From: an uncultured bacterium
GTDB lineage: Bacteria > Verrucomicrobiota > Kiritimatiellia > CAIKKV01
Length of the DNA stretch: 64,000 nucleotides
Direction: 5' to 3'
NCBI GenBank assembly: GCA_938038445.1
Contig: CALHRZ010000014.1
Location: forward strand, 1 to 64,000
Shown: positions 1 through 64,000 of the stretch, piece by piece
How the letters are laid out: every line of letters starts with the position of its first letter
Numbering within the stretch: the first letter of the stretch is position 1
The notes under the pieces: model-generated
What the model was told of the DNA's origin: nothing
What the model saw: the letters and a program-made list of their open reading frames with translations, nothing else
The model's database searches: none
Made by a program: the position numbers and the translations under genes

Positions 1-59
1 CATGGCCCGAGCGGCTTGATCCGTTACCGGCGCGGCATGGCCGGCGACGGAGCAGCGCG

Positions 60-77
60 CCGCCCCCTAGGGGGCGG
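60..77. repeat. Perfect 18-base palindrome
   Basis: CCGCCCCCTAGGGGGCGG equals its own reverse complement. There is no spacer for a loop and no T-run behind it, so a classical intrinsic terminator is doubtful. It could form a cruciform, be a protein-binding site, or act in the end of a gene lying outside the window. Confidence 0.5.
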
Positions 78-534
78 GGAAGGGGAACAGAAAAGGAGGT
101 GGACAACCGAAAGAACATTAGCTTACTTTACCCGTAGAACTGTCCAATCAATGGGGAGCACCTCCCAATTCCACATTCTGTTCATGCGGTGAAATCAACG
201 TAACCATAGCCGACGATGTTCTGCGAAGTATTGTGGGGGTAGCAACAAACTTCGGACTCGGATGGGGTCGGAGATTTCGGAGTGCGGCTTCTGGCAGTGG
301 TTTGTTTTTTGCAATCCTTGCTGCCCATTTTTTTCAGATCAGGAATGAACAGACTTCGGACCAATGGATCCTAAACAGAAGAATCCGAACGCGGTTTTTG
401 TCACACACTTTCGAAAGAGTGAGACAAAGGCTCTATAATCTGGCGGTGATCTTCGACTCTTTTTGTTTTCTCTGAAATCGCCTGTTGCCCTTTTTGCGTA
501 ATCGTTCATCCTCATATGGATGTAATTCCTTTGC

Positions 535-564
535 TTGACAGAATCAAATTTTTCTTCGATGATT
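535..564 (+). promoter_or_regulatory. Putative sigma-70-type promoter for rubredoxin-ferritin
   Basis: A perfect TTGACA -35 hexamer at 535-540 is followed after 18 bases by GATGAT at 559-564, which matches four of six -10 positions. Transcription would start near 571, and the AAGGGTG ribosome-binding site at 574-580 precedes the ATG at 586. The -10 is weak, so this is a candidate only. Confidence 0.4.
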
Positions 565-585
565 TATACAAACAAGGGTGAAAAA

Positions 586-750
586 ATGAAAAAATATATT
601 TGTGATGTATGTGGTTGGATTTATGATCCGACGAAAGGCGATCCTGACAATGGAGTAGCTCCAGGCACTCCCTTCGACAAAGTTCCGGAAAGTTGGGTCT
701 GTCCGGAATGTGGCGCCGGTAAAGACCAATTTTCACTTTCAGGTGAATAA
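586..750 (+). CDS. Rubredoxin
   Basis: This is a 54-residue small iron-sulfur protein that carries single electrons in the cytoplasm. The two knuckles that bind one iron are visible as CDVCG (Cys6, Cys9) and CPECG (Cys39, Cys42). The conserved aromatic core (Tyr4, Trp11, Tyr13, Phe30, Trp37) is complete and the length is normal for the family. The start at 586 was chosen over an in-frame ATG upstream because AAGGGTG lies just before it. Ferritin follows 21 bases downstream, so the pair probably serves oxygen or peroxide detoxification and iron handling. The redox partner is not in this window. Confidence 0.96.
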
Positions 751-771
751 CAAAGATACAAGGAGAAGGTG

Positions 772-1272
772 ATGATCAGCAAAAAGTTGGCGAAAGCATT
801 GAGCGAGCAAATGGGGCGCGAGTTCGAGTCGGCGTACATCTATTTGGCCATGGCGGGCAAGGCTGCGGAAATGAATCTGATGGGCGCGTCGACCTGGATG
901 CAAGTGCAGGCTTCGGAAGAAATGAATCACGGGATGAAGTTTTTTAAGTATCTGGTGGACCAAGGAGCGGAAACCGCTTTTCCTGCGATTGCAGCCCCTC
1001 CCGTTCAATATGACACGCTGACCGCGATTTTCCGGAAAACGTTGGAACACGAACGGAAAGTGACGAAGTGGATAACGGAATTGATGGACCAAGCGGTAAG
1101 CGAAAAGGATTATGCGACGCAAATTTTTCTTCAGTGGTTCATCACGGAACAGGTGGAAGAAGAGGCGACGGCTGCCGAAATTCTGAAACAGCTTGAAATG
1201 ATCGGCGACAAATCCAGTGCGGTGGTGATGCTTGACCGTCATCTGGGAAAACGCGGTGAAGGGAAGGAGTGA
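772..1272 (+). CDS. ftnA: Ferritin (FtnA-like, non-haem)
   Basis: This 166-residue four-helix-bundle iron-storage protein oxidises Fe(II) and stores it in a 24-subunit shell. Ferroxidase ligands fall at the same numbers as in E. coli FtnA: Glu17, Glu50, His53, Glu94, Glu126, Gln127 and Glu130. A GTG lies immediately upstream, but the ATG at 772 is correctly spaced from AAGGAGAAGG (760-769). It is a haem-free ferritin because the bacterioferritin haem methionine is not evident. Its stop overlaps the GTG of the next gene, suggesting co-transcription with rubredoxin and the DsbD-like gene. Confidence 0.95.
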   Translation: MISKKLAKALSEQMGREFESAYIYLAMAGKAAEMNLMGASTWMQVQASEEMNHGMKFFKYLVDQGAETAFPAIAAPPVQYDTLTAIFRKTLEHERKVTKWITELMDQAVSEKDYATQIFLQWFITEQVEEEATAAEILKQLEMIGDKSSAVVMLDRHLGKRGEGKE

Positions 1273-2876
1273 TTCGCGTCTCCTGTTTGCGGCATTTTCT
1301 TTGCCTTTTCGGCAGCATTGGGATTTCGGCTGCAGGGCATTTGTGGGCCGAAGCTTCACCCAGCGACAATCCTTTCACGCTCTCCTTAGGTTTCGACTCA
1401 GCGAGTGACCCGCCGATCCTGCGGATTCGGTGGGAAGTACCACCCGGTCATTATCTGTATGCCAACGCGGTTTCTGTGGAGGCTACTCCACCTTTGTCTC
1501 TTGTGTTGGCAACGCGTCCTGATCCAGAAATACGATTCGACGAGGTCCTCCAAGAAAATCTGGAAGTGTTTTCCCAACCCCTTGAGATTGTTTACAAGCT
1601 TTTAGGTTGGGATCGGCAAAATCTTGTCCGGGTGCGAATCCAATGGCAAGGGTGTAGAGGGGCCGTTTGTTTTCTTCCGCAGGAAGAAACATGGGTGTTT
1701 GACGCGGCGGGCCGTGCCGAGCGGTTCATCGTGCGAGAGGAGGACGAAGAGGCTGAGGAGGGTAAGGACTCATTCTGGCAAGAGGTTCGGAGATCGGAAG
1801 GGTATCTCAATGCGGAGGACTTTCTTCGGTTTTTGGAAGGCAAACGGCCTGCATCAGTCCCTTTCTTGGACCGTGCGTTTGCCGCGGGAGGATTTGCAGC
1901 TCTGCTCGTAAGTTTCATCGGAGGAATTCTCCTCAACTTAACCCCTTGCGTGCTTCCGCTTGTACCGGTCATCCTAGCCATTCTGGGTGGAGGGCATCGG
2001 ATCCGAAGTCGGCGCCAGGGATTGGGACGTGGCTTGATCTATGGGTTGGGGATAGCGGCTGCGTATGGTTTTTTGGGGGTTTTTGTTGTCCGAACGGGCG
2101 CTTTTTTTGGCGCTTGGATGGCCTCTCCATGGGTAAATGGCTTCATGGCCGTCTTGTTTTTCGCGCTCGCCATGGCGCTCTTTGGTGTTTTTACCATCGA
2201 TTTGTCACGATTTCAGCCCACGGCGATTCTCGGCCAGAGAGGTTCTTCGCGTTGGGTCCGTTGGGAAGGCGCAACGGTGTTTGGCATGGGCGCACTGTCG
2301 GCGCTTCTTGCAGGAGCTTGTGTGGCGCCGGTGGTTGTGGCGGTTCTGGCGCACTCCGCCTTGCTTTCCAGCCGCCAACCGGCTCTGGCGTTTCTTCTTC
2401 CGTTCGCGTTGGGTATTGGGATGGGTTTACCGTGGCCTTTGGCGGGCGCGGGGTTAACCATACTCCCCAAGCCAGGGCGGTGGATGATCGGGATCAATAT
2501 CCTATTCGGTTTCGCTGTGATGTTCCTATCGGTTCAGTATGCCCATACGGCGTGGGAAGGGTTCCGTTATGCGACCCAGGGAGGGGAACGCCGGCAAGTA
2601 GAAACGCTCGCCCGCGGCATTGCCAAAGCGGAAAGGGACGGTCGTCCTATATTGCTCGATTTTTGGGCAACGTGGTGCAAGAGTTGCATGGCGATGGAGC
2701 GGACCACCTTCCGGGATGAACGGGTTCGAGCCGCTCTGGAGCGTTACGTGCGGATCAAAATTCAGGCGGAGCGACCGACCGATCCCGACATGCGGCGAAT
2801 TCTCGATCGATATTCCGTTACAGGACTGCCCACTTTTATTGTTCTCGATCGTTTCGGCAGTTTGCCGCCGCCTTGA
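1269..2876 (+). CDS. dsbD: Thiol:disulfide interchange protein DsbD-like, short C-terminus
   Basis: This 535-residue inner-membrane reductant conveyor passes electrons from cytoplasmic thioredoxin to the periplasm. A signal peptide is followed by the N-terminal alpha domain with its cysteine pair (Cys129, Cys134). Next comes the multi-span membrane domain with the two redox cysteines (LTPCVLP, Cys227; GACVAP, Cys351). A thioredoxin-like gamma domain with WCKSC (Cys470, Cys473) and the cis-proline GLPT ends the protein. The GTG start overlaps the ferritin stop (GTGA). The protein stops about ten residues after GLPT, whereas family members usually continue about 30 residues to finish the thioredoxin fold. 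The convergent URO-D gene ends four bases away, so a 3' truncation or frameshift is possible. Confidence 0.9.
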   Translation: MIRVSCLRHFLCLFGSIGISAAGHLWAEASPSDNPFTLSLGFDSASDPPILRIRWEVPPGHYLYANAVSVEATPPLSLVLATRPDPEIRFDEVLQENLEVFSQPLEIVYKLLGWDRQNLVRVRIQWQGCRGAVCFLPQEETWVFDAAGRAERFIVREEDEEAEEGKDSFWQEVRRSEGYLNAEDFLRFLEGKRPASVPFLDRAFAAGGFAALLVSFIGGILLNLTPCVLPLVPVILAILGGGHRIRSRRQGLGRGLIYGLGIAAAYGFLGVFVVRTGAFFGAWMASPWVNGFMAVLFFALAMALFGVFTIDLSRFQPTAILGQRGSSRWVRWEGATVFGMGALSALLAGACVAPVVVAVLAHSALLSSRQPALAFLLPFALGIGMGLPWPLAGAGLTILPKPGRWMIGINILFGFAVMFLSVQYAHTAWEGFRYATQGGERRQVETLARGIAKAERDGRPILLDFWATWCKSCMAMERTTFRDERVRAALERYVRIKIQAERPTDPDMRRILDRYSVTGLPTFIVLDRFGSLPPP

Positions 2877-2880
2877 TCCA

Positions 2881-3942
2881 TTACCCGAAGGGATTCGCAC
2901 ACGCTTCGAAAAAGGCGATGATGTTGGCGGTTGGAACCTCTGGCTCAAGCACATGGGTGGGAGAGAGCATAAGACCGCCTTTGAACCCATTGAGCGAGAC
3001 GACGAGGTCATGGACGATTTGACGTACGTTGGAGGGGGACCCGAAGGGCATGGTGGTCTGGGTACCCACGCAACCGTCGAAGGCGAGGCGTTTACCGAAG
3101 CGTTTTCGGATCTCCAAAGGGTTCATGCACTCGGGCTGAACGGGGTTTAATATGTTTACCCCGATTTCAACGAGATCATCCAGAACGGCGCTCACGTTTC
3201 CGTCCGAGTGATACCAGATTAGAATATCCGGTTTGATGGCGCGGGCCGCGGCGAAAACCGAAGCCCAGCGAGGTTTCATGACGGCACGCCATAGGTCCGG
3301 ATGGAACATCATGGCGTTTTGGTTGGCAATATCATCGCCGCACCAGATGGCATCGCAGCCCGCGCGTGCAGCAGCCGCGGCGGTAATCCGGTTATTGGCC
3401 GCGATGCGTTCCAGAAGATATTCGGCCCAATCCCGGCGTTCGATCAAATCTTCCAGGAATTGTTCATAGCCGCGGATCTGCCAGGCCGTTTCATACATGT
3501 GGCCGACAAACACGGAAGCCTGTCGTTCATCGGCATGGGCTTTCTGGGCTGCTGCGCGAAGGGCAGCGTCAGACCAATCGGAGCGGTCGGGGATAGGAAA
3601 TTGTTCCAGCTCGGAAAAACGGGTTGCCTTACGCAAAGGACTGATATATTCCGTAAAATGGTAAAAACCGTGCGAGCGGTGGCCACAACCGTTGGCGTCT
3701 ATCGTAAATTCCGGCGTGCCGACATATTCCGGGAAGTAGGAGGAAAAGTCAGGCGGCTTATAACCGGGCGGCGGCGTTAAGCCGGGGCCGACATCCGCAT
3801 CGGGAGGGTAGCGCGTTTGGATCTCGCAACCCAGTTCATGTTTGAGACGTTCTGCAAGAGCCGGCGTATAGGACGCTCGACGCGGAATGCGCGGCACGGG
3901 TTCGAAGCGTGCAAAGGCGTGAAACAATTGGCGATTTGTCAT
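2881..3942 (-). CDS. Uroporphyrinogen decarboxylase (URO-D) family protein
   Basis: This is a roughly 353-residue TIM-barrel protein of the URO-D superfamily, which includes haem-pathway decarboxylases and MtaA/CmuA-type corrinoid methyltransferases. The C-terminal half has the typical pattern: WYHSDGNV, a 'NPVQPECMNPLEIRKRFG' segment, a FDGCVGTQ strand and a final SPTHVLEPEVP turn. It is more likely one of the uncharacterised paralogues found in multiple copies in PVC and related genomes than HemE. The ATG at 3942 follows a GGTGGA element; an in-frame GTG at 3954 is the alternative start. It lies just downstream of rhaM, so a link to deoxysugar metabolism is possible but unproven. Confidence 0.8.
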   Translation of the reverse strand: MTNRQLFHAFARFEPVPRIPRRASYTPALAERLKHELGCEIQTRYPPDADVGPGLTPPPGYKPPDFSSYFPEYVGTPEFTIDANGCGHRSHGFYHFTEYISPLRKATRFSELEQFPIPDRSDWSDAALRAAAQKAHADERQASVFVGHMYETAWQIRGYEQFLEDLIERRDWAEYLLERIAANNRITAAAAARAGCDAIWCGDDIANQNAMMFHPDLWRAVMKPRWASVFAAARAIKPDILIWYHSDGNVSAVLDDLVEIGVNILNPVQPECMNPLEIRKRFGKRLAFDGCVGTQTTMPFGSPSNVRQIVHDLVVSLNGFKGGLMLSPTHVLEPEVPTANIIAFFEACANPFG

Positions 3943-3958
3943 TGAAACATCCACCGGT

Positions 3959-4273
3959 TCAGTCGAGATGAAATACTTCCCGCAGGGGTTCGGAAATCGG
4001 GCTGTTGTCTGGATGCGAGGGCATGATTTCCTTCATGTACGCCCACCAGCGGCGGCAGGATTCGGTTTTCGCAATGGCATTCCATCGGGACTCATCTTCG
4101 ATTTCGACGTAGGCAAAAAGCGAACAAGTGGGAGGATGGAGAAAGATGGAATAATTGTGAACCCCATGGCTTTTAAGGGTCTGTTCCAGATCGGACCATA
4201 TGGGATTATGTCGGCGTATGTATTCCTCTTCGTCACCCGGATGGACATGCATGAGAAACGCTTTTCGGATCAT
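3959..4273 (-). CDS. rhaM: L-rhamnose mutarotase
   Basis: This 104-residue enzyme interconverts alpha and beta anomers of L-rhamnose or a related deoxysugar. It is full length and aligns along its whole sequence with RhaM. Known active-site residues are present: Tyr18 and His22 in [11 protein letters not shown], and the paired tryptophans in CRRWW. The C-terminal [15 protein letters not shown] is also family-typical. An AAGGAG site lies about nine bases before the ATG. The URO-D-family gene follows after only a few bases. No other rhamnose catabolic gene is in this window. Confidence 0.93.
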
Positions 4274-4349
4274 GGCGGTAATCTCCTTTTTAAGGCAGTG
4301 TTCATTCTAATGAGAGAGTCGGTTAAATGCCAGATCAAGCGTGATACGA

Positions 4350-5207
4350 TTATTTTTCCTGGATCGTCAACAGATTGGGGAGGGGTCGGATAAAGGGAAT
4401 GCCGAATGCCCGATCCGATGGACTATTCAAGATAGCCAGGGAACCGTTGGCGCTGCGGGCTGCCATGATTGAAGATCCCCCTCCGTCCATGCGAATCGCA
4501 TCGCGAGCGCCCAGCTGTTTCATAAATTCCGCCAACTCACGGGAGGTCATTCCTTCGCTGATGCCCGGTTGTCGGCCATCCACAACGACCAGCCAAAGAA
4601 TCCGCCCATCGGGATTAGTCCCGATCCCGGTGAGTGGATTAAGCCGTTCGTCCTCCTGACGAGGAAGAATTTCACCGTTTCGGAGTATCACTTGGAAGCC
4701 TCCCCACCCTTCGACGATATCCGCATCAGGACTTGGATAGCCGATATGCACCCGGCCGCGGGAATCCAGCCAGAGGGAGGGCAAGCGAAGGTCAGGGGGG
4801 GACCGGATTTGGCCGGCCGAGGCCGCAAGCCCGGTGATTTCAACAGGCTGTCCAAGGCGCCATTGGCGATTACGGGCGCCTTGCGGATCGGGGAGGGCAT
4901 CCCAGGGATTGGCATTCACATACGCAATGACGGGTTTGTCTTTGACCATTTCACGGGGATCCCAAAGGCTGGCGGTGGCGCGGCCCGGCCCGTCAGGATC
5001 GGGACTGAGAACGGATCGCAACGCGATTCGCCGATTGGAAAGGTCGGCACGCAACACATGCACGCGGAGTGGCCTGGGCTCCTGGGCGACGTGAAGGGCA
5101 TAATGCAGACCAAAAGGGGCGAGCGGATCTGTCGGGGGGGTGTGGCTGTAGCAGCCGCCGAAGAGAAATACTAAAACGCTTGGAAGGGTTCGAGACATAT
5201 GGGACAT
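4350..5207 (-). CDS. Phosphodiester glycosidase (NAGPA/DUF2233) family lipoprotein
   Basis: This is a 285-residue exported protein whose N-terminus has a hydrophobic stretch ending in LFGGC, a lipoprotein signal with lipidated Cys19. The body carries the hallmarks of the family named for the mannose-6-phosphate uncovering enzyme: a LVVVDGRQPG strand, then GMTSRELAEFM, and the signature DAIRMDGGGSS near residue 240. Bacterial members act on sugar phosphodiesters or cell-surface glycans, but the substrate cannot be read from sequence. AAGGAG precedes the ATG. The gene lies 31 bases downstream of the FHA-MoxR gene on the same strand and may be the tail of that operon. Confidence 0.8.
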   Translation of the reverse strand: MSHMSRTLPSVLVFLFGGCYSHTPPTDPLAPFGLHYALHVAQEPRPLRVHVLRADLSNRRIALRSVLSPDPDGPGRATASLWDPREMVKDKPVIAYVNANPWDALPDPQGARNRQWRLGQPVEITGLAASAGQIRSPPDLRLPSLWLDSRGRVHIGYPSPDADIVEGWGGFQVILRNGEILPRQEDERLNPLTGIGTNPDGRILWLVVVDGRQPGISEGMTSRELAEFMKQLGARDAIRMDGGGSSIMAARSANGSLAILNSPSDRAFGIPFIRPLPNLLTIQEK

Positions 5208-5238
5208 GCGATACTCCTTGGAACAAGGGGTAAGGGGA

Positions 5239-6702
5239 TTAGGCGGAACGCGCTGCAGGAATATAATCTTCCGCAGCGGGCTCTTCCACCGTTTGAAGCA
5301 GTTTTTCGATCAAGGATGAAGGAGTAATACCTTCCGAGTCCGCTGCAAAATTGGTATAGATGCGGTGTCGAAGAACGGGCAGGGCCGCTCGCCGAATGTC
5401 CGAGCAACTCACGTGAATCCGCCCTTCCAAAACCGCCCGCGCCTTTGAAGCCAGAATCAGAAATTGGCCGGCGCGCGGCCCGGCACCGGTGGACACATAT
5501 TGACGGACGAAATCGGGTGCCCGTGGATCTGCGGGTCGGGTGGCCCGAACAAGGCGAGCAGTGTATTTGATGACATGATCCGAGACGGGGATCTTCGATA
5601 CGACGCGTTGAAGTTGGAGAACTTCTTCGCGCGTCAAAATTCGCTGGGGGGGATTGGGGTTCTGGACCGTTGTGGTGGCAAGGATGACCTCCTCTTCTTC
5701 TTCCCGTGGATAATCCACCCAGATAAAAAACATGAACCGGTCCATCTGGGCTTCCGGTAATGGGTAGGTGCCTTCCTGCTCGATGGGATTCTGGGTAGCC
5801 AGTACAAAGAACGGAGGGTCGAGCGAGTATGTTTTGTTGCCCACCGTAACCCGTTTTTCCTGCATGGCTTCCAAAAGCGCCGCTTGCGTCTTGGGCGGAG
5901 TGCGGTTGATTTCGTCCGCAAGGAGCAGATTGGTGAAAATCGGCCCCGGAATGAACCGGAACTCTTTTTCATTGGTATCGCGATTGGTTTCCAAAACCTC
6001 GGTCCCTGTAATGTCCGTCGGCATGAGATCCGGGGTGAACTGGATTCGTCTGAATTGCATATCGAGCACATCGGCAATGGTCCGAACCATCAAGGTTTTG
6101 GCCATTCCGGGCAGTCCGACCAGCAGGCCGTGTCCACCGGCCAGAAGGACCATGAGTATCTGCTCAAACACTTCCTGTTGACCGACAATGACTTTAGCGA
6201 CTTCCTTCCGGATCAGATGGGTTTTTTCTTGCATCTGGCGGACGAGAGCGATGTCCTCGTTGGTGGCGGGGGAGATCGGCTCACGGGTTTGATGTCGAAC
6301 GGGGCGGGACTCTTGGGTCACGCGAGGGGAATCGGAAGAGGGGGGGAGTTCGTTTGAAGTGGGAACGGACGGGGTTCCCGTTGTAGGGGAGGGCGGGAGC
6401 ATGGACTGGGCAGGGGGCGCAAGCGTAAATAGAAATTCCTCAGCCCCAAGGGTGATCACATCGCCTTCCTTGAGCAGCGTCCGCTGAATGGCGAGGCCGT
6501 TGACTAATGTTCCATTGGAACTGCCCAGATCCGCGATGAACCATTGTCCGTCATGGGGTTCGATTCGTGCATGGTGGCTGGAAACCATCGGATCGGCAAG
6601 CACAACGGTACAGTCGGCCGCTCGTCCAAGCAGGACCGGCGCGGAAGGGAGGTTTAGGATTTCGCCCATTCGGGGTCCGTTGTTGTAGATCAGAGTTGGC
6701 AT
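5239..6702 (-). CDS. FHA domain-MoxR AAA+ ATPase fusion
   Basis: This 487-residue protein starts with a forkhead-associated domain (about 1-95) showing the phosphothreonine-binding residues LGR (25-27), SSHH (41-44) and DLGSSNGTLVNG (58-69). A proline/serine-rich linker (about 96-145) leads to a MoxR-type AAA+ domain with Walker A GLPGMAKT (196-203), Walker B LLLADEIN (259-266) and GTYPLPEAQMDRF. MoxR ATPases are chaperone-like partners of von Willebrand proteins. The fused FHA module implies that this one docks on threonine-phosphorylated partners. It is the last gene of the 22052-5239 operon, with AAAGGAC before the ATG. FHA-MoxR fusion is uncommon; most MoxR proteins lack any N-terminal sensor. 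Confidence 0.93.
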   Translation of the reverse strand: MPTLIYNNGPRMGEILNLPSAPVLLGRAADCTVVLADPMVSSHHARIEPHDGQWFIADLGSSNGTLVNGLAIQRTLLKEGDVITLGAEEFLFTLAPPAQSMLPPSPTTGTPSVPTSNELPPSSDSPRVTQESRPVRHQTREPISPATNEDIALVRQMQEKTHLIRKEVAKVIVGQQEVFEQILMVLLAGGHGLLVGLPGMAKTLMVRTIADVLDMQFRRIQFTPDLMPTDITGTEVLETNRDTNEKEFRFIPGPIFTNLLLADEINRTPPKTQAALLEAMQEKRVTVGNKTYSLDPPFFVLATQNPIEQEGTYPLPEAQMDRFMFFIWVDYPREEEEEVILATTTVQNPNPPQRILTREEVLQLQRVVSKIPVSDHVIKYTARLVRATRPADPRAPDFVRQYVSTGAGPRAGQFLILASKARAVLEGRIHVSCSDIRRAALPVLRHRIYTNFAADSEGITPSSLIEKLLQTVEEPAAEDYIPAARSA

Positions 6703-6730
6703 ATTGTGTCCTTTGGCTTATAGGGTTGGA

Positions 6731-7447
6731 TCAAGGCGGCAGTTCAAGCGTTCCGATGTCCCGAATCGTGTCGGTTATCCGGATATTTCCGAGCGAGGAG
6801 ACCTGGCGGTGAGGGAGAACGCCTTTCGGCATATCCGGGCCGACCTCCATTCGAATGATTTCGCGTGTCTGAACGAGCTGCCAACCGATATGGACTTCTT
6901 CCATTCGCGCGAGCTTGAGACTTCGGATCTGGATGTCGCGGCGTTGCGAACCGTCCTGGAGCATGACGGGAAGAGTCCGAAGATCCTGAAGGATCAGAGA
7001 AGCTTTGCCTCCTTTTCCGGTTTGTCCTTCCAGCCGATGGATGGTCTTGACGTTGAAGAAGGGGACTGATTTATCGATGGTTGTTTTGATGTTTTCGCGA
7101 TCGCTATTTGTGAGCGTGTCTGGGGTGCGGCTGAGAAGGATATTCTCATAAAAAACATCGTGGTAGACGACCATCAGATCGTAGCGGCCGACCGGAAGTC
7201 CACGGAAGAGGCCGTTGCGTCCTTGGATTTCCGCGCGGTAACAGCGGCTCTGGTCCAACTGAGGAATGGCGAAGACGCCGGCAAGGGGGGACGAACGTTC
7301 TGTGAGCTGGAACCGAAGACCGCCTTTTGCGGAGGGATCAGGAGGAGTATAGAGGCGCGACGACTGTTCCGTTTGCGTGTAGGGGCCGGCGCGAAGGAAT
7401 GGGATGAGCGCCAGAATGAGCATGGTGCGGCTTGCGATCCGGATCAT
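6731..7447 (-). CDS. Secreted hypothetical protein
   Basis: This 238-residue protein has an N-terminal signal peptide (about 1-20) and no family I recognise. Its central part has alternating beta-strand character, with a GLFRGLPVGRYDLMVVYHD segment reminiscent of carboxypeptidase-regulatory-like beta-sandwiches, but the likeness is weak. The open frame extends further upstream. The ATG at 7447 is preferred because it begins the signal peptide, has GGTGGAG upstream, and lies three bases from the previous stop. Its place between the PA14-like protein and the MoxR fusion suggests a periplasmic accessory subunit of the same system. Confidence 0.75.
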   Translation of the reverse strand: MIRIASRTMLILALIPFLRAGPYTQTEQSSRLYTPPDPSAKGGLRFQLTERSSPLAGVFAIPQLDQSRCYRAEIQGRNGLFRGLPVGRYDLMVVYHDVFYENILLSRTPDTLTNSDRENIKTTIDKSVPFFNVKTIHRLEGQTGKGGKASLILQDLRTLPVMLQDGSQRRDIQIRSLKLARMEEVHIGWQLVQTREIIRMEVGPDMPKGVLPHRQVSSLGNIRITDTIRDIGTLELPP

Positions 7448-7449
7448 GG

Positions 7450-9735
7450 CTATAACTCCACCCGGGGTGTGGCTTGCAGGGGAGAGGGAGGTTGTTGCTC
7501 CAAGGTAACCAAGAGCCGCCGGGCCTCCTCGGCGGCCGGGGTTCCTGGAAAGCGCCGAATCATTTCCGCGGCCAAAGCGCGCATTTCCTCCGGACGGTTT
7601 AGGCGGTTCAAGCATTGGAGTTCCATACTCATGACACGCAGCAGATAGGCAGAGACATCGACAGCTTTCCGGTAGATCTGAAGTATTTGAAGCGCCCGAT
7701 GATAATCCCGAATCGTCATAAAATATTCCGCTTCCGCAAGAGGAAAATCCCCGCCGAGTTTTTCCATGGGCTGTTCGATTTCCCATTGCCTTAGAGTTTC
7801 GCGTGCCTCTCGCAGAAACCCCTGATCCAAAAGGGAACGTACGGTGGCGTAGTAAGTCCCGCCGCGTACCGCGTTCGCTTTCCATTCCTGGACCAGAGTG
7901 GAAAAGGGGGATAGTGAGGTGCCGGAACGCTCGCTTTTTCCTTGCCTTAGCTCGCGTTGGCGGGCCAATTCCTCCCGGCTGCGCGCGAGGGAAGGGGCGA
8001 GGCTTGTCCCCGCGCCGCGGGACGTGCTGGAAGTGATGGACTGCGAGAGCTGCTGTTGAGCGCGGGCATAGAAGGAGCGCGCGGCATCAAAATTTCCTAT
8101 AAGGGCCTCCATATCCCCCAACCGCACAACCGCCAGGACACTTTCGGGGCTTCCCGGCGCTTGCGTCGCAATGGTTTGGGCAATTTGGCGGGCGGCGTTG
8201 GTATTTCCGATGCGATAAAGAAGCGTTTCAACGCGTTGAAGCGCCAACTGCCGTTTTCGCACCGCATCCTTTTCCTCGGTTTCCATTCGGGTCAACCATT
8301 GGACGGCATTCGTGGGATCCGCATAACCCAAATTTTGCGCATAAAGGTCTTCAAGAAGATATCGCAGGGCGGGGGTTTGGCGGATGACATCGGCACGCGA
8401 TCGTTCGAACAGTTCTGTCAGCAAGGCATGCCCCTGGAGAGGCTCGACGACTTCGCCCAGAAGTTGCCAGAGATCTGGGCTCCAGTCCGCAGCGGGTCGG
8501 GCGGGGGGGGGAACGGCGCGGCAGCGATTGAGGAGCGCCGTCCGATAGGCCACCCGATGGGCGGGAAGATCCAAACGCGCGCGCGGGGGAGGAACCGGCA
8601 GGCGGACTGTGCGGGACGCGATGGACGTCCGGCGTCCTGATTTAACCGTCAAAACAACGGGGCGAGGATGACTCCCTTCGAACAGCCAGTCGAAGGCACG
8701 CTCGCGAATGACGGTTCCATCGTCCATCCGCCATTCGTAGATGGAATCGCTTGGATTGGCCGTGGGGAATCCGGCTTCCAGCCGGAACAGGTTAAGCGGT
8801 TTTATGCCGAACCAAAGATAATGAAGCGGTCGGAACTGGGGTATCGCGATAGGACCATGGTCCCGTTCATTGACCGCGATCAGGCGACTTGTGCCCGAAC
8901 GGACATAGGCCGTGGTGGGAACCAGCGTAGGGAGCGCGTTGGTCGTATCGGGGGTTTTCCAAACCAATTGAGCTTCCTGAGGTCCTGTCTGTTCGAAGTG
9001 GAAATAGTGGACGAGATGCAGCCCAGCCGGCAAGTCCACCCAGGAACCAAACTGACCTTTGGCACCTGCATGCCGGGTGTGCAGGCCGGGCCATTCGGCA
9101 ACCTTTCGTCCGTTAATTGTGACAACGGACCCTTCGTCGGAAACCGTGGCGAAGTAATAACGGCCCGGTTTCACGATATTCAACCATGCCACATACCAAC
9201 TGGAATAATAATCGTCCTCCCCCAACGGGTTGAATTGATGGCCGATGAGATTGACCGGTCCCATAATCGCGTCTCGACCCCCTGCCGGAATCGCGGTGGC
9301 CATGCGCTGGGCGATTTCCAGTGAGGCGGGTTGGCCTTCCTGGACATAGAGAAGCGGTCCGGGGGTAAAGGGGGTGCGATCCGTAGGAGGGAAACGGGGT
9401 TGGCGTGAAATGTATACCGAAAATTGATCCATTCCAGGTACCGCAACGACCAATCCCAACCCTTCTTGGCGATTATGCCAAAGGTATGCGAAATCGAGGG
9501 CACGTCCTTTTGCGTCGAATACATGCGCGCGTGGCCAGTCATTTTGCGCAAGCAGTCCGCCATCGGGGAGAAATACGAGGATACCGGCTGAGGGGTGGGA
9601 GGGACGGCTTTCAATCCGGTAATCGAATCGGAGGGTTGCCTCCGGAACGTGCCAATCGCTTTGGCCGCGGCCGTGCTTTACAACGAGGGAAAAGAACGTT
9701 GTGAAAACAAGGAGATAACAACGAAAACGAATCAT
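7450..9735 (-). CDS. Secreted PA14-like protein with C-terminal helical repeats
   Basis: This is a 761-residue exported protein with a signal peptide (1-24). Residues about 170-270 resemble a PA14 beta-barrel: PGRYYFATVSDEGSVVTING, a stretch on body weight and mirror-like WVDLPAGLHLVHYFHFEQ, then AQLVWKTP. A PKD-like beta-sandwich follows at about 310-380. Residues about 450-740 are helical and rich in paired helices, resembling tetratricopeptide repeats that often scaffold cell-surface complexes. Its ATG overlaps the stop of the giant DUF4175-like gene by four bases (9732-9735). PA14 domains usually bind glycans, so a role in recognising or organising envelope material is an inference. Confidence 0.75.
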   Translation of the reverse strand: MIRFRCYLLVFTTFFSLVVKHGRGQSDWHVPEATLRFDYRIESRPSHPSAGILVFLPDGGLLAQNDWPRAHVFDAKGRALDFAYLWHNRQEGLGLVVAVPGMDQFSVYISRQPRFPPTDRTPFTPGPLLYVQEGQPASLEIAQRMATAIPAGGRDAIMGPVNLIGHQFNPLGEDDYYSSWYVAWLNIVKPGRYYFATVSDEGSVVTINGRKVAEWPGLHTRHAGAKGQFGSWVDLPAGLHLVHYFHFEQTGPQEAQLVWKTPDTTNALPTLVPTTAYVRSGTSRLIAVNERDHGPIAIPQFRPLHYLWFGIKPLNLFRLEAGFPTANPSDSIYEWRMDDGTVIRERAFDWLFEGSHPRPVVLTVKSGRRTSIASRTVRLPVPPPRARLDLPAHRVAYRTALLNRCRAVPPPARPAADWSPDLWQLLGEVVEPLQGHALLTELFERSRADVIRQTPALRYLLEDLYAQNLGYADPTNAVQWLTRMETEEKDAVRKRQLALQRVETLLYRIGNTNAARQIAQTIATQAPGSPESVLAVVRLGDMEALIGNFDAARSFYARAQQQLSQSITSSTSRGAGTSLAPSLARSREELARQRELRQGKSERSGTSLSPFSTLVQEWKANAVRGGTYYATVRSLLDQGFLREARETLRQWEIEQPMEKLGGDFPLAEAEYFMTIRDYHRALQILQIYRKAVDVSAYLLRVMSMELQCLNRLNRPEEMRALAAEMIRRFPGTPAAEEARRLLVTLEQQPPSPLQATPRVEL

Positions 9736-12700
9736 TGCGTTTCGACCAACGATTTGAAATATTGGGAAACCAGTTCGCGAAATTCTTCGGGCGCCTCGTC
9801 CGCGAGACCGGCCGCCAAGTCAGGAGGGGGACGGGCTGTCGCGTCAGCGGGCAGAATTTCCGCGGAAAGACCGGAATCCAGTTCCGCCTTTGCCTTGCGA
9901 AGTGCTGCTACTGCGATGCGTTGAAACTCCCGGACCTGCTGGATTCGATTATTCTGCAACGCTTCGGTGGCCTGACGAAGCGCTTCAACGGCCTGTTCGA
10001 GGCCGATGGTGCGCACGTGCAGGAGGGAGGACTTAGCATACAGGGCTTCCGCCTCCCGCTTCATTTGCGCGAGCAACCCAAGATCGGATCCCTCCATCGG
10101 TGCGTCGCGGCGTGGACCGGACCCCGCCATGCCTTCCTCTTCGGCGTATCCGGCTGATTTTCCCCCACCGGTCGCTTTGGCCTCCGCATGGTCCTCCTCC
10201 TGAACCTGACCCGCTTGGGGCGAATCTCGCGTTCGGCGCGCTTCCATGTTTGGATCCCCTTCGTTGATCTTGCCGGAACCGGCGGTTGTTTCGCCATCGG
10301 ACATGCCTTGCCGGCCAACCAGGGAGCGGCCGTCCTGCTCCTTGTGATCCGGAGGCTGGTTGCCCGATTTGCCTTTGGCGGAAAAGTTGACAAACTCGCC
10401 CTCCGCAACATCCCACCCCGCCGGCATATCTGCGGAGCCCTGATTGGTGGCGGAATCATCCGATTTTGCCTTTTCCTCTTCGGCCTGTTCGAGGAGATCA
10501 CCGATCAGGTCTTCCAGCTCCGAAGGCATTGGCAGAACAGGAATTTTGGGAAGTTCGGCCTGGTCGAAGTTTTCCGTGTTTCGGGCCACCGTGTCTGGTT
10601 TGGGCGTCAACCACATTTCCATGTCATCGAGGCGTCCCTGAGCTTTTTCTAAAAGTTCGAGAATCCAATCCTCCTTCTGTAGGCCGAGCTCGGCGGCCTT
10701 CGCGTCTTCGGAACCTGGCACCTGTTTCATGTCTTCATAGATCTGGAAGACATCTTCGACCAGATCATTTCCGACCGGAAGCTCGGGAAAGATATGCAGA
10801 TCGTTGGCAATCTGAAGGACCGCTTCCGCCATGTTGCTTTTGATTGCGCTGACTTCTTCCATCAGTTCGTCATAAGCCTTATCGGATTTGTCCGGCTGAG
10901 AATCCACTTCCCGCATGGCCTCGACGATGCGGGATTGCAGATCCCGAAGTTTTTCCAGTTTTGCTTTGGCTTCCGTGACGGTCTCCAGCAGAACTTCCGC
11001 TTTTTCTTGCGCTGCTTCGACGCGCCATTCGCTCAGTTTTTTCTGAAGGGCTCGAAGAGCGGCAAGCACCCTTTCCTGAAGTGAAAGGGCGCGGGGAAAA
11101 TCTCCGGCTTCAAGGGCTTCCGCTGCGCGGACCATATCGGCGGCAATCTCAGCGGAGCGGGCTTCTGCAGCCACTTCCCGAAGGAGAGCCGCGAAACGGG
11201 TATCGCCTTTTTCGATTGTTCGCGCTTCCCGTTCGCAGGTCTCAAGGAATTCGGCGAGTTGAGTAGCGAGCCCGTCCTGGCGGTCCACGAGGCCGGAGGG
11301 TGCGGGAGAGTGCGGGGGAAGAACTTCGACCGCATCGCGGATCTTCTGCTGGTTTCGGATAAGTGCATCCAGAAGCGCCAGAAGGTCGGAAATCTGTCGA
11401 TGCTGTTGGACGCGGGGCATCGCCAGATTGACCCGGATCAACGTTTCCAAAATTCGTCGTTGCAAGGCAACAGCCCGCTGTGCCATGGGGCCCTGATCCG
11501 TGGGTCGAATGTCCGGAATGCGCACGAGCAGGGCGACCGTCTCCTGCATTTCGTTCGCCCAGAGACGGGCGACACTGGTCTGAAGGGCACCGAGCGGACG
11601 CCGCGGATCTGCCAACAACTGGCCGGCCAAAATACGGATATTCTGCTGAACTTGAGCCGCCTCAGCCCATTGCCCGGGTCGCGCGTCGGTCGGGCGGTCT
11701 GCGAATGGTTCCGTTCGGTCCAGATTCTCCTGTTGCATCCGGATCAGGCGGTCCAAGGTACCCGACGTCTGTTCGGCATTTTTTTGTTTGTCCTCCAACG
11801 CGGCGCTTAGGGGTTGACGGCGGAAGACGAGAAAGGGCGATCGAGCCGGCTGTGGATCGGGGAGGCGGTTGTCCCAGATGGCCAACTGGTATACGAGGAA
11901 AGGGGGACTGCCCGTGCCGGGGGGATCCCCTTTCCATTCACCTGTCCACTCCCGCCCCGTATCAATTGGCCAGCGGGCGACCTCCAGCCGGACGGTGGAG
12001 GACTGGGTTTCTATTATTTGTTCCAGAACGGCTTGGCTCAAGCCGTAATCATCCGTGGCAACCCATTGAAGGGTGGGAACGGCGCCTGGGGCGAGGACGA
12101 CGGGACCCTGGGGCACAAGAATCTGAAGGCGTGGCGGTTGGTCCGCGAGGGGGGAAAAGGAAAGGGGAGCGGCCGCCGTCAAGCCGTCTGCATCCCCGGC
12201 AAGGATCGTTCCCCCTCCCTGCTCCGCGTCGAAACGGAAACGTCCTCGACCAGTGGTGGGAGGTTCCGAAATCTGCAACGCGACGGTGTCGGACTTTTGG
12301 GAGACGACGGCCGACACGAGGGGGTAGTTGCATTGGACCTCCAGTTCGATTTCCGAGCGGTCCGGCACGAGGGTTTCGCTCGAAAGGGCATCTGCGACGA
12401 AACGAGGTTCCAATCCGGTGTACTCCGGCGGGAAGATTCGGGCCGAGATCGAACGGAAAGCCAGTGGAGGCCGCGGGGTCAGTGTGAAGAGAGGAGAACG
12501 ATCATCGCCGGCGCGGAAACGATAGCGGGTTTCCGTCGTCAAGGCATCGAGCGAGAAGACAAAGGTCTGGGGTCCCTGCTGGTCGCCGAGTATTCCAAGT
12601 CGGACCGTGCTCTTGCGCCCACCGGCCGGTGCCAGTTCAAGGAGGACGGGTTGTCCACGCTTTCCATCGGCTTTGCATTCCAGCAAGACGGGTGCCCCTT

Positions 12701-13292
12701 GAAGCCGGGTGGCGGATCCGGGGCTGACCGAAAGAATTCGTGCCAGCAAAACCGGGGGACGATTGGAGAATGGATTGAGAATCCGGAGGAGCGAATTGGC
12801 CCAGGCGGGACCGGCCCAAAGGGCGGGAAGGAGAAGCAACAAAAGGGCGAACGTTAGTGCCCCAAAAGCGCGACGATCGGCTTTCACATTTCGAAGCGCG
12901 AGAAGATCGAGCTGGTCGAGGGCGGGCGGCCGCGTTTCGAGATAGGCGTATTCGAAGGGACCTTTATTCCGTTTCTCGGCGAACTGGACGTAATTGATAA
13001 GGCGGTTGTCCAAAAATGGAAACGCTCGTTCCAACGCTGCTGCAACGGCAACGGGCGGATAACGCCGGCTCAGAATTCGCGCCGCGACGGCGGCCACACC
13101 CATTATGCCACCGAAAAACAGGGCAGCCCAGAGGGTCCGTCCGAATCGGTCCAATCGCAGGAAGAAATCCATCGATGCGGCCAGAACAAGGATGAGAAGG
13201 CAAACGGCGGCCCCCGCGGACATCCAACGGCCCGTTTTCCGGCGGATCATCCAACGGCCGATCCGGATGAGAGTAGGGTCCAGGGGGGTCAT
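9732..13292 (-). CDS. Giant DUF4175-like membrane coiled-coil protein
   Basis: This 1186-residue protein has an N-terminal membrane part with three hydrophobic spans (about 23-41, 49-70 and 146-165) and a large periplasmic remainder. Its layout matches proteins named DUF4175: an N-terminal membrane anchor, an immunoglobulin-like region (about 180-500), then a long charged helical region. Here that region runs from about 520 to 900 and is rich in Glu, Gln, Arg and Ala, consistent with coiled coil. It ends in a low-complexity acidic segment and a helical tail. The ATG overlaps the preceding stop by four bases. Such proteins sit in MoxR/BatA/DUF58 clusters, but no biochemical role is established. 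Confidence 0.8.
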   Translation of the reverse strand: MTPLDPTLIRIGRWMIRRKTGRWMSAGAAVCLLILVLAASMDFFLRLDRFGRTLWAALFFGGIMGVAAVAARILSRRYPPVAVAAALERAFPFLDNRLINYVQFAEKRNKGPFEYAYLETRPPALDQLDLLALRNVKADRRAFGALTFALLLLLLPALWAGPAWANSLLRILNPFSNRPPVLLARILSVSPGSATRLQGAPVLLECKADGKRGQPVLLELAPAGGRKSTVRLGILGDQQGPQTFVFSLDALTTETRYRFRAGDDRSPLFTLTPRPPLAFRSISARIFPPEYTGLEPRFVADALSSETLVPDRSEIELEVQCNYPLVSAVVSQKSDTVALQISEPPTTGRGRFRFDAEQGGGTILAGDADGLTAAAPLSFSPLADQPPRLQILVPQGPVVLAPGAVPTLQWVATDDYGLSQAVLEQIIETQSSTVRLEVARWPIDTGREWTGEWKGDPPGTGSPPFLVYQLAIWDNRLPDPQPARSPFLVFRRQPLSAALEDKQKNAEQTSGTLDRLIRMQQENLDRTEPFADRPTDARPGQWAEAAQVQQNIRILAGQLLADPRRPLGALQTSVARLWANEMQETVALLVRIPDIRPTDQGPMAQRAVALQRRILETLIRVNLAMPRVQQHRQISDLLALLDALIRNQQKIRDAVEVLPPHSPAPSGLVDRQDGLATQLAEFLETCEREARTIEKGDTRFAALLREVAAEARSAEIAADMVRAAEALEAGDFPRALSLQERVLAALRALQKKLSEWRVEAAQEKAEVLLETVTEAKAKLEKLRDLQSRIVEAMREVDSQPDKSDKAYDELMEEVSAIKSNMAEAVLQIANDLHIFPELPVGNDLVEDVFQIYEDMKQVPGSEDAKAAELGLQKEDWILELLEKAQGRLDDMEMWLTPKPDTVARNTENFDQAELPKIPVLPMPSELEDLIGDLLEQAEEEKAKSDDSATNQGSADMPAGWDVAEGEFVNFSAKGKSGNQPPDHKEQDGRSLVGRQGMSDGETTAGSGKINEGDPNMEARRTRDSPQAGQVQEEDHAEAKATGGGKSAGYAEEEGMAGSGPRRDAPMEGSDLGLLAQMKREAEALYAKSSLLHVRTIGLEQAVEALRQATEALQNNRIQQVREFQRIAVAALRKAKAELDSGLSAEILPADATARPPPDLAAGLADEAPEEFRELVSQYFKSLVETQ

Positions 13293-13960
13293 GGTTTTGG
13301 GCTCGATATCTTTTCCAATTGTACGTCATCCACGTAAAGGGTTCCTTCTGTTCCGCCGATGGCGACAATATGGATGACCACAAACTCCATTTTGGACAAC
13401 AGGTTTTGGGCAAGGGGGGAGGGATTTTCGGGGGGAAAGAATGCGGATGCCGTTTGCCACGCGGTTTTGCTTGGTGTGGACATAGACCCGCCCTTCTCTT
13501 TTCCAAAATAGACCAATTCGCTTTTGAAACATTTTCGGAGTTCATGCCACTCTGGGTTGGGGTGGGGCTTGATTCCAGGCCGCCATTGATATCCTTCCGC
13601 CAGAATACGACTGCTTGGCCCCGTTGTGCGAGCGGTGACGGTTAGTTTATAGCGTGCCCCTTTTTCGATTGGAATCGGCGCGCTGTCCACCTTGGTTCCT
13701 TGTCCCGTATCGAACAAAATGGTTCGGTCGCCGTAGAGTGCGAGCACCTTTTTCCGGCCGGCATATTCGTCCACGACTTGAACGCGTTCATGATTTGATA
13801 AATACCAACTTTCCCCTTCACGGTCGTATTTATAACGCCACCCCCGGAGGGGGTGGTCGGGATCATCGAAGGAGCCGTTGACCACCAAATTACTCGCGCC
13901 GAATGCGGTGGGCAAAATCAACAGCCATAAGGAAAGCCGAAGGAAAACGCCGGTTTTCAT
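13289..13960 (-). CDS. Secreted carbohydrate-binding-like beta-sandwich protein
   Basis: This 223-residue protein starts with a signal peptide ending near TAFGA. The mature part opens with NLVVNGSFDDPDHPLRGW, the typical entry of galactose-binding-like (CBM) sandwiches. It closes with GGTEGTLYVDDVQLEKI, the typical exit strand of that fold. Together these say a single galactose-binding-like domain spans the protein. The ATG at 13960 shares one base with the upstream stop (TGATG), and the 3' end overlaps the next gene by four bases. An earlier in-frame ATG at 14044 lies inside the upstream gene and is not used here. It may bind glycan or protein in the periplasm on behalf of the operon. Confidence 0.78.
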   Translation of the reverse strand: MKTGVFLRLSLWLLILPTAFGASNLVVNGSFDDPDHPLRGWRYKYDREGESWYLSNHERVQVVDEYAGRKKVLALYGDRTILFDTGQGTKVDSAPIPIEKGARYKLTVTARTTGPSSRILAEGYQWRPGIKPHPNPEWHELRKCFKSELVYFGKEKGGSMSTPSKTAWQTASAFFPPENPSPLAQNLLSKMEFVVIHIVAIGGTEGTLYVDDVQLEKISSPKP

Positions 13961-16164
13961 CACACCAGGCCTTTCCATTTTCTTATAATCCATTCTACGA
14001 CGAGAATAACAACAAGACAAGCCAGCAGTGGGCTTGTGTTCCAAAGAGTTGAGAAGCGGACAAGGATTTCTTCGCGCGGTTTAAGATCCAGCCCCCGCAT
14101 GGCGTTGGCGACATCCGCAGGGTCCAGGAAACGGCCGCCGGAAGAGGCGGTCAAGGCCCGGAGAACGTCGTAGTCGGGCGGACGTGGAATGGACTCCGGG
14201 GTATAGGGCTTGACAAAGAAGGCATAAGGAGCCGATTCCAGCGGAGCACCATGGACGGTCATGCGTGCGGTGGCCCGGTGCAACCCTGGAATTTCAGGCT
14301 GAAAGCGCAGGGAATAGGCGGTATAACGACGGGCCGCTTCGGTTGCGACGATTTCGCGTGTCATGACAAAGGGAATACGACGGCCGTCGGGAACAAGCAT
14401 TTCGCATGTGATCGCCTCGGGAGGGGGTTCGGCGATGGCATGTGCTGTGTAACGAGCACGAATTTGAATCGGATCGCCCAGATGAATCTGTTCCACATCG
14501 GAGAACAGGTCGAGATGGTAGGGTTCGGCATCGGTTTGTTTCGGAAGCAGCCAATTGAGAAGTTGGGTCCAGAAACGATGGTAGGAATCGGCACGGTCTT
14601 CGGGATCGAGTTGCCATCGCCATAATGAATCGGTCAGTAGAGCCACCACTTTGCCTTGGCCGAAGCGTTGAAAGCCGATTAAAGGATGAGGTCCCATCTC
14701 TGTCTGAACGTGCATCCAAATGGAGGCGGCAGGCGTGGGTTGTCCGCCCGGAAACACCGAGAGAATCGGCGGAAGCCGGAGAAGCCAGTCGGGATGGGTC
14801 GCGAAAGCCGGATGGGCGGCACCCTCGGGGGTTGCCAACACGGGGAAGCGTCCTTCGATGGGCGGTCCCGGGCGGCGAATCGGCAATAACCGATCGAGGG
14901 CGGTGGCCGACCATCCGCCGGGGCCCCAACTCCTTGGCCCTCCGAGCAAGATCAGACTTCCTCCATTTTCAACGAATTTTACCAAAGCGGTATCCCGGCC
15001 GACGCCGAGTTCCGACGCGTCGAAATCGCCAAGAATCACGATTTGGAAAGCCGTCAATTGGGCTTCGGTGAGGTCCAGGGTGGTTCCTCCTCGGGCGCCG
15101 TAACTGACGAAGCGGCCCTCAGGTCCCCGGATGAATGCTAGGGGGGTCAGTTCGGGTACCGACCGGAGAACGCGCATGAGGTATTTGGATTCCCAGCGGG
15201 GCAGTCCTTCGACATAAAGGAGTTGGTTGCGGCTATCCATGACGTGAACAGTGACCGCGAATTGGTTGTCGTTGGTTTGCGGTTCGTCGGGCAATGGAGG
15301 CAGATTGACTTCGTAGGTGAAAATTCCTACGGATTCATGGTGAAGTGGAAAAACAAGTTCCCGGCTTCCGCCCTCGTCGGGCAATTGGATCGGAAGTTCC
15401 TGGATCAGGGTTCCGTCGCGAAAAAGTTGGACTGGAATGATTTCGCCCCGTGTGCCTTCCCCCGAAACGGAGGCTTTCAGTTCGCTTCGCCAACCCACTG
15501 TTACCCGCCGGGGAGTATCCACGCCGTCCACGCGGATCTCGGGATGGGCATGCCAGGAAACAGGGGGCTCGAGACGGACGGTGTAGATCGGAAACGGCCA
15601 GGATTGGCGTGCCCAAAAAGAGGATTGTTCTCGCGTATCCAGTCCATCACTCAGAAGGAGGAGGCCGATGACGTCCTGGCCGCGATACCGTTCCACAAGG
15701 CGATCCAGGGTTTGACGGAGGGCGGTGCCGGAACCGGCGGACGCCGATTGGATGGCCTTCGAAAGGGGGACAGCCGGGGATAATTCCAGATCGAAGGGAT
15801 GGATTTGGAATGCCGTTTGGGCCGCAACGACTTGGACCCATTCTTGTGTGAGCAAGCTGCGCGCGGTGGCATGACGAGAGGGCACATCAGCCGAGGGGGT
15901 GTTGGTCATACTGGCTGACACATCGAGGGCGACTAGGAAGTGGGGTTTTCGGAGTTCCCGTTCATCGATTCGGCGGGCAGGAAGGAGAAGACACCACCCC
16001 AGAAGGAGGAAGAAGAGGAGTCGGAGGATCAGCAAGACAATCTGGAGAAGCGAGAACCCCGGCCAGCGGTACACAGCCAGAACCGCGGCGATGGTTGCGA
16101 CACCCAGCGCCGCCACGACAAACGCGAGGGGGAGAGCATGCTCGAAGAGGAGAGGTTCGATCAT
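13960..16164 (-). CDS. Membrane von Willebrand factor A protein with GATase-like domain
   Basis: This 734-residue inner-membrane protein has two N-terminal spans (about 10-32 and 38-62). A von Willebrand A domain follows, with an intact metal site (DVSAS, 81-85) and a later LSDGLDT motif at about 171-177. After a beta-rich region, residues about 370-450 resemble the glutamine-amidotransferase-like flavodoxin fold seen in large BatA-type proteins (FQIVILGDFDAS, then FVENGGSLILLGGP). A C-terminal hydrophobic span ends in a basic tail. It overlaps its upstream neighbour by four bases. The metal site implies ligand binding in the periplasm, with the MoxR ATPase as probable cytoplasmic partner. 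Confidence 0.87.
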   Translation of the reverse strand: MIEPLLFEHALPLAFVVAALGVATIAAVLAVYRWPGFSLLQIVLLILRLLFFLLLGWCLLLPARRIDERELRKPHFLVALDVSASMTNTPSADVPSRHATARSLLTQEWVQVVAAQTAFQIHPFDLELSPAVPLSKAIQSASAGSGTALRQTLDRLVERYRGQDVIGLLLLSDGLDTREQSSFWARQSWPFPIYTVRLEPPVSWHAHPEIRVDGVDTPRRVTVGWRSELKASVSGEGTRGEIIPVQLFRDGTLIQELPIQLPDEGGSRELVFPLHHESVGIFTYEVNLPPLPDEPQTNDNQFAVTVHVMDSRNQLLYVEGLPRWESKYLMRVLRSVPELTPLAFIRGPEGRFVSYGARGGTTLDLTEAQLTAFQIVILGDFDASELGVGRDTALVKFVENGGSLILLGGPRSWGPGGWSATALDRLLPIRRPGPPIEGRFPVLATPEGAAHPAFATHPDWLLRLPPILSVFPGGQPTPAASIWMHVQTEMGPHPLIGFQRFGQGKVVALLTDSLWRWQLDPEDRADSYHRFWTQLLNWLLPKQTDAEPYHLDLFSDVEQIHLGDPIQIRARYTAHAIAEPPPEAITCEMLVPDGRRIPFVMTREIVATEAARRYTAYSLRFQPEIPGLHRATARMTVHGAPLESAPYAFFVKPYTPESIPRPPDYDVLRALTASSGGRFLDPADVANAMRGLDLKPREEILVRFSTLWNTSPLLACLVVILVVEWIIRKWKGLV

Positions 16165-18326
16165 GGAGGGGGTTGACGTGGGGTTAGGGAGGAGAAACGG
16201 CCGGAGGGCTCCAAGGGAAGTTGATGGGAGAGGGAGGGAACACGCCGGCAGGCGCGCGATGCGAGCAGCGTCTCCAGAACAGCGGTCAGCAAAGCCAGCC
16301 AGAGAAATAGTTCGGCCAGGGGGGTTCCGATGCGATGTTTTTTCACCAACTGCAGCAACTCCTGAGGGGTGTGTGCGAAATAGGCTTTTCGGAACATGGG
16401 GTGGCGGCGTAGGCGCTCCAAGTTCACAGGAGTTAGGTCGGATTCCTCTCGTGAAAGGTTGACCGCGAGAAGCGGTTCATCGGTGGCCGTCATGCGGTAG
16501 ACACCGGTTTCGGTGACCTTTTCGACAACCCGGGATTCGCGACCGTCTTCTTGAAGGGTTCGAACCGATAAAATCCCGCCGCTCGGTGTTATGAGATCCA
16601 AGGGGTCGGGCAGACCGAAAAGAAGGTCACTCACATCGAGCAAGGGGCCGGGCTCGATGCTGATGCGGGTGGCACCGGCGCCGGTGCTGAACAGCGCGAT
16701 CCGATGTAGCATCGGCAGATAGAAGGGAGAAAGGGGAAAGGTGCTCCATGAGCGATCCGCTGGAACCGCGCAGAAAAGAATCCGTCCTCGGCCCACGCGG
16801 CGGGAGAGAAGAAATGGTTGTTGATCCCCCATGGCGATAATGGCCTGCGCTTCGGGATGGAGAGGACCGAATTCCAACCGGCGCCTCACGGCGAGAGTCG
16901 GCGTCGAACCAGGTGGAAAGCGCAATCCCACAAATAGGGGATCGTCCGGCCGGAGGAGTCGGAGCGTTCGGGCAGCGTCGAGGGGAGACACAGGGCGGAC
17001 TGCGATTGGGTGGGAGGGGAGAATGGACCAGGGGCCGTAATCGGACGGATCTCCACGGTCGCCAGGGAAAAGAACGACGGTGCCGCCATTGCGGACGTAC
17101 TGTTCCACGGCTTGAATCGCCTGGCCGGGAAGAGGGATCGCATTGCAGAGAAACAGACACGCGTAATCGGTCAATCGACGGTCGGGGAGTTCCATGGGAT
17201 CGGTTGTGTGGACGAGAAGCCCTGAGGGGGCTTCGGGAGGGTCAAGTGCGCGGACGATGAAGAAAAGGTCATGATCCCGTCCAACGACGAGAACGGGCAA
17301 TTGATCGCGCACATTTAGAACCCCGTGGAATACGTCGTCCAGCGGCAGAGGGTCAGGGGGGAGTTCCACTCGGAGGGCATAACGACCGGGGGAGAGAGGC
17401 GGAATGGGAAACTGAATTTCCTGGATGTGCCCTTGTACAGGATCCACGGTTCGGCGGGCGATTTCCTGATCATTGAGAAACAGAGCGGCCGTTGTGGGTT
17501 GGACGGTGCTGCAGAATCCGAAGGCGACCTTTGCGCGTGCAGGCTGGCCGGCCCGCACGAGGAGGGGTTCGACGCTTGCGGCAAGGGGGTAAGCGTTTTC
17601 CGGCTGTTCGGCACCGGCGAGAAGAACAAACAAAGTTGTCCGGGTATCGGTGATTTCGTGATCGCCGCCTGTCCCTTCTGTTTCATCCTGTTCGAGAAAA
17701 TCGCGCCATGGAAGGGCCTGGCCGTCGGTGAGCAGATAGATTTCCCGTTCACGGGTTCCGGATTCTTCCAAGGACTGACGTGCCGCTTCAAGTGCGGGCT
17801 TCAACCGGGAGATGCTTGGCAATGGTTTCTGGGCTTTGAGAAGAGTCCGCAACAGCTCTCCGTCGGCAGTGGGTTGTTCGATCAACGGACGGGGCTGGCC
17901 AAGGGCCAGAAAGAGCGAGGCGCGGTCTCCCGGCCGGAGTTCTTGAATAAGATCGGAGGCGCTTCGAACTGCGCTCTCCCAGACCCTGAGAAATCCCGTT
18001 TCGTACTGCATGCTCGCAGATCCATCGAGGACAATGGCCAGGTCGCGGCGCGAGGCCGGAGCCCAGCGGCCCAGACCGGCTGAGCGCATCACCGGGCCGG
18101 AGAATGCGAGGACGAGAAAGATCACCAGCAGGGTGCGGAGAAGCCAAAGGAGGAAATTTTCCAGACGTATTCGGCTTGTGGATTTCCGCTCGGCCAATTT
18201 TAGAAAACGGAGTGTGCTGAACGGAATCCGGACAATTTTTCGCCGTTGGAACAGGTGCAGCACCAGGGGGATGATCGCGGCGAGCCCCGCCCAGAGAAAG
18301 AAAGGATTGAGGAAGGTCCACATCAT
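16161..18326 (-). CDS. BatA-type von Willebrand factor A membrane protein
   Basis: This 721-residue protein begins with the diagnostic BatA N-terminal domain (MMWTFLNPFFLWAGLAAIIP, then LHLFQRRK), followed by a second span around 57-77. The von Willebrand A domain has DGSAS at 101-105. A GATase-like region follows at about 360-520 (ACLFLCNAIPLPG, then YVRNGGTVVLFPGD), and there is a C-terminal span. Its architecture parallels that of the next gene, so the two probably arose by duplication and may work as a heteromer. It starts directly after the DUF58 stop. Family members occur in Bat and MoxR operons linked to envelope integrity. Confidence 0.87.
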   Translation of the reverse strand: MMWTFLNPFFLWAGLAAIIPLVLHLFQRRKIVRIPFSTLRFLKLAERKSTSRIRLENFLLWLLRTLLVIFLVLAFSGPVMRSAGLGRWAPASRRDLAIVLDGSASMQYETGFLRVWESAVRSASDLIQELRPGDRASLFLALGQPRPLIEQPTADGELLRTLLKAQKPLPSISRLKPALEAARQSLEESGTREREIYLLTDGQALPWRDFLEQDETEGTGGDHEITDTRTTLFVLLAGAEQPENAYPLAASVEPLLVRAGQPARAKVAFGFCSTVQPTTAALFLNDQEIARRTVDPVQGHIQEIQFPIPPLSPGRYALRVELPPDPLPLDDVFHGVLNVRDQLPVLVVGRDHDLFFIVRALDPPEAPSGLLVHTTDPMELPDRRLTDYACLFLCNAIPLPGQAIQAVEQYVRNGGTVVLFPGDRGDPSDYGPWSILPSHPIAVRPVSPLDAARTLRLLRPDDPLFVGLRFPPGSTPTLAVRRRLEFGPLHPEAQAIIAMGDQQPFLLSRRVGRGRILFCAVPADRSWSTFPLSPFYLPMLHRIALFSTGAGATRISIEPGPLLDVSDLLFGLPDPLDLITPSGGILSVRTLQEDGRESRVVEKVTETGVYRMTATDEPLLAVNLSREESDLTPVNLERLRRHPMFRKAYFAHTPQELLQLVKKHRIGTPLAELFLWLALLTAVLETLLASRACRRVPSLSHQLPLEPSGRFSSLTPRQPPP

Positions 18327-19235
18327 TTAGCGGGAGAGCCGTTTCCGTTCTTCGAGGTAGGCGCGGAGAAACCGATCGAACGGTTGGTCCGTTCGGACCA
18401 GGCGGTAGTCGATATTGAGTTCCACACAACACTTGCGGCAGGACTCCAAGAACTGAGCGAACGCGGCGCGGTATTCTGCCGCGATGCGCCGGGGGTCTAC
18501 CAATAGACGTTCTTTGTTTTCCATGTCTTCGAATTCTGCACCGCGTGGGAAGGGAAAATCCAGCTCGTCGGGATCCAGGACATGAAACAAGATCACATCA
18601 TGGTGTTGCTTTCGGAAATGGGCGAGCGCTTGACGGATGGAATCGCCATCGTCGAACAGATCGGAAAACACAATGATCAGAGCCCGTTTGCGGATCGATT
18701 CCGCCATTTCGTGCAGCGTCCGCGCGGTAGCGGTGGGCGTGCCGAGCGTTGGAGGTTGGTCGCCGAGAACGCTCAACAGATTGTCGAGATGGAGAAGGGT
18801 GTTTCGAGCCGGAAGAAAGACTTGCGGACGGTCCGAATAGAGACAGAGACCGATCGAATCCTTGGCTTTGACGACGACATAACCGATCGCCGCAGCCAGC
18901 CGACACGCATAGTCGTATTTCGAACGCCGGTCGGCCGAGGCATATCCCATTGAGGCGCTTCGGTCGAGGGCGAGATAGACTCGGAGATTTGTTTCGTCTT
19001 CATAACGCCGCACGAAGTAACGTTCGGAGCGGGCGAAGACTTTCCAATCAATCCGGCGGGGGTCATCGCCTTCGATATAGGCGCGGTGGTCGGCAAATTC
19101 TGTACTGGCGCCACGGAGGGGGCTGCGATGGCGGCCGGCGAGATTGCCTTCCACCACCAGCCGGGATTGGAGAGTCTGGCGACTCAGCCGTTGAAGCTGT
19201 TCGGGAGTTAAAAAACGCGCGATGCCACCGGCCAT
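18327..19235 (-). CDS. DUF58 domain protein
   Basis: This 302-residue soluble protein has the DUF58 core: EFADHRAYIEGDDPRRIDW (46-64), then WKVFAR. It also carries a degenerate von Willebrand-like metal site (DRSAS, 91-95). DUF58 proteins are near-constant neighbours of MoxR ATPases and are thought to couple the ATPase to membrane-bound von Willebrand proteins. An upstream in-frame ATG at 19283 would run into the preceding gene. The ATG at 19235 is four bases past that gene's stop and begins the conserved MAGGIARFLTPEQLQRL region, so it is preferred. Confidence 0.92.
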   Translation of the reverse strand: MAGGIARFLTPEQLQRLSRQTLQSRLVVEGNLAGRHRSPLRGASTEFADHRAYIEGDDPRRIDWKVFARSERYFVRRYEDETNLRVYLALDRSASMGYASADRRSKYDYACRLAAAIGYVVVKAKDSIGLCLYSDRPQVFLPARNTLLHLDNLLSVLGDQPPTLGTPTATARTLHEMAESIRKRALIIVFSDLFDDGDSIRQALAHFRKQHHDVILFHVLDPDELDFPFPRGAEFEDMENKERLLVDPRRIAAEYRAAFAQFLESCRKCCVELNIDYRLVRTDQPFDRFLRAYLEERKRLSR

Positions 19236-19239
19236 AGGG

Positions 19240-20043
19240 TCAGCTTTCCGGACGGCGGAGTACAAAGAAAAAATCGTTTTCAACGAGAATCAGGATCGAA
19301 TCGCCGACATACAGGAGCGCAACCCCTTTCCACGAGGAACGCTCGGAGAGGATGGCTTGTTCTCCAGGCGTGCGGGTGGTTTCGAATCGAATGAGGGGGG
19401 CTCGTTGGCCCGGCTGGGGAACGAGACCGATTGGCCGAATGGAGGGTCGGTCGGGGCGCAGCTGACTCCGGGCCGCGGTGAGATCAGAAAGTCGGCCGAG
19501 TGAGACGCTTTCCAGAACATAGGATTGGGCTTCGGCTCCTCGAATCCGTTTCAAGGGGACGACCTGATAACGCCATGGGGTGCCCCAGCGATCGGTCAAG
19601 GGCGGGGGGGGGATTAGGGACTGGAGTGGAGCGAGAGAATCCGGAAAGCGTACTTCTTTGCGGTAAAATGCTTTCAACGCATCGCGGACCCGTTCTCGAT
19701 CCAGACGGGTCAGCCAGCGTTTGCACCATTCATCGACCGCGGGGGAGAGGTCGGGGAACGTCCGCAGCGTCTCGAGTGTCGCCTGGGCGTCGGCGATTTG
19801 CTCGTTTTCCAGAAAGTTGAGTGCGCGAAGGGCATAGACGGTCGCACGGATTGGACCGATCGAAAGACGGGGGATCGCAGCGTCGGTCGCCAGGAGCACG
19901 GAGGTTGCGCCGGGCGGATTGTTTTTCCACTGGTCGAAGAGGTAACCCAACACGCGTTCCTCATCGAGCCGTGCTCCTTGGAGCGATGTCGCGAACACGG
20001 CAAGTATGCCCGAAAGGAAGATCCCTTTATTGGGTAATCGCAT
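19240..20043 (-). CDS. Secreted hypothetical protein of the MoxR/DUF58 operon
   Basis: This is a 267-residue protein with an N-terminal hydrophobic signal (GIFLSGILAVFATSLQGA). I do not recognise the family. The first half is predominantly helical (about 35-140), with a VRFPDSLAPLQSL segment like those in type-II-secretion pseudopilins and related periplasmic proteins. The second half is beta-rich and ends with VALLYVGDSILILVENDFFF. The ATG at 20043 overlaps the upstream DUF4159 gene by 17 bases. An upstream in-frame ATG (20100) would add a stretch lying entirely inside that gene. Position suggests a periplasmic subunit. Confidence 0.72.
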   Translation of the reverse strand: MRLPNKGIFLSGILAVFATSLQGARLDEERVLGYLFDQWKNNPPGATSVLLATDAAIPRLSIGPIRATVYALRALNFLENEQIADAQATLETLRTFPDLSPAVDEWCKRWLTRLDRERVRDALKAFYRKEVRFPDSLAPLQSLIPPPPLTDRWGTPWRYQVVPLKRIRGAEAQSYVLESVSLGRLSDLTAARSQLRPDRPSIRPIGLVPQPGQRAPLIRFETTRTPGEQAILSERSSWKGVALLYVGDSILILVENDFFFVLRRPES

Positions 20044-21547
20044 ACAGAAGAATGTTTTCGCCGATTTTGATGGCGCTGGCGTCGTCGTAGCCGAAGGCAT
20101 AGGGGCTCTGGGAGAGTTCCCATCCTCCCGCCAGGCCGAAGGGGCTGTAGATCACCACGAGGTGCCCATCCAATTCCATTGCGAAAAGGCGAGGCTCCGT
20201 TGCCGCCGTTCCCAATTGGGCGGCCAGGGCGGGCGTGATGCCAACCGACGCAATGGCATTGGGAATCGAGAATATGGGATGCGAGACCGGGAGGGGCAGA
20301 AGGGGGACCCCTGGAAGGACTCGCCGCATTTCACGTTGAAAGGCTGCGTCAAATCCTTTCCGGCCACAACAGGCTTCAGCAAATAGCAACCCACCGCGTT
20401 TCAGATAATCCCGGAGTGCGCCCGCTTCCTCTTCGTTCAGACGGAAATCTTCGTGCCCCGCCATATACACGACGGGGCAATCAAACAGTCGGGAATCCGT
20501 CAGTCGCATTTCGAGGCGGTCGAATTTGACCGGAATGTCCGTTTTGAGGTTGAACTGATGAAGCAGGAGAGAGAGGCCGGCGTGCCGGGTTTTCCATTCG
20601 CCATCATATTCGATCTGGGCAAGCCGCATTCGGTTGGCGGAGGAAGCGTCGGAAACGGCATCCACGAGGCGAATGGCTTGCGAAAGGTTCTTGGCCCAGG
20701 CACGTTGGGCGATGGCATAGGACATGATGTTGACGCCAAGTTGGCGAGCCGATTCGATGCTATAGCCGAGGAGGGAATCGTCGTCCACGGCGTCCCATCC
20801 GATTTCCATTCCCCAACGGGAAACAATCGCGACGGTCCGACATTGAATGGTGACACCGTCGAACCAGGGTTCATCCAAGGTATAGCCATACTTTCGAACA
20901 CCCGAACGGTATTGAACGCGGGAGAGATCGTAGTAGGAGTGGAATATCGGATGGTCGGGACCAAGCCGACGCACAGGGGATTCCGGGAAAATGGCGGTGA
21001 GTTCACGAATGGCGGAATCGTAGAATGGCTTGGATCCCATCCCGGTGTTAAGGACCAACATGCCGCCGTTGAGAAGATAGCGGCGGAGACGTTCGCGCTG
21101 CGGAGGGGTAAATGAAAAGTGGAAGTGACCGGAGCGGTAGAGGATCGGATTGCGATCCGGGTCCACATCCACTTCATCCAACGATTTGACCTCGAGGGTG
21201 AAGTGGACGTTGATCATCTCTTTGAGGCTTTTGAGCAGGTTGTTCAGATCGTTCGGACGTGTTGCCCAGTCCAAAGGGCCATAAGGTGAGGTCAGCTTGG
21301 TGAATAGAACCGGCGGTTTAGGAGGCTTCTTTTTTTCGGAACGCGCCTGCGGGACAACAGGAGGCGGCGGGTATGGGATGTAGGTTTCCGCGGAGGAAAT
21401 ATGGGCGGGGGGGGGTGGCGGGGGCTTTCCGACAATCGGGGGGACAAAACCGGGCTCGGTCGAACCGTCGCCAGGAAAGAGCATCTGGCTTCGGGCGAAT
21501 GGCAGGGTCTGGAGGGTCAGGATGAGAACGCAGAGTCGAGTTTTCAT
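20027..21547 (-). CDS. Tandem DUF4159 secreted protein
   Basis: This is a 506-residue exported protein. A signal peptide (1-20) is followed by a proline-rich stretch (about 35-85), then two consecutive DUF4159 units. The first unit (about 85-290) includes a GHFHFSFTPPQRERLRRYL pattern, GGMLVLNTGMG and HPIFHSYYDL. The second (about 310-500) repeats the order with VVYMAGHEDFRLNEEEAGA, GGLLFAEACCGRKGFD and HPIFSI. DUF4159 adopts a GATase-like flavodoxin fold, is normally single and exported, and its function is unknown. Here it sits with DUF58 and BatA-type proteins, whose own GATase-like domains resemble it. AAAGGGTAGG precedes the ATG. Confidence 0.87.
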   Translation of the reverse strand: MKTRLCVLILTLQTLPFARSQMLFPGDGSTEPGFVPPIVGKPPPPPPAHISSAETYIPYPPPPVVPQARSEKKKPPKPPVLFTKLTSPYGPLDWATRPNDLNNLLKSLKEMINVHFTLEVKSLDEVDVDPDRNPILYRSGHFHFSFTPPQRERLRRYLLNGGMLVLNTGMGSKPFYDSAIRELTAIFPESPVRRLGPDHPIFHSYYDLSRVQYRSGVRKYGYTLDEPWFDGVTIQCRTVAIVSRWGMEIGWDAVDDDSLLGYSIESARQLGVNIMSYAIAQRAWAKNLSQAIRLVDAVSDASSANRMRLAQIEYDGEWKTRHAGLSLLLHQFNLKTDIPVKFDRLEMRLTDSRLFDCPVVYMAGHEDFRLNEEEAGALRDYLKRGGLLFAEACCGRKGFDAAFQREMRRVLPGVPLLPLPVSHPIFSIPNAIASVGITPALAAQLGTAATEPRLFAMELDGHLVVIYSPFGLAGGWELSQSPYAFGYDDASAIKIGENILLYAITQ

Positions 21548-21566
21548 GCCTACCCTTTCCTATAAT

Positions 21567-22052
21567 TTAACGGACAGCGCGAGGATCTATTTCGTGCAAC
21601 ATCTCTTTTTCGCCCTTGGGCGCCGAACGGTCTTTGTGGCGGACGACAGCGGGTTTTAAAATGAGCGTCCGGGGCATTTCGGGTGGATCGAGCTGCACAA
21701 GACGGCCGCTTACCGCAATGGCATCGTTCGTGGACAGGCGTGCGATGACATCGCGGGACATGGCGCCTTGAGGGTGAACTTGAACCGTAAAGTCTGAGGA
21801 CGGTTCAATCGTTTGAAGAATTGGAAGTGCTTCTTTTGAAGTGTCGCCGGAAAGATTCTCAATCCGCACCACTTTCAAAAAACGGAAAGTGAATAGCTTG
21901 CCTTCGGATTGCGCCTTGAGGGACTTCCTGCCGGCCTCATCTGCGCGGGAGTACTCTCGGGCCAAATCGTTGCCGTTGCGAACGGCCTCGCCAAAGAGAG
22001 AAACGGTTTCCACGAGGAACAGAGGCAGCAGGACAAACCGAATGTTCAGCAT
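21567..22052 (-). CDS. Small secreted protein, first gene of the MoxR/DUF58 operon
   Basis: This 161-residue protein has a signal peptide (about 1-22) and an unrecognised mature part. The mature part contains a short beta-rich domain with KLFTFRFLKVVRIENLSGDT and later VIARLSTNDAIAVSGRLVQLD, suggestive of an OB-fold-like barrel. The open frame continues far upstream, but the ATG at 22052 begins the signal peptide and falls just behind a good promoter. No Shine-Dalgarno sequence is visible, in keeping with a predicted leaderless transcript. DUF4159 follows 19 bases downstream. Confidence 0.7.
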   Translation of the reverse strand: MLNIRFVLLPLFLVETVSLFGEAVRNGNDLAREYSRADEAGRKSLKAQSEGKLFTFRFLKVVRIENLSGDTSKEALPILQTIEPSSDFTVQVHPQGAMSRDVIARLSTNDAIAVSGRLVQLDPPEMPRTLILKPAVVRHKDRSAPKGEKEMLHEIDPRAVR

Positions 22053-22058
22053 AGTCCA

Positions 22059-22087
22059 ATTATGACAGAACGGCCGCCCAGCTGCAA
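22059..22087 (-). promoter_or_regulatory. Promoter of the MoxR/DUF58 operon, predicted leaderless
   Basis: On the minus strand, TTGCAG (22082-22087) and CATAAT (22059-22064) are separated by exactly 17 bases. The -10 matches five of six consensus positions and the -35 only three. The -10 ends seven bases before the ATG at 22052, so transcription would begin at or next to the start codon. Its location between the GH4 stop and the operon's first gene supports it. Confidence 0.5.
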
Positions 22088-22102
22088 CGAGTATTTCGCC
22101 TG

Positions 22103-23419
22103 TTAACGCAAGGGCGGGATCATATCGCCGTGGGCTTCGAATAGATCGTCGCAGAGCCGGATCGTATCGGCGATTGAAAGCTCCGCCGCGGTATGGGGAT
22201 CCAGCAGGGCGGCCTGATAGACGTGTTCTTTCTTCCCCGTGAGAATCGCTTCGGCCGTTAAGATCTGAGGGTTGATGTTCGTACGGTTCAAGGCGGCGCA
22301 GGGTTCCGGAAGGTCCCCGACATAACAGGGAAGGATGCCGTTGCGATCCACGAGACAGGGCACTTCCACGCAAGCGTTTCGGGGCAGGTTCGTGATGAGA
22401 TTCGCGTTCATCACGTTGCCGCCAAATTTGAACGGGCGGTTGGTTTCCATGGCCTCTACAATATAGGAAGCGTACTCGTGGGAACGCTTGTGTCCCAGAT
22501 TTCGATTATGCACGAGATCCTCCCTCATCTTCGCCCATCCTTCGATTTGCCGTTCGCAGCGTCGGGGGTATTCGTCGAGAGGGATATTGAATTCCCGGAT
22601 CAGATCCGGGTAGCGGCTTTTGATAAACCAGGGGGTATATTCCGCTGAATGCTCGCTTGATTCGGTGACATAGTAACCGAAGCGGTTCATCAGTTCGAGC
22701 CGCACGAGGTCCCACTTGGGAAGCGAGCCTTCGGCGGCGGCTTTTCGATAGGCGGCTTTGATTTCGGGATAGAGGTCGCGTTCGCCGTCCTGGATTTCCA
22801 GCAACCAGGCCTGGTGGTTAATGCCTGCAACTTTCCAATTCAACCTTTCCGCCTTGATGCCGAAATGGCTCAACAAAGTAGGCGCACAGCCTTCGACGCT
22901 ATGGCATAAACCGACGGCCCGAATGGCGGAACCTCGGAGTATTCCCATCATGTTCATGGCCATGGGATTTGAATAGTTCAACAGCAGGGCGTGCGGGCAT
23001 ACCTTTTCCATGTCGCGGGTGAAATCCAGTAGAACAGGAATGGTCCGCAGCGCACGGAAGATGCCCCCAATGCCGAGCGTATCCCCGATGGTTTGACGCA
23101 GGCCATATTTCTTGGGGATTTCGAAGTCAATAACGGTGGAGGGACGGTACCCGCCGATCTGCACCGCATTGACCACGTAGTGGGCGTCCTTGAGGGCCGC
23201 TTTTCGGCGGGATGGGCCTAGGTAGGATTTGATAACCATTCCGGCGCCGAGTTGGGTGTTCAGATTTTCCAGCATTCTGCGGGAATCTTCGAGCCGTTGT
23301 GCGTCGATATCGTAGAGCGCAAGGGTGGAGCCTTTAAGCGCCTCCACACACATGCAATCGCCGAGAACATTTTTCGCAAAGACGGTGCTTCCGGCTCCGA
23401 GAAAGGTGATTTTGGCCAT
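22103..23419 (-). CDS. melA: Glycoside hydrolase family 4, alpha-galactosidase-like
   Basis: This 438-residue enzyme is a GH4 glycosidase, which hydrolyses alpha- or beta-glycosides by an NAD-dependent oxidation-elimination mechanism with a divalent metal. An N-terminal Rossmann fold (MAKITFLGAGSTVF) binds NAD. The sequence NYSNPM (149-153) and the metal-binding LCHSV (171-175), followed by GINHQAW (199-205), are typical of MelA-type alpha-galactosidases; alpha-glucosidases and galacturonidases of the family differ there. GAGGAG precedes the ATG. It is cytoplasmic, with no signal. The nearest co-oriented gene is the GH20-like protein, separated by 165 bases. Confidence 0.85.
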   Translation of the reverse strand: MAKITFLGAGSTVFAKNVLGDCMCVEALKGSTLALYDIDAQRLEDSRRMLENLNTQLGAGMVIKSYLGPSRRKAALKDAHYVVNAVQIGGYRPSTVIDFEIPKKYGLRQTIGDTLGIGGIFRALRTIPVLLDFTRDMEKVCPHALLLNYSNPMAMNMMGILRGSAIRAVGLCHSVEGCAPTLLSHFGIKAERLNWKVAGINHQAWLLEIQDGERDLYPEIKAAYRKAAAEGSLPKWDLVRLELMNRFGYYVTESSEHSAEYTPWFIKSRYPDLIREFNIPLDEYPRRCERQIEGWAKMREDLVHNRNLGHKRSHEYASYIVEAMETNRPFKFGGNVMNANLITNLPRNACVEVPCLVDRNGILPCYVGDLPEPCAALNRTNINPQILTAEAILTGKKEHVYQAALLDPHTAAELSIADTIRLCDDLFEAHGDMIPPLR

Positions 23420-23584
23420 ATAGTGCTCCTCGTGACCCCAAAACAGTCGGCCTAATCTGCCATAAGATCGGGGGGTGAAACAAGCTCAGATTGCTGCTGC
23501 GCAAGCAAGTCTCGCCAGAGTGAGCCCAACGGGATCTCAAGCCTCGGAACCGGTGGTCTCCCTGGGCCGCTACGGACGGAACCT

Positions 23585-25603
23585 CTAGACTTTGTTCCAC
23601 TGCCGGAAAACCGCTGTCAAGGCAGTTTGGGTGTATGCCAATTGTGTTTCCGCCAGCTCATTTGCATCACGGAGAAGCAAGGAGCGGCCATAGAGTCGGG
23701 CGAGTTGGATCCGGCGTTTTTCTGATTCCGCCGTAAGCCGACGGACGTCCTCTGCGACTCTTTTTTTCACTTCGGCAGGGAGGCGGGTGCGCCGTGCGTG
23801 AAAGTATTCCATTTCCAGCAATGCGAATTGCATCTGGAATTGAAGCAAACGAGCTTCCAGCACGGCGCGAAGCAAATCGAACTGTTCCTTATGTCGAGAG
23901 ACCGACGTGCGCAATGAAGCCAAGCCTTCCAACACCGGCGGCAAATATTGGAGATGCACATGATCGGCGCGTGGACTGGAACGCTCCGCCATGAACAGCA
24001 GATCACCGATCGCTCCATCGGGTAGTCCATAATAATGAAACGCGAATCGCTGATCGAACATGCGGAGATCGGACTCTGCGAACGGCGCCCAGCCGGCGGC
24101 GCCGAGGGTGGCGATGCCATAGGCATCCAGATCCGGGTGCGAATTGCAGGCGGCCAGGCTGTGTCCTCGCGACCAACTGGTTCCGATGAGCATCAATCCC
24201 CCATTTCGTTTGCAGGTTCGTGCGCCTTGAAGCGTGTTCAATTGACCCGTGATGAAGCGGGGATGAAATGGACCGTGAAAGGAGACCCGGATGCCGGTGG
24301 CCACTGCGTGGGCAAGTCCCAGCTTTCGATAAAGCCGCTGGAGAAAATCGCTATTGACCCATTCGGGATAATTCCGATTGCGCGCGAACGGTTCCAACCG
24401 TTGACGTTCGATGGAGGAAAGGTCCTCGATCCACCGCCCTTGGGTCCAGGGAACCGGCGGTAGCAGGTCTATTCGACCCAGGGGTCGTCGAAACCAGTTC
24501 CGGGAAACCAGTCCGCCCCGATAGCGCCCCAGTTGGTAATGCACGGGACCGGTCTCGGTGTACCCCCAGCCGCAGAACACCATCTCCTTCGGGAGTGTTT
24601 CGAGAAGCGCGGGGTCGAGATGACGGGCGAGAATATCGGCCCACATCAGGGGAGTCATGCCGCAGTTTTGAACATACGTGGCCACTTGACGCGCCCATTC
24701 GACAAACCGGGCGATGGGCGGTTTCTTCTTGCGATATTGTACGCAACGGGGGCAAGTCGCGATCCGGAAGGTTTCGTCAAGCCCGATATGCAGAAAAGGC
24801 GCGTCCCGATGAAGGGCGATCACGTCATTGAGAAAATCCCGAATGAGCGGCCAGGTGGCGGGATGCGTGGAGCAAGCCTCGGAAGCATCTTCCGGATGTT
24901 CGCGCAGCGAAGCATAGGCCGGTTTGGTGAGCACATATTGAAGATGACCAAGCGTCTGAACGAGGGGAATAATCGTGATTCCGAAACGGGCTGCTTCGGC
25001 CACAAAGGTGCGCACCTGTTGCGGGGTCAGGGCCTCGGGTGCTGCAATATCGGGATGGGAGGGGAGAATGAGGTGGTCCTCGTATTCCACGAGGACGGCA
25101 TTGATGCGCCATTCGGCCAATTCTGGCAACAGGCGGAGAAGGCGGGGAAAGGTCCGCCGTGTCCCTTTCAGATCCAGGTGATAGACGCGCCAGGGGATGT
25201 CGGGCCAGTCATGAATCTCCAGGGAGGGAAGGTGGCGGCCATATTGACGGAAGAGTTGGCGAAGGGTCATCCAGGCGTGGACGAGAGAGGGGTAATCGCG
25301 GCCGGTTGCCGAGGCGCCCTGGGGGGAAACCTGAAGGGCAAAGGATGCACGTGAGCACCGCGCCGGCGGCTTCGGCGGGTGTGGCCCCAACTGGAACATC
25401 CATCCCCTCTCTTCGACGATCCGTGCGGGAAGGGGAAACCGGAGTGGAATTTCCGATGCGGACACGGCGGCCACGGCGGTAAGAGAGCCGGCGTCCGCGC
25501 TGACGGTCAGAGGCAAGGAAGATCGTACGAACCAGATTCCGTCCGCGCAGGTAATTCGCTTCGGCCACGGGAGGAGAGAAGGGGCATCCGTCGTCGGTTT
25601 CAT
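23585..25603 (-). CDS. GH20-like glycosidase (beta-N-acetylhexosaminidase superfamily)
   Basis: This 672-residue protein has an N-terminal alpha/beta domain (about 1-125) leading to a TIM barrel that begins near residue 135 (PDIPWRVYHLDLKG). The GH20 signature HIGLDET at 272-278 supplies the Asp-Glu pair that polarises the substrate acetamido group and acts as acid/base. The helical C-terminal third (about 500-660) resembles the extra domain of other GH20-like enzymes. No signal peptide is evident, so it would be cytoplasmic and act on imported oligosaccharides. No Shine-Dalgarno is visible at its ATG. GH3-like activities are excluded by the motif, but the exact hexosamine substrate is unknown. 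Confidence 0.78.
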   Translation of the reverse strand: MKPTTDAPSLLPWPKRITCADGIWFVRSSLPLTVSADAGSLTAVAAVSASEIPLRFPLPARIVEERGWMFQLGPHPPKPPARCSRASFALQVSPQGASATGRDYPSLVHAWMTLRQLFRQYGRHLPSLEIHDWPDIPWRVYHLDLKGTRRTFPRLLRLLPELAEWRINAVLVEYEDHLILPSHPDIAAPEALTPQQVRTFVAEAARFGITIIPLVQTLGHLQYVLTKPAYASLREHPEDASEACSTHPATWPLIRDFLNDVIALHRDAPFLHIGLDETFRIATCPRCVQYRKKKPPIARFVEWARQVATYVQNCGMTPLMWADILARHLDPALLETLPKEMVFCGWGYTETGPVHYQLGRYRGGLVSRNWFRRPLGRIDLLPPVPWTQGRWIEDLSSIERQRLEPFARNRNYPEWVNSDFLQRLYRKLGLAHAVATGIRVSFHGPFHPRFITGQLNTLQGARTCKRNGGLMLIGTSWSRGHSLAACNSHPDLDAYGIATLGAAGWAPFAESDLRMFDQRFAFHYYGLPDGAIGDLLFMAERSSPRADHVHLQYLPPVLEGLASLRTSVSRHKEQFDLLRAVLEARLLQFQMQFALLEMEYFHARRTRLPAEVKKRVAEDVRRLTAESEKRRIQLARLYGRSLLLRDANELAETQLAYTQTALTAVFRQWNKV

Positions 25604-25732
25604 GCCCGTGAGGTTAGGAATCTATATTTTCAAACGCAATAAAAATGTTTTTCGTTGCGCCTGTTGACGACCGCAATTTTTTTCCTAAAGATAATAAGAC
25701 ACGTTGCCAGAATATGGAAATGAGGAATGTCT
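25604..25732. promoter_or_regulatory. Divergent intergenic region between GH20-like gene and htpG
   Basis: This AT-rich 129-base gap must hold both promoters. Toward htpG, TTGACG at 25664-25669 and GATAAT at 25690-25695 resemble -35 and -10 boxes, but the spacing (20) is too long to be convincing. No CIRCE inverted repeat (TTAGCACTC-N9-GAGTGCTAA) is present, so HrcA control of htpG is unlikely. Confidence 0.4.
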
Positions 25733-27613
25733 ATGCATACAGAACGGAAACCGTTTCAGGCAGAGGTTCGTCGGCTACTCGACCTCGTCATCCATTCCCT
25801 CTATACCCATCGAGAAATATTTTTACGGGAATTGATCTCGAATGCCTCCGATGCAATCGACCGAGCCCGTTTCGAGGCGTTAACCCACCAGGACCGTCTT
25901 CCTGCCAGCGGCGACGACTGGAAAATCGAAATCATCCCCAACCGGACGGATCGGACGCTGACGGTCCGGGACAACGGAATCGGAATGACCGCCGAGGAAC
26001 TCGATCTGAATCTCGGTACCCTCGCGGGTTCCGGCACTCGCCGGTTTTTCGAAGCGCTTTCGTCCGGAGCTGAATCTTCCCGAGCTCCCCAATTGATCGG
26101 CCAATTCGGAGTGGGATTTTACAGTGTGTTCCTCGTAGCCGACCGCGTTACGGTTGTGACGCGACGGGCCGGTTCGGATAAGGCCTGGAGGTGGGAGTCG
26201 GATGGAGGGGGAGAGTACACAGTGAGCGAAGCCCAGCGTTCCGGAGCGGGAACGGATGTGATGCTTCATCTACGCGAGGGGATGGACGAATTTTTGGATT
26301 ATTGGAAAATTCGGGAAATTGTCCGCCGCTATTCCGATTATATTCAATTCCCGATTGTGTTGGATGGCCGGACGATCAACTCTCGGAAGGCGATCTGGCG
26401 AAAGAAGAAAAGCGAAGTCCAAGAGGAGGAATATCGGGAGTTTTATCGGCATCTGACGCACGATCCCTTTCCTCCGTTGCAGACGATCCATTTTGCTGCG
26501 GAAGGAACCACTGAGTTTCAGGCTCTCCTCTACATTCCCACACGTCCACCCCCGGATTTGTGGCTGCCAAACCGCGACCGAACTCCCGGACTACAATTGT
26601 ATGTTCGGAATGTATTTATCACCGATGCCTGCCAGGCGCTCATTCCGCCTTATCTTCGGTTCCTCCGCGGCGTGGTAGAATCGAGCGATCTGCCCCTCAA
26701 CATCTCTCGGGAAACCTTGCAGGATGATGCGATGGTCCGCAAAATCCGGAGCAATCTGGTCAATCGGACTTTGACGGTGTTGAAGGAGATGAAGGATAAG
26801 GAACCGGAAAAGTATCGTTCCTTCTTCCGGGAATTCGGCGCCGTTCTCAAAGAGGGGGTGATGGGGGATCCGGACGCAAAAGACCGCCTGATGGAACTCC
26901 TTCTCTTTGCGACCACCGCAGGCGATGAACCTACGGATCTCCGGACGGTGATCGGGAGGATGAAGCCCGGCCAGACCGCCATCTATTACTTGGTGGCGGA
27001 GAATGAGATAACGGCTCGCCATTCTCCTCTTTTGGAAGGATTTCGGGCGCGTGGGTTGGAAGTCTTGTTGCTGACCGATCCGGTCGATGCCTGGCTGGAA
27101 GGCTTTTTGGAACGCTATCAGGATCATCCCTTTCAAGCGATCCATCGAGGAGAGATCGAATGGCCGAAGGATCTGGAAATGCCGGCAACCGAACAAAATG
27201 CAAGTCCGGAACAACCGATTACGGACGAGGATCTCAAGATGCTGACGCAAGCGCTTCAGACAGCCCTTTCGGATTGGGTTAAGGAGGTTCGTCCTTCGCG
27301 TCGGCTGACGGAGTCTCCCTGTTGCCTGGTGTTTGATCGGGAGGATCCGACTCCTGGGATGGAACGTGTCTTGAAAGCGTTGCGCCAGGAGACGCCGACA
27401 GTACGCCGGATATTCGAGATCCATCCGGATCATCCGGTGATTCGGATGTTGGGCGCAATTCGCCGCCGCAATCCGGAAGATCCACGATTCAAGGAGATGG
27501 CGGAAATATTGTTAGGTCAGGCGATGCTCGCGGAGGGGATGGCGCCGCCGAATCCGGCCCGTTTTGCGAAACTTCTGGCCGATCTGATGGGTCAGATGCA
27601 ACCGGTGGGCTGA
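25733..27613 (+). CDS. htpG: Molecular chaperone HtpG (Hsp90)
   Basis: This 626-residue cytosolic Hsp90 is a homodimeric ATP-driven chaperone. The N-terminal GHKL ATPase is complete: ELISNASDAIDRAR, then VRDNGIGMT and GQFGVGFYSVFL. The middle domain has the conserved NISRETLQDDAMVRKI, and the C-terminal dimerisation part is present with overall length as usual. The ATG at 25733 fits GAGGA six bases upstream; an ATG two codons earlier is too close. The last 22 bases overlap the convergent kinase gene. Confidence 0.97.
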   Translation: MHTERKPFQAEVRRLLDLVIHSLYTHREIFLRELISNASDAIDRARFEALTHQDRLPASGDDWKIEIIPNRTDRTLTVRDNGIGMTAEELDLNLGTLAGSGTRRFFEALSSGAESSRAPQLIGQFGVGFYSVFLVADRVTVVTRRAGSDKAWRWESDGGGEYTVSEAQRSGAGTDVMLHLREGMDEFLDYWKIREIVRRYSDYIQFPIVLDGRTINSRKAIWRKKKSEVQEEEYREFYRHLTHDPFPPLQTIHFAAEGTTEFQALLYIPTRPPPDLWLPNRDRTPGLQLYVRNVFITDACQALIPPYLRFLRGVVESSDLPLNISRETLQDDAMVRKIRSNLVNRTLTVLKEMKDKEPEKYRSFFREFGAVLKEGVMGDPDAKDRLMELLLFATTAGDEPTDLRTVIGRMKPGQTAIYYLVAENEITARHSPLLEGFRARGLEVLLLTDPVDAWLEGFLERYQDHPFQAIHRGEIEWPKDLEMPATEQNASPEQPITDEDLKMLTQALQTALSDWVKEVRPSRRLTESPCCLVFDREDPTPGMERVLKALRQETPTVRRIFEIHPDHPVIRMLGAIRRRNPEDPRFKEMAEILLGQAMLAEGMAPPNPARFAKLLADLMGQMQPVG

Positions 27614-29214
27614 TTCGAGGGCGGTTGTCCGTTGCGCAGAACGCGCCAGAGATATAGAAGTCGGCGCAGGTGGCGGGAGGCGTGAGAAGGCGGCCATCCC
27701 CGCGCCTGAGTGTAACAACGCCAAAAATAGCGCATTTCGGGTGCCGAGATGATGTCGGCGGCAGTGGCGATCCCTTGAGCCAACTGGGAGAGCACGCGAC
27801 GGGCTGATGCCGGAGTGGTGAGGTCGTCTGCGTCAGTCCAGACAAGGGCGTACCCCAATCGAGACGGTTCAGCACGTACTAAAATGTCCGAGAGTTTCAG
27901 CCGCGGCAAAAACAATCCCGTTCGATGGATTTCTCCCAATTCGCGAGCCAAACACGCAAGGACGCCCTGCCGCTGATGTCTCGAATGGGGCTGCGCCAGC
28001 CAAGCGTTGAGAGAGGGGGCTTGGACCGTCTCACAGACGAGGGCACTGGCGCACGGTCTCAATCCACGACGACCTTCCAATACGGCGCGAACAACCGGGA
28101 CGCGCAGTCCTCTATCGGCCAGGCGGGCAAGACCCCGCGCTGCGCGCGCCGCAGCGGACGGAGCGCCCAGCCATTGCGCAAGGAGGCGCCCCATCGGGGG
28201 ACGTGGATAACGTTTGAAATGGCAAACCACATCAAGATCCCGCCAGACACCGGCCACGACGTGAACGCGAGGGGAGTGTCGGATCGGTCTGAGTGTCTCG
28301 AGTCGATTGACCCAGTAGAGAAACAGGTCTGCAATGGGAACGTCCCGCATGCCCTCGGCTCGAATGTCAAGATATTCACGCTGAAATCCGGACATTGCGA
28401 TGAGCACTCGAACGCGGCCGCCCGAACGGTGGGGAACGGACATGCTTTCCACCACGCGAGGAAGATCGGCTTCCGTGAAGAGAGAATCCGCGACTTGATT
28501 ATATCCCGCGAGCAATGTTCGGACGGAGGTGGGCTCGAAAAGGCGCAGGAAGAGAAGGGATCGAAGGAGAGGCCAGAAATCGCGTCGAAATCGCGCTCGC
28601 CGTCGAAACGGGCATCGAAAGACCGAATCCAGATCCACGGCGACCAGACGGGGACCGATGGGTGAAGAGGTTGCCAGCAAATTATCGTCCTTCAAGTCCC
28701 GGTGGGAAAATCCGATGCCATGGAATTGGCCGAGGAGGCGCCCCCATTGAAAAAGCAGATCCGCAATAAGGTGCGGATTTCGGTCGGTTTCTGCCAGCCA
28801 CGCAATGAGCGGCTTGGCGTCAACAGTTTGCGTGACGAGGTATTCTCGTATCAGAAAGCCGAACCGCCGCTGAACGCACCACGCGACAGGAGGAGGAATG
28901 GGTATCCCAGCCTGTTGAATGCGAAGGGCGACGTGGAAGGCGCGGCGGGCGGCGGAAGGGTGGCCGAACGCGCACAAGCCTCGGCGTTTTCGATACTCCT
29001 TCAGCACGAAACCGTCCGACTGAACAACGCAACCCGATGGATCCGATTTCAGCCGAGCGCCGGGCTCATGCAGGATGCGAGGCCAATGTTTGCGGATCCA
29101 TGGCTCAAAAGCGACTCGAAATTCCGGATGGACATGCCAGAGAAGGAAGTCGCCCAGGGGGCGCCGCAAGCCGGTCCGGATGAGGGAAAGCGTCTGTGGA
29201 GGGCAGGCGATCAC
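27592..29214 (-). CDS. Two-lobed InaA/Kdo-type small-molecule kinase, second lobe degenerate
   Basis: This 540-residue protein contains two consecutive kinase-like units of the lipopolysaccharide-core kinase (InaA/WaaP) type. The first (about 40-290) is intact: Lys72 in GFVLKEYRKR, catalytic loop HRDLKDDN (171-178) and metal site VDLDS (193-197). The second (about 315-530) keeps the fold outline (VVCHFKRYPRP, ETVQAPSLNAWL). Its catalytic loop reads IHRTGLFLPRLKLSDIL (429-445) with no aspartate at the HRD position, and its metal site is replaced by VWTDADD. It probably phosphorylates a sugar of the lipid A core or another glycan, using the second lobe as a regulatory pseudokinase. The GTG start overlaps the dehydrogenase stop (GTGA). 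Confidence 0.8.
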   Translation of the reverse strand: MIACPPQTLSLIRTGLRRPLGDFLLWHVHPEFRVAFEPWIRKHWPRILHEPGARLKSDPSGCVVQSDGFVLKEYRKRRGLCAFGHPSAARRAFHVALRIQQAGIPIPPPVAWCVQRRFGFLIREYLVTQTVDAKPLIAWLAETDRNPHLIADLLFQWGRLLGQFHGIGFSHRDLKDDNLLATSSPIGPRLVAVDLDSVFRCPFRRRARFRRDFWPLLRSLLFLRLFEPTSVRTLLAGYNQVADSLFTEADLPRVVESMSVPHRSGGRVRVLIAMSGFQREYLDIRAEGMRDVPIADLFLYWVNRLETLRPIRHSPRVHVVAGVWRDLDVVCHFKRYPRPPMGRLLAQWLGAPSAAARAARGLARLADRGLRVPVVRAVLEGRRGLRPCASALVCETVQAPSLNAWLAQPHSRHQRQGVLACLARELGEIHRTGLFLPRLKLSDILVRAEPSRLGYALVWTDADDLTTPASARRVLSQLAQGIATAADIISAPEMRYFWRCYTQARGWPPSHASRHLRRLLYLWRVLRNGQPPSNQPTGCI

Positions 29215-30473
29215 CCGTGTCCTTTCGCGTTGAGTCCGAGCCGCGAGAGGGACGAATCGGCCTTGGTGATGAGAGCGCGGATTCGCGCGGATTCAACAGG
29301 ATCAGGCCGATCCGGCTGCCAAAGGGTTTCCAGCGCGTGCGAACGATCGGGTTCGGATTTCTTCCAATAGCGAAGGGCTGCGGCCGCGCCTCGCGCAAAA
29401 TGGCGGGGCGTCTGGCCAATGGAGAGGGCGAGTCGCATCGCACCGACGAGGCGGTCATTCCAGCCCAATTTACGCGCGGGGTCTCGGATGATTCGTTCGA
29501 CTGCATCCCGCAAGAACGGATTCGCCATGCGGACCAGCAGGTCTTCCACATAGACGGACCAACCGTCCCGGGTAAAGAGGGGATCCACGTTTTGGTAGCG
29601 GGCGATCAACGCGCAACCGGTTTCTTCAAGAAATGCCTGACGAGCGATCGGGAGAATTCGGGGATCGCGTCCGGCGTCGGACATCCATCGGTGGCCCACA
29701 AGCCACCCGAGATATCCAATGAGGGCATGGGTGGCGTTGTGGCCGTATAATTTGGCTTCTTCGAACGGCAGAAGGTTGTCTTTTTCCTCGAACACGCGAA
29801 TACCCCGCATGAAACCGGGGAGTGTGATGCGAGAGATGAGAATTCGGTTGAACGCCTCCACCAGAAAGGCGCGAGAAAGACCGGGAACGACCGGTTCGAG
29901 TGGTTCCTCGCGAATGCGGGTGGGCTCGGTGACCACGCCGCTCATCTTGCCGATCACCGTGTTGAGAAACTGGACTTGTCCGTGCAGCAAAAAGGGAGCA
30001 TCGGCAAGGCGTTCGACCGCTTGTTCAAGAATCTCGGCCGCATGATTATGATTTTCCGCCGTGTACACGATGCAGGGAACAGGAGAAAACCGGCGGCATT
30101 TCCGGCAAAGACCCTCGGCGAGAATGCCGGCAACCGATTGAGGAGGAGAAGGGGCCTGTTCATAAAAGGCGATGCTGGGAAGGGCCGTCGCAATTTCCGA
30201 AGCGTCTTCGATCGCCTCAATCAGGCGGGCACGATCCGACGGGTCAAGGGGATTAACAATTTCCACACCTTCGACGCGCTGCGTTTCGATCCCTGTTGCC
30301 GTAGCGACATTGACCGCATAAACTCCGCGGGCGTCGCGGATGGCCTGAACGATTTCGGGGACGACCTCCGCAACGATCAGGCGGTGGAACGCACCCGAGC
30401 GGAAGGCTTCATGGAGAAATAGTCCTGCTTGAATCGCGCCAAAACCAAAACCGACAAAGGTACGATCATTCAT
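29211..30473 (-). CDS. Mannitol-type long-chain polyol dehydrogenase
   Basis: This is a 420-residue NAD(P)-dependent enzyme of the polyol-specific long-chain dehydrogenase family (mannitol-1-phosphate 5-dehydrogenase, fructuronate and tagaturonate reductases). The nucleotide-binding motif GFGFGAIQAG is at 8-17. The catalytic KLYGHNATH (241-249) provides the general-base lysine and the histidine typical of the mannitol subfamily. Whether it acts on a free polyol or a polyol phosphate is not decidable here. It overlaps tsaB by eight bases and the kinase by four, so the three genes share a transcript. Confidence 0.85.
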   Translation of the reverse strand: MNDRTFVGFGFGAIQAGLFLHEAFRSGAFHRLIVAEVVPEIVQAIRDARGVYAVNVATATGIETQRVEGVEIVNPLDPSDRARLIEAIEDASEIATALPSIAFYEQAPSPPQSVAGILAEGLCRKCRRFSPVPCIVYTAENHNHAAEILEQAVERLADAPFLLHGQVQFLNTVIGKMSGVVTEPTRIREEPLEPVVPGLSRAFLVEAFNRILISRITLPGFMRGIRVFEEKDNLLPFEEAKLYGHNATHALIGYLGWLVGHRWMSDAGRDPRILPIARQAFLEETGCALIARYQNVDPLFTRDGWSVYVEDLLVRMANPFLRDAVERIIRDPARKLGWNDRLVGAMRLALSIGQTPRHFARGAAAALRYWKKSEPDRSHALETLWQPDRPDPVESARIRALITKADSSLSRLGLNAKGHG

Positions 30474-31161
30474 GACGGGGTGGTGTCCAGGTTGGGGGTA
30501 TTCGAACAGGCGGATGCAGGTAGAGGGGGGAGAGCGGAAGGGAAGGAACTCCTTGGCGGTATTTGTGAAGGACCACTTGTCCTAACGTAGCCGCGGTGGG
30601 ATACACCGGCGCTTCATGCAAGAGGGCTTGAGGACCGAGCGTCTGGCGAAGCACCGTTCCCAGGTGGGGCCAATCCGGGGTTCCGATCAGCAGATTCTCC
30701 GATACGAGCGCGCGAAGAGAGGAAGGTTCGAGAAGTTGGAAATCCCCCTCTTGGGTCCAGCCGTTGGTTGTTCGGACGTAGGATACACACCAGAGCAAAT
30801 TGCGGCGTGCATCGCCGCAAAGGAGGATGCGGGAACCGTGCAACGTGCGGCCCAGCTGAACGGCGGAGGCATCGGAACTGGGGAGTCCAAAAACGGGGCG
30901 GCGTCCCGGCAATGCGAGGCCATGGGCGGTGGCAAGGGCCATTCGGAGGGCCGTATAAGCGCCCGGTCCCAATCCGACGGCAAAGAGATTCACATCGGAC
31001 CATTCAAGCCCTGATTTTTTTCGGAGGAATTCGAGCCCGGCGATCATGCGGCCCTGATCGTTGCGCTGAGCCGGTTGTTCGGTTTCGGCGAGCACGCGGG
31101 TGTCCTGAAGAAGAGCGGCGCTTTGGAAAGGGGTGGAGAATTCGAGCGCCAAAAGGATCAT
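30466..31161 (-). CDS. tsaB: tRNA threonylcarbamoyladenosine biosynthesis protein TsaB
   Basis: This is a 231-residue ASKHA-fold subunit of the TsaBDE complex, which installs t6A37 on ANN-decoding tRNAs. TsaB is the non-catalytic partner that activates TsaD. The hallmark GLGPGAYTALR is at 63-73, where E. coli has GPGSFTGVR. The second half is shorter and more divergent, as is normal for TsaB. The ATG at 31161 was chosen because the longer frame would extend into the tRNA gene 13 bases upstream. tsaD and tsaE are not in this window. Confidence 0.9.
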   Translation of the reverse strand: MILLALEFSTPFQSAALLQDTRVLAETEQPAQRNDQGRMIAGLEFLRKKSGLEWSDVNLFAVGLGPGAYTALRMALATAHGLALPGRRPVFGLPSSDASAVQLGRTLHGSRILLCGDARRNLLWCVSYVRTTNGWTQEGDFQLLEPSSLRALVSENLLIGTPDWPHLGTVLRQTLGPQALLHEAPVYPTAATLGQVVLHKYRQGVPSLPLSPLYLHPPVRIPPTWTPPRHE

Positions 31162-31174
31162 GTGAACAGAGGGG

Positions 31175-31249
<75 letters not shown>

Positions 31250-31264
31250 AGCCAAAACACCTTC

Positions 31265-31294
31265 ACGATATCGCATCGTTGCCGCGGAATTCAA
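31265..31294 (-). promoter_or_regulatory. Putative promoter for tRNA-Gly/tsaB
   Basis: On the minus strand TTGAAT (31289-31294) and TATCGT (31265-31270) lie 18 bases apart, each matching four or more consensus positions. The predicted start is close to the tRNA 5' end. It is divergent from the strong promoter at 31333-31360. Confidence 0.4.
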
Positions 31295-31332
31295 GCATTT
31301 TGTTGAGGGTCGAAGATCAGGGGATCTGGTGG

Positions 31333-31360
31333 TTGACAGTCCGCCCTTCGTCGTGATTAT
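31333..31360 (+). promoter_or_regulatory. Promoter of the large secreted protein-transglutaminase pair
   Basis: A perfect TTGACA (31333-31338) is followed after 16 bases by GATTAT (31355-31360). Transcription would start near 31367 and leave a roughly 20-base leader carrying AGAGAGG (31374-31380) before the ATG at 31388. Confidence 0.55.
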
Positions 31361-31387
31361 ATCGTTGTGATCAAGAGAGGGATGGGA

Positions 31388-34366
31388 ATGAAAGCACGAC
31401 TCATGGCCGGAAAAATCGCCGCAATGGGGATCGCGCTCAGCGTGGGTTGCCTTGGGGCGGAAATCACCCTCCGGGCGCGTGTCCTCTCGATCAAACCGGA
31501 GGGGAGTTATGTTCGCCTGCTCTATTCCACCGGAACAAAATGGGAAGAATTGACCCGGGAGAAACCCCGTCTCCCCACCATCGAACAGAGCCGTCCAGAA
31601 CCCTCCCACGATCGGCTGTCAATGGAATGGGGGGGGATCGTTATCCCAGAGGAAGAATCATCCGACCCGGCCGTTCTCCGAGAAGAAGGACCCACCTATA
31701 CAACCTTATGGATTCGTCCTGGCGTCTGGTCTCCCGACGCTCCGGTTTCCGATTTTCCTCTGTTCACGACTTTTATGGTCGTTCCCCGCCAGCAAACGGG
31801 GAAGCACCGCAGGGTTCAGCCAGGGGTCCTGGAATCCGTTGCCGTGGAGTTCCAGATCAGGGAGGGCGAACAGGTCCTCAAAACCTTTTCCGAGAAAGCC
31901 GGACCGAGTGGGCGTCTCACCATTCGGGTTGCAAGCGGTCGGCTTGATCCCAATCGCCCGGGCTTAACCGGCCTTTCTGTTTTTCTGGAGGAAACGATGG
32001 GGATTCTCGAGTATGCCCGCCGTCGAATGACCCATCTCGCTTCCCTTCCATGGGCTGACGGGCCCCGACCCTGCTTGTACGGGTTTTTAACGGCCTGTAG
32101 CGGTTGGAATTCCGGCGCCTCCGACCCGGAGATCTGGCAGGCCGAATATCGGACCCTGCGAATCATGGGCGTCAATGGACTGATGTATGACACCTGGCCG
32201 GGATTTGACGAGGAGGTTTGTCATGGCAACGAGTGGATGAAAGGATTCCGCCGCCTCCGCGGTTACAACCTGAATCAGATATTGCGTTGGGAGGGCGGAG
32301 GGTATCTGATTCCCGCGTTCGATCCCCGAAATCCCGAACGGTCGCGCGCGGAGGGGTGGGGGTGCCCGTTTCATCCCGCCCATCAAAGCCTTCCGCAGAA
32401 AATCCAAAAAGCCGTTGCCGATATGGTCGAACGCCTCCGCCAAACTCCTTATGAGGAATATTGGGGACAGACGGTGGATGAAATCGGCAGTTATTTTGAC
32501 CGATCGGCCGAACGGAAGGCGCATCAAGGGATTTGCCCCTACTGTACGGAAGCGTTCCGCGATTTTCTGCGCGGGTTCGGTCTCTCTCCAGACGACTTCG
32601 GCGTGGATTCGTGGGAGCCGATCCGATCCACATACGGCTACGTAAAGAGAGCGATATCCTCTTCGGCGAATCCATCCGTCTCCCAGCGCCCTGTCCCGGT
32701 GGACCTTGACCTTCGGGCTTCACGGGATATACCAGACGATGCGGAGCCGACTGCGGAAAAAGCGGAACCGCTGGTGGAAACCGTTTCCGCCGTTCCACCC
32801 TCCCATCCTTTTCCCGAGTGGGGTTGGTCGCTTCTCACCTATTACAGCCGGCGATTCAACAATGAGGCTTCGGCGCGGATTTTCACTCCCCTCCGCGACG
32901 CGTTGAATGCCCAAAATGCGCGCAAACGAAAGGCATTGGAGGAAGGTCCTTCCGATGCCCCCGAGGCGCAGCAGCCGTGGCTTTATGCCGGAGCGTTGCG
33001 CGGCAATACGTTTCTGATGGGCGGACACAGTTTGGATTTTTTTGACTGGTACCGCCATGCCGACAACGCATTCATGTATGAAACGTCCAACCGCGATCCG
33101 CGCGTTTGGCCGTGGGACAGTTATCTTTGCGACGTCGGACGGATCCATCAGGAAAAACTTGGCACGCGATTCACCCTCATGGTCAAACCCAGCCGAGGTG
33201 CAGTGATTCAACGCGCCCTTGCCGCTCTCGGGCGCGGCGTTCGAATGATATACTGGTACACGTACGGACCGGACTGGCATCATCCCGACACCTTTGCGCG
33301 GGAGATCGGCCGCCTGGAAAAAATCAGCCGGCTCGCCCAGATGCTGGGGGAAGCCGAATCCCGCCTTTATGAAGCGGAATGGGTGGCGCCGGCGCAAGTG
33401 GCGGTAGTGCGGCCGTTTACTTCATCGGTCTTTGAGGACAATGCCTCCTGGGAAAACGGTAAATGGGTCTATTCGATCCTCCAGCATCTTCATGTGCCGG
33501 TGGACGCGCTGGACGAGGGATATCTGATAAGCGAGGATCTATCGCGCTACCGGGCGATCGTGATCAGCGGGTCCCATCTCCGTCGGGATTGCGCTGTAAA
33601 ATTGAAAGAATGGGTCCGCGCCGGCGGAATGCTCATCGCCAGCGGTTGCGGACTGGCTCGAGACGAATCGGATCGGCCACTGGACATCCTAGGGGAGGTT
33701 CTGGGACTTTCGCAGCGTGTTCCGCCGACCTTGTGGAGTGAGGTCCGTCGTTATGGTGCCACAGCGCTTGCCGAGTACACCCCGCTAGCCGAACGGCCCG
33801 CTGGCGCCCGCGTAACCCTTCCGGGGGCGGAAAAGGAAGAGGCGTTCGACATCGTCGTGGGACGCGAGTTGTGGACTCCGTCCCCTGAGGCGGATATTCT
33901 TGCGCGATATGCGGACGGGTTTCCAGCCGTTGTTCGTCAGTCCTATGGCCGCGGCTGGGCCATTTCGTTCGGTTATTACGCAGGGCTCGAATATGCCGCC
34001 GACATTCTCCGACCGGATTTTGACACGTCCATCCACTTCAACCCATCCAAACGGCAAATCCTGGCATCCCAGCTTCAGCAGGCGGGCGTCGTGCCTCCTC
34101 TCCAAATCGCCCATCCGATGGTCGAAGGGTTGTGGTTGCGACACCCTTACACGCGAGAAGAAACGATTATGCTCATCAATTGGTCGTACCGGGGACGTGA
34201 GGAGGTTCCGCTCCCGAACGTCGAAATCCGGTGGCGCAGCGAACGCCCGGTCTCACGTGTTAAATCCACATGGTTTCAGCAACGGCTGAATGTCGAGAGG
34301 GAAGGGGAGAATCACCGATTAATCATTCCCCGTTTGGAAGACGGTGACATTTTGGCTCTGGAATAG
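31388..34366 (+). CDS. Large secreted glycosidase-like protein with GATase-like domain
   Basis: This is a 992-residue exported protein with a signal peptide near residues 1-24. The N-terminal part (about 30-190) is beta-rich. Residues about 215-650 look like a TIM-barrel glycosidase: MGVNGLMYDTWPGFD, EEYWGQTVDEIGSYFD (candidate acid/base Asp-Glu near 364-365) and RMIYWYTYGPDWHHP. Residues about 680-770 form a GATase-like domain (ISEDLSRYRAIVISGSH, then GGMLIASGCG) as in the trimerisation domain of GH42 beta-galactosidases. A C-terminal beta-sandwich follows. This order resembles GH42-related enzymes, but the catalytic pair is unproven. The ATG at 31388 fits the AGAGAGG site; an upstream GTG (31367) is less likely. 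The next gene starts 12 bases later. Confidence 0.72.
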   Translation: MKARLMAGKIAAMGIALSVGCLGAEITLRARVLSIKPEGSYVRLLYSTGTKWEELTREKPRLPTIEQSRPEPSHDRLSMEWGGIVIPEEESSDPAVLREEGPTYTTLWIRPGVWSPDAPVSDFPLFTTFMVVPRQQTGKHRRVQPGVLESVAVEFQIREGEQVLKTFSEKAGPSGRLTIRVASGRLDPNRPGLTGLSVFLEETMGILEYARRRMTHLASLPWADGPRPCLYGFLTACSGWNSGASDPEIWQAEYRTLRIMGVNGLMYDTWPGFDEEVCHGNEWMKGFRRLRGYNLNQILRWEGGGYLIPAFDPRNPERSRAEGWGCPFHPAHQSLPQKIQKAVADMVERLRQTPYEEYWGQTVDEIGSYFDRSAERKAHQGICPYCTEAFRDFLRGFGLSPDDFGVDSWEPIRSTYGYVKRAISSSANPSVSQRPVPVDLDLRASRDIPDDAEPTAEKAEPLVETVSAVPPSHPFPEWGWSLLTYYSRRFNNEASARIFTPLRDALNAQNARKRKALEEGPSDAPEAQQPWLYAGALRGNTFLMGGHSLDFFDWYRHADNAFMYETSNRDPRVWPWDSYLCDVGRIHQEKLGTRFTLMVKPSRGAVIQRALAALGRGVRMIYWYTYGPDWHHPDTFAREIGRLEKISRLAQMLGEAESRLYEAEWVAPAQVAVVRPFTSSVFEDNASWENGKWVYSILQHLHVPVDALDEGYLISEDLSRYRAIVISGSHLRRDCAVKLKEWVRAGGMLIASGCGLARDESDRPLDILGEVLGLSQRVPPTLWSEVRRYGATALAEYTPLAERPAGARVTLPGAEKEEAFDIVVGRELWTPSPEADILARYADGFPAVVRQSYGRGWAISFGYYAGLEYAADILRPDFDTSIHFNPSKRQILASQLQQAGVVPPLQIAHPMVEGLWLRHPYTREETIMLINWSYRGREEVPLPNVEIRWRSERPVSRVKSTWFQQRLNVEREGENHRLIIPRLEDGDILALE

Positions 34367-34378
34367 GGGGTACGCGCA

Positions 34379-35326
34379 ATGCGAAATGCATCCAAAATGT
34401 GTTACGGAGTGGCGGGAATACTCTGCGTAACTCTTTTAGAGGCGGAAAATCCGCCGGTGGTGGACCTCTCGGGGCCGGACTATACGCCCCCGGATGCACC
34501 GGCATGGATTCAAGAGGTCAAACCGGAGTGGATACGCCCCTGGGTCGGCCTCAATGGGACGCCTCCCGAATGGCGCCGGTGGGGAAACGTTATGGGGCGA
34601 GACGTCAAAGGACTCGACCGTTGGATGGCCAATCATTACATTTTCTACCGTCCGGAAACTGCGGAGTATCTTTATGCCGCCTATTCCCCCACTACGGTGA
34701 ATTATTCCAAAGGACTCCTTCCGTCCTATGAAAAGGCGGTCGAAACATTCACGGCGGGATGTACGAACGATTTGGAACGGGGATTGGCCCTCCTAACCCG
34801 CGCGATGCCGCAAGTGTTGCGGCATCCCGGAATGCCGCCTCTGGGGAAACCCGTGCCACCGGATCGGAATCTCGATGACGAAGCATTGCTTGCCACCGGA
34901 TCCGGCTGGTGCAATGAGCAGGCACGGGTTTTCATCCGTCTCTGCCAAGTGGCGGGTATTCCTGCTCGGATGATCCATCTTTTTGGGCAGAACCACACCA
35001 TCGCGGAGTTTTATGCGGGCGGAGGATGGATCATGGCCGATGCCAGCAATTTCTTCGCGGTCCCGTCGAAAGAGGGCAAGTGGCTGTCTGCAGCCGAATG
35101 CCATGATGGGGGAGAAGGACAACGCGCCTATGCCGAAGCCAAGGCCAAACGAATGGCAGAACTTATTGAAATGCCGGACGAGGCACTCGGTTTTTCCGAT
35201 CCTGTTCGCGCAGCCGCATGGAAAAAATCAGCCCCTGTGGACGTGGACGAATTGGCCAAACGACCGATTGCCTTCGGAGTGGTCAATTATCCGTTGCCGC
35301 CTCGAGGGAGTTCACTCAGCGAATAA
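34379..35326 (+). CDS. Secreted transglutaminase-like protein
   Basis: This is a 315-residue exported protein with a signal peptide (about 1-22) and a transglutaminase/cysteine-protease fold. The triad is in order: Cys178 in TGSGWCNEQARVF, His206 in LFGQNHTIAEF and Asp221 in GGGWIMADAS. The conserved RLCQVAGIPARMIH strand lies between. Bacterial members more often hydrolyse amide bonds or crosslink surface proteins than act as classical transglutaminases. It follows the large glycosidase-like gene by 12 bases, implying a joint extracellular job. Its last 11 bases overlap the convergent glycine-rich gene. Confidence 0.85.
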   Translation: MRNASKMCYGVAGILCVTLLEAENPPVVDLSGPDYTPPDAPAWIQEVKPEWIRPWVGLNGTPPEWRRWGNVMGRDVKGLDRWMANHYIFYRPETAEYLYAAYSPTTVNYSKGLLPSYEKAVETFTAGCTNDLERGLALLTRAMPQVLRHPGMPPLGKPVPPDRNLDDEALLATGSGWCNEQARVFIRLCQVAGIPARMIHLFGQNHTIAEFYAGGGWIMADASNFFAVPSKEGKWLSAAECHDGGEGQRAYAEAKAKRMAELIEMPDEALGFSDPVRAAAWKKSAPVDVDELAKRPIAFGVVNYPLPPRGSSLSE

Positions 35327-37670
35327 AAATAACGGTTCCGGACGGTTTTCGGGCCGTGACGAACCGGATCGTTCCGGCTTCTGCGTCGTTCGTAAAACTG
35401 ATCTGACCCGGCTCGACCGACAGCGTACCGAAGAAGGTGGGCGGTGGCGTTTCGCTTATCACAAGGTCGGAAGGATCCGGCTCAGAATCCCAGACCCGTC
35501 CAAACCACACGGCGATCCGCCCTCCGCCCCCTGCCCCGTCGGTTGTTGCATTATTCCCATCGCCTCCTCGCACGGTCACAGTGGCACCCGTACCACCGAA
35601 AAACTGCACGCATCGGAGGAAGATGGCGCCGCCTGAACCGCCGCCATGATTGACCCCCTTGGCGCCATCGGCATTCAGATCCCCGTGAAGGATCGCGTTT
35701 CCCGTCAAATCGAAACGAATCAATCCTCCCCCGTTGCCGCCCGCCGCGCCTGCGTATCCCGTTCGTCCCGCGCCTCCACTGCCAGGATAGAGGGGGCGAA
35801 GCGGGTCTCCATAGGTCGCACCCCGGGTCGCGGTTTGGCTGGAACGCCCGCCCCGTCCTCCATAACCGGCTCCGCTGCCGCTGTTCGCAGTCGCAGCTCC
35901 TCGGCCAGGACCGTGGCCATGCACACTGTAGCCAACGGAATTGATTCCTCTTAAAAAGCCGCGACCCTTTGCCGAAATGGCGGCATTCGTTGCAACATAC
36001 AGACTTGAGGCTGAAAAATAAACAGACCCGCCGTTTGTGGTGAACGATTGAGGATAGAGGTATGACGCAGGACCGACGATCAGATCGCCATCCACATGTA
36101 CCATGGCTCCATAGAAAGCAGAGTCGGGAAGTCCATTTGTGGGGTGGGCGAAAATATAAAGCTGCGCGCCGTTTGTGATTTCGAGTCTCCCGCATGCGAT
36201 GTTGGTGAACCAACTTTCCACAATCGCGTTGGTTCCGATGACGCGGAAGGTATTGGAAACGATTAACCCTCCAAAGTAATTGGAAGGAAAGCGAACCCAG
36301 CTGTTGCTCGCGATAAGGTTCCGGACCACCCAGTCGGTCCGTCCCGTCCACATCAACCGACCGCTGTGGGGAAAAAATTCTCCTTGGAGCAGCGACAAAT
36401 CTGGGAAATAGACAGTGCCCAGGTCTCCGTTAGAGTACTGGGCGGCAAGGCCGGGCCGGGCCGATAATTCGATGAGGGGCGGGGGAAGCTGGGTCTGCTG
36501 TTCCGGATCAAACAAAATCGCAATCCGTCCGCCTCCGCCGCCCCCGCCCGAACCAGTGGCGGCACCGCCATTTGCGCGAATCATTCCATTGGTGCCCATC
36601 AGTACGCCGCATTGAATCAGAATTCCCCCTCCCGAACCGCCGCCCCCTCTGCTATGTGGAGAATTCTGCCCATTGGCGGTAATCATTCCGTTGATCGTTG
36701 CCGCTCCATTGACATAAAGAAAAACCGCGCCTCCTCCGTGCCCTCCAACGCTGTCGTAACCCGTGGATGCGCCACCGCCGCTGCCGGGATTGTGAGCAAC
36801 CCCCGTGCCGTTCGTCTGTCCAGTTCCCCCATTGTATCCTCCCCCGCCTGCGCCTCCATGACCGCCTCCTGCGCCGGCATTTGCTCCGGCAGATCCTCCG
36901 CCTGGCCCCTGGCCGGTTGCCGTTTGATTCTTGGTGCCGCCTGCATACCCGCGGGCGTTGGCATCGATCTGCCCTGGGGACTGGAGCGTAAAGGTGTCGC
37001 AGAGAATCCACACCCGGTTGGACATCACGTTATTGGAAAAGGCCGTCGGCAGCGTGATCACGCCTCCCGTCACCGTCACATTCGAGGCGACGAGACAGGC
37101 GAACCAGTTTGAAAAGATGAGAGAACCTCCGCTCATGGTGAACGAGGCCGCCGGAGGGGTTGAATTGGTCAGCAAAATCGTCCCGTTGGTCAGGTAGGCG
37201 TGATCGAGCCCATCGTCCGGTATCCCGTTCGGGATCCAGTGGCTTTCGACAAACCACGAGCCGTTAGATGGCCCTGACCAGATCATTTCGCGCGCCTCGG
37301 CCCCAACGGTTTGGAACGTGTCATCCGCCGATTGAGAAGCCCCCTCGTTGTTGGTCGCCCAAGCATGGAATCCGTAGGACTGGCCGGGCGTGAGGTTGGT
37401 GAGCGTGGCCCAGAAGAAATTACCCGATCGACTGGCGGTCACGGCGGAGGTTTCCCCTCCCATCGGCCACCAGCGGAAACCGCAATTGGGTTCCGGATCC
37501 CCGATCACCGATAACTGAGCCGTAAGGCGTACGGTCGTCCGCCGAATTGTATCCGCGGCCCGTGAACCTATTTCCGGTGCTTCAGCATATCCTCGGCCCA
37601 AAAGCCGAATCCATGTGAAAAAGATTACGCCGGCAATCGCACGCGAAGTATTGGATATCCGTAGGTCCAT
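35316..37670 (-). CDS. Glycine-rich secreted surface protein with internal duplication
   Basis: This 784-residue protein has a signal peptide (about 1-30) and a fibronectin-III-like N-terminal domain (about 35-125) typical of cell-surface proteins. Two long Gly/Asn/Ser-rich modules follow at about 233-388 and 563-724. Each runs in the same order: an ANARG/AKGRG entry, a GPG stretch, a GGHGG/GYGGRGG run, a GSGG turn, GGGSGG and finally GGGGRIAI or GGGGRIAV. The pattern suggests a parallel beta-helix or glycine-loop repeat of an adhesin or shed surface layer. A separate beta-rich domain (about 400-560) lies between the modules. No sorting signal is recognised at the C-terminus. Confidence 0.8.
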   Translation of the reverse strand: MDLRISNTSRAIAGVIFFTWIRLLGRGYAEAPEIGSRAADTIRRTTVRLTAQLSVIGDPEPNCGFRWWPMGGETSAVTASRSGNFFWATLTNLTPGQSYGFHAWATNNEGASQSADDTFQTVGAEAREMIWSGPSNGSWFVESHWIPNGIPDDGLDHAYLTNGTILLTNSTPPAASFTMSGGSLIFSNWFACLVASNVTVTGGVITLPTAFSNNVMSNRVWILCDTFTLQSPGQIDANARGYAGGTKNQTATGQGPGGGSAGANAGAGGGHGGAGGGGYNGGTGQTNGTGVAHNPGSGGGASTGYDSVGGHGGGAVFLYVNGAATINGMITANGQNSPHSRGGGGSGGGILIQCGVLMGTNGMIRANGGAATGSGGGGGGGRIAILFDPEQQTQLPPPLIELSARPGLAAQYSNGDLGTVYFPDLSLLQGEFFPHSGRLMWTGRTDWVVRNLIASNSWVRFPSNYFGGLIVSNTFRVIGTNAIVESWFTNIACGRLEITNGAQLYIFAHPTNGLPDSAFYGAMVHVDGDLIVGPASYLYPQSFTTNGGSVYFSASSLYVATNAAISAKGRGFLRGINSVGYSVHGHGPGRGAATANSGSGAGYGGRGGRSSQTATRGATYGDPLRPLYPGSGGAGRTGYAGAAGGNGGGLIRFDLTGNAILHGDLNADGAKGVNHGGGSGGAIFLRCVQFFGGTGATVTVRGGDGNNATTDGAGGGGRIAVWFGRVWDSEPDPSDLVISETPPPTFFGTLSVEPGQISFTNDAEAGTIRFVTARKPSGTVIFIR

Positions 37671-37752
37671 AGCAGTCCTCCATCCGATGTGTCCTTTCTA
37701 TTGTCTTCAGGATTATTATCAAAAGATAATCATTATGTCAATTATTTATTTT

Positions 37753-40260
37753 TCATCGGTTGCAGAAAAGGCGATTCCCGACGTGAAGAACGGTGGGAGT
37801 GCCAAGCGTTTCGTTATTCCAAGGTAACCCGAGAGGACGTCCGGGCAGCAGATCAAAAAAATTGTCTGAAAATGGCTTTTCGCCGTCGAGATCCAGACAG
37901 ACCCTCCAAGCGAAAACAGGAGAAGAAAAAATGGCCATTCCATGTCGGCAGCGAACCCGAATCCGGGCGTCCGACCATTGCATTTCCCGAAAGCGCGGAA
38001 GAAACAGCCGGTCCTGGAAAAGAAGGGTGCCATCGGGATCGGTAAGAACCGCAAACGCACCATGCGTGTCATCACCCATGCGATGCCAGAGCCGCTCGGG
38101 GAACCGCCCCAGGCAGATCGAAGCATTTGGCGGCAATTCAACGGTCGTTTTCCGATGAAGGGGATACCCCCCCGCAAGCCCGAATAGGCCATACTCCAAC
38201 CGCCCCTTCCATGCCGCGCCCTCGTTCACACCGAACACCTGCACCTCCCCCTCTTCGCGCGCCAGAAATACGGCACGGGGCTGAAAGGCGCGTCGGACCG
38301 GATGATAGGAAGGGGTCCGCCGGCCATAATAATCCACGATCGTCCAACTACGCACCATCGGCCAGCAATCGTTATACATCCAGAATACGGCCGACGCGGA
38401 ATCGAACATTCGGCGACGGAAATTCCGAATATATTCGTGCAACCCTTCGCCCTGCAAAATACCAGCCGCAAAAACATACTCAGGAATCGTCAGGTTCTCG
38501 ATGTTGCACCCGAGCCATTCTTCGATCATTCGATCCGGATAGGGAATCTCTCCGCCCCAATAGGCGACGCTGTTATCCCCCTGTTCCCATGCGAACGATC
38601 CGACCTGCTGTTGCCCGTGCGGCAGGCAGGAAAGAACGGTCGGGAGTGAGGTCGGGCCAAGGATGCCTCCTTCGTTGGGGAACCGGCAGATCATCTGGCG
38701 ATAGTCCCGGAAATCCGTGTTTGCAAAGCCGACGCTCCAGGGATGCTGATCACCCACGTGGTCGGCCGTCGGCGATTCGTGGTCAGGCGAGTAAGGCGAA
38801 CTGGGAAGATAGAAGCGACTTCCATCTTCGGTTTTCACAACTCGCGGCAGCACGTGATGAAAAAGCGAATGGCAGGGAAGGGACACGCCGCGGTGATATC
38901 CCCAGTACCAATACCCTTGCTCAATCTCGTTGTTGCCGCACCACACAATGAGCGAAGGATGGTGGGCCAGACGCCGAACCTGCCCTATCGCCTCCCGCTG
39001 AACCTCCTGGGCAAAGGTCTCGTGATGGCCCGGATAACGGGAACAAGCAAAAATGAACTCTTGCCACAACAGAATTCCTTTCTGATCACACAGCGCATAC
39101 AACATCTCGTCTTCATAAAGTCCGCCCCCCCAAATCCGGAGAAAGTTGAAATTTGCCTCGAGCGCCCGATGGACCAACAGCTCGTAGCGCGTGCGATCCA
39201 GACGGGCAAGGATCGGGTCCGCAGGCACCCAGTTGCCGCCTTTCAAGAAAACAGGCTTTCCGTTGATTTCAATCCGAAAATACCGCCCACGGATCGGATG
39301 AGGTTCCTGGTTAACGCGAACGTGCCGAAAACCGATCTGACGCGATTGCTTCTCCGTCTTCCGATGGTGGCCGATTCCCCATTGGAGGGACGCGAAAACC
39401 ATGTAAAGAGGTTGTGCGCCATGCCCGATCGGCCACCACAATGAGGGCTGCGGTACATCGAGAACAGTTTCCAAGACCGATTCCCCGGGCGGAAGTTGAA
39501 ATGCCCCGTTCTTGCGAATGGGCGTTTTGCCGATTCTCACAGTCCAGGACGCGTTGATCGGCTTGTCCGTCAGATTGACAGCCGGCCAACGGACCCGCAC
39601 ATGGCCGGTCTTCAGATCGTCGGAAACGCTCGCAATAACCACCAGGGGGTCAACCCGCAGCCCGGAAGTAATTTCAAGGCGGACGCCGCCACGGATCCCC
39701 ACGTTGGCAAGCCGTTTTGCCCAATCCCATCCAAACGCGCTCTGCATGGTGCGCAGCCAAGGTCGGCGGACCGGATCGCCCCGCACCAAACCATCGTCCG
39801 GCTGAGACGCGCCGTGAAAAAGACCCGCTTCGACGGAAACCACGATCGTGTTTGTCCCCGAATGCAATTGCTTGGTGACGTCGAATCGGGCAGGGCGAAA
39901 GGCGTTGGCGTGACGGCCGATTTCCACGTTATTCAACCAGATGACCGCCGCCAGATCCAACGCATCGAAAACGAGCCAGGCCCTTTCTCCCGCCTTCAGC
40001 CGCGGTGCGTTGAAAACGCGCTGGTAATGCCAATGCACGTCCTCCATCCACCGGCAGAACAGGCTGTTGATTCCTTCGACAGGATCCGGAATGATTCCGG
40101 CGCGCATCAGATCCAGATGCACCGCGCCCGGAACATGCGCCGGAATCGCCCGGGTCATCGTGGCCGGTTGAGGGGGGAAAATCCGATCCGGTTTGTCCCC
40201 CCGTTGCCCGTCATGCCAACGCAAGCGCCAGGAACCATTGAGTGAGATGAGACGAGTCAT
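37753..40260 (-). CDS. Glycoside hydrolase family 2, beta-mannosidase-like
   Basis: This is an 835-residue cytoplasmic GH2 enzyme without a signal peptide. The family order is complete: an N-terminal jelly roll (about 1-195), an immunoglobulin-like domain, then a TIM barrel starting near 340 (KGGNWVPADP). The acid/base glutamate is Glu445 in WCGNNEIEQG, and the nucleophile is probably Glu530 in RFPNEGG. Overall length and the NGKPVFLKGGNW entry fit beta-mannosidases better than beta-galactosidases or glucuronidases. GAGGA precedes the ATG. It is divergent from the sialidase-like gene and shares its regulatory region. Confidence 0.87.
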   Translation of the reverse strand: MTRLISLNGSWRLRWHDGQRGDKPDRIFPPQPATMTRAIPAHVPGAVHLDLMRAGIIPDPVEGINSLFCRWMEDVHWHYQRVFNAPRLKAGERAWLVFDALDLAAVIWLNNVEIGRHANAFRPARFDVTKQLHSGTNTIVVSVEAGLFHGASQPDDGLVRGDPVRRPWLRTMQSAFGWDWAKRLANVGIRGGVRLEITSGLRVDPLVVIASVSDDLKTGHVRVRWPAVNLTDKPINASWTVRIGKTPIRKNGAFQLPPGESVLETVLDVPQPSLWWPIGHGAQPLYMVFASLQWGIGHHRKTEKQSRQIGFRHVRVNQEPHPIRGRYFRIEINGKPVFLKGGNWVPADPILARLDRTRYELLVHRALEANFNFLRIWGGGLYEDEMLYALCDQKGILLWQEFIFACSRYPGHHETFAQEVQREAIGQVRRLAHHPSLIVWCGNNEIEQGYWYWGYHRGVSLPCHSLFHHVLPRVVKTEDGSRFYLPSSPYSPDHESPTADHVGDQHPWSVGFANTDFRDYRQMICRFPNEGGILGPTSLPTVLSCLPHGQQQVGSFAWEQGDNSVAYWGGEIPYPDRMIEEWLGCNIENLTIPEYVFAAGILQGEGLHEYIRNFRRRMFDSASAVFWMYNDCWPMVRSWTIVDYYGRRTPSYHPVRRAFQPRAVFLAREEGEVQVFGVNEGAAWKGRLEYGLFGLAGGYPLHRKTTVELPPNASICLGRFPERLWHRMGDDTHGAFAVLTDPDGTLLFQDRLFLPRFREMQWSDARIRVRCRHGMAIFSSPVFAWRVCLDLDGEKPFSDNFFDLLPGRPLGLPWNNETLGTPTVLHVGNRLFCNR

Positions 40261-40272
40261 GATGGGTTGTCC

Positions 40273-40284
40273 TCAAACGGTTGA
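40273..40284. promoter_or_regulatory. Candidate LacI-family operator
   Basis: TCAAACGGTTGA is a near-perfect palindrome (arms TCAA/TTGA around a central CG), the geometry of LacI/GalR operators. It overlaps the -35 box of the sialidase promoter and lies 12 bases upstream of the GH2 start codon. The LacI-type regulator is encoded at the other end of the sialidase gene. Assignment to that regulator is inference. Confidence 0.45.
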
Positions 40285-40309
40285 ACACACGATTTCCACG
40301 TCCTATACT
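40281..40309 (+). promoter_or_regulatory. Promoter of the sialidase-like gene
   Basis: TTGAAC (40281-40286) and TATACT (40304-40309) are separated by 17 bases. The -35 matches four and the -10 five consensus positions. Transcription would start near 40316, 33 bases before the ATG, and the leader carries AAAGGA. Confidence 0.55.
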
Positions 40310-40348
40310 TCGACTTATAGTGCAAATGAAAACGCAAAGGAATGAAAA

Positions 40349-41479
40349 ATGACATTTGCCGACCCTCCCACCGACCTCTTTCACGGCCCGGGAAATCCCC
40401 GCAATTCGGAAGGTTCTTTCGTGACGCTGAAGGATGGAAGGATTTTGTTTGTCTGGAGCCGATTCCAGGGTGAGAGCGGCAGCGATCATGCGCCTGCTGT
40501 GCTGGCGGCGCGGATATCCTCGGATGGCGGCCGCACCTGGCCGCCGGCAACGGAACGGGTGGCGGTCGAAAATGCGGAGGGGTTCAACGTGATGAGCGTT
40601 TCGCTTCTTCGCCTTCACGATGGGCGTATTGCCCTTTTCTATCTGCGCAAGGACTCCCTCGAACAATGTCTGCCGATGGTCCGTTTTTCCACCGACGAAG
40701 GGCATGCGTGGAGCGACCCGGTGTGTTGCGCGACATGGCGCGGCTATTACGTGGTCAACAACGACCGAGTGATCCAGTTGCGCAACGGTCGGTTGCTGGT
40801 GCCCGCTGCCTGGCACCGGACCTATCAGCGGGTCGGCGAATCGACGCCCGTTGGAATTGACAGAAGAGGCCATTTCACCGTGTTCTATTCCGACGACGGC
40901 GGGAAATGCTGGCAAGAGGGACCGGAATGCTGGGCATTGCCCAGCGGAATTCACAGCCTCCAAGAACCGGGCGTGATCGAACGAAATGACGGAACGATTC
41001 TCGCCTGGTTTCGAACGACTACCGGCCGCCAGTGGTGGAGCATCTCGCGAACGGGCGGCGAAACATGGACGCTTCCCGCACCGTGGCGTTTTCGTTCGCC
41101 GTGTTCCCCCTTATCGCTCAAACGCATCCCGTCAACGGGCCACTGGTTGGCCATATGGAACGATGCGGCATGGGCGGTTCGGCGATGGGGGGAGGCCAAA
41201 CGGCTCATTTGGGGACGCTTGTCGGATCAAAGCTGGGGCCGAACGCCCCTTGCCGTGTCGATCAGCCGGAACGATGGAAAAAGGTGGGGACATTCCCGGA
41301 TCATCGAGTCGGAACCTGACCATGGGTACTGCTATACCGCTCTCCATTTCACCGAGGATGCCGTCCTTCTCGCCTACTGCTGCGGCGGCGGCATGCAAAG
41401 TACTGTTTTGCAGGATTTGCGAATCCGCCGAATCCCTCTTCAGTGGTTTTACGAGGGACGGAATGATTTGACCGCATGA
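40349..41479 (+). CDS. Sialidase/BNR Asp-box repeat protein
   Basis: This is a 376-residue six-bladed beta-propeller protein of the sialidase superfamily. Five Asp-box turns are spaced along it: SSDGGRTW (57-64), STDEGHAW (114-121), SDDGGKCW (181-188), SRTGGETW (233-240) and SRNDGKRW (306-313). An RNSEGSF N-terminal strand supplies the first arginine. It has no signal peptide, so it is cytoplasmic like its divergent GH2 partner. True exo-sialidases carry an Arg triad and a Tyr/Glu pair; Arg-rich candidates are present, but the triad is not confirmed. Sialic acid or another acidic sugar is therefore only a plausible substrate. The end overlaps lacI by 31 bases. Confidence 0.8.
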   Translation: MTFADPPTDLFHGPGNPRNSEGSFVTLKDGRILFVWSRFQGESGSDHAPAVLAARISSDGGRTWPPATERVAVENAEGFNVMSVSLLRLHDGRIALFYLRKDSLEQCLPMVRFSTDEGHAWSDPVCCATWRGYYVVNNDRVIQLRNGRLLVPAAWHRTYQRVGESTPVGIDRRGHFTVFYSDDGGKCWQEGPECWALPSGIHSLQEPGVIERNDGTILAWFRTTTGRQWWSISRTGGETWTLPAPWRFRSPCSPLSLKRIPSTGHWLAIWNDAAWAVRRWGEAKRLIWGRLSDQSWGRTPLAVSISRNDGKRWGHSRIIESEPDHGYCYTALHFTEDAVLLAYCCGGGMQSTVLQDLRIRRIPLQWFYEGRNDLTA

Positions 41480-42522
41480 GCGCCGCAGGAGCGGCGAACG
41501 ATCAGTTTTCCGGGGACCCGGATGAGCGGAGTGTCGAACGCTTGATCGCGTTCCTGAATTCGTTCGAGAAGCAGTTGGATCGCTTCCTGGGCCATCTTTT
41601 CGAAATCCTGGGCAACCGTCGTCAAAGGGGAATAGGCATATTCACCAATGACGGCATTGTCGAACCCTGTCAGAGCAATCTCTTCCGGAACGCGCACCCC
41701 GGCCTCCGCACAAGCGGCTAAGGCGCCGATGGCCCAGTCGTCATTGCTGAACAGAACTCCATTCGGTCGGTCAAGACGCGCGAGGATTTGTTCCATTGCG
41801 GCCTTTCCATTGGCATAAGGCGACATGATGTCGTTCGGTTCCCCAAAAAAGGCAACCTGTGCCTGCGAAGCCGTGAGACCGGCTTTTCGAGCCGCTTGGC
41901 GAAATCCGGCCACCCGCTCGAGGGTAGGCCAATTCACCGCGGAAGAGTGTCGCGGAGGAAGCGTTGGCACGACCAGTTCCAGCGTTCGATGCCCCAACGC
42001 CGCCATGTGGCGGACCAGCATGGCCATCCCTTGCTCGGCATCCACGCGAACTTGGGCGACACCCTTCATGCGGACGCCGCCGAGCGCCACGACGGGTATT
42101 TTATGCTGCTGAAACCGTTCCAGTTCCTCGGGAGGAAATGTGGCCGGCGGATCAATCAAGATCAACCCTTCCACCCTCAGGTCAAGCATCGTGGCGCATA
42201 TGATCTGAATCCCGCTTCCGGACCACTCTGAATCGCCCGCTAAAGGACGATAACCGGCGGCGACGATTGCCCGGGCGGCCGCCTGACTTTTGAGCACGGC
42301 GATCTGAAGCAACCCCGCATGCTGGATCATTCCGATGATTCCGCTCCGACCGCGCCGAATAACCTGCGCGTAGCGGTTGGGGATGTAACCCATTTCCTGC
42401 GCAATCTTCTGGACACGCTCCCGCGTTTGAGCGTTATATCGAGGAGACTGCCGGTTCAAAATATGCGAGATTGTACTAATCGAGAGGCCGGCTTTTTCCG
42501 CAATTTGCTTTAATGTGACCAT
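41449..42522 (-). CDS. LacI-family transcriptional regulator
   Basis: This 357-residue regulator has a canonical N-terminal helix-turn-helix (about 2-24; TLKQIAEKAGLSISTISHIL) and hinge helix (PNRYAQVIRRG). A periplasmic-binding-like effector domain follows (GIIGMIQHAGLLQIAVLK, LRVEGLILIDPP, EIALTGFDNAVIGEYAYSPL). The DNA-binding part is intact. It lies beside and convergent with the sialidase-like gene and probably controls the divergent GH2/sialidase promoters via the operator-like site at 40273-40284. The effector is likely a breakdown sugar. Its own promoter is listed separately and predicts a leaderless transcript. Confidence 0.93.
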   Translation of the reverse strand: MVTLKQIAEKAGLSISTISHILNRQSPRYNAQTRERVQKIAQEMGYIPNRYAQVIRRGRSGIIGMIQHAGLLQIAVLKSQAAARAIVAAGYRPLAGDSEWSGSGIQIICATMLDLRVEGLILIDPPATFPPEELERFQQHKIPVVALGGVRMKGVAQVRVDAEQGMAMLVRHMAALGHRTLELVVPTLPPRHSSAVNWPTLERVAGFRQAARKAGLTASQAQVAFFGEPNDIMSPYANGKAAMEQILARLDRPNGVLFSNDDWAIGALAACAEAGVRVPEEIALTGFDNAVIGEYAYSPLTTVAQDFEKMAQEAIQLLLERIQERDQAFDTPLIRVPGKLIVRRSCGAHAVKSFRPS

Positions 42523-42529
42523 GGGTCAA

Positions 42530-42558
42530 ACTATAAAAAACAATTCCGAATGTGACAA
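42530..42558 (-). promoter_or_regulatory. Promoter of the lacI-type gene, predicted leaderless
   Basis: On the minus strand TTGTCA (42553-42558) and TATAGT (42530-42535) are separated by 17 bases, each matching five of six positions. Transcription would start at about 42523, one base before the ATG at 42522, so the mRNA would have essentially no leader. Confidence 0.55.
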
Positions 42559-42594
42559 CAAGGAAATCTCATATGCGAAAACACTTGCGATTCT

Positions 42595-42776
42595 GAACAG
42601 GGTGTGCGATCTTATCGCATCCGTAGGGAAAACGGAAGTCCGTGAGAAACGGACGCGGTCCCGCCGCTGTAACCGGCTACTGGCCTTTTGACAGCCACTG
42701 TTTGCATGTGCAAATGGGAAGGGAAAGGGCCGGGTTAAAACCGGAAGCCAGAAGACGTTCCCAGCGGTGTTCAACC
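42595..42776 (+). ncRNA. Cobalamin riboswitch
   Basis: This is a structured leader of the B12-operon mRNA. Diagnostic elements appear in order: GGGAA at about 42626, CGGAAGTCCGTGAGAAACGG, GTCCCGCCGCTGTAA at about 42658-42672, a variable region, and the B12 box AGCCAGAAGAC (42746-42756). The element binds a cobamide and reduces expression of the downstream genes. The exact 5' boundary is approximate. A single element preceding eleven colinear genes suggests that the whole operon responds to intracellular B12. Confidence 0.93.
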
Positions 42777-42777
42777 C

Positions 42778-42796
42778 CTCTTTCGAAAGAAAAGAG
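42778..42796 (+). promoter_or_regulatory. Candidate anti-RBS hairpin of the riboswitch
   Basis: CTCTTT (42778-42783) can pair with AAAGAG (42791-42796), which abuts the GTG start at 42798. The perfect palindrome TCTTTCGAAAGA (42779-42790) is an alternative stem. Sequestering the ribosome-binding site this way would fit translational control; no terminator-like T-run follows. Confidence 0.4.
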
Positions 42797-42797
42797 A

Positions 42798-43688
42798 GTG
42801 AGTGTTCGCTTTTTTTCTTTGATGGCCAGTGTGCTTCTCGCTGCGACGGGCTGTCGCCGCGCACCCTTTCAGGACGCCGGTGAAGCCGCGAGCACGCCGC
42901 CCCGGCTTGTATCCCTCGCTCCGAACCTTACGGAAATCCTCTTTGCGGTCGGCGCCGGGGATCGGATTGTCGGCCGCACCGCGGCTTGCGATTATCCGCC
43001 GGAGGTCGAACGCATTCCCATCGTGGGCGACTTTGGCGCGCCTTCCTTCGAAAAATTGATCCAGTTGAAACCGACGGCTATTCTCTATGCGGACCTTGAA
43101 GATCGGACGCTCCCCGAACGGCTGCGTGCGGCGGGGCTTCAACCGGTTGGAATTCCTTGCCTCACGCTGGATGATATTTCCGCAGCGATGGAACAGATCG
43201 CAATCCTGGCCGGCCGGGAAGAAACTGGGCGAGCCGCTGCCGCCCAATTCCGGGAGAAGGTGGCGCAGGAACGGCGTCGAGCAGCGGGTTATTTGCGCAA
43301 ACCGCGCGTTTATGTGGAATATTGGGGCGATCCCCTCTATTCAGCCGGTCGGGGGTCCTTCGTCTCCGAACTGGTCGCGCTGGCCGGCGGGACGAATCTC
43401 GGGGATGAAATCGCCGCGCCCTATTTCCAAGCTTCCCCGGAGTGGGTTTTGGCGCGAGATCCCGAAGTAATTCTCTGTCTCTATCATCTAACCGACGGTT
43501 CACCTATCGAACGTATTCGTTCCCGCCGGGCGTGGCAGAATGTGCGAGCGGTGCGCGAAGGACGCCTTTGCGCCGATTTGGACGTCAATTGCATCCTCCG
43601 ACCCGGACCGCGCGTGTTGGAAGGCGTTCGACAACTTCGGCGGTGTCTCCAGCCTGATGACCAACAAGCTCCCCTCACTATCCCATGA
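42798..43688 (+). CDS. btuF: Vitamin B12 ABC transporter substrate-binding protein BtuF
   Basis: This is a 296-residue periplasmic lipoprotein of class III binding proteins (two lobes joined by a helix), which hands corrinoids to BtuCD. A short signal ends at LLAATGC (putative lipidated Cys19). The mature protein starts PPRLVSLAPNLTEILFAVGAG and continues with RTAACDYP, IPIVGDFG and FEKLIQLKPTAILY, the family's landmarks. A longer frame reaches 42642 but runs through the riboswitch, so the GTG at 42798 (AGAAAAGAGA upstream) is preferred; an ATG at 42822 would lose part of the signal. The end overlaps cobT (ATGA). Confidence 0.9.
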   Translation: MSVRFFSLMASVLLAATGCRRAPFQDAGEAASTPPRLVSLAPNLTEILFAVGAGDRIVGRTAACDYPPEVERIPIVGDFGAPSFEKLIQLKPTAILYADLEDRTLPERLRAAGLQPVGIPCLTLDDISAAMEQIAILAGREETGRAAAAQFREKVAQERRRAAGYLRKPRVYVEYWGDPLYSAGRGSFVSELVALAGGTNLGDEIAAPYFQASPEWVLARDPEVILCLYHLTDGSPIERIRSRRAWQNVRAVREGRLCADLDVNCILRPGPRVLEGVRQLRRCLQPDDQQAPLTIP

Positions 43689-44722
43689 ACTCCATCTCCA
43701 TCCCCCCGCTTGACCGCACGGCCATGGCGAAAGCCCGCGATCGGCATCGCCGCCTTACCAAACCCCCGGGCAGTCTGGGGCGGCTGGAGGAACTCGGCAT
43801 CTGGTTGGCGGGGGTGACGGGGCGCTGCCCGCCGCCGGTCCCGATGCGGAAGGCCGTGCTGGTGTTCGCAGCCGATCACGGTGTTGCAGCGCACGGAATC
43901 AGCATTGCACCGCCGGAGGTGACTCGGTTGATGACCCTGAATTTCGCGGCATCCGGCGCGGCAATTAATGTATTGTGCCATCAGGTCGGCGCTCGGATGC
44001 AGGTGGTGGATGTCGGAATTCTCACCGACCTTCCTCCTCAGCGGAGGTTGCTGATGTCGAAAATCCGTCGGGGAACGGCTGACCTTTCCGAGGGGCCCGC
44101 GATGACCCGCAAGGAGGCCCGGGAGGCACTTCGAATCGGTGCATCGTGCGTGGAACAGGAAATCGAGGCCGGTTTGGACCTTTTGGCGCTCGGGGAGATG
44201 GGAATCGGCAATACCACACCCGCCACGGCAATGATTTGCGCCTTGACAGGTGGTTCGCCACGGGAAGTTGCCGGCCCGGGAACGGGAATCGGAAAGGACC
44301 GGTTGGAGAAAAAGATCGCTCTTCTTGAAAAGAGCCTCGCCGTCAACCAACCCGATCCTTCCGATCCTCTGGATGTATTAACCAAGGTCGGCGGTCTGGA
44401 AATTGCCGCAATGGCGGGCGCCATGCGACGAGCGGCCGAAGCCCGCGTGCCCGTCGTTTTGGATGGTTTCATCGCCGGCGCCGCCGCCCTGGCCGCTGTA
44501 GGGATGGACCCGGCTGTTCGTGACTATCTGGCCGCCGGCCATCGTTCCGCCGAACCCGGCCACGAGAGGGTTCTTTGCCATCTGGGCATGAAACCGCTTC
44601 TCGATCTGGACATGCGTTTGGGGGAGGGGACCGGCGCGGCGCTCGCCATGCCGATCCTCGAGGCCGCGGCACGTATTTTGAGCGAAATGGCAACCTTTGA
44701 AGAAGCCGGGATTCCTCTGTGA
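43685..44722 (+). CDS. cobT: Nicotinate-nucleotide--dimethylbenzimidazole phosphoribosyltransferase
   Basis: This 345-residue cytosolic enzyme transfers ribose phosphate from nicotinate mononucleotide to a lower-ligand base such as dimethylbenzimidazole, giving alpha-ribazole phosphate. It is full length and carries the family landmarks: TKPPGSLGRLEELG (25-38), VFAADHGVAAHGIS (60-73), EMGIGNTTPATA (171-182) and the catalytic Glu314 in RLGEGTGAA. It overlaps both neighbours by four bases. The choice of base is not readable from sequence, and no BluB is in the window. Confidence 0.96.
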   Translation: MNSISIPPLDRTAMAKARDRHRRLTKPPGSLGRLEELGIWLAGVTGRCPPPVPMRKAVLVFAADHGVAAHGISIAPPEVTRLMTLNFAASGAAINVLCHQVGARMQVVDVGILTDLPPQRRLLMSKIRRGTADLSEGPAMTRKEAREALRIGASCVEQEIEAGLDLLALGEMGIGNTTPATAMICALTGGSPREVAGPGTGIGKDRLEKKIALLEKSLAVNQPDPSDPLDVLTKVGGLEIAAMAGAMRRAAEARVPVVLDGFIAGAAALAAVGMDPAVRDYLAAGHRSAEPGHERVLCHLGMKPLLDLDMRLGEGTGAALAMPILEAAARILSEMATFEEAGIPL

Positions 44723-45531
44723 CCGCTGGACTCTTCGCCCAAATCCGACGGGAAACGGATCGATTCCGCGCCGCCCTGTCCCTCCTCACCCGCATTCCAA
44801 TCGGACCCGTTCCCGAAGGCTCCATCATGCCTTGGGGTCAACTGGCTCCTTGTTATCCTTGGGTGGGCTTGTTGATCGGACTGATCCTCGCGGCTGCAGC
44901 GACCGCCCTGAATTGGTTCTCGCCCGGGACGCCTTTTCTCAATTCCATTCTCCTCCTCGCGCTTTGGATTGGCATCACAGGAGGACTTCATTTGGACGGC
45001 TGGGCTGATTGCGCGGACGGCCTCTTCACGCCCGTGCCGCCCGCCCGCCGTCTAGAAATCATGTCCGATCCCCGCCTCGGCGCGTTTGGTGTGATGGGCC
45101 TGTCGCTGCTGCTTTTGCTCAAGACATCCGCGTTGATGCACGGCATGGTTATTCTGATCGGGCGGTGGAACGCGCGAGGAATTGCCTTCGCCCTGATCCC
45201 GTTTCTTCTCGCTCCATTGGTCGGACGGTCGGCGGCTATTCTCGTGCTGCTTGATTCCGCGATCCCCACAGCCCGCCCTGGCGGGATGGGCGACTTCGCG
45301 CGTCGGGGCCTTCCCGCAAATAGGACCCTCCTTTCCCTCGGCGCGGCTTTGCTGACGTGTCTTTTTGGCCGGTGGAGGGGGATCGCCATGGCTCTCATCG
45401 GCACGGCCGTCGGTTGGGGATTCGCCCGCTGGGCCAAGGGGCGTGTGGGTGGAATCACCGGCGACGTGCTCGGCGGTGTCATTGAACTCGGGGAAACGGC
45501 GGCACTTGCCGCCGCGGTATGGGGGAACTAA
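44719..45531 (+). CDS. cobS: Adenosylcobinamide-GDP ribazoletransferase
   Basis: This 270-residue polytopic inner-membrane enzyme joins adenosylcobinamide-GDP with alpha-ribazole (phosphate) to complete the nucleotide loop. The conserved GGLHLDGWADCADGLF (about 94-109), followed by RRLEIMSDPRLGAFGVMGL, is the metal-binding catalytic region. Further hydrophobic spans continue to the C-terminus. CobT and CobU, which supply its substrates, are encoded on either side. No separate CobC phosphatase gene is seen, so this enzyme may make the 5'-phosphate product. Confidence 0.96.
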   Translation: MTAGLFAQIRRETDRFRAALSLLTRIPIGPVPEGSIMPWGQLAPCYPWVGLLIGLILAAAATALNWFSPGTPFLNSILLLALWIGITGGLHLDGWADCADGLFTPVPPARRLEIMSDPRLGAFGVMGLSLLLLLKTSALMHGMVILIGRWNARGIAFALIPFLLAPLVGRSAAILVLLDSAIPTARPGGMGDFARRGLPANRTLLSLGAALLTCLFGRWRGIAMALIGTAVGWGFARWAKGRVGGITGDVLGGVIELGETAALAAAVWGN

Positions 45532-45534
45532 CCC

Positions 45535-46329
45535 ATGCTTCGTCTGGGCGCTCCCTCTTATTTGATCCCAGCCGACCTCCTGGCGAATGTGGATTTTATC
45601 ATCGGTCTCGACGCCGGCATTTCGGATATCCAACTGCTCCTTTTTGAAAGCGATGAATACGGCACGAACTTCCCCGCGCCGGCCGTCATTCGCGAACTGA
45701 CCCAACGCGCCGCCGATCACAACCTCAGTTATTCTGTCCATTTGCCTCTTGACCTGGCCTTGTCCAACGCAAAGGACCGGCAACGTTCGGAAGCCATTAT
45801 GCGAAGAGCCATCGAAAGCACCCGGGCGCTGGATCCCATCGGGTACACTCTTCACCTTGATGGGAGCCTGCTTGCTCCGCCGTGGGGAGCTTGTTCGCAC
45901 ATGCCGATGAGCCTCCTCGAATGGCGATCGGCTGCGGCCGATCTGCTAGGTCGAGCCACGGAATGGTGCGGTGCGGCCGAGCGTCTCTGTGTCGAAAATC
46001 TGGAAGGATGGGACCCCGCCGCCTTCGAACCCCTTCTCGTCCAAACGGGCGTTTCGCGAACGGCCGATATCGGGCATCTGTGGGTAACAGGCTGCGACCC
46101 CGTCGTCACGTTAAAGTCCTGGCAGAGCGCGACCCGCCTTGTTCATCTACACGGGGTAGGGGAACGGGATCATCAGTCGCTCCTGCGCATGGATCGGAAC
46201 GTCGTCAAAGCGGTCACCCAATATCTCGCCGGGGAGTTCGACGGCGTCGTCACCCTGGAAATCTTCGAGATAACCGCGTTCCGGGAATCCCTCGATCTCG
46301 TGCGGGCTATCGAGGGCACACTGCCATGA
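45535..46329 (+). CDS. cbiR: CbiR-type cobamide-remodelling phosphodiesterase (predicted)
   Basis: This is a 264-residue TIM-barrel protein of the AP-endonuclease-2/sugar-phosphate-isomerase superfamily. The barrel shows metal-ligand-type residues on successive strands: VHLP (His69), TLHLDG (His107), CVENLEG (Glu154), ADIGHLW (Asp178, His181), HLHGV (His204, His206) and LEIF (Glu242). CbiR of Akkermansia muciniphila belongs to this superfamily, sits with cobT/cobS/cobU genes, and hydrolyses the phosphoribosyl bond of imported cobamides so that the lower ligand can be exchanged. The same location, size and fold make this the best assignment. A generic sugar isomerase cannot be excluded without alignment. 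It overlaps cobU by four bases. Confidence 0.75.
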   Translation: MLRLGAPSYLIPADLLANVDFIIGLDAGISDIQLLLFESDEYGTNFPAPAVIRELTQRAADHNLSYSVHLPLDLALSNAKDRQRSEAIMRRAIESTRALDPIGYTLHLDGSLLAPPWGACSHMPMSLLEWRSAAADLLGRATEWCGAAERLCVENLEGWDPAAFEPLLVQTGVSRTADIGHLWVTGCDPVVTLKSWQSATRLVHLHGVGERDHQSLLRMDRNVVKAVTQYLAGEFDGVVTLEIFEITAFRESLDLVRAIEGTLP

Positions 46330-46913
46330 AGCCGAAGAATCCGAGTCGGTTTCTATTCGTGTTGGGCGGAGCCCGAAGCGGAAAAAGCGCGTGGGCGCAG
46401 TGCGAAGCTCGCAAACGCGGGGGGCGTGCGGTGCTCTTCATCGCAACCGCGCTTCCCCACGATAAGGAAATGAAACGCCGAATTGCTCGGCACCGCCGCG
46501 ACCGGGCCGCCTTCGGCTGGGCAACATGGGAAGCCGTCGAGGGATCATTGGCCGAGGGGCTATCCGCAGTTTGGAAATCATCCTACCGCCTGATTCTGCT
46601 CGATTGTGCCACATTGTGGATCAGCCGTCTTCTATGCGAGGCCGGCGGATCCCGGACGGAAAAGGAAATCGAGACCCGAATCGAGATCGAGACTAAGGCC
46701 TTTTTAAGAGCATGGAAACAAACGATGGCCGATCTGATCATCGTGAGCAATGAAGTGGGAATGGGTCTCGTTCCAGAACGCCCACTGGGACGGCTGTTCC
46801 GCGATATCCAGGGCCGCTTCAATCAGCGCCTCGCGGCCGAAGCCGACGAGGTGGTGCTGTTGGTCGCGGGCCTTCCCCTTTGGCTGAAACGTCACCGAAA
46901 GGAATCCTCATGA
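46326..46913 (+). CDS. cobU: Adenosylcobinamide kinase/guanylyltransferase
   Basis: This 195-residue bifunctional enzyme phosphorylates adenosylcobinamide and then forms the GDP adduct used by CobS. The Walker A motif GGARSGKS is at 14-21. The guanylylated histidine lies in RRIARHRRDRA (His56). VSNEVGMGLVPE and RLFRDIQGRFNQRLAAEADEV complete the signature. The ATG at 46326 overlaps the cbiR stop; an open frame running further upstream lies inside that gene. The stop overlaps the receptor gene start (ATGA). Confidence 0.95.
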   Translation: MKPKNPSRFLFVLGGARSGKSAWAQCEARKRGGRAVLFIATALPHDKEMKRRIARHRRDRAAFGWATWEAVEGSLAEGLSAVWKSSYRLILLDCATLWISRLLCEAGGSRTEKEIETRIEIETKAFLRAWKQTMADLIIVSNEVGMGLVPERPLGRLFRDIQGRFNQRLAAEADEVVLLVAGLPLWLKRHRKESS

Positions 46914-48889
46914 AACGGATCAATGAGTATCGCCAAACCCTGGCGATCGCGTTGCTGAGTGCCGGCGTGCTCCGAGCGCAGACGGGCGAAGTGGTCGTCA
47001 CGGCAACGCGAGGATGGGCGGACCCGAACCGCGTGCCGGGCAGTGTGACGGTGATTAGCGGGGACGAAATCAACCGCGGCGGTTTCCGTGTGCTGCCGGA
47101 TGTGCTTCAAGATACTCCGGGTCTCTGGATTCGATCGCAGGGAGGTCCCTTGGCCGAGGTGAGCCTTCGAGGATCGGGAGAAAATACAATGGGCCGCGTG
47201 CTTGTTCTCCTGGATGGCCGCCGGCTCAACAATCCCGACATGGCTGCGCTGAACTGGCTCCAGATCCCCATGAACTCCGTCGAGCGTATCGAGGTGTTTC
47301 GAGGACCTCAATCCGTTCTCTACGGCGATTTTGCCGAAAGCGGGGTAATTCACATCCGGACACGGCCGGGAACCGAAGAATCGCGTGCGGACGCCTCCCT
47401 TGTCTTTGGCTCCGACCGAACCGCTATTGTACGGGGCGGTGCCTCAGGCCGGCTGCCGAAATTTCCCCTTTACGGATCGGCTCAGGGTGAATGGCAGACA
47501 ACCGACGGCTGGCGCGATCGTTCCGCGTACAAGGGCGGGGGAGCCGGCGGACGGTTCGGATGGGCCCCCACGCCTAACGCCGACCTTCAAATCAACGGTT
47601 CGTTTTACGCCAATGACTACGAACTCCCCGGCTGGTTGACCCGTTCCGAGATGGAACAAAACCCCCGCATGTCCCGGTTCCCCAGCGATGAAGCGCGATC
47701 CTGGAACGGTGCAATGGGTGGCGACTATCGCTTCGAGTGGGCGCAGGGGCCGCGGTTGGAGGTATCGACGGGATGGACCCGCCGCCGAACCGAATCGGAC
47801 ATGACGAGTTGGAGCGCATTCACCGACACTGATACCGATCTCTTTTCCATCCTGCCCCGCCTCTGGATCGCCTGGCCTTCCCATGGAACGGTCGCACACC
47901 GGACGTTGCTGGGCGCCGACGGCTACGTGGATCGGTTGAGGGTGAACCGCTACGCAGAAATTAGCCGGGGTGCTCAATGGATGACCGCAGAGCTCCAGCG
48001 AACGACAGTGGGGAGCTATTTCCGGCACGAGGTGGAAACAGGACCATACTGGATTTGGCACGCCGGGCTCCGATTGGAACAATCGCAGCTCGATGCGGAA
48101 GGGAACGCCGGCGGTCGGTCGGTGCTGGACGATGCCGCAACGCACGCGGGATGGGCTTGGGAAGTCGGAACCACCTGGGCGTTCGAAAGGGGCAGCAAAT
48201 TGTTTTGGCGTGCGAACCGCGTCTATCGCTATCCCATGCTCGACGAACAGGTCAGTTATTATGGGTACGGCACCGACGCCCTCTATGGGGACTTAGAGGC
48301 GGAAAAGGGATGGGCCACGGAAGCCGGATTGGAATGGCAACTAATCCCAACGCTGCAAGCCGGTGTCACCGCCTTCATCCTCGCCATGCAGGATGAGGTT
48401 GCATGGGACCCTGTGGCCTGGCGAAATGCAAACCTTGACCAAACACGCCGCGAAGGGTTGGAAGCCTGGGCCGAATGGCAGTGGAGCCGGTTCCTCATCG
48501 CACGCGGCGGCTATACGTTTACCGACGCGACCTTTACCGACGGGCCGAATGCCGGTCGAGAAGTGCCGCTCGTATCCCGGCATGTGGCGCAGCTCCGTTT
48601 CACGGCGCGATGGCCCCGCTGCCTGGAAACCCGATTCGCGATTCGACATGCTGCCTCCGCTTGGGTGGGAGGAGATTATGCGAACACACGCGAAAAAATG
48701 AACGCTTATACCGTGGGAGATGTGATGGTGCAATACCAACCGGAAGAACAGGCGTGGTCGCTTTTCGTGGCCGTGGAAAATGTCTGGGATGAACGGTATG
48801 CCACCCTGGCCTATCGGGGCTTCCCAGACGATGGGTATTATCCTTCCCCCGGACGTCAATGGCGGGCCGGTCTCAATTGGATGTTTTGA
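46910..48889 (+). CDS. btuB: TonB-dependent vitamin B12 outer-membrane receptor BtuB
   Basis: This 659-residue outer-membrane barrel imports corrinoids across the outer membrane. It has a signal peptide (1-24) and the TonB box EVVVTATR near the mature N-terminus. A plug domain follows (VPGSVTVISGDEINRGG, DVLQDTPGLWIRSQGG, VSLRGSGENT, RVLVLLDGRR). The barrel ends in the aromatic LNWMF, whose terminal Phe is the outer-membrane targeting residue. The substrate is inferred from the riboswitch-controlled B12 operon. The ATG at 46910 overlaps the cobU stop and has AAAGGAA upstream; a longer frame starts in cobU and is rejected. Confidence 0.93.
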   Translation: MKRINEYRQTLAIALLSAGVLRAQTGEVVVTATRGWADPNRVPGSVTVISGDEINRGGFRVLPDVLQDTPGLWIRSQGGPLAEVSLRGSGENTMGRVLVLLDGRRLNNPDMAALNWLQIPMNSVERIEVFRGPQSVLYGDFAESGVIHIRTRPGTEESRADASLVFGSDRTAIVRGGASGRLPKFPLYGSAQGEWQTTDGWRDRSAYKGGGAGGRFGWAPTPNADLQINGSFYANDYELPGWLTRSEMEQNPRMSRFPSDEARSWNGAMGGDYRFEWAQGPRLEVSTGWTRRRTESDMTSWSAFTDTDTDLFSILPRLWIAWPSHGTVAHRTLLGADGYVDRLRVNRYAEISRGAQWMTAELQRTTVGSYFRHEVETGPYWIWHAGLRLEQSQLDAEGNAGGRSVLDDAATHAGWAWEVGTTWAFERGSKLFWRANRVYRYPMLDEQVSYYGYGTDALYGDLEAEKGWATEAGLEWQLIPTLQAGVTAFILAMQDEVAWDPVAWRNANLDQTRREGLEAWAEWQWSRFLIARGGYTFTDATFTDGPNAGREVPLVSRHVAQLRFTARWPRCLETRFAIRHAASAWVGGDYANTREKMNAYTVGDVMVQYQPEEQAWSLFVAVENVWDERYATLAYRGFPDDGYYPSPGRQWRAGLNWMF

Positions 48890-48900
48890 AAGGTCATGCG

Positions 48901-49524
48901 ATGATGGAGATTATGGTACGGGGCGGTCCAATAATGTGGCCGCTGCTCTTCTGTTCGATCGCGGCGCTTACCGTCATTCTGGAGCGGGCGGTGTTCTGGA
49001 TTCGAGAGTCCCGCTATCAGGATTGGGGGCGGTTGGATCGGCTGCTGGATCTCGCGCAGAAGGGGGATTTCGATCGAGCGCTCAAGGAAGCGGCCGAAGC
49101 GGGCTGCGCGCCGACGCGCACGATTCGGGCGGGACTGATCCACCGGGAACACGGTTTACGGGAGGCGATGGAAGTGGCGGCCGGGGATGAAATCGCGCGC
49201 ATGAAAAAGGGAATGGCGATTCTCGATACCATCATCACGATGGCGCCTCTCCTGGGCATCCTCGGAACCGTCACCGGCATTATCAAGTCGTTCGATCTGC
49301 TTGGAACCATGCAGATCGAAGATCCGCGCGGCGTGGCAACCGGCATCGCAGAAGCCTTGTTGACCACGGCCGCCGGCCTCGTCGTAGCACTCGGCACCCT
49401 CCTGCCGTTCAACTATTTCGTCAGCCGAATTCAGCAGGAAACCCGTCGCCTCGAGCAAGTCGCCACCCAGTTCGAAGTGGCCTACCGAAAAGGATGCGCC
49501 CGTGAAAGTGACCAGCGGGTATGA
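48901..49524 (+). CDS. exbB: Energy transducer ExbB (MotA/TolQ/ExbB family)
   Basis: This is a 207-residue inner-membrane proton-channel subunit. Three spans are visible: about 9-28 (GGPIMWPLLFCSIAALTVIL), about 113-135 (MAPLLGILGTVTGIIKSF) and about 155-177 (AEALLTTAAGLVVALGTLLP). The third has the conserved TAAGL of ExbB/TolQ. With ExbD it forms the motor that powers TonB. GAAAGGT precedes the ATG at 48901, 11 bases after btuB. Confidence 0.94.
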   Translation: MMEIMVRGGPIMWPLLFCSIAALTVILERAVFWIRESRYQDWGRLDRLLDLAQKGDFDRALKEAAEAGCAPTRTIRAGLIHREHGLREAMEVAAGDEIARMKKGMAILDTIITMAPLLGILGTVTGIIKSFDLLGTMQIEDPRGVATGIAEALLTTAAGLVVALGTLLPFNYFVSRIQQETRRLEQVATQFEVAYRKGCARESDQRV

Positions 49525-49903
49525 AGAGCGAAGAGCGCGGATCGAATTGGTCCCCCTGATTGATTGCATGTTCCTGCTTCTTGTGTTCTTTGTCTATGCC
49601 TCGATGCGGATGACGGTCCTTCGGGGATTGCCGGTCCGGCTGCCTGCCGGAAGTGGTCCTGCCCAACCCCATGCCGTTGTGGTGACCCTTCGTGCCGATA
49701 ATACCTTCTGGCTCGATGACCGACCCTTACCGCTTGACGAAGCGGCGGTCGAGACCGCCCGTCGGGCGCAGAGGGAACAAAAGCCGGTCCTGATTTCCGG
49801 AGATCAAGCCGCGGAACTTGGGCCGGCGCTCGAACTACTCTCCCGCCTTCGAGAGGCGGGTATCGAATCGGTTTCCTTCCGCGTGCGCCGAGACATGCCA
49901 TGA
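49502..49903 (+). CDS. exbD: Energy transducer ExbD/TolR
   Basis: This 133-residue protein has a single transmembrane helix (about 17-35) carrying the proton-conducting aspartate in VPLIDCMFLLLVFF (Asp21). A short periplasmic TolR-like domain follows, with the typical LRADNTFWLDDRPL strand and LLSRLREAGIESVSF ending. It starts with GTG and overlaps exbB by 23 bases, a tight coupling that supports a fixed stoichiometry. It partners with ExbB upstream and TonB downstream. Confidence 0.94.
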   Translation: MKVTSGYEERRARIELVPLIDCMFLLLVFFVYASMRMTVLRGLPVRLPAGSGPAQPHAVVVTLRADNTFWLDDRPLPLDEAAVETARRAQREQKPVLISGDQAAELGPALELLSRLREAGIESVSFRVRRDMP

Positions 49904-50691
49904 GACGGGAAGGTCCTTCATGGGTTACCGCATGGGCGGTGTCCATGCTCTGCCACCTCGCCGCACTTGCGGCGGTTGGACAATGGATAAGCCGTCCGAC
50001 GCCGCGTCGCGCCGTCTCCCTCAGTTCTGAACTGTCGTTGGCCGCTATCGAATTCGAGGCTAAACCCCGGCCCAACGTCCTTCCCTCACCGGACGAAACG
50101 CCCCCGGCGCTCGAGACGCCGCATGAACCGTCCCCGCCACCCCCGCAAGAAAAAATAGAAACTCTTCCAGAACCCTTCACGCCGGTGGAACCTGCTCCAA
50201 TCGCTCCCCATCCAGAACCGCTCCTGACGGAGCCCAATTCTCCCGAGTCTTTGCCCCCTCTCTTGGCCGTCGGGTCACCGCTCACGCCCAGGGAGGAGCC
50301 CGCTGAGTGTATGAGAACGGGTGCCGTTCAAGAAGCAAATCATACGCCCGAAGCGATCTCTTCACAGCATTTTGCCCCCCCTCAAGGCGAAACGCCGACA
50401 GTCCGATCCACCCTGCCGGACCCCACGACTCTTCTGACCTCCATTCAACCCCGTTATCCACTCGGATCCCGTCTACGGGGGGAGGAGGGTCTGGTCGTGA
50501 TGCGGGCGCGTGTGCTCCCTTCAGGAACAGTTCGCTCCGTTGAAGTCGTTTCCTCCTCGACTTTTCCTGCGTTGGATGATGCGGCAAAACGAGCCGTTCG
50601 GAACGCTCGGTTTCGTCCGTTTGAGCCGCCAGAGCCGGAAAAAGAGGCGGAAGTGGAACTTCGAATCCGATTCGTGCTTAAGGAATATTGA
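49900..50691 (+). CDS. tonB: TonB energy transducer
   Basis: This 263-residue protein connects the ExbBD motor to BtuB. A short N-terminal anchor (about 9-28) leads into a long proline/glutamate-rich periplasmic linker (about 50-170, including PSPPPPQEKIETLPEPFTPV). It ends in a TonB C-terminal domain (about 180-263): SIQPRYPLGSRLRGEEGLVV, VRSVEVVSSSTFPALDDAA, RNARFRPFEPP. It overlaps exbD by four bases. A dedicated TonB inside a B12 operon implies a private energiser for this receptor. Confidence 0.94.
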   Translation: MRREGPSWVTAWAVSMLCHLAALAAVGQWISRPTPRRAVSLSSELSLAAIEFEAKPRPNVLPSPDETPPALETPHEPSPPPPQEKIETLPEPFTPVEPAPIAPHPEPLLTEPNSPESLPPLLAVGSPLTPREEPAECMRTGAVQEANHTPEAISSQHFAPPQGETPTVRSTLPDPTTLLTSIQPRYPLGSRLRGEEGLVVMRARVLPSGTVRSVEVVSSSTFPALDDAAKRAVRNARFRPFEPPEPEKEAEVELRIRFVLKEY

Positions 50692-50700
50692 GGGCATGAT

Positions 50701-51675
50701 ATGAAAGGCCGACTGTTCTGGATCCTATTGGCTGTTGGGACGATTACCGTTCCTCTGCTTTCGTTGATGACCGGCGCGGCAGGATTCGGATGGCCGACGG
50801 GAACAGAGGGTGGAGGAGGTCGCGCCCTGTTGATGTTGCGCCTGGATCGTCTGTGGGCCGCGTTGGCAATGGGGGCTGGCTTGGCGGGTGCCGGTGTCGC
50901 ATTCCAGGCGATGTTGCGCAATCCCTTGGCAGAACCCTATGTATTGGGAGTCAGCGGCGGCGCTTCCCTGGGCGCGGCAGGCGCCATGGCGCTCGGTTTG
51001 CTGGCCTCTGTATGGACCATTCCGCTGGCCGCATTCGCCGGCGGCGCACTGACGTTGGCGCTGGTCCTTCGCCTCGCCCGTGCAGGCGATGGGGCTCCGA
51101 CCCTCTATAGCCTTATTCTGAGCGGGGTGATTGTGAGTTCCATCTGTTCCGGCATGCTGATGTTCCTGGTGACGCTTGCACCTTCGGAACGGGTCCATTC
51201 GATTCTTTGGTGGATGTTCGGCAATCTTCAATTGCCCCACCGCCCTTTACTGGAAACCGGAACCGTTTTTCTGGCCCTCGGTTTGCTGGCGCTGTTTCTT
51301 CTGGCACCCGAACTCGATGCCCTGACGCTCGGACGTGAAACGGCCCATTACGTCGGGGTTCGAACCGAGCGCATCATTCCGATGATTCTTCTCCTCGCCA
51401 CCCTGATCGCAGCGATCAGCGTGGCCATCGGCGGGTTGATCGGATTCGTGGGATTGGTCATTCCACATGCCGTTCGACGCTTGGGGGGGCCAGGCCATCG
51501 CCGTTTGCTTCCGGCTTCCGCACTGGCGGGCGGTCTCTTTCTGGCGCTTTCGGATCTGATCGCGCGGCTGATTCTCGCGCCGCGCGAGATTCCGGTCGGC
51601 GTGATTACGGCGCTGGTCGGGGGTCCCTTTTTCCTCGCCATTTTGAAACGGCGGCAGACGGAGGATTCGGAATGA
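50701..51675 (+). CDS. btuC: Vitamin B12 ABC transporter permease BtuC
   Basis: This is a 324-residue FecCD-family permease with about ten hydrophobic spans. Family landmarks are RLDRLWAALAMGAGLAGAG, FQAMLRNPLAEPYVLGVSGG and the cytoplasmic loop GGLIGFVGLVIPHAVRR, followed by ISVAIGG. It dimerises and couples with BtuD. The class III transporter set is completed by BtuF at the head of the operon. It lies nine bases after tonB. Confidence 0.94.
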   Translation: MKGRLFWILLAVGTITVPLLSLMTGAAGFGWPTGTEGGGGRALLMLRLDRLWAALAMGAGLAGAGVAFQAMLRNPLAEPYVLGVSGGASLGAAGAMALGLLASVWTIPLAAFAGGALTLALVLRLARAGDGAPTLYSLILSGVIVSSICSGMLMFLVTLAPSERVHSILWWMFGNLQLPHRPLLETGTVFLALGLLALFLLAPELDALTLGRETAHYVGVRTERIIPMILLLATLIAAISVAIGGLIGFVGLVIPHAVRRLGGPGHRRLLPASALAGGLFLALSDLIARLILAPREIPVGVITALVGGPFFLAILKRRQTEDSE

Positions 51676-52457
51676 GCGCCCCGCTGGCCATCGAATGCCG
51701 TAACGTTGAGGCGGGATATGGAAATCGGACTGTCCTCCGCGGGGTCGATTGGCGCGTAGAAGAGGGGAGCATCTGTGGGCTTTTGGGACCCAATGGCGCC
51801 GGAAAAAGCACGCTCTTTCGCGTGGTCACGGGATTGTGCCCTTTCCGTAAAGGGGAAGTGCGGCTTTTCGGATGGCCGATCAGAGGGCTTCCGGCAAAAG
51901 ACCGGTCCCGGCTGGTGGGCGTGGTGCCGCAAGACATGGCGGTTACCGTCCCCTTTTCGGTCCGTCATTTCGTCCTCCTCGGTCGGACAGCCTCCCTCGG
52001 CCGCTGGCGCGGACCTGGGCGCCGCGATTGGCAGGCGGTCGAGGAAGCACTCGCATGGACCGATGGACAGGATTTGGCGGATCGCCCTGTAACCGAGTTG
52101 AGCGGAGGGGAGCGTCAGCGGGTCGCGGTCGCCATGGTGCTGGCACAGAACCCCCGGCTGATTTTGCTCGATGAACCGACGTCGCATCTGGATATTCAAC
52201 ATCAAGTGGAATTGTTGCAAATCATCCGCCGGATCAATCGGGAGCGGCGCACCACCATTGTGCTGATCAGCCACGACCTGAACCTGATCGCCAATTTCTG
52301 CCCGCGGGTGGTGCTGATGGATCACGGGCGGATCGTGGCTGATGGCCCGCCCACGGATGTGCTGAACGAGGAACGGCTGCATACCGTTTACCACTGCGCC
52401 ATCCGTATCCGCCAGGATCCGGAAGGCGGCTCCCTGACCCTTTTTCCCATCCTTTGA
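51672..52457 (+). CDS. btuD: Vitamin B12 ABC transporter ATP-binding protein BtuD
   Basis: This 261-residue ATPase of the FepC/BtuD class drives import through BtuC. Walker A is GPNGAGKST (about 38-46), the signature is LSGGERQR (about 142-149) and Walker B is LILLDEPTSH. The Q-loop is VPQDMAVTV and the switch histidine lies in LISHDLN. It overlaps btuC by four bases (ATGA) and ends the riboswitch-controlled operon; no terminator hairpin is obvious after it. Confidence 0.94.
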   Translation: MSAPLAIECRNVEAGYGNRTVLRGVDWRVEEGSICGLLGPNGAGKSTLFRVVTGLCPFRKGEVRLFGWPIRGLPAKDRSRLVGVVPQDMAVTVPFSVRHFVLLGRTASLGRWRGPGRRDWQAVEEALAWTDGQDLADRPVTELSGGERQRVAVAMVLAQNPRLILLDEPTSHLDIQHQVELLQIIRRINRERRTTIVLISHDLNLIANFCPRVVLMDHGRIVADGPPTDVLNEERLHTVYHCAIRIRQDPEGGSLTLFPIL

Positions 52458-52589
52458 TTTCCCCCCATCCCCAGGCAAACGTCCCGCGCATGGAAACGCG
52501 TCCCTCGTTCCGTATCCCTCCCTCGAATCCGCCCATGCATTTAAAATTGGTTTCGATCGGTGATGTGTGATAAGGTAACAGGCATTGCG
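52458..52589 (+). promoter_or_regulatory. btuD-umuD intergenic region with weak promoter
   Basis: TTGGTT (52547-52552) and GATAAG (52569-52574) with a 16-base spacer could form a promoter for umuDC. I found no CTG-N10-CAG SOS box, but the LexA-binding motif of this lineage is unknown. No hairpin-T terminator for the preceding operon is visible in this 132-base gap. Confidence 0.3.
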
Positions 52590-53039
52590 ATGTCCTTTTC
52601 AACATCCAATCCGCGTTTGACCGTGCTTGGAAAATATACGGCCGGCCGGAAAGTTCCCCTGCCGCTCGTAGCGGCCCGTATTTCAGCGGGGTTTCCCTCC
52701 GGCATGGATGACTTCATCGAGCGAAAACTCGATTTAAACGAACTGCTCATCCGTCACGAGGCCGCCACTTACTTCATCCGGGTCCAGGGCGACTCCATGA
52801 CGGGTGCAGGGATCCATGACGGCGATATTCTCATCGTGGACCGGGCCGAGGAACCTCGGCCGGGGCGCATTGTGATCGCTGTGATCAATGGGGAACTCAC
52901 GGTCAAACGCATTGCTCGCCGCAGCAAACGTCTCTTTCTCCAGGCGGCAAACGATCACTACCCGGAGATCGAAGTGACGCCTGAAACACCCTTCGAAATC
53001 TGGGGGGTTGTTCGTTACGTGATTCATTCTCTTGAATGA
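52590..53039 (+). CDS. umuD: DNA polymerase V subunit UmuD (S24 peptidase)
   Basis: This 149-residue LexA-like self-cleaving protein is activated by RecA filaments and then pairs with UmuC for translesion synthesis. The cleavage site is Ala33-Gly34 (ISAGFPSG), the nucleophile Ser69 (GDSMTG) and the general base Lys106 (LTVKRI). All are exactly nine residues later than in E. coli UmuD (24-25, 60, 97). It has no DNA-binding domain. The ATG at 52590 is preferred with AAGGTAAC upstream; the alternative ATG at 52563 would lengthen the N-terminus by nine residues. Confidence 0.93.
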
Positions 53040-53046
53040 GGCTTCC

Positions 53047-54324
53047 ATGAAGGCGCTGGTGGATGCCGACTCCTTCTATGTTTCCTGCGAACGGGTGTTC
53101 CGCCCTTTGTTGAACGGCCGTCCCGTCGTGGTCCTTTCCAACAACGACGGTTGTCTCATCTCCTGCTCGCGCGAGGCCAAAGCGCTGGGACTCCGCGTCG
53201 GCCAACCTTATTTCGAAGCCGCCGGACTCCTGACCCTTCATGGCGGTGAAGCCCTTTCCGCTAATTTCAGCCTCTATACCGACATGTCCGCCCGGCTCAT
53301 GCGGACGCTCGAGCGGTTCGCGCCCCGCGTGCAGGTCTATTCCATTGATGAAGCGTTTTTGGATGGGGGGAGCCGTCTGCCGACGGGAGGAGAGTGGGCA
53401 GACTGGGCAAGCGCCATTCGTACGACGGTTCGCCGCGATACGGGTCTTCCAGTATCCATCGGCGTCGCCCCTTCTCACGTGCTCGCCAAACTGGCGTGCG
53501 AAAAGCAAGCCAAGCATTCGGCAGAAGGCATCGGCATCTTGATAGATCCAACGGTCATCTTCCGGGCGCTGGAAGAAACGCCGGTCGAAGCCGTATGGGG
53601 CATCGCCGAGCGTTTGGGGCAGCGTTTGAAGCGCGCCGGCCTTTGGACGGCCGCCCAGTTTGCCCGCGCACCAGACCCCCTCATCCGCCGGTTAACTTCC
53701 CTCACGGAACTTCGTCTGGCTTGGGAACTGCGAGGAGTGCCGACTCTCGATCCGGGCGATATTCGGGCACCCCGAAAGACGATTTTCTGTTCCCGTACGT
53801 TTGCCGTTCCGACTCGGCGTTGGGAAGAATTACGCGAGGCCGTGGCCACCTACACTGCCCGGGCGGCCGAGCGGCTTCGGGCGCAACGGTCGGAAGCAGG
53901 TGCCGTCCGTGTAGCGATTCGCACCGGCCTGTTCCATCCCGATGAACCGTTTCATGGCGATGCCGCCTTCGTCCGCCTCCCCGCGCCTTCTGCCCACACG
54001 CCGACGCTCACAGCCGCATCCATTCATGCCCTGCAGACCATTTACCGCCCCGGTTTTGCCTATGCCCGCGCGGAAGTGTTGCTTGCTGAATTGAGTGATG
54101 CACGAACGCATCCGACAAACCTGTTTGACCCCGAGGACGAAGCGAAACGCGTGCGCAGCATCCGCCTGATGAATGCCATGGATCGAATCAACGCCGAGTA
54201 TGGACGCGATACCGTTTGGACGGCCATCTGTGGACGCGGGGTCCTCCGGCGGCTTCGGCAGGCGAACCGCTCCCCCCGCTACACCACCTGTTGGGAGGAA
54301 CTTCCGATTGCGCGGGCATCCTGA
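53047..54324 (+). CDS. umuC: DNA polymerase V catalytic subunit UmuC (Y family)
   Basis: This is a 425-residue error-prone lesion-bypass polymerase. The palm has [15 protein letters not shown] with the first metal aspartate and YSIDEAFLD with the second. Helix-hairpin-helix and little-finger regions follow ([33 protein letters not shown]). The C-terminal YGRDTVWTA is the usual tail of UmuC. The ATG at 53047 follows GAGG; an in-frame ATG at 53032 overlaps umuD and is less likely. The last 46 bases overlap the convergent anti-sigma gene. Confidence 0.94.
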
Positions 54325-54908
54325 GGAAACACGAACGGTTCCTCCACCCAAAAGATCTCTTCGACGCCCCACTCGACATCGGGTCCCAGCCCTTCGAAAA
54401 TGAGCAGCTGCTGGGCCATTTCTGAAGGAGACCAGCCGTTTTCGATCAGGGGCATCGGGTGCGCGTGCTCGCCGGCATTACCGGCGCCATAGCCCATCCA
54501 GTATTGCCACTCCCGCAACAGGGACTCCCGAGAGGGAAGGGACGCCAAAAGCAGGGACGAAGAATCGTCATCCGGTGGTAGCGAGGGACGGAACAAAACG
54601 GCGCGCAATCCCAGAAGAGCAACGAGGAAAACAGCCGCGGCGGCGGTTCCCATCAGCGGGCGACCCCAAAAAACCGATAGAGGAAAAGGCATCGGACGGC
54701 TCCTCGGTTCGATCCGACGGATCCGCAGCGGCGCATCCTCTTCAAGCGCCGTAGGCGCCACTGCAGACAGATGCGCCAGATCGGCCTCAAACCGACGGCA
54801 CTCGGCACAAGAGGCCAAATGCTCCGCCAAAGGACCCATCAATCCTTCCTCGTATTCGCCCGACTGCTTCATCAGCAGCCGATTCCTCATTTCATGACAC
54901 GTGCTCAT
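54279..54908 (-). CDS. Anti-sigma factor (zinc-finger, membrane-anchored)
   Basis: This 209-residue protein is the probable partner of the adjacent ECF sigma factor. Its N-terminal cytoplasmic domain has the zinc-binding anti-sigma motif with Cys4 and EHLASCAEC (His29, Cys33, Cys36). One transmembrane helix follows at about 88-108 ([20 protein letters not shown]). The roughly 100-residue periplasmic tail has no recognised domain but a conserved-looking region with paired Trp residues. GGAGGGAGGAG precedes the ATG. It overlaps the sigma gene by 17 bases, which fits the usual translational coupling of sigma and anti-sigma. Confidence 0.85.
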
Positions 54909-55476
54909 GGGAATCTCCTCCCTCCGACGGCCGAAATTCGGCCAGTGCGACCCGCAGCTTCTGGAGCGCATACTGCATCCGGGCCAACGCCGTATTGATC
55001 GAAACGCCTTGGATTGACGCGATTTCCCGAAAGGGGAGGTTGCCTTCCATCCGCAGAAGAAATACCTCGCGCTGTTCGACCGGCAGTTCCGCCACCGCCG
55101 CCCGTATCCGCTCCTCCAATTCTCGATTCGCCATTGCGTGATCCGGCGCCGCTGTCGGCGATCGGTAAGGCGGATCTCGTACGCCGTCTTCCAGCGGAAC
55201 CCATCGGCTCTCCCGCCGTGACCGATCCACGGCCAAATTTCGCGCAATCCGAAACAACCAGCCGAGCAGGTTCCGATCGTCAAACCGATCAATGGCCTTG
55301 ATCGCCCTTCGCCACGTCTCCTGGAAAAGATCATCCGCCCCCGAAGGCCCCACCATGCGGAGGAGAAAGGTATACAACGGCCGTTGATATCGCGCGATCA
55401 GCGCCTCCAACGCCACGTTGTCCCCCTTTCGGCCCGCCCGAAGAAGGGAACGGTCAGACATGTCCCCGTATTCCAT
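54892..55476 (-). CDS. ECF RNA polymerase sigma factor (sigma-24 type)
   Basis: This is a sigma-70 family protein of about 194 residues with only regions 2 and 4. Region 2 shows the -10-recognition helix with DDLFQETWRRAIKAIDRFD and LLGWLFRIARNLAVDRSRR. Region 4 shows ELPVEQREVFLLRMEGNLPF and REIASIQGVSINTALARMQY for -35 binding. The start at 55476 gives MEYGDMSDRSLL with AAGG upstream; the second ATG (55461) is a close alternative. It is transcribed with and probably held by the downstream anti-sigma factor. Its regulon signal is unknown. Confidence 0.9.
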   Translation of the reverse strand: MEYGDMSDRSLLRAGRKGDNVALEALIARYQRPLYTFLLRMVGPSGADDLFQETWRRAIKAIDRFDDRNLLGWLFRIARNLAVDRSRRESRWVPLEDGVRDPPYRSPTAAPDHAMANRELEERIRAAVAELPVEQREVFLLRMEGNLPFREIASIQGVSINTALARMQYALQKLRVALAEFRPSEGGDSHEHVS

Positions 55477-55544
55477 CAGGGCCTTCCCATCAAAAAAAAC
55501 GATCCATGCCTTCCAATTATTGCAGCCGGATCCGTCGAATTCAA

Positions 55545-55573
55545 TTGCTCCTTCTTTTACCAACTGCTAGCAT
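55545..55573 (+). promoter_or_regulatory. Weak candidate promoter of thrC operon
   Basis: TTGCTC (55545-55550) and TAGCAT (55568-55573) are 17 bases apart. Each matches four consensus positions. The gene start at 55597 has no Shine-Dalgarno sequence, and the leader would be about 17 bases. Confidence 0.3.
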
Positions 55574-55596
55574 TCTTTTTTTTAGTTCGCTTAACG

Positions 55597-57021
55597 ATGG
55601 CAAAACCCATTCCCTATATCAGCACCCGCGGGGCAACGGACCCCGTTTCGTTCGAGCAAGCCGTAATGGGGGGACTGGCGCGTGACGGCGGATTGCTTCT
55701 GCCGGCCCAAATTCCAGACGTTCGGGATTGCCTTCCCCGTTGGCGCAGCCTCGGCTATGCTGAACTGGCTTTCGAAATCTTCCGATTGTTTTCCGATATT
55801 CCATCTGACGTTTTACGGCCCATGGCCGCTCAGTCCGTGACCCGTTTCGCTCATCCGGATGTTGTTCCCGTCCGCCAAGCCGGCGAATTTTATCTGGTCG
55901 AACTTTTTCATGGCCCCACGCTGGCCTTCAAGGATATCGCCCTTCAGTTTCTCGGCCTCCTCTTCGAATATTATCTCCAACGAAACGGGCAGACCCTCCA
56001 CGTCCTTGCCGCCACCAGCGGGGACACCGGTTCCGCCGCGGTTCACGGCTTGAGAGGCCGACAAGGGCTCGCCCTCTATGTCCTTTATCCCTGTCAGCGC
56101 ATTACGCCCATTCAGGAACTGCAAATGATCACTGTCCCTGACGCGAACATTCATTGCGCGGCGATTCGTGGCACCTTCGACGACTGCCAGGCGATTGTGA
56201 AGTCCCTCTTCCGGGATCTGGAGTTTCGGGACCGTCTTCGACTCGGAGCGGTGAATTCGATCAATTGGGCGCGGATCATGGCGCAAATCGTTTATTACTT
56301 TTACGCGGTTTTCAAAGTCCAGGCCGCTACAGGTGCCGATCGGGTCCAGGTGGCGGTTCCCACCGGAAATTTTGGCGATATTTTCGCCGGCTATCTGGCA
56401 TCTCAAATGGGACTCCCCATTGCCCGTCTCATTCTGGCGACGAACGAGAACGACATTTTGACGCGTTTTTTCCGGACAGGCCGCTACGAACGGGGCCCCG
56501 TTCAAACCACACTCAGCCCGGCCATGGACATCCAGGCAGCCAGCAACTTTGAGCGTTACCTTTACTATCGGGCGTGTGGAAATGCTGAGCAAGTGCGCTT
56601 CTGGATGGCCGCATTCGAAACCTCCGGCGCGCTGGTGGTGGAGGATTGGCCGTTACGGCCCGATCCCTTATGGGCCGCAGGGGCCGCCGACCGAGCCGAA
56701 ACCCTCGCCGCTATGCGCACTTTTTGGCGGAAATACGGTATCCTCCCCGACCCCCATACTGCAGTCGGACTCGCCGTTGCCGCTCGTTTTCTTACGCCGG
56801 ATTACCCCACCGCAGTGTTGGCCACCGCTCACCCGGCCAAATTTCCTGAAGCGATTCGGGAAGCCGTTGGGGATGCAGAAGCGGCCCGCCATCCCGCGCT
56901 CGATGTGTTGCAGCGGCTTCCCACAAGGCGGCATGTACTGCCCCCCGACGAACAGGCCATCCGCCAGTGGATTACCCACCCTGTACAACCCCCCTGGACC
57001 CCACCGGAAAAACTCTCATGA
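55597..57021 (+). CDS. thrC: Threonine synthase
   Basis: This 474-residue PLP enzyme converts O-phosphohomoserine to threonine. The N-terminal PYISTRGATDPVSFEQAVMGGLARDGGLL is family-specific. The PLP lysine is Lys112 in HGPTLAFKDIALQFL. TSGDTGSAAVHGLRGR binds the phosphate, and VPTGNFGDIFAGY lies later. The length and N-terminal domain match the E. coli/yeast-type long form. The real start is the ATG at 55597, since a longer frame begins inside the sigma gene's leader. It has no visible Shine-Dalgarno. The stop overlaps gpmI by four bases. Confidence 0.95.
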   Translation: MAKPIPYISTRGATDPVSFEQAVMGGLARDGGLLLPAQIPDVRDCLPRWRSLGYAELAFEIFRLFSDIPSDVLRPMAAQSVTRFAHPDVVPVRQAGEFYLVELFHGPTLAFKDIALQFLGLLFEYYLQRNGQTLHVLAATSGDTGSAAVHGLRGRQGLALYVLYPCQRITPIQELQMITVPDANIHCAAIRGTFDDCQAIVKSLFRDLEFRDRLRLGAVNSINWARIMAQIVYYFYAVFKVQAATGADRVQVAVPTGNFGDIFAGYLASQMGLPIARLILATNENDILTRFFRTGRYERGPVQTTLSPAMDIQAASNFERYLYYRACGNAEQVRFWMAAFETSGALVVEDWPLRPDPLWAAGAADRAETLAAMRTFWRKYGILPDPHTAVGLAVAARFLTPDYPTAVLATAHPAKFPEAIREAVGDAEAARHPALDVLQRLPTRRHVLPPDEQAIRQWITHPVQPPWTPPEKLS

Positions 57022-58688
57022 TCCAACCATTGAAAAAAAGTTCGTTTGCCGGGCCATCCGGTCCGGTCGTTCTGTGCATTATGGACGGCATCGGCTGGTC
57101 CGCCGACCGCGAGGGCAATGCCGTGGCGTCGGCTTGCACCCCCCACTTTGCATGGCTGATGGAGCATGCCCTGTTTACCACCCTCAAAGCCCACGGCCAA
57201 GCCGTCGGCCTTCCTTCCGATGAAGACATGGGCAACAGCGAGGTCGGCCATAACGCAATCGGCTGCGGTCGCGTCTTCGCCCAGGGAGCAAAGCTCGTCA
57301 ACGAATCCATCCGGACCGGTGCGCTCTTTAAGGGGAAGGCTTGGCAGGAAGTAATCGCCCCTTGTCGCCGCGGCGGCGGGACGCTCCATTTCATCGGACT
57401 CTTTTCCGACGGGAATGTGCACAGCCATCTCGATCATCTTAAGGCCCTGTTGAACCAGGCAAAGAAGGATGGCGTACCGACAGCCCGGATTCATATCCTC
57501 CTGGACGGACGGGACGTGGGGGAAACCAGCGCGCTCGAGTATGTGGACCCCTTCGAATCCTTTTTGGCCGAACTCAATCGCGACGGAACGGTCGATTACC
57601 GGATCGCCTCCGGTGGCGGCCGAATGAAGATCACGATGGACCGCTACAACGCCGACTGGGAAATGGTCCGCCGCGGCTGGCAGACCCATGTCAAAGGGGA
57701 GGGGCGCATGTTTCCCTCTGCCCGCGCCGCCATCGAAACCCTGCGAAAGGAAAACCCCGGCGTTATTGATCAGGACCTTCCGCCCTTCGTAATCGGTCAG
57801 AACGGCCGACCGGTGGGACCCATTCGCGACGGCGATGCGGTGATCTTCTTCAATTTTCGCGGGGATCGGGCCATTGAGATTTCCCGTGCCTTCGAGGAAG
57901 TGCATTTCACCGAGTTCGATCGAGGTCCACGCCCCCAGGTCATATACGCGGGCATGATGCAATACGACGGCGATCTCAAAATTCCCAAACGATACCTGGT
58001 CAGTCCGCCGGCCCTTGATCGGACGGTAGGGGAATTCCTCGCCGCATCCGGAGTGCCAAGCTACGCCATTAGTGAGACACAGAAGTACGGGCACGTCACT
58101 TATTTCTTCAACGGCAACCGATCCGGAAAGTTCAACGACCGCTTGGAGACCTATGTCGAGATTCCATCGGACCTCGTGCCCTTCGAACAGCGTCCGTGGA
58201 TGAAAGCCGCCGAAATCACCGACACCGTAACAGAGGCCATCCGTTCGGGTGCCTACCGCTTTCTCCGCCTCAATTATCCCAACGGGGACATGGTCGGCCA
58301 CACCGGTGTCTTCCAGGCCGCCCAGATCGCCGTCGAAACCGTGGACCTTTGCCTTGGGCGGATTTTGCGAACGATCCAGGAGACGCGCGGTATTCTGCTC
58401 GTCTCCGCCGATCACGGCAATGCGGATGAAATGTTTGAAAAGGATAAAAAGACCGGGAAAATTGCAGTGGACCCGCGCACGCGTAAGCCGAAGGTCAAAA
58501 CCAGTCACACCCTCAATCCCGTGCCGTGCTGGATTTTCGATGGGGCGCAAACGGGACGAATCGCCCTTGCACCCGAGTCCCGACCGGCCGGATCCCTCGG
58601 CATCTCGAGCCTGGCTGCCACTTGCCTCCGCCTTCTGGGGTTTGAACCCCCTTCTGACTACGATCCTTCGATTGTAACCCTGGCATGA
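57018..58688 (+). CDS. gpmI: 2,3-bisphosphoglycerate-independent phosphoglycerate mutase, plant-type
   Basis: This is a 556-residue dimanganese enzyme of the alkaline-phosphatase superfamily that interconverts 3- and 2-phosphoglycerate. The first metal aspartate is in LCIMDGIGWS (Asp23), and the nucleophile is Ser74 in MGNSEVGHNA. GLFSDGNVHSHLDHL, LLDGRDVGETS and the C-terminal SADHGNADEM metal motif follow. Length and the IASGGGRMKITMDRYNADWE segment match plant and trypanosomatid enzymes rather than the shorter common bacterial form (about 510 residues). The ATG at 57018 overlaps thrC. Confidence 0.94.
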   Translation: MIQPLKKSSFAGPSGPVVLCIMDGIGWSADREGNAVASACTPHFAWLMEHALFTTLKAHGQAVGLPSDEDMGNSEVGHNAIGCGRVFAQGAKLVNESIRTGALFKGKAWQEVIAPCRRGGGTLHFIGLFSDGNVHSHLDHLKALLNQAKKDGVPTARIHILLDGRDVGETSALEYVDPFESFLAELNRDGTVDYRIASGGGRMKITMDRYNADWEMVRRGWQTHVKGEGRMFPSARAAIETLRKENPGVIDQDLPPFVIGQNGRPVGPIRDGDAVIFFNFRGDRAIEISRAFEEVHFTEFDRGPRPQVIYAGMMQYDGDLKIPKRYLVSPPALDRTVGEFLAASGVPSYAISETQKYGHVTYFFNGNRSGKFNDRLETYVEIPSDLVPFEQRPWMKAAEITDTVTEAIRSGAYRFLRLNYPNGDMVGHTGVFQAAQIAVETVDLCLGRILRTIQETRGILLVSADHGNADEMFEKDKKTGKIAVDPRTRKPKVKTSHTLNPVPCWIFDGAQTGRIALAPESRPAGSLGISSLAATCLRLLGFEPPSDYDPSIVTLA

Positions 58689-59014
58689 GCCGAGACTACT
58701 CCCCGCGAATCTGTGTCCGATGCGGCCGCTGTTGCCGATGGCCCGGAACGGTCCGTCTGCGGGAAGGGGAGGCGGGCGCCATTGCCGAATACCTGGGTCT
58801 GGAGGCGTCGGTTTTTCTCGACCGCTATGCAGAGCTTGCGCCCGGACGCCGCCATCTGGCCCTAAGGCAGGAGGCCGACGGAACCTGTGTTTTTCTATGG
58901 AAAGCGAACGTCTGTCTGATACAACCCGTCAAACCCTCTCAATGCGTCGGTTTCCCCAACGAATGGAACTTTTCAGGCTATGAAACCCAATGCCTCTCCC
59001 AATCGTCCGCCTAA
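58685..59014 (+). CDS. YkgJ-family metal-cluster protein
   Basis: This is a 109-residue small cytosolic protein of the zinc/iron-chelating YkgJ (UPF0153) group. The cysteine signature is CVRCGRCCRWPG near the N-terminus, with two further cysteines in CVFLWKANVCLIQPVKPSQC. That arrangement is typical of the family, whose cluster may be zinc or iron-sulfur. Function is unknown; some members occur near translation or RNA genes. It overlaps gpmI by four bases and rnr by 35, so it is embedded in this transcript. Confidence 0.88.
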   Translation: MSRDYSPRICVRCGRCCRWPGTVRLREGEAGAIAEYLGLEASVFLDRYAELAPGRRHLALRQEADGTCVFLWKANVCLIQPVKPSQCVGFPNEWNFSGYETQCLSQSSA

Positions 59015-61196
59015 AGGCGAACGCACCGGCCGGCTGAGTTCCGACGCCATCCTGCGGCTGTTTCAAAAGCCGGACTACGCGCCGCTGACCGCAGGGGAAA
59101 TCGCGGCGGCCCTTTCCCTGAAGCCGAAGGAACGCAAACATCTTCAGGGAATTTTGGACGCCATGGTTCGTGCGGGCGAGATTGTCATCCTCCGCACCAA
59201 CCGATACGGCCTGGGCGACCCCGCCGATCTACTGACGGGCCGTCTGGAAATCCGGCGAAACGGGGCCGGTTTGGTCTGCGATACCGAGGGCACTCCGAAA
59301 CTGCTGGTGCCCAAGGGCATGATGGCGACCGCGCTTCCCGGCGACCTGGTCATTGCTCGCCGCTCGGATATGCCTTCACCGACAGGGCAATTGCCCGAAG
59401 GAAAAATCGTCCGGATCCTAGAACGCGGTCAGCGGTTGATCGTAGGAACGCTCCGCACGACGGGCCGTTTTTATTTTGTGGTTCCGATTGATCCCGCGTA
59501 TGACAAAGACTTTTACGTGCCCGATCCCAAAGGCGCCCACGTGGGCGATCGCGTGGTCATTCAGTTCGCCCAGTGGGCGAACAGCCACGTCAATCCGGAA
59601 GCGGAAATCGTAGATGTTATCGGACCGTCCGAGGATCCCTCCCTCGATACCCGCACCATTATCCGCCATTTCGATCTGGCGGAATCGTTCCCGCCTCCCG
59701 TTCTCCACGAGGCGGAGGAAGCGGCCGCCCGCCTCGCCGATGTCGGTCCCCGAAAAGACCTGCGGGACCTGTGTGTCTTTACCATTGATCCGGCCCGCGC
59801 ACGGGATTTCGATGATGCCCTTTCCCTTGAGAGGGACCGCCACGGCCGCCGAATTCTCGGCGTTCATATCGCCGATGTCTCTCATTTCGTTCCCCCCGAC
59901 AGTGCGCTGGATCGTGAAGCCTTCCGCAGGAGCACCAGCGTCTATTTCCCGGACGCTGTTCTCCCCATGCTTCCGGAACAACTTTCGAACGGTGTCTGTA
60001 GCCTTCGCCCTGAAGAAGACCGCCTGGCCTTTTCCGTCTTCCTGACGTTCGATGAACGCGGCGCTGTGGTGTCCCGCGCGTTTGCCCGAACCCTCATCCG
60101 ATCCCGGCTTCGCCTGAACTATGAGCAGGCGTTGGCGATTCTCCAGACCGGCCGCATGCCCGGCGAATCTCCCGCACCTCCGGAGATCGTTCTGCGCCTG
60201 AAAGATCTGAACGATCTTGCCCAACAACTTCGGGCTGCCCGGTTCGCGCGCTTCGCCCTCGATATCGAAACGCCCGAATACGAGTTCGTGTTGGGGCCCG
60301 ATCAGACGATCCGTGAAATCCGCGTCGTCCCAAACGATATCTCCCACCAACTCATCGAAGAATGCATGATTGCCGCGAACGAAGCCGTGGATCTTGAATT
60401 GTCCCGCCGTGGGCTGCGTCTTCTCCACCGCGTCCATGAACCGCCGGCTGAAACCAAAATCGCCGAACTGACAACCGAATTGCAAATCCTCGGATTCCGG
60501 CCTGGCCGTCTCGATGATCCCCGCCATCTCCAAGCCTTTCTCCGATCCGTGAAGGGACATCCGCTCGAATCCCACGTCCAAATGGCCGTTCTGCGCAGCA
60601 TGAAACGCGCTGTCTATTCGGCCCGCCCGGATGGCCATTACGGCCTTGCCAAGTCCCACTATGCCCACTTCACGTCGCCGATTCGCCGGTATCCCGATCT
60701 GGTTGTTCACCGTATCCTCGGGGCGGTTTTGGCGGGCAGCCGTCCACCGTACCAGGAACCCGAACGCCTGGAGCAGATCGCCGAACACTGCACGCAAGGA
60801 GAGCAGAAGGCGGAAGAGGCAGAACGATCCTTGCTGGAAATCAAGAAATACCGCTACTTGGAACAGCAGATTCGCCTCAAAACACCCCCGGTTCATCAGG
60901 CCGTCGTCGTTTCCGTGCATAACTTCGGTTTCTTCGTGGAACTGGTCCCGCTGGGCGTGCAGGGACTCGTCCATGTCTCCGCCCTTTCCCGCCGTTTCGT
61001 GGCTTTTGACGCCGCCCGACGAACCCTGCGAGCCGAACGGGCCACCTATTCCACCGGTCAGCGACTGGCGGTACGGGTGGCCCGCGTGGATTTCGATAAG
61101 CGGCGGGTGGATTTCGTTCCCGCCGGCGAAATAGCCGATCCGTACAATCGGACGGAATCGGCATCCCAACGAAAGTTCCGGAGGAAACGGCGATGA
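58980..61196 (+). CDS. rnr: Ribonuclease R
   Basis: This is a 738-residue 3'-5' exoribonuclease that degrades structured RNA. An N-terminal winged helix (about 20-80) and cold-shock-like domains precede the RNB catalytic domain, whose four metal aspartates lie in FTIDPARARDFDDALSL (about 267-283). The RNA-clamp region TSPIRRYPDLVVHRIL follows, then the C-terminal S1 domain (about 640-720, SVHNFGFFVELVPLGVQGLV) and a short basic tail. The ATG at 58980 lies inside the YkgJ-like gene. Confidence 0.95.
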   Translation: MKPNASPNRPPKGERTGRLSSDAILRLFQKPDYAPLTAGEIAAALSLKPKERKHLQGILDAMVRAGEIVILRTNRYGLGDPADLLTGRLEIRRNGAGLVCDTEGTPKLLVPKGMMATALPGDLVIARRSDMPSPTGQLPEGKIVRILERGQRLIVGTLRTTGRFYFVVPIDPAYDKDFYVPDPKGAHVGDRVVIQFAQWANSHVNPEAEIVDVIGPSEDPSLDTRTIIRHFDLAESFPPPVLHEAEEAAARLADVGPRKDLRDLCVFTIDPARARDFDDALSLERDRHGRRILGVHIADVSHFVPPDSALDREAFRRSTSVYFPDAVLPMLPEQLSNGVCSLRPEEDRLAFSVFLTFDERGAVVSRAFARTLIRSRLRLNYEQALAILQTGRMPGESPAPPEIVLRLKDLNDLAQQLRAARFARFALDIETPEYEFVLGPDQTIREIRVVPNDISHQLIEECMIAANEAVDLELSRRGLRLLHRVHEPPAETKIAELTTELQILGFRPGRLDDPRHLQAFLRSVKGHPLESHVQMAVLRSMKRAVYSARPDGHYGLAKSHYAHFTSPIRRYPDLVVHRILGAVLAGSRPPYQEPERLEQIAEHCTQGEQKAEEAERSLLEIKKYRYLEQQIRLKTPPVHQAVVVSVHNFGFFVELVPLGVQGLVHVSALSRRFVAFDAARRTLRAERATYSTGQRLAVRVARVDFDKRRVDFVPAGEIADPYNRTESASQRKFRRKRR

Positions 61197-62092
61197 TCAT
61201 TGATATCCACGCGCATGTCTTCGCCTGGCCCGTCCGAATCCAACCAGGTCGCAATACTCCCTTCCTTTCGGCGGAAGAGCAAATCGCTCTCATGGACCGC
61301 AAGGGTGTGGATAGGGCCTGCTTATTGCCGCTTCTCAACCCCGAAAATCCCGCCGAATACCAAAGTCTGGGCGAGATTCTTTTCATCTGCCGACGCTATC
61401 CTGACCGCTTCATCCCCTTTTACAACATTGATCCTCGCCTCCCGCGCCGCCCGGAAACCGTCGAAACAAGCCATTTTCTGGAACTTCTTGAACCGATGAA
61501 AGCCCTCGGAGTCAAGGGAATCGGGGAAGTCACGGCCCGGCTGCCCTTCGACGAACCCCGGCTTCTTAAGTTTTTTGCCGCCTGCGAACAGGTAGGGTTC
61601 CCCATCATTTTCCATACCACCACGCCCGACTGCGATTCCTACGGCCTTCTTGACGATCCCGGGTTTCCCCGATTCGAACAAGTGCTCGCCCGCTTCCCCA
61701 CACTCGTTTTCCTCGGCCATAGTCCCGGGTTCTGGAGCGAGATCAGCGGCGATATGACGCCGAACGATAAAAACGGATACCCCAAAGGGCCCGTACGGCC
61801 CGGCGGCCGCCTCATTCAGCTCTTTCGCCGCTACCCCAATCTCTGCGGGGATCTGTCGGCCGGCAGCGGATTGAACGCCTTGGAGCGCGATCCGAATCAT
61901 GCGGCCGATTTTATCGCCGAATTTCAGGATCGCCTCTTTTTCGGGTTCGACTATTGCTCGGTCAAAAACAATATGCGCCATCTGGAGGTACTCCGCGCTT
62001 TCCGGGATTCGGGGCAAATTTCCGCCGAAAGTCTGGAAAAAATCCTTTGGAAAAACGCCAATCGCCTTCTTAACCTCGGACTTTCCACATGA
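61193..62092 (+). CDS. Amidohydrolase family 2 TIM-barrel protein
   Basis: This is a 299-residue protein with the start of the amidohydrolase-2 family (MIIDIHAHVFAW, whose HxH binds metal). Strands with GIGEVTARLPF, FPIIFHTTTPD, FLGHSPGFW and LSAGSGLNAL follow, then a late FFGFDYCSV in the place of the catalytic aspartate. Relatives include hydrolases and decarboxylases of cyclic or aromatic substrates; the substrate here is unknown. It overlaps rnr by four bases and ends the thrC operon before a 55-base gap. Confidence 0.8.
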   Translation: MIIDIHAHVFAWPVRIQPGRNTPFLSAEEQIALMDRKGVDRACLLPLLNPENPAEYQSLGEILFICRRYPDRFIPFYNIDPRLPRRPETVETSHFLELLEPMKALGVKGIGEVTARLPFDEPRLLKFFAACEQVGFPIIFHTTTPDCDSYGLLDDPGFPRFEQVLARFPTLVFLGHSPGFWSEISGDMTPNDKNGYPKGPVRPGGRLIQLFRRYPNLCGDLSAGSGLNALERDPNHAADFIAEFQDRLFFGFDYCSVKNNMRHLEVLRAFRDSGQISAESLEKILWKNANRLLNLGLST

Positions 62093-62147
62093 CGCGATTA
62101 CATTTTGCGGTTGGAAGCCGGGGAATCCTCGGATATAGTGAAGCCGC

Positions 62148-62957
62148 ATGAAGAGCGTGCAGGAACTGATCCGTTCTCTTTGGGTTCGCCGTGAACTGAT
62201 CGGCATTCTCGTCCTGCGGAACCTTAAAATTCGTTACAAGGGTTCTGTGTTGGGTTTCTTCTGGTCCCTTGCCAGTCCGGTGTTTTTCATCCTCATCTAC
62301 AGCACCTTCCTGAAGCTTGTGGCGAAGGGCGTTCCCCTGCAAATCCATACGCTGGTGACCGGCATCATCATCTGGCAGTTTCTCAGCCTGTGTGCCCATG
62401 ATGCCCTTGGCGCGATTGTCGGCAACGTCAATCTTGTCAAAAAGACTGCTTTTCCCCGCCTCATTCTCCCCCTGTCCACTGTGCTCGCCAATTTAATCAA
62501 TTTTCTTATGTCCGGTCTCGTTTTGCTTGCCTTTCTCATTCTCACCCGCGCCCGATTTCAACTGGCTCTCCTTCCGCTTCTTCCCCTCGTCATCCTGACC
62601 CAGACTGCCCTTTGCTTCGGGTTGGCAGCCGGTCTTTCCGCCGCCCATGTCTTTTTCCGTGATACGGAACATCTGCTCGGCCACGTTGTGCTCGCTTGGC
62701 TTTTCCTCTCGCCCGTACTCTATCCCCTTGAACGGCCGCTCGCGATTTTGGAACACCTTGGCTCCTGGACCGTTCCGCTCTATTTCCTTAATCCCATGGC
62801 CGGCCTTTTGGCAGTCTATCGCATGATTCTCATCGGTGAATCTCCCCCGGTTACTCCTGCATTGCTTCTGCCGTCCTTCGCCGTCGCCTGGGTGGTTCTT
62901 GCCGTCGGCGTTGCCGTGTTTCAGAAAGCGCAACCGTGGTTCGGAGACGAACTCTGA
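62148..62957 (+). CDS. wzm: ABC-2 polysaccharide exporter permease (Wzm/TagG type)
   Basis: This 269-residue inner-membrane protein has about six hydrophobic spans and an N-terminal amphipathic helix (VRRELIGILVLRNLKIRYKG) typical of O-antigen/teichoic-acid export permeases. The segment LGFFWSLASPVFFILIYSTF is the first span, and the family-typical FFRDTEHL loop lies near residue 165. It is followed two bases later by its Wzt-type ATPase. The exported glycan is unknown because the assembly genes lie beyond the window. Confidence 0.92.
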   Translation: MKSVQELIRSLWVRRELIGILVLRNLKIRYKGSVLGFFWSLASPVFFILIYSTFLKLVAKGVPLQIHTLVTGIIIWQFLSLCAHDALGAIVGNVNLVKKTAFPRLILPLSTVLANLINFLMSGLVLLAFLILTRARFQLALLPLLPLVILTQTALCFGLAAGLSAAHVFFRDTEHLLGHVVLAWLFLSPVLYPLERPLAILEHLGSWTVPLYFLNPMAGLLAVYRMILIGESPPVTPALLLPSFAVAWVVLAVGVAVFQKAQPWFGDEL

Positions 62958-62959
62958 GT

Positions 62960-64000
62960 ATGCATGCGCCTCGCGTCATCGAAGCAAATCAATTAAGCAA
63001 ACGCTTTTTCCTCCAGCAAAGCGGCTCCCGAACGCTGAAATCGGCGGTCCTCGGTTTGTTCCGCCCTATCCGACGGCGCGAGTTTTGGGCACTGCGGGAT
63101 GTATGCTTCTCCGTCCAAAAAGGCGAAACGCTTGGCATCATCGGTGCCAATGGATCGGGAAAAAGCACCCTTCTGTCGCTTCTCGCCGGCACCCTCACCC
63201 CCACACGGGGTTTTGTGCGGGTCGAAGGGCGCATCTCGTCACTCCTTGAACTGGGAGCCGGGTTTCACCCCGAACTGACTGGCCGCGAAAACGTTTACCT
63301 GTGGGGGTCCATCATGGGTCTCAGCCGCGCAACAATGAACGAGCGATTCGACCGGATCGTGGAATTTGCGGAATTGCGGGAGTACATTGATCAGCCGGTA
63401 AAGTTTTATTCCTCGGGGATGTACGTTCGGCTCGGCTTTGCGGTGGCCGTCGAAGTGGACCCCGATGTGATGCTTGTGGACGAAGTGCTGGCGGTCGGCG
63501 ACCTGGCGTTTCAAAAGAAATGCATGGAAAGGATGGCCGAATTTCGGAAAAGGGACAAAACCATGCTCATCGTTTCGCATGATATGCGAACCATCCAAGC
63601 CATTAGTCACCGGATCCTCTTTTTAGATGGCGGCCAGGTCAAAGGCGAAGGCGATCCCGGTGAAATGGTGGACCGCTATGAACACCACATGCTCCAACGC
63701 CGCGCAGAAGCGCTTCGACGCGAATGGGGAACGAGGGAAGCGGTGATCGAACAGGTGGAAATCGGGACGCCAGAAGGCTCTCTCCGCTCGAATTTCCACT
63801 GGGATGAACCCATCGCCGCTCGCATTCGCTACCGAGCCCATCACCCCGTCCCGCAGCCCGTCCTCGCCTTTTCCATCGCTGATCCGTCAGGCCATGTGGT
63901 GCACAGCAGTCAGACAGCCGGGAAAGATTTCGGATTAGACCCTCTCGAAGGGGAGGGGACTGTACGACTTCTGCTCCCGGGTCTGCCCCTCGCGGAGGGA
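62960..64000 (+). CDS. wzt: ABC-2 polysaccharide exporter ATPase (Wzt type), 3' end beyond window
   Basis: At least 347 residues are visible and the frame runs off the window with no stop. An N-terminal nucleotide-binding domain contains Walker A GANGSGKST (62-70), the signature YSSGMYVRLGFAVAVEVDPD and Walker B LVDEVLAVGD. A C-terminal domain begins near residue 250 (AVIEQVEIG, VLAFSIADPSGHVVHSSQT). In Wzt proteins that extra domain binds the terminal modification of the glycan chain, so this exporter may recognise capped chains. An ATG four bases later (62964) is out of frame. It starts two bases after the permease gene. Confidence 0.92.
   Translation, partial: MHAPRVIEANQLSKRFFLQQSGSRTLKSAVLGLFRPIRRREFWALRDVCFSVQKGETLGIIGANGSGKSTLLSLLAGTLTPTRGFVRVEGRISSLLELGAGFHPELTGRENVYLWGSIMGLSRATMNERFDRIVEFAELREYIDQPVKFYSSGMYVRLGFAVAVEVDPDVMLVDEVLAVGDLAFQKKCMERMAEFRKRDKTMLIVSHDMRTIQAISHRILFLDGGQVKGEGDPGEMVDRYEHHMLQRRAEALRREWGTREAVIEQVEIGTPEGSLRSNFHWDEPIAARIRYRAHHPVPQPVLAFSIADPSGHVVHSSQTAGKDFGLDPLEGEGTVRLLLPGLPLAEG

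Follow-up and report, generated by a model that had tools for sequence, protein, structure and literature searches.

A putative secreted GH42-superfamily glycosidase gene adjoining a transglutaminase-fold gene of a rare subfamily in an uncultured Kiritimatiellia bacterium

The stretch of DNA analysed here (64,000 nucleotides of contig CALHRZ010000014.1, hereafter the window) carries a gene for a large putative glycosidase (P1) and, 12 nt behind it on the same strand, a gene for a transglutaminase-fold protein (TG). The pairing of TG with putative glycan-active partners is not a one-off: genes of the TG subfamily recur beside, or fused to, various probable glycan-active proteins in other loci, which suggests a common target for the two enzyme types, namely sugar material linked to protein. 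The whole model, in which P1 and TG work as a two-gene unit that degrades glycoprotein-like material outside the cytoplasm, is one that we hold tentatively, as a plausible account that stops a little short of being probable. Glycan-degradation loci are usually interpreted as sets of sugar enzymes, transporters, and sulfatases; a TG recurring with different glycan-enzyme partners, sometimes in one polypeptide, would indicate a protein-directed step in such loci and offer a way into many secreted enzymes of these bacteria that lack an assignment. The listings of our literature searches contained no report of a glycosidase/TG pairing.

The gene pair and its upstream region

The P1 open reading frame runs from an ATG at 31388 to a stop ending at 34366 (992 aa), with an alternative GTG start at 31367 that would lengthen the protein by 7 aa, and both this frame and the second gene twelve bases on were found as described in an earlier note on this DNA. 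The features discussed below are as follows.

31333..31360, + strand: sigma70-like hexamers TTGACA-16-GATTAT, 5' of P1 (promoter scan; not above chance)
31388..34366, + strand: P1, putative secreted GH42-superfamily glycosidase (ORF call, Pfam, Foldseek, hhalign)
31463..31957, + strand: P1 N-terminal beta-rich domain, about residues 26-190 (model strands, mostly pLDDT 60-89, with gaps)
31970..33367, + strand: P1 (beta/alpha)8-barrel-type region, about residues 195-660 (Foldseek, hhalign; AF2 confidence mostly low)
32477..32482, + strand: P1 D364-E365, with E365 at the position of the GH42 acid/base Glu at beta4 (alignments to GH42)
33080..33082, + strand: P1 E565, a Glu conserved at or close to beta6 and a candidate for the second catalytic residue (alignments; role inferred)
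33182..33184, + strand: P1 V599, where GH42 has its beta7 nucleophile Glu (hhalign)
33389..34102, + strand: P1 GH42M (trimerisation) domain, about residues 668-905 (Pfam, AF2 model, VIA-align)
34103..34363, + strand: P1 C-terminal beta domain (AF2 model, VIA-align)
34379..35326, + strand: TG, transglutaminase-fold protein, 315 aa, probably secreted (ORF call, Pfam, triad alignment)
34910..34912, + strand: TG C178, catalytic Cys (subfamily alignment)
34994..34996, + strand: TG H206, catalytic His (subfamily alignment)
35039..35041, + strand: TG D221, catalytic Asp (subfamily alignment)

Secretion is probable for P1 and likewise for TG, as read from the two N-termini, and the two genes are presumably co-transcribed. 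The strong promoter that the earlier note placed upstream of P1 did not hold up: the hexamers agree at 10 of 12 positions, and a promoter scan of this region returned 2 sites against 2.0 +/- 1.6 in shuffled sequence.

GH42 resemblance and candidate catalytic residues of P1

By Pfam, Foldseek, and hhalign, P1 has a GH42-like domain order, namely an N-terminal beta-domain, a barrel-type region, GH42M, and a C-terminal beta-domain. Its earlier description as GH42-reminiscent is borne out by three lines of evidence. The Pfam GH42M match (E=7.7e-6) lies barely above the cut-off (26 versus 25.8 bits), and in the P1 orthologue of L040 it falls below (21.4 bits). Foldseek searches with the P1 model returned GH42 structures as top matches (best 5xb7, E 8.6e-14), with low TM-scores (0.29 by query length for the best match, rmsd 10). 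In hhalign, the five-member P1 clade aligned with 13 GH42 proteins at 99.4% over 469 columns (reversed control 0.2%); the barrel alone reached 78.8%, over 77 columns (reversed controls of the two alignments, 0.1-0.2%), and a smaller set of six GH42 proteins gave 98.9% for the full length and 43.3% for the barrel. The final comparisons used 13 of 15 GH42 loci (L089 and L097 left out) and 14 of 15 GHL6 loci (L109 left out, L104 partial), and L041 enters the P1 alignment from 15 nt 5' of its likely ATG. The barrel itself is poorly modelled by AF2, with pLDDT <50 across most of residues 220-660. The VIA-align superposition of model residues 545-992 on GH42 (Z 21.4, rmsd 3.5, 335 residues) bears mainly on residues 493-992. 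Among PDB chains, a four-row P1 profile weakly matched some labelled beta-galactosidase or exo-beta-D-glucosaminidase, of which 6jow scored best (E 3.4e-5). The P1 sequence by itself matched a single PDB chain, the antifreeze protein 4p99 (E 0.0026), in which no single stretch passed, and this match was disregarded.

The Pfam scan gave no match in P1 at E<=1 to the GH42 catalytic domain (PF02449), for which the same genome holds three matches, all away from P1, or to GHL6 (PF14871), and NCBIfam gave none at E<=1 for P1 or TG. P1 E365 aligns with the Glu of the GH42 NE motif (acid/base, beta4), and the beta4 Asp-Glu motif is present in 16 of the 17 members of the P1 family; a Glu in the V599 column occurs in none of the 17. 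In an earlier alignment with six GH42 proteins, the nucleophile Glu drops into a gap beside V599. The E565-type motif is found in 15/17 members; in the GH42 alignments E565 lies in a gap or just beyond beta6, and hhalign puts it one residue off its relatives' Glu. On this sequence evidence we regard P1 as GH42-like in architecture but not a member of GH42: the beta4 Glu is retained, yet without the beta7 nucleophile, whose position is taken by Val599, the catalysis of GH42 does not extend to P1. Catalysis by P1 would probably proceed through E365 and E565 rather than through the beta4/beta7 pair of GH42, and confirmation of the displaced conserved Glu would make P1 a clear example of a catalytic residue migrating inside the GH42 fold. 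A by-eye reading that equated E565 with E235 of GH151 was dropped, as hhalign gives no such alignment.

The TG subfamily, its partners, and the proposed roles

The Cys-His-Asp transglutaminase reported earlier was recovered with Cys178, His206, and Asp221 in place and a match to Pfam Transglut_core (PF01841) at E=3.5e-11 (43.8 bits, cut-off 23). Its sequence places TG in a rare Transglut_core subfamily, for which we counted 16 strong loci (E<=1e-29 in two profile searches; 10 of them are the rows used to build the first search profile), and all 16 retain the triad. Weaker matches (4 in the first search and 13 in the second; of these, L135-L137 were inspected) were not counted. L068, a weak relative (E 8.7e-6) that did not appear among the matches of the first profile search, entered the preliminary alignments but was left out of the final 16-member tree and triad analysis. 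The TG structure model, built from one sequence, had a pLDDT of 45 and was kept out of fold searches.

A same-strand next gene with GH42M or DUF4838 above the Pfam cut-off was found at four of the 16 loci (the window, C6 of the same genome, L129, and L131), and at L061 a GH42M protein is encoded third upstream of TG. The single close TG paralogue in the window's own genome shares 4 nt with a DUF4838 gene; a MAG labelled Planctomycetota has one TG gene 13 nt after a DUF4838 gene and another that follows a GH42M gene. In three G232 proteins TG is fused to a further region, and the proteins flanking TG in G296 are related to that region. At eight loci (L062-L067, L132, and L133) the partner lacks an assignment or scores under its Pfam cut-off, and three (L060, L130, and L134, of which L134 lies at the end of its contig) had no recognised partner in comparison with our query set. 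Partner types vary across the TG tree, with DUF4838 and GHL6-like/GH42M partners each found in two TG clades that well-supported branches set apart. Alignments by hhalign of L062, L067, the DUF4838 proteins, and the fused C-terminal region with the profiles of GH42, GHL6, and P1 yielded no secure connection (the highest, DUF4838 with GHL6, reached 28%), and a weak GHL10 match (E 0.061) among the partner-protein searches was set aside.

The pairing might instead be incidental, with two secreted degradative genes, of a kind plentiful in this genome, lying together without a shared substrate. This genome does hold 14 DUF4838 and 7 GH42M ORFs above the cut-off, and P1 occurs without TG elsewhere: the three orthologues L040-L042 have no adjoining TG in their ORF lists (the L041 contig spans 6.4 kb), so the exact P1-TG pair is seen in the window only. 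We nevertheless consider this explanation unlikely, given that TG fusions exist and that both close TGs of the window's genome and two of the three strong TGs of G391 have such neighbours. When the measure is a DUF4838 or GH42M ORF no more than 1 kb away from a TG, the rough chance is 3.9% for one TG of this genome and 0.7% for at least two of the three G391 TGs; C6 and G391 together give ~3e-4 without the window pair, which prompted the search, and 1e-5 with it, all post hoc figures that ignore clustering of DUF4838 and GH42M genes.

In the model that we favour, P1 and TG would act on a shared substrate, P1 cutting glycan via E365 and E565, possibly as an oligomer, as its GH42M domain suggests, while C178-H206-D221 of TG would take up an acyl group as a thioester. 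This group would most likely be passed to water, so that the P1 substrate is cut at one of its peptide or amide bonds. Since the partners vary (DUF4838, GHL6-like/GH42M, unassigned), TG probably recognises a feature common to several glycan substrates, for example the protein part; and since they look degradative, hydrolysis is a more economical guess than crosslinking. The joint action envisaged in the earlier note gains strength from the recurrence of TG beside or fused to glycan-enzyme-like genes of varied kinds. Among the substrates and activities proposed there, none of our observations favours mucin or sulfated glycans, or crosslinking by TG.

TG might still crosslink a surface protein, or attach P1 to the cell surface or substrate, given that the same triad serves true transglutaminases and that a 15-member TG profile matched a PDB chain named protein-glutamine gamma-glutamyltransferase (6g49, E 0.0036). 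The recognised partners, however, resemble degradative enzymes, and in G232 TG is fused straight onto the partner region; we think crosslinking quite improbable. About equally improbable, in our view, is that TG is a glycopeptide amidase like peptide:N-glycanase (PNGase), severing the link between sugar and protein so that partner glycosidases process the freed glycan. PNGase is a transglutaminase-superfamily enzyme, and the diversity of partners would fit a linkage-directed activity, but the peptide N-glycanase 2f4m is listed by the TG profile at a non-significant E of 0.25, behind 6g49 and the putative cysteine protease 3isr (E 8.4e-7). We would, lastly, give rather low odds to a view in which the TG subfamily is an exchangeable, so far undescribed module that cuts linkages, teams up with partners of several kinds, and at times shares a chain with them, and in which the P1 clade is an unassigned GH42-fold glycosidase family whose second catalytic Glu has moved from beta7 to beta6.

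Comparison with known systems

The closest known relatives of P1 in architecture are the GH42 beta-galactosidases and alpha-L-arabinopyranosidase (5xb7, 4oif, and 8ibr), which share with it the succession of barrel, GH42M, and C-terminal beta domain, as well as a beta4 Glu followed by a Cys pair (CPYC). P1 differs from them in its extra N-terminal beta domain, the lack of a PF02449 match, Val599 at the nucleophile position, and, judged by eye, an insertion at about residues 415-475. The GH151 alpha-L-fucosidase 6tvk combines a barrel with a GH42M-like domain and has its catalytic residues at D154 (beta4, the Asp nucleophile) and E235 (beta6, the Glu acid/base), not at beta7 (PMC10154630). P1 resembles it in the barrel and GH42M-type domain, and the candidate residues of P1 lie at beta4 and on or near beta6; P1 differs in that it has no GHL6 match. 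The hhalign alignment of the P1 clade with the GHL6 set spans the C-terminal half only (97.2%) and does not align D154 and E235 with the E365- and E565-type residues. TG shares a Transglut_core-type core with the transglutaminase-like 3isr, in a match confined to ~58 profile positions. In the cellulosome of Ruminococcus flavefaciens, transglutaminase-like proteins grouped under peptidases are joined by dockerins, and pairing with one glycosidase gene is not described in the available part of that account (PMC2930009); what this system has in common with P1 and TG is the presence of secreted transglutaminase-like domains inside a glycan-degrading apparatus (PMC2930009).

Layout of the P1-TG locus

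As the earlier note claimed, two open reading frames lie on the plus strand with 12 nt between them, encoding a 992-aa putative glycosidase (P1) and a 315-aa transglutaminase-fold protein (TG), and this layout is solid. By eye, a purine-rich stretch precedes each start codon and both N-termini resemble signal peptides; the two proteins are presumably secreted, and the pair would form an operon. The strong promoter proposed for P1 was not recovered: a -35/-10 match at 31333-31360 scores 10/12, and the site count in the region equals the count in shuffles. The locus and its neighbors are as follows.

31175-31249, strand opposite to P1: tRNA-Gly, upstream of P1
31388-34366, plus: P1
34379-35326, plus: TG
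35316-37670, minus: glycine-rich 784-aa ORF, converging on TG and overlapping its last 11 bases
37753-40260, minus: GH2-type protein, outside the P1-TG unit
40349-41479, plus: BNR-repeat (sialidase-like) protein, divergent from the GH2-type gene and outside the unit
42588-42778, plus: cobalamin riboswitch RF00174 (83.1 bits)

The glycine-rich protein has a look-alike (by eye) on contig C12 of the same genome (locus L046) and a relative in locus L068 (E 1.2e-18). The riboswitch overlaps the start of a mechanically called ORF (42642-43688), so the true start of that ORF likely lies further downstream.

Family, fold and candidate catalytic residues of P1

The family assignments of both proteins are solid. 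Pfam detected in P1 the GH42M domain only, barely above cut-off (E 7.7e-6); the same domain scores 30.2 bits in a paralogue on own-genome contig C24 (39-47% identity) and 21.4 bits in the orthologue of locus L040, over and under the cut-off of 25.8, respectively. Full-length relatives number three, from MAGs titled Planctomycetota, with 36-42% identity in the best segments. Searching the own genome returned 13 rows representing nine loci, P1 and eight others at E<=1e-3, one of which (on C10) is a GH35 protein, and 31 of 387 phylum genomes, own genome counted, hold a relative at E<=1e-5.

The likeness to GH42 that the earlier note had recognized was borne out by this domain, by structure searches and by profile comparison. 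An AlphaFold2 model built from four sequences has a mean pLDDT of 51.6, with the N-terminal beta domain and the GH42M domain mostly usable and most of residues 220-660 unusable. Foldseek with this model placed GH42 enzymes in all top eight positions (best E 8.6e-14, TM-scores low), followed lower down by exo-beta-D-glucosaminidases, a beta-1,2-glucosyltransferase, a GH151 fucosidase (rank 41) and GH164 (rank 46 on). VIA-align against 5xb7, which chiefly tests residues 493-992, gave Z 21.4 and rmsd 3.5 over 335 residues (model residues 545-992). Independently, by hhalign, the five-member P1 clade matched 13 GH42 proteins of the class at 99.4% (469 columns), its barrel alone matched GH42 at 78.8% (77 columns), with reversed-profile controls at 0.1-0.2%, and its C-terminal half matched GHL6 proteins at 97.2%; a nine-member set of the wider family scored 99.8% against GH42 over 558 columns and 97.9% against GHL6 over 521. 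The earlier note named a missing TIM barrel in P1 as grounds against its reading, and this case did not arise: the profile and fold-alphabet matches point to a barrel, in a region where the model is poor, and we hold this fold with moderate confidence.

The GH42 acid/base Glu aligns to E365 of P1 (beta4, in TVDEIG), and the Cys pair that follows it aligns to CPYC. The GH42 nucleophile is absent from P1: its position (WILEQ, LLMES) aligns to V599 of LMVKP in the larger GH42 set and falls in a gap beside V599 in the smaller one, and none of 17 P1-family members has Glu in that column. The beta4 Asp-Glu motif is present in 16 of the 17 (all but GHL6-type L061), and a Glu within [MV]YETSN or [WC]xED[WY] in 15 (all but C6a and L061). 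E565, on or near beta6, is a candidate catalytic residue with moderate support; it occupies the xED Glu position by ungapped reading by eye, hhalign setting the two one residue apart, and relative to GH42 it lies just beyond the beta6 WDSYP stretch in one alignment and within an insertion in another. A published account of GH151 (PMC10154630) places catalytic residues on beta4 and beta6, D154 and E235, which we located in structure 6tvk; such a layout thus has a precedent in a related fold, and hhalign did not place these two residues opposite E365/E565-type residues. A 1591-aa P1-family protein with HEAT repeats (L044:4932-9704, minus) keeps the beta4 DE motif and may, judged from its sequence, be inactive because the beta6-type Glu motif is missing.

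The TG subfamily and its recurrent partners

TG is a clear Transglut_core match, and the 15 subfamily members scanned all hit this family at E<=0.1. The Cys-His-Asp triad described earlier is solid, with Cys178, His206 and Asp221 kept in 16/16 strong members; invariant columns (15/15) include Tyr99, Tyr109, Pro115, Glu118, Glu168 and a Glu four residues past the His. The solved structure closest by profile is 3isr, named a putative cysteine protease (E 8.4e-7), and peptide N-glycanase gave E 0.25. Of 387 phylum genomes, 11 (the own genome among them) gave a match to a ten-member TG profile at E<=1e-10; seven of these are sources of the profile, and the other four are weak. In the P1-orthologue genomes, matches at E<=0.001 number eight (G391, a Planctomycetota-labelled MAG), three (G392) and eight (G393); in G391 and in G393 alike, three of the matches are strong.

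Genomic partners of the 16 strong TG loci
1, window: P1
2, own-genome contig C6: DUF4838 gene, 4-nt overlap
3-5, G232: a C-terminal region fused to TG, in each of three proteins
6, G296: two flanking secreted-looking proteins of 730-750 aa, then an SSF symporter
7 and 8, G061 and G252: a common 565/583-aa protein, adjoining TG in G061 and one gene apart in G252
9, G287: protein over the GH42M cut-off, third upstream, an MFS-like gene (by eye) intervening; GHL6 slightly below cut-off (33.9 vs 35 bits)
10, G391 C244: GH42M gene immediately upstream, apparently frameshift-broken in the MAG; resembles a GHL6-family protein (E 5e-14) without a PF14871 match
11, G391 C231: DUF4838 gene, 13 nt
12, G393 C223: 998-aa protein ending in TG, remainder without Pfam match
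13, G393 C47: adjoining 1442-aa protein, heparinase II/III sub-threshold (23.2 vs 24 bits)
14-16, G349, G391 C11 and G393 C96: no partner recognized in comparison with our own query set

The recurrence of TG beside DUF4838 or GH42M genes is solid; the nature of the unassigned partners is something we infer. The G296 flanking proteins share a stretch with the fused C-terminal region of G232 (hhalign 96%; phmmer within a set of 19 proteins, E 2e-6 to 5e-9). TG comes first on C6, and second in the window and in both G391 pairs. The exact P1-TG pair was seen in the window only: ORF lists hold no TG beside the P1 orthologues L040-L042, and the genomes of L040 and L042 carry strong TG-subfamily genes elsewhere. 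At L040:3280-10609 (plus), a DUF4838 gene and a BNR/LamG gene on the same strand flank the P1 orthologue, making up a further multi-gene glycan locus that has no TG. The protein encoded at L063:9344-11263 (plus), close to one of the fused TGs of G232 and on the opposite strand, shows weak likeness to DUF4838 proteins (E 3e-8).

In the 16-row TG tree, the window, C6 and G391 C244 copies form one group (support 100/100) whose partners are P1, DUF4838 and GHL6-like/GH42M. Supported branches force two changes each for the DUF4838 and GHL6-like/GH42M partners, which means that partners have been repeatedly swapped, acquired or lost. In the own genome, the rough chance of a DUF4838/GH42M ORF within 1 kb is 3.9% per TG and 0.15% for 2/2; in G391 it is 0.7% for at least two of three TGs. 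The combined chance is about 3e-4 when the window pair, as the prompt for the search, is left out and 1e-5 when it is counted, a post hoc estimate that assumes even gene spread and includes the G391 C244 gene, whose GH42M falls below cut-off in one scan and whose ORF passes in another. DUF4838 is strongly expanded: the own genome has 15 matches and G391 has 28, whereas one of 14 control genomes has matches, none over cut-off.

Interpretation and precedent

Of the two ideas in the earlier note, joint attack on glycoprotein is better than crosslinking of a surface glycoprotein. The most economical reading is that TG would hydrolyze a peptide or amide linkage within glycoprotein-like material, presumably the substrate of the pair as well. 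Since the TG pairing recurs with differing partners, the step carried out by TG probably does not depend on one particular sugar. Ruminococcus flavefaciens has dockerin-borne transglutaminase-like proteins (PMC2930009), and these are the closest precedent we found.

Follow-up and report, generated by a model that had tools for sequence, protein, structure and literature searches.

The window, the whole 64,000-nucleotide stretch of DNA that was analysed, contains a single full-length cobalamin riboswitch in an Rfam scan, followed on the same strand by eleven intact open reading frames in the order btuF, cobT, cobS, cbiR, cobU, btuB, exbB, exbD, tonB, btuC and btuD (Table 1). The riboswitch scores 83.1 bits against RF00174 (gathering score 31.5, E = 5.7e-19) and begins at 42588 in the Rfam alignment, slightly ahead of position 42595 given in the earlier note, which had correctly placed it at the head of the cluster. 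The eleven colinear genes claimed there are all present and are named here by NCBIfam and Pfam matches.

The close packing reported for these genes was also borne out, with all neighbours overlapping or lying at most 11 bp apart. Computed with the ExbB start at ATG 48901, the spacing is −4 at six junctions (BtuF-CobT, CobT-CobS, CbiR-CobU, CobU-BtuB, ExbD-TonB and BtuC-BtuD), +3 at CobS-CbiR, +11 at BtuB-ExbB, −23 at ExbB-ExbD and +9 at TonB-BtuC. Together these data support a cluster on one strand, headed by a riboswitch, whose genes cover import, hydrolysis by CbiR and reassembly of the nucleotide loop. The end of btuD is separated by 102 bp from the next open reading frame (start 52560). 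A terminator-like site within btuC (51590-51622) was discarded, as such sites occur equally often in shuffled sequences. The cluster is flanked by a LacI-family regulator (41449-42522, −), divergent from the riboswitch and about 65 bp away, and directly downstream by a umuDC-like pair (52560-54324, +) encoding an S24 peptidase (UmuD/LexA-like) and a Y-family polymerase with a DUF4113 domain.

Table 1. Features of the riboswitch-headed cluster, in window coordinates, with the family matches and motifs that identify them.
Feature	Coordinates	Strand	Evidence
Cobalamin (corrinoid) riboswitch aptamer	42588..42778	+	RF00174, full length 1-189
Possible translational expression platform	42778..42830	+	Short hairpins; sequence inspection of window and L090
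btuF-like substrate-binding lipoprotein	42798..43688	+	PF01497 (85 bits); GTG start, lipobox LAATGC
cobT, lower-ligand phosphoribosyltransferase	43685..44722	+	TIGR03160 (455 bits, cut-off 319)
cobS, AdoCbi-GDP ribazoletransferase	44719..45531	+	TIGR00317 (121 bits, cut-off 110); PF02654 (157 bits)
cbiR, cobamide-remodelling phosphodiesterase	45535..46329	+	NF041277 (216.2 bits, curated equivalog cut-off 105)
cobU, AdoCbi kinase / AdoCbi-P guanylyltransferase	46326..46913	+	NF004469 (175 bits, cut-off 161); P-loop GGARSGKS
btuB-like TonB-dependent receptor	46910..48889	+	PF07715, PF00593
exbB, TonB-system energiser	48901..49524	+	PF01618 (107 bits)
exbD	49502..49903	+	PF02472 (77 bits)
tonB	49900..50691	+	PF03544 (65 bits); TIGR01352 (66 bits, above cut-off)
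btuC-like permease	50701..51675	+	PF01032 (268 bits)
btuD-like ATPase, final cluster gene	51672..52457	+	PF00005 (109 bits)

The longest open reading frame for btuF starts at 42642, inside the aptamer, so the GTG at 42798 is probably the true start. Short hairpins between the aptamer and the first codons could cover the ribosome-binding region and this GTG, and a similar element (CUCUUUC..GAAAG..AGAG) lies upstream of the start codon in a sister genus (L090). In RNA folding, the hairpins near the start codon of the operon were not significantly better than those of shuffled sequences. No σ70-type promoter was found upstream of the riboswitch on the + strand. From the gene spacing and the aptamer we infer a single transcript and its repression by B12. 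Cobalamin riboswitches are known to respond to several corrinoids (PMC9600662).

Cobamide enzymes, importer and energiser

CobU proteins guanylate AdoCbi-P, CobT proteins activate the lower-ligand base, and CobS proteins join the two. The window CobT (455-466 bits) could be aligned with the CobT structure 1wx1, including the LGEGTGA motif. In CbiR the conserved His/Asp/Glu residues of the metal site are present, and H69, H107, E154, D178, H181, H204, H213 and E242 are invariant in a ten-member alignment; no solved structure related to CbiR was found by sequence. Members of the CbiR family cut the phosphoribosyl bond of many cobamides to yield AdoCbi-P and α-ribazole, with in vitro activity under anoxic conditions only (PMC7733943). 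CobT, CobS, CbiR and CobU all pass curated cut-offs, with scores that speak against chance matches, and their order is shared with the sister genus. The earlier proposal that the gene set combines import with removal of the lower ligand and reassembly is supported in this outline, but its mention of any cobamide and of a preferred base was too strong.

The transporter genes match general families (Plug, TonB_dep_Rec, MotA_ExbB, ExbD, TonB_C, FecCD, Peripla_BP_2 and ABC_tran), and for the btu genes heme or siderophore relatives score equally well. BtuF carries a lipoprotein signal whose lipobox is identical in the sister genus (L090); its best NCBIfam match is the BtuF model NF002894 (95 bits, below the cut-off of 234), and its closest solved structure is the vitamin B12-binding protein 5ysc. 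The receptor has both plug and barrel domains and finds its best solved relative in E. coli BtuB (8.5e-16), with a score for the B12-receptor model TIGR01779 (120 bits) that lies under the cut-off of 599.7 and is exceeded by that of the siderophore receptor model TIGR01783. The permease reaches 187 of the 334 bits required by the BtuC equivalog; among its solved relatives, FhuB and heme permeases are closer to it than BtuC. For the ATPase, the corrinoid model NF007082 is among the best matches, below its cut-off. Because all four proteins fall under the B12-specific NCBIfam cut-offs, the btu names rest on context, and their cobamide assignment follows from the riboswitch, the position around the cobamide genes and the recurrence of the arrangement.

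All three subunits of a TonB-ExbB-ExbD complex are encoded, with their TonB_C, ExbD and MotA_ExbB domains. The membrane helix of ExbD (LIDCMFLLLVFF) contains an aspartate, and TonB has an N-terminal SMLCH motif (SxxxH), a proline-rich linker and a C-terminal TonB_C domain. In a small tree of eight sequences, the window ExbB clusters with the CbiR-linked ExbB of a genome from another family of the class (G124, L071; support 0.999) and not with its six own-genome paralogues, a grouping that suggests a lineage of energisers linked to the uptake of cobamides.

Across the assembly, PF03544 matches no protein other than the window TonB, and the genome encodes further TonB-dependent receptors. That it is the only TonB of the genome was rejected, since contig C25 carries a TonB_2/TolA-like protein directly after ExbB-ExbD (L080:2843-3613, −), a second and different energiser, and two other ExbB-ExbD clusters include genes whose products have a TonB-like helix (S-x-x-x-H) at the N-terminus (L079:2272-3765, −; L078:6310-7686, +). 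The C-termini of the latter two are weakly squalene-cyclase-like or without assignment.

Cobamide use and a second riboswitch in the genome

The assembly (3.07 Mb, 34 contigs) is 92% complete, so that absences from it are provisional, and each genome-wide absence corresponds to one single-family search. A CobA-type adenosyltransferase is present on another contig; searches of the assembly with one family each gave no match for a PduO-type adenosyltransferase, a class II ribonucleotide reductase or CbiC, and for BluB all matches fell far short of the cut-off. B12-binding domains occur in a 212-aa methyltransferase-type corrinoid protein and in open reading frames of 549-690 aa, one of which, when scanned, proved to be a radical SAM protein; the B12-binding matches listed include no frame of MetH size. 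This gene content fits an organism that uses cobamides without making them and does not make 5,6-dimethylbenzimidazole through BluB. With no BluB above the cut-off, a dimethylbenzimidazole base would need an outside supply. Nor did the analysis identify where a lower ligand would come from, which counts against remodelling.

The only other RF00174 match in the genome lies on contig C15 (85746-85935, −). It is followed on the same strand by genes for a predicted lipoprotein of 102 aa and for a DUF4465 protein of 857 aa (L074:6693-9266, −; 173 bits) with an NTPAYF motif and an InlB-like repeat. DUF4465 domains bind vitamin B12 and have a conserved NTPAY/GTPAYF loop (PMC13398666). Since this riboswitch heads a protein of a B12-binding family, part of surface capture probably lies elsewhere, as a separate unit. 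The earlier description of one operon for capture, import, remodelling and reassembly holds for the import and remodelling genes, which are together, and probably not entirely for surface capture.

In the second leader a strong hairpin (z = −2.95) precedes a U run, an arrangement that resembles a transcription terminator. Control may accordingly differ between the two loci, with a terminator-like leader in one and short start-codon hairpins in the other. A divergent gene for an ANKH-family membrane protein (L074:10149-11471, +) was considered as a target of the second riboswitch and rejected, because the minus-strand riboswitch faces away from it; a literature search found no papers on ANKH with a cobalamin riboswitch.

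Recurrence of CbiR clusters and interpretation

A class-wide search found CbiR above the cut-off in 33 of 346 genomes. Cluster composition was counted in the 80 best (closest) CbiR loci from named other genomes. BtuB, BtuF, BtuC, CobT, CobS, CobU and CbiR occur in one same-strand cluster at 11 of the 80, many of them with a cobalamin riboswitch. ABC importer genes are within the cluster at 33 loci and BtuB at 15; the order CobT-CobS-CbiR-CobU is found at 37, preceded by BtuF in 15, and TonB is in the cluster in the sister genus only. Ten of these leaders and core aptamers served to build a riboswitch model, which matched 39 times in 98 sources, the window among them. Besides the window, matches lie somewhere in 36 distinct CbiR loci (of 97 scanned), several of which had supplied sequences for the model. 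Earlier work reported that 80% of cbiR genes adjoin cobamide genes and 25% adjoin transporters (Mok et al., PMC7733943). The statement that such functions are usually dispersed was therefore too strong given the 11 full clusters. The concept of the cluster is known from these recurrences, and the built-in ExbB-ExbD-TonB motor is the unusual part of the operon.

The locus is most probably an operon for cobamide salvage and remodelling that corrinoids repress, in a PVC-group bacterium (probably of the Kiritimatiellia) auxotrophic for cobamides. At low intracellular cobamide, the riboswitch would leave the leader open, and the BtuB receptor, its own ExbBD-TonB motor and the BtuF-CD importer would be made together with CbiR, CobU, CobT and CobS. 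CbiR would hydrolyse incoming cobamides to AdoCbi-P and α-ribazole; from AdoCbi-P, CobU, CobT and CobS would then form AdoCbi-GDP, activate whichever base is available and combine the two as a new cobamide. This rebuilt product would in turn close the riboswitch, stopping synthesis of CbiR and the importer and limiting destruction of the product. Within this scheme we infer the ligand specificity, the single transcript, the repression and the choice of lower ligand.

Plain salvage of cobamides and cobinamide, in which corrinoids are imported, cobinamide is completed and CbiR serves breakdown or turnover with the lower ligand unchanged, is an improbable explanation of the locus. It would need only CobU, CobT and CobS for cobinamide, and it agrees both with the lack of an evident new base, no BluB being above the cut-off, and with the action of CbiR on every cobamide tested, the rebuilt product included (PMC7733943). 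However, cbiR lies inside the loop-assembly genes, in the order conserved at 37 of 80 loci, and in E. coli, which has CobT, CobS, CobU and CobC, the CbiR of Akkermansia muciniphila supported remodelling and made further cobamides usable (PMC7733943). It is very improbable that BtuB-ExbBD-TonB-BtuCD is a general iron, heme or siderophore uptake unit under its own control and joined to a cobamide block. In its favour, siderophore and heme models fit the receptor and permease no worse than B12 models and in part better, and the window TonB is the sole PF03544 protein of a genome with further TonB-dependent receptors. Against it, no intergenic gap within the cluster exceeds 11 bp, the cobamide genes lie between btuF and btuCD, the block recurs in the sister genus without exbBD, Syntrophaceae cbiR clusters contain btuB too, and the receptor's best solved relative is BtuB.

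For the salvage-and-remodelling operon, it has been noted as unclear how A. muciniphila protects freshly rebuilt cobamide from CbiR (Mok et al., PMC7733943). A simple candidate answer is that one corrinoid riboswitch controls all the genes involved; CbiR, the importer and the rebuilding enzymes lie behind one such riboswitch here, so product-controlled shut-off is directly testable. A fuller version, which we regard as rather unlikely, is a self-limiting remodelling circuit in which the riboswitch prefers the rebuilt over the imported cobamide, so that CbiR is on only while the cobamide is wrong or too little, and in which uptake is independent of the cell's other energisers thanks to a dedicated ExbBD-TonB motor that evolved alongside the CbiR clusters of the class. 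The operon would be best used to test whether control by the riboswitch keeps CbiR from breaking down its own product. With its built-in motor it is also a compact candidate cassette for cobamide import and remodelling; otherwise it adds one more lineage to those in which this known kind of cluster occurs.

Relation to known systems

The closest counterpart is the operon of a sister genus in the same family (PVC group bacterium MiH-14oct19-188; G005, L054/L090), where a riboswitch (79.9 bits) heads btuF-cobT-cobS-cbiR-cobU-btuB-tonB-btuC-btuD as in the window, with proteins 34-63% identical. Unlike the window, it has no exbB-exbD between btuB and tonB. In the genome from another family of the class (G124), ExbB, ExbD, TonB, CbiR and CobU are consecutive.

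Clusters of Syntrophaceae and Smithella (L095, L100, L112, L131, L144, L158, L159 and others) have the order btuC-btuD-btuB-btuF-cobT-cobS-cbiR-cobU. They share with the window their functions, the btuF-cobT-cobS-cbiR-cobU core and a cobalamin riboswitch ahead of btuB, whereas btuC and btuD open the cluster, with the riboswitch between btuD and btuB, and TonB, ExbB and ExbD were not found within 10 kb. One of them (L112) has two cobalamin riboswitches, before btuC (2733-2914, +) and before btuB (4877-5054, +).

In the btu loci of Bacteroides (BtuB-BtuG with BtuFCD), cobalamin riboswitches likewise regulate an outer-membrane receptor, an ABC importer and surface proteins that bind B12; as described, these loci are without CbiR, unlike the window (PMC10404256, PMC13398666). 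In the window's genome, by contrast, the DUF4465 protein is encoded at a locus of its own.

The cbiR locus of A. muciniphila (Amuc_1679; Mok et al. 2020, PMC7733943) belongs to a PVC bacterium that cannot synthesise cobamides de novo, as also seems to hold for the organism of the window. As in the window, CbiR adjoins cobT, cobS and cobU, and transporter genes are adjacent. The A. muciniphila locus additionally has cobDQ and cbiB, whereas the window has btuB, exbBD, tonB and btuFCD in the same cluster behind a riboswitch.
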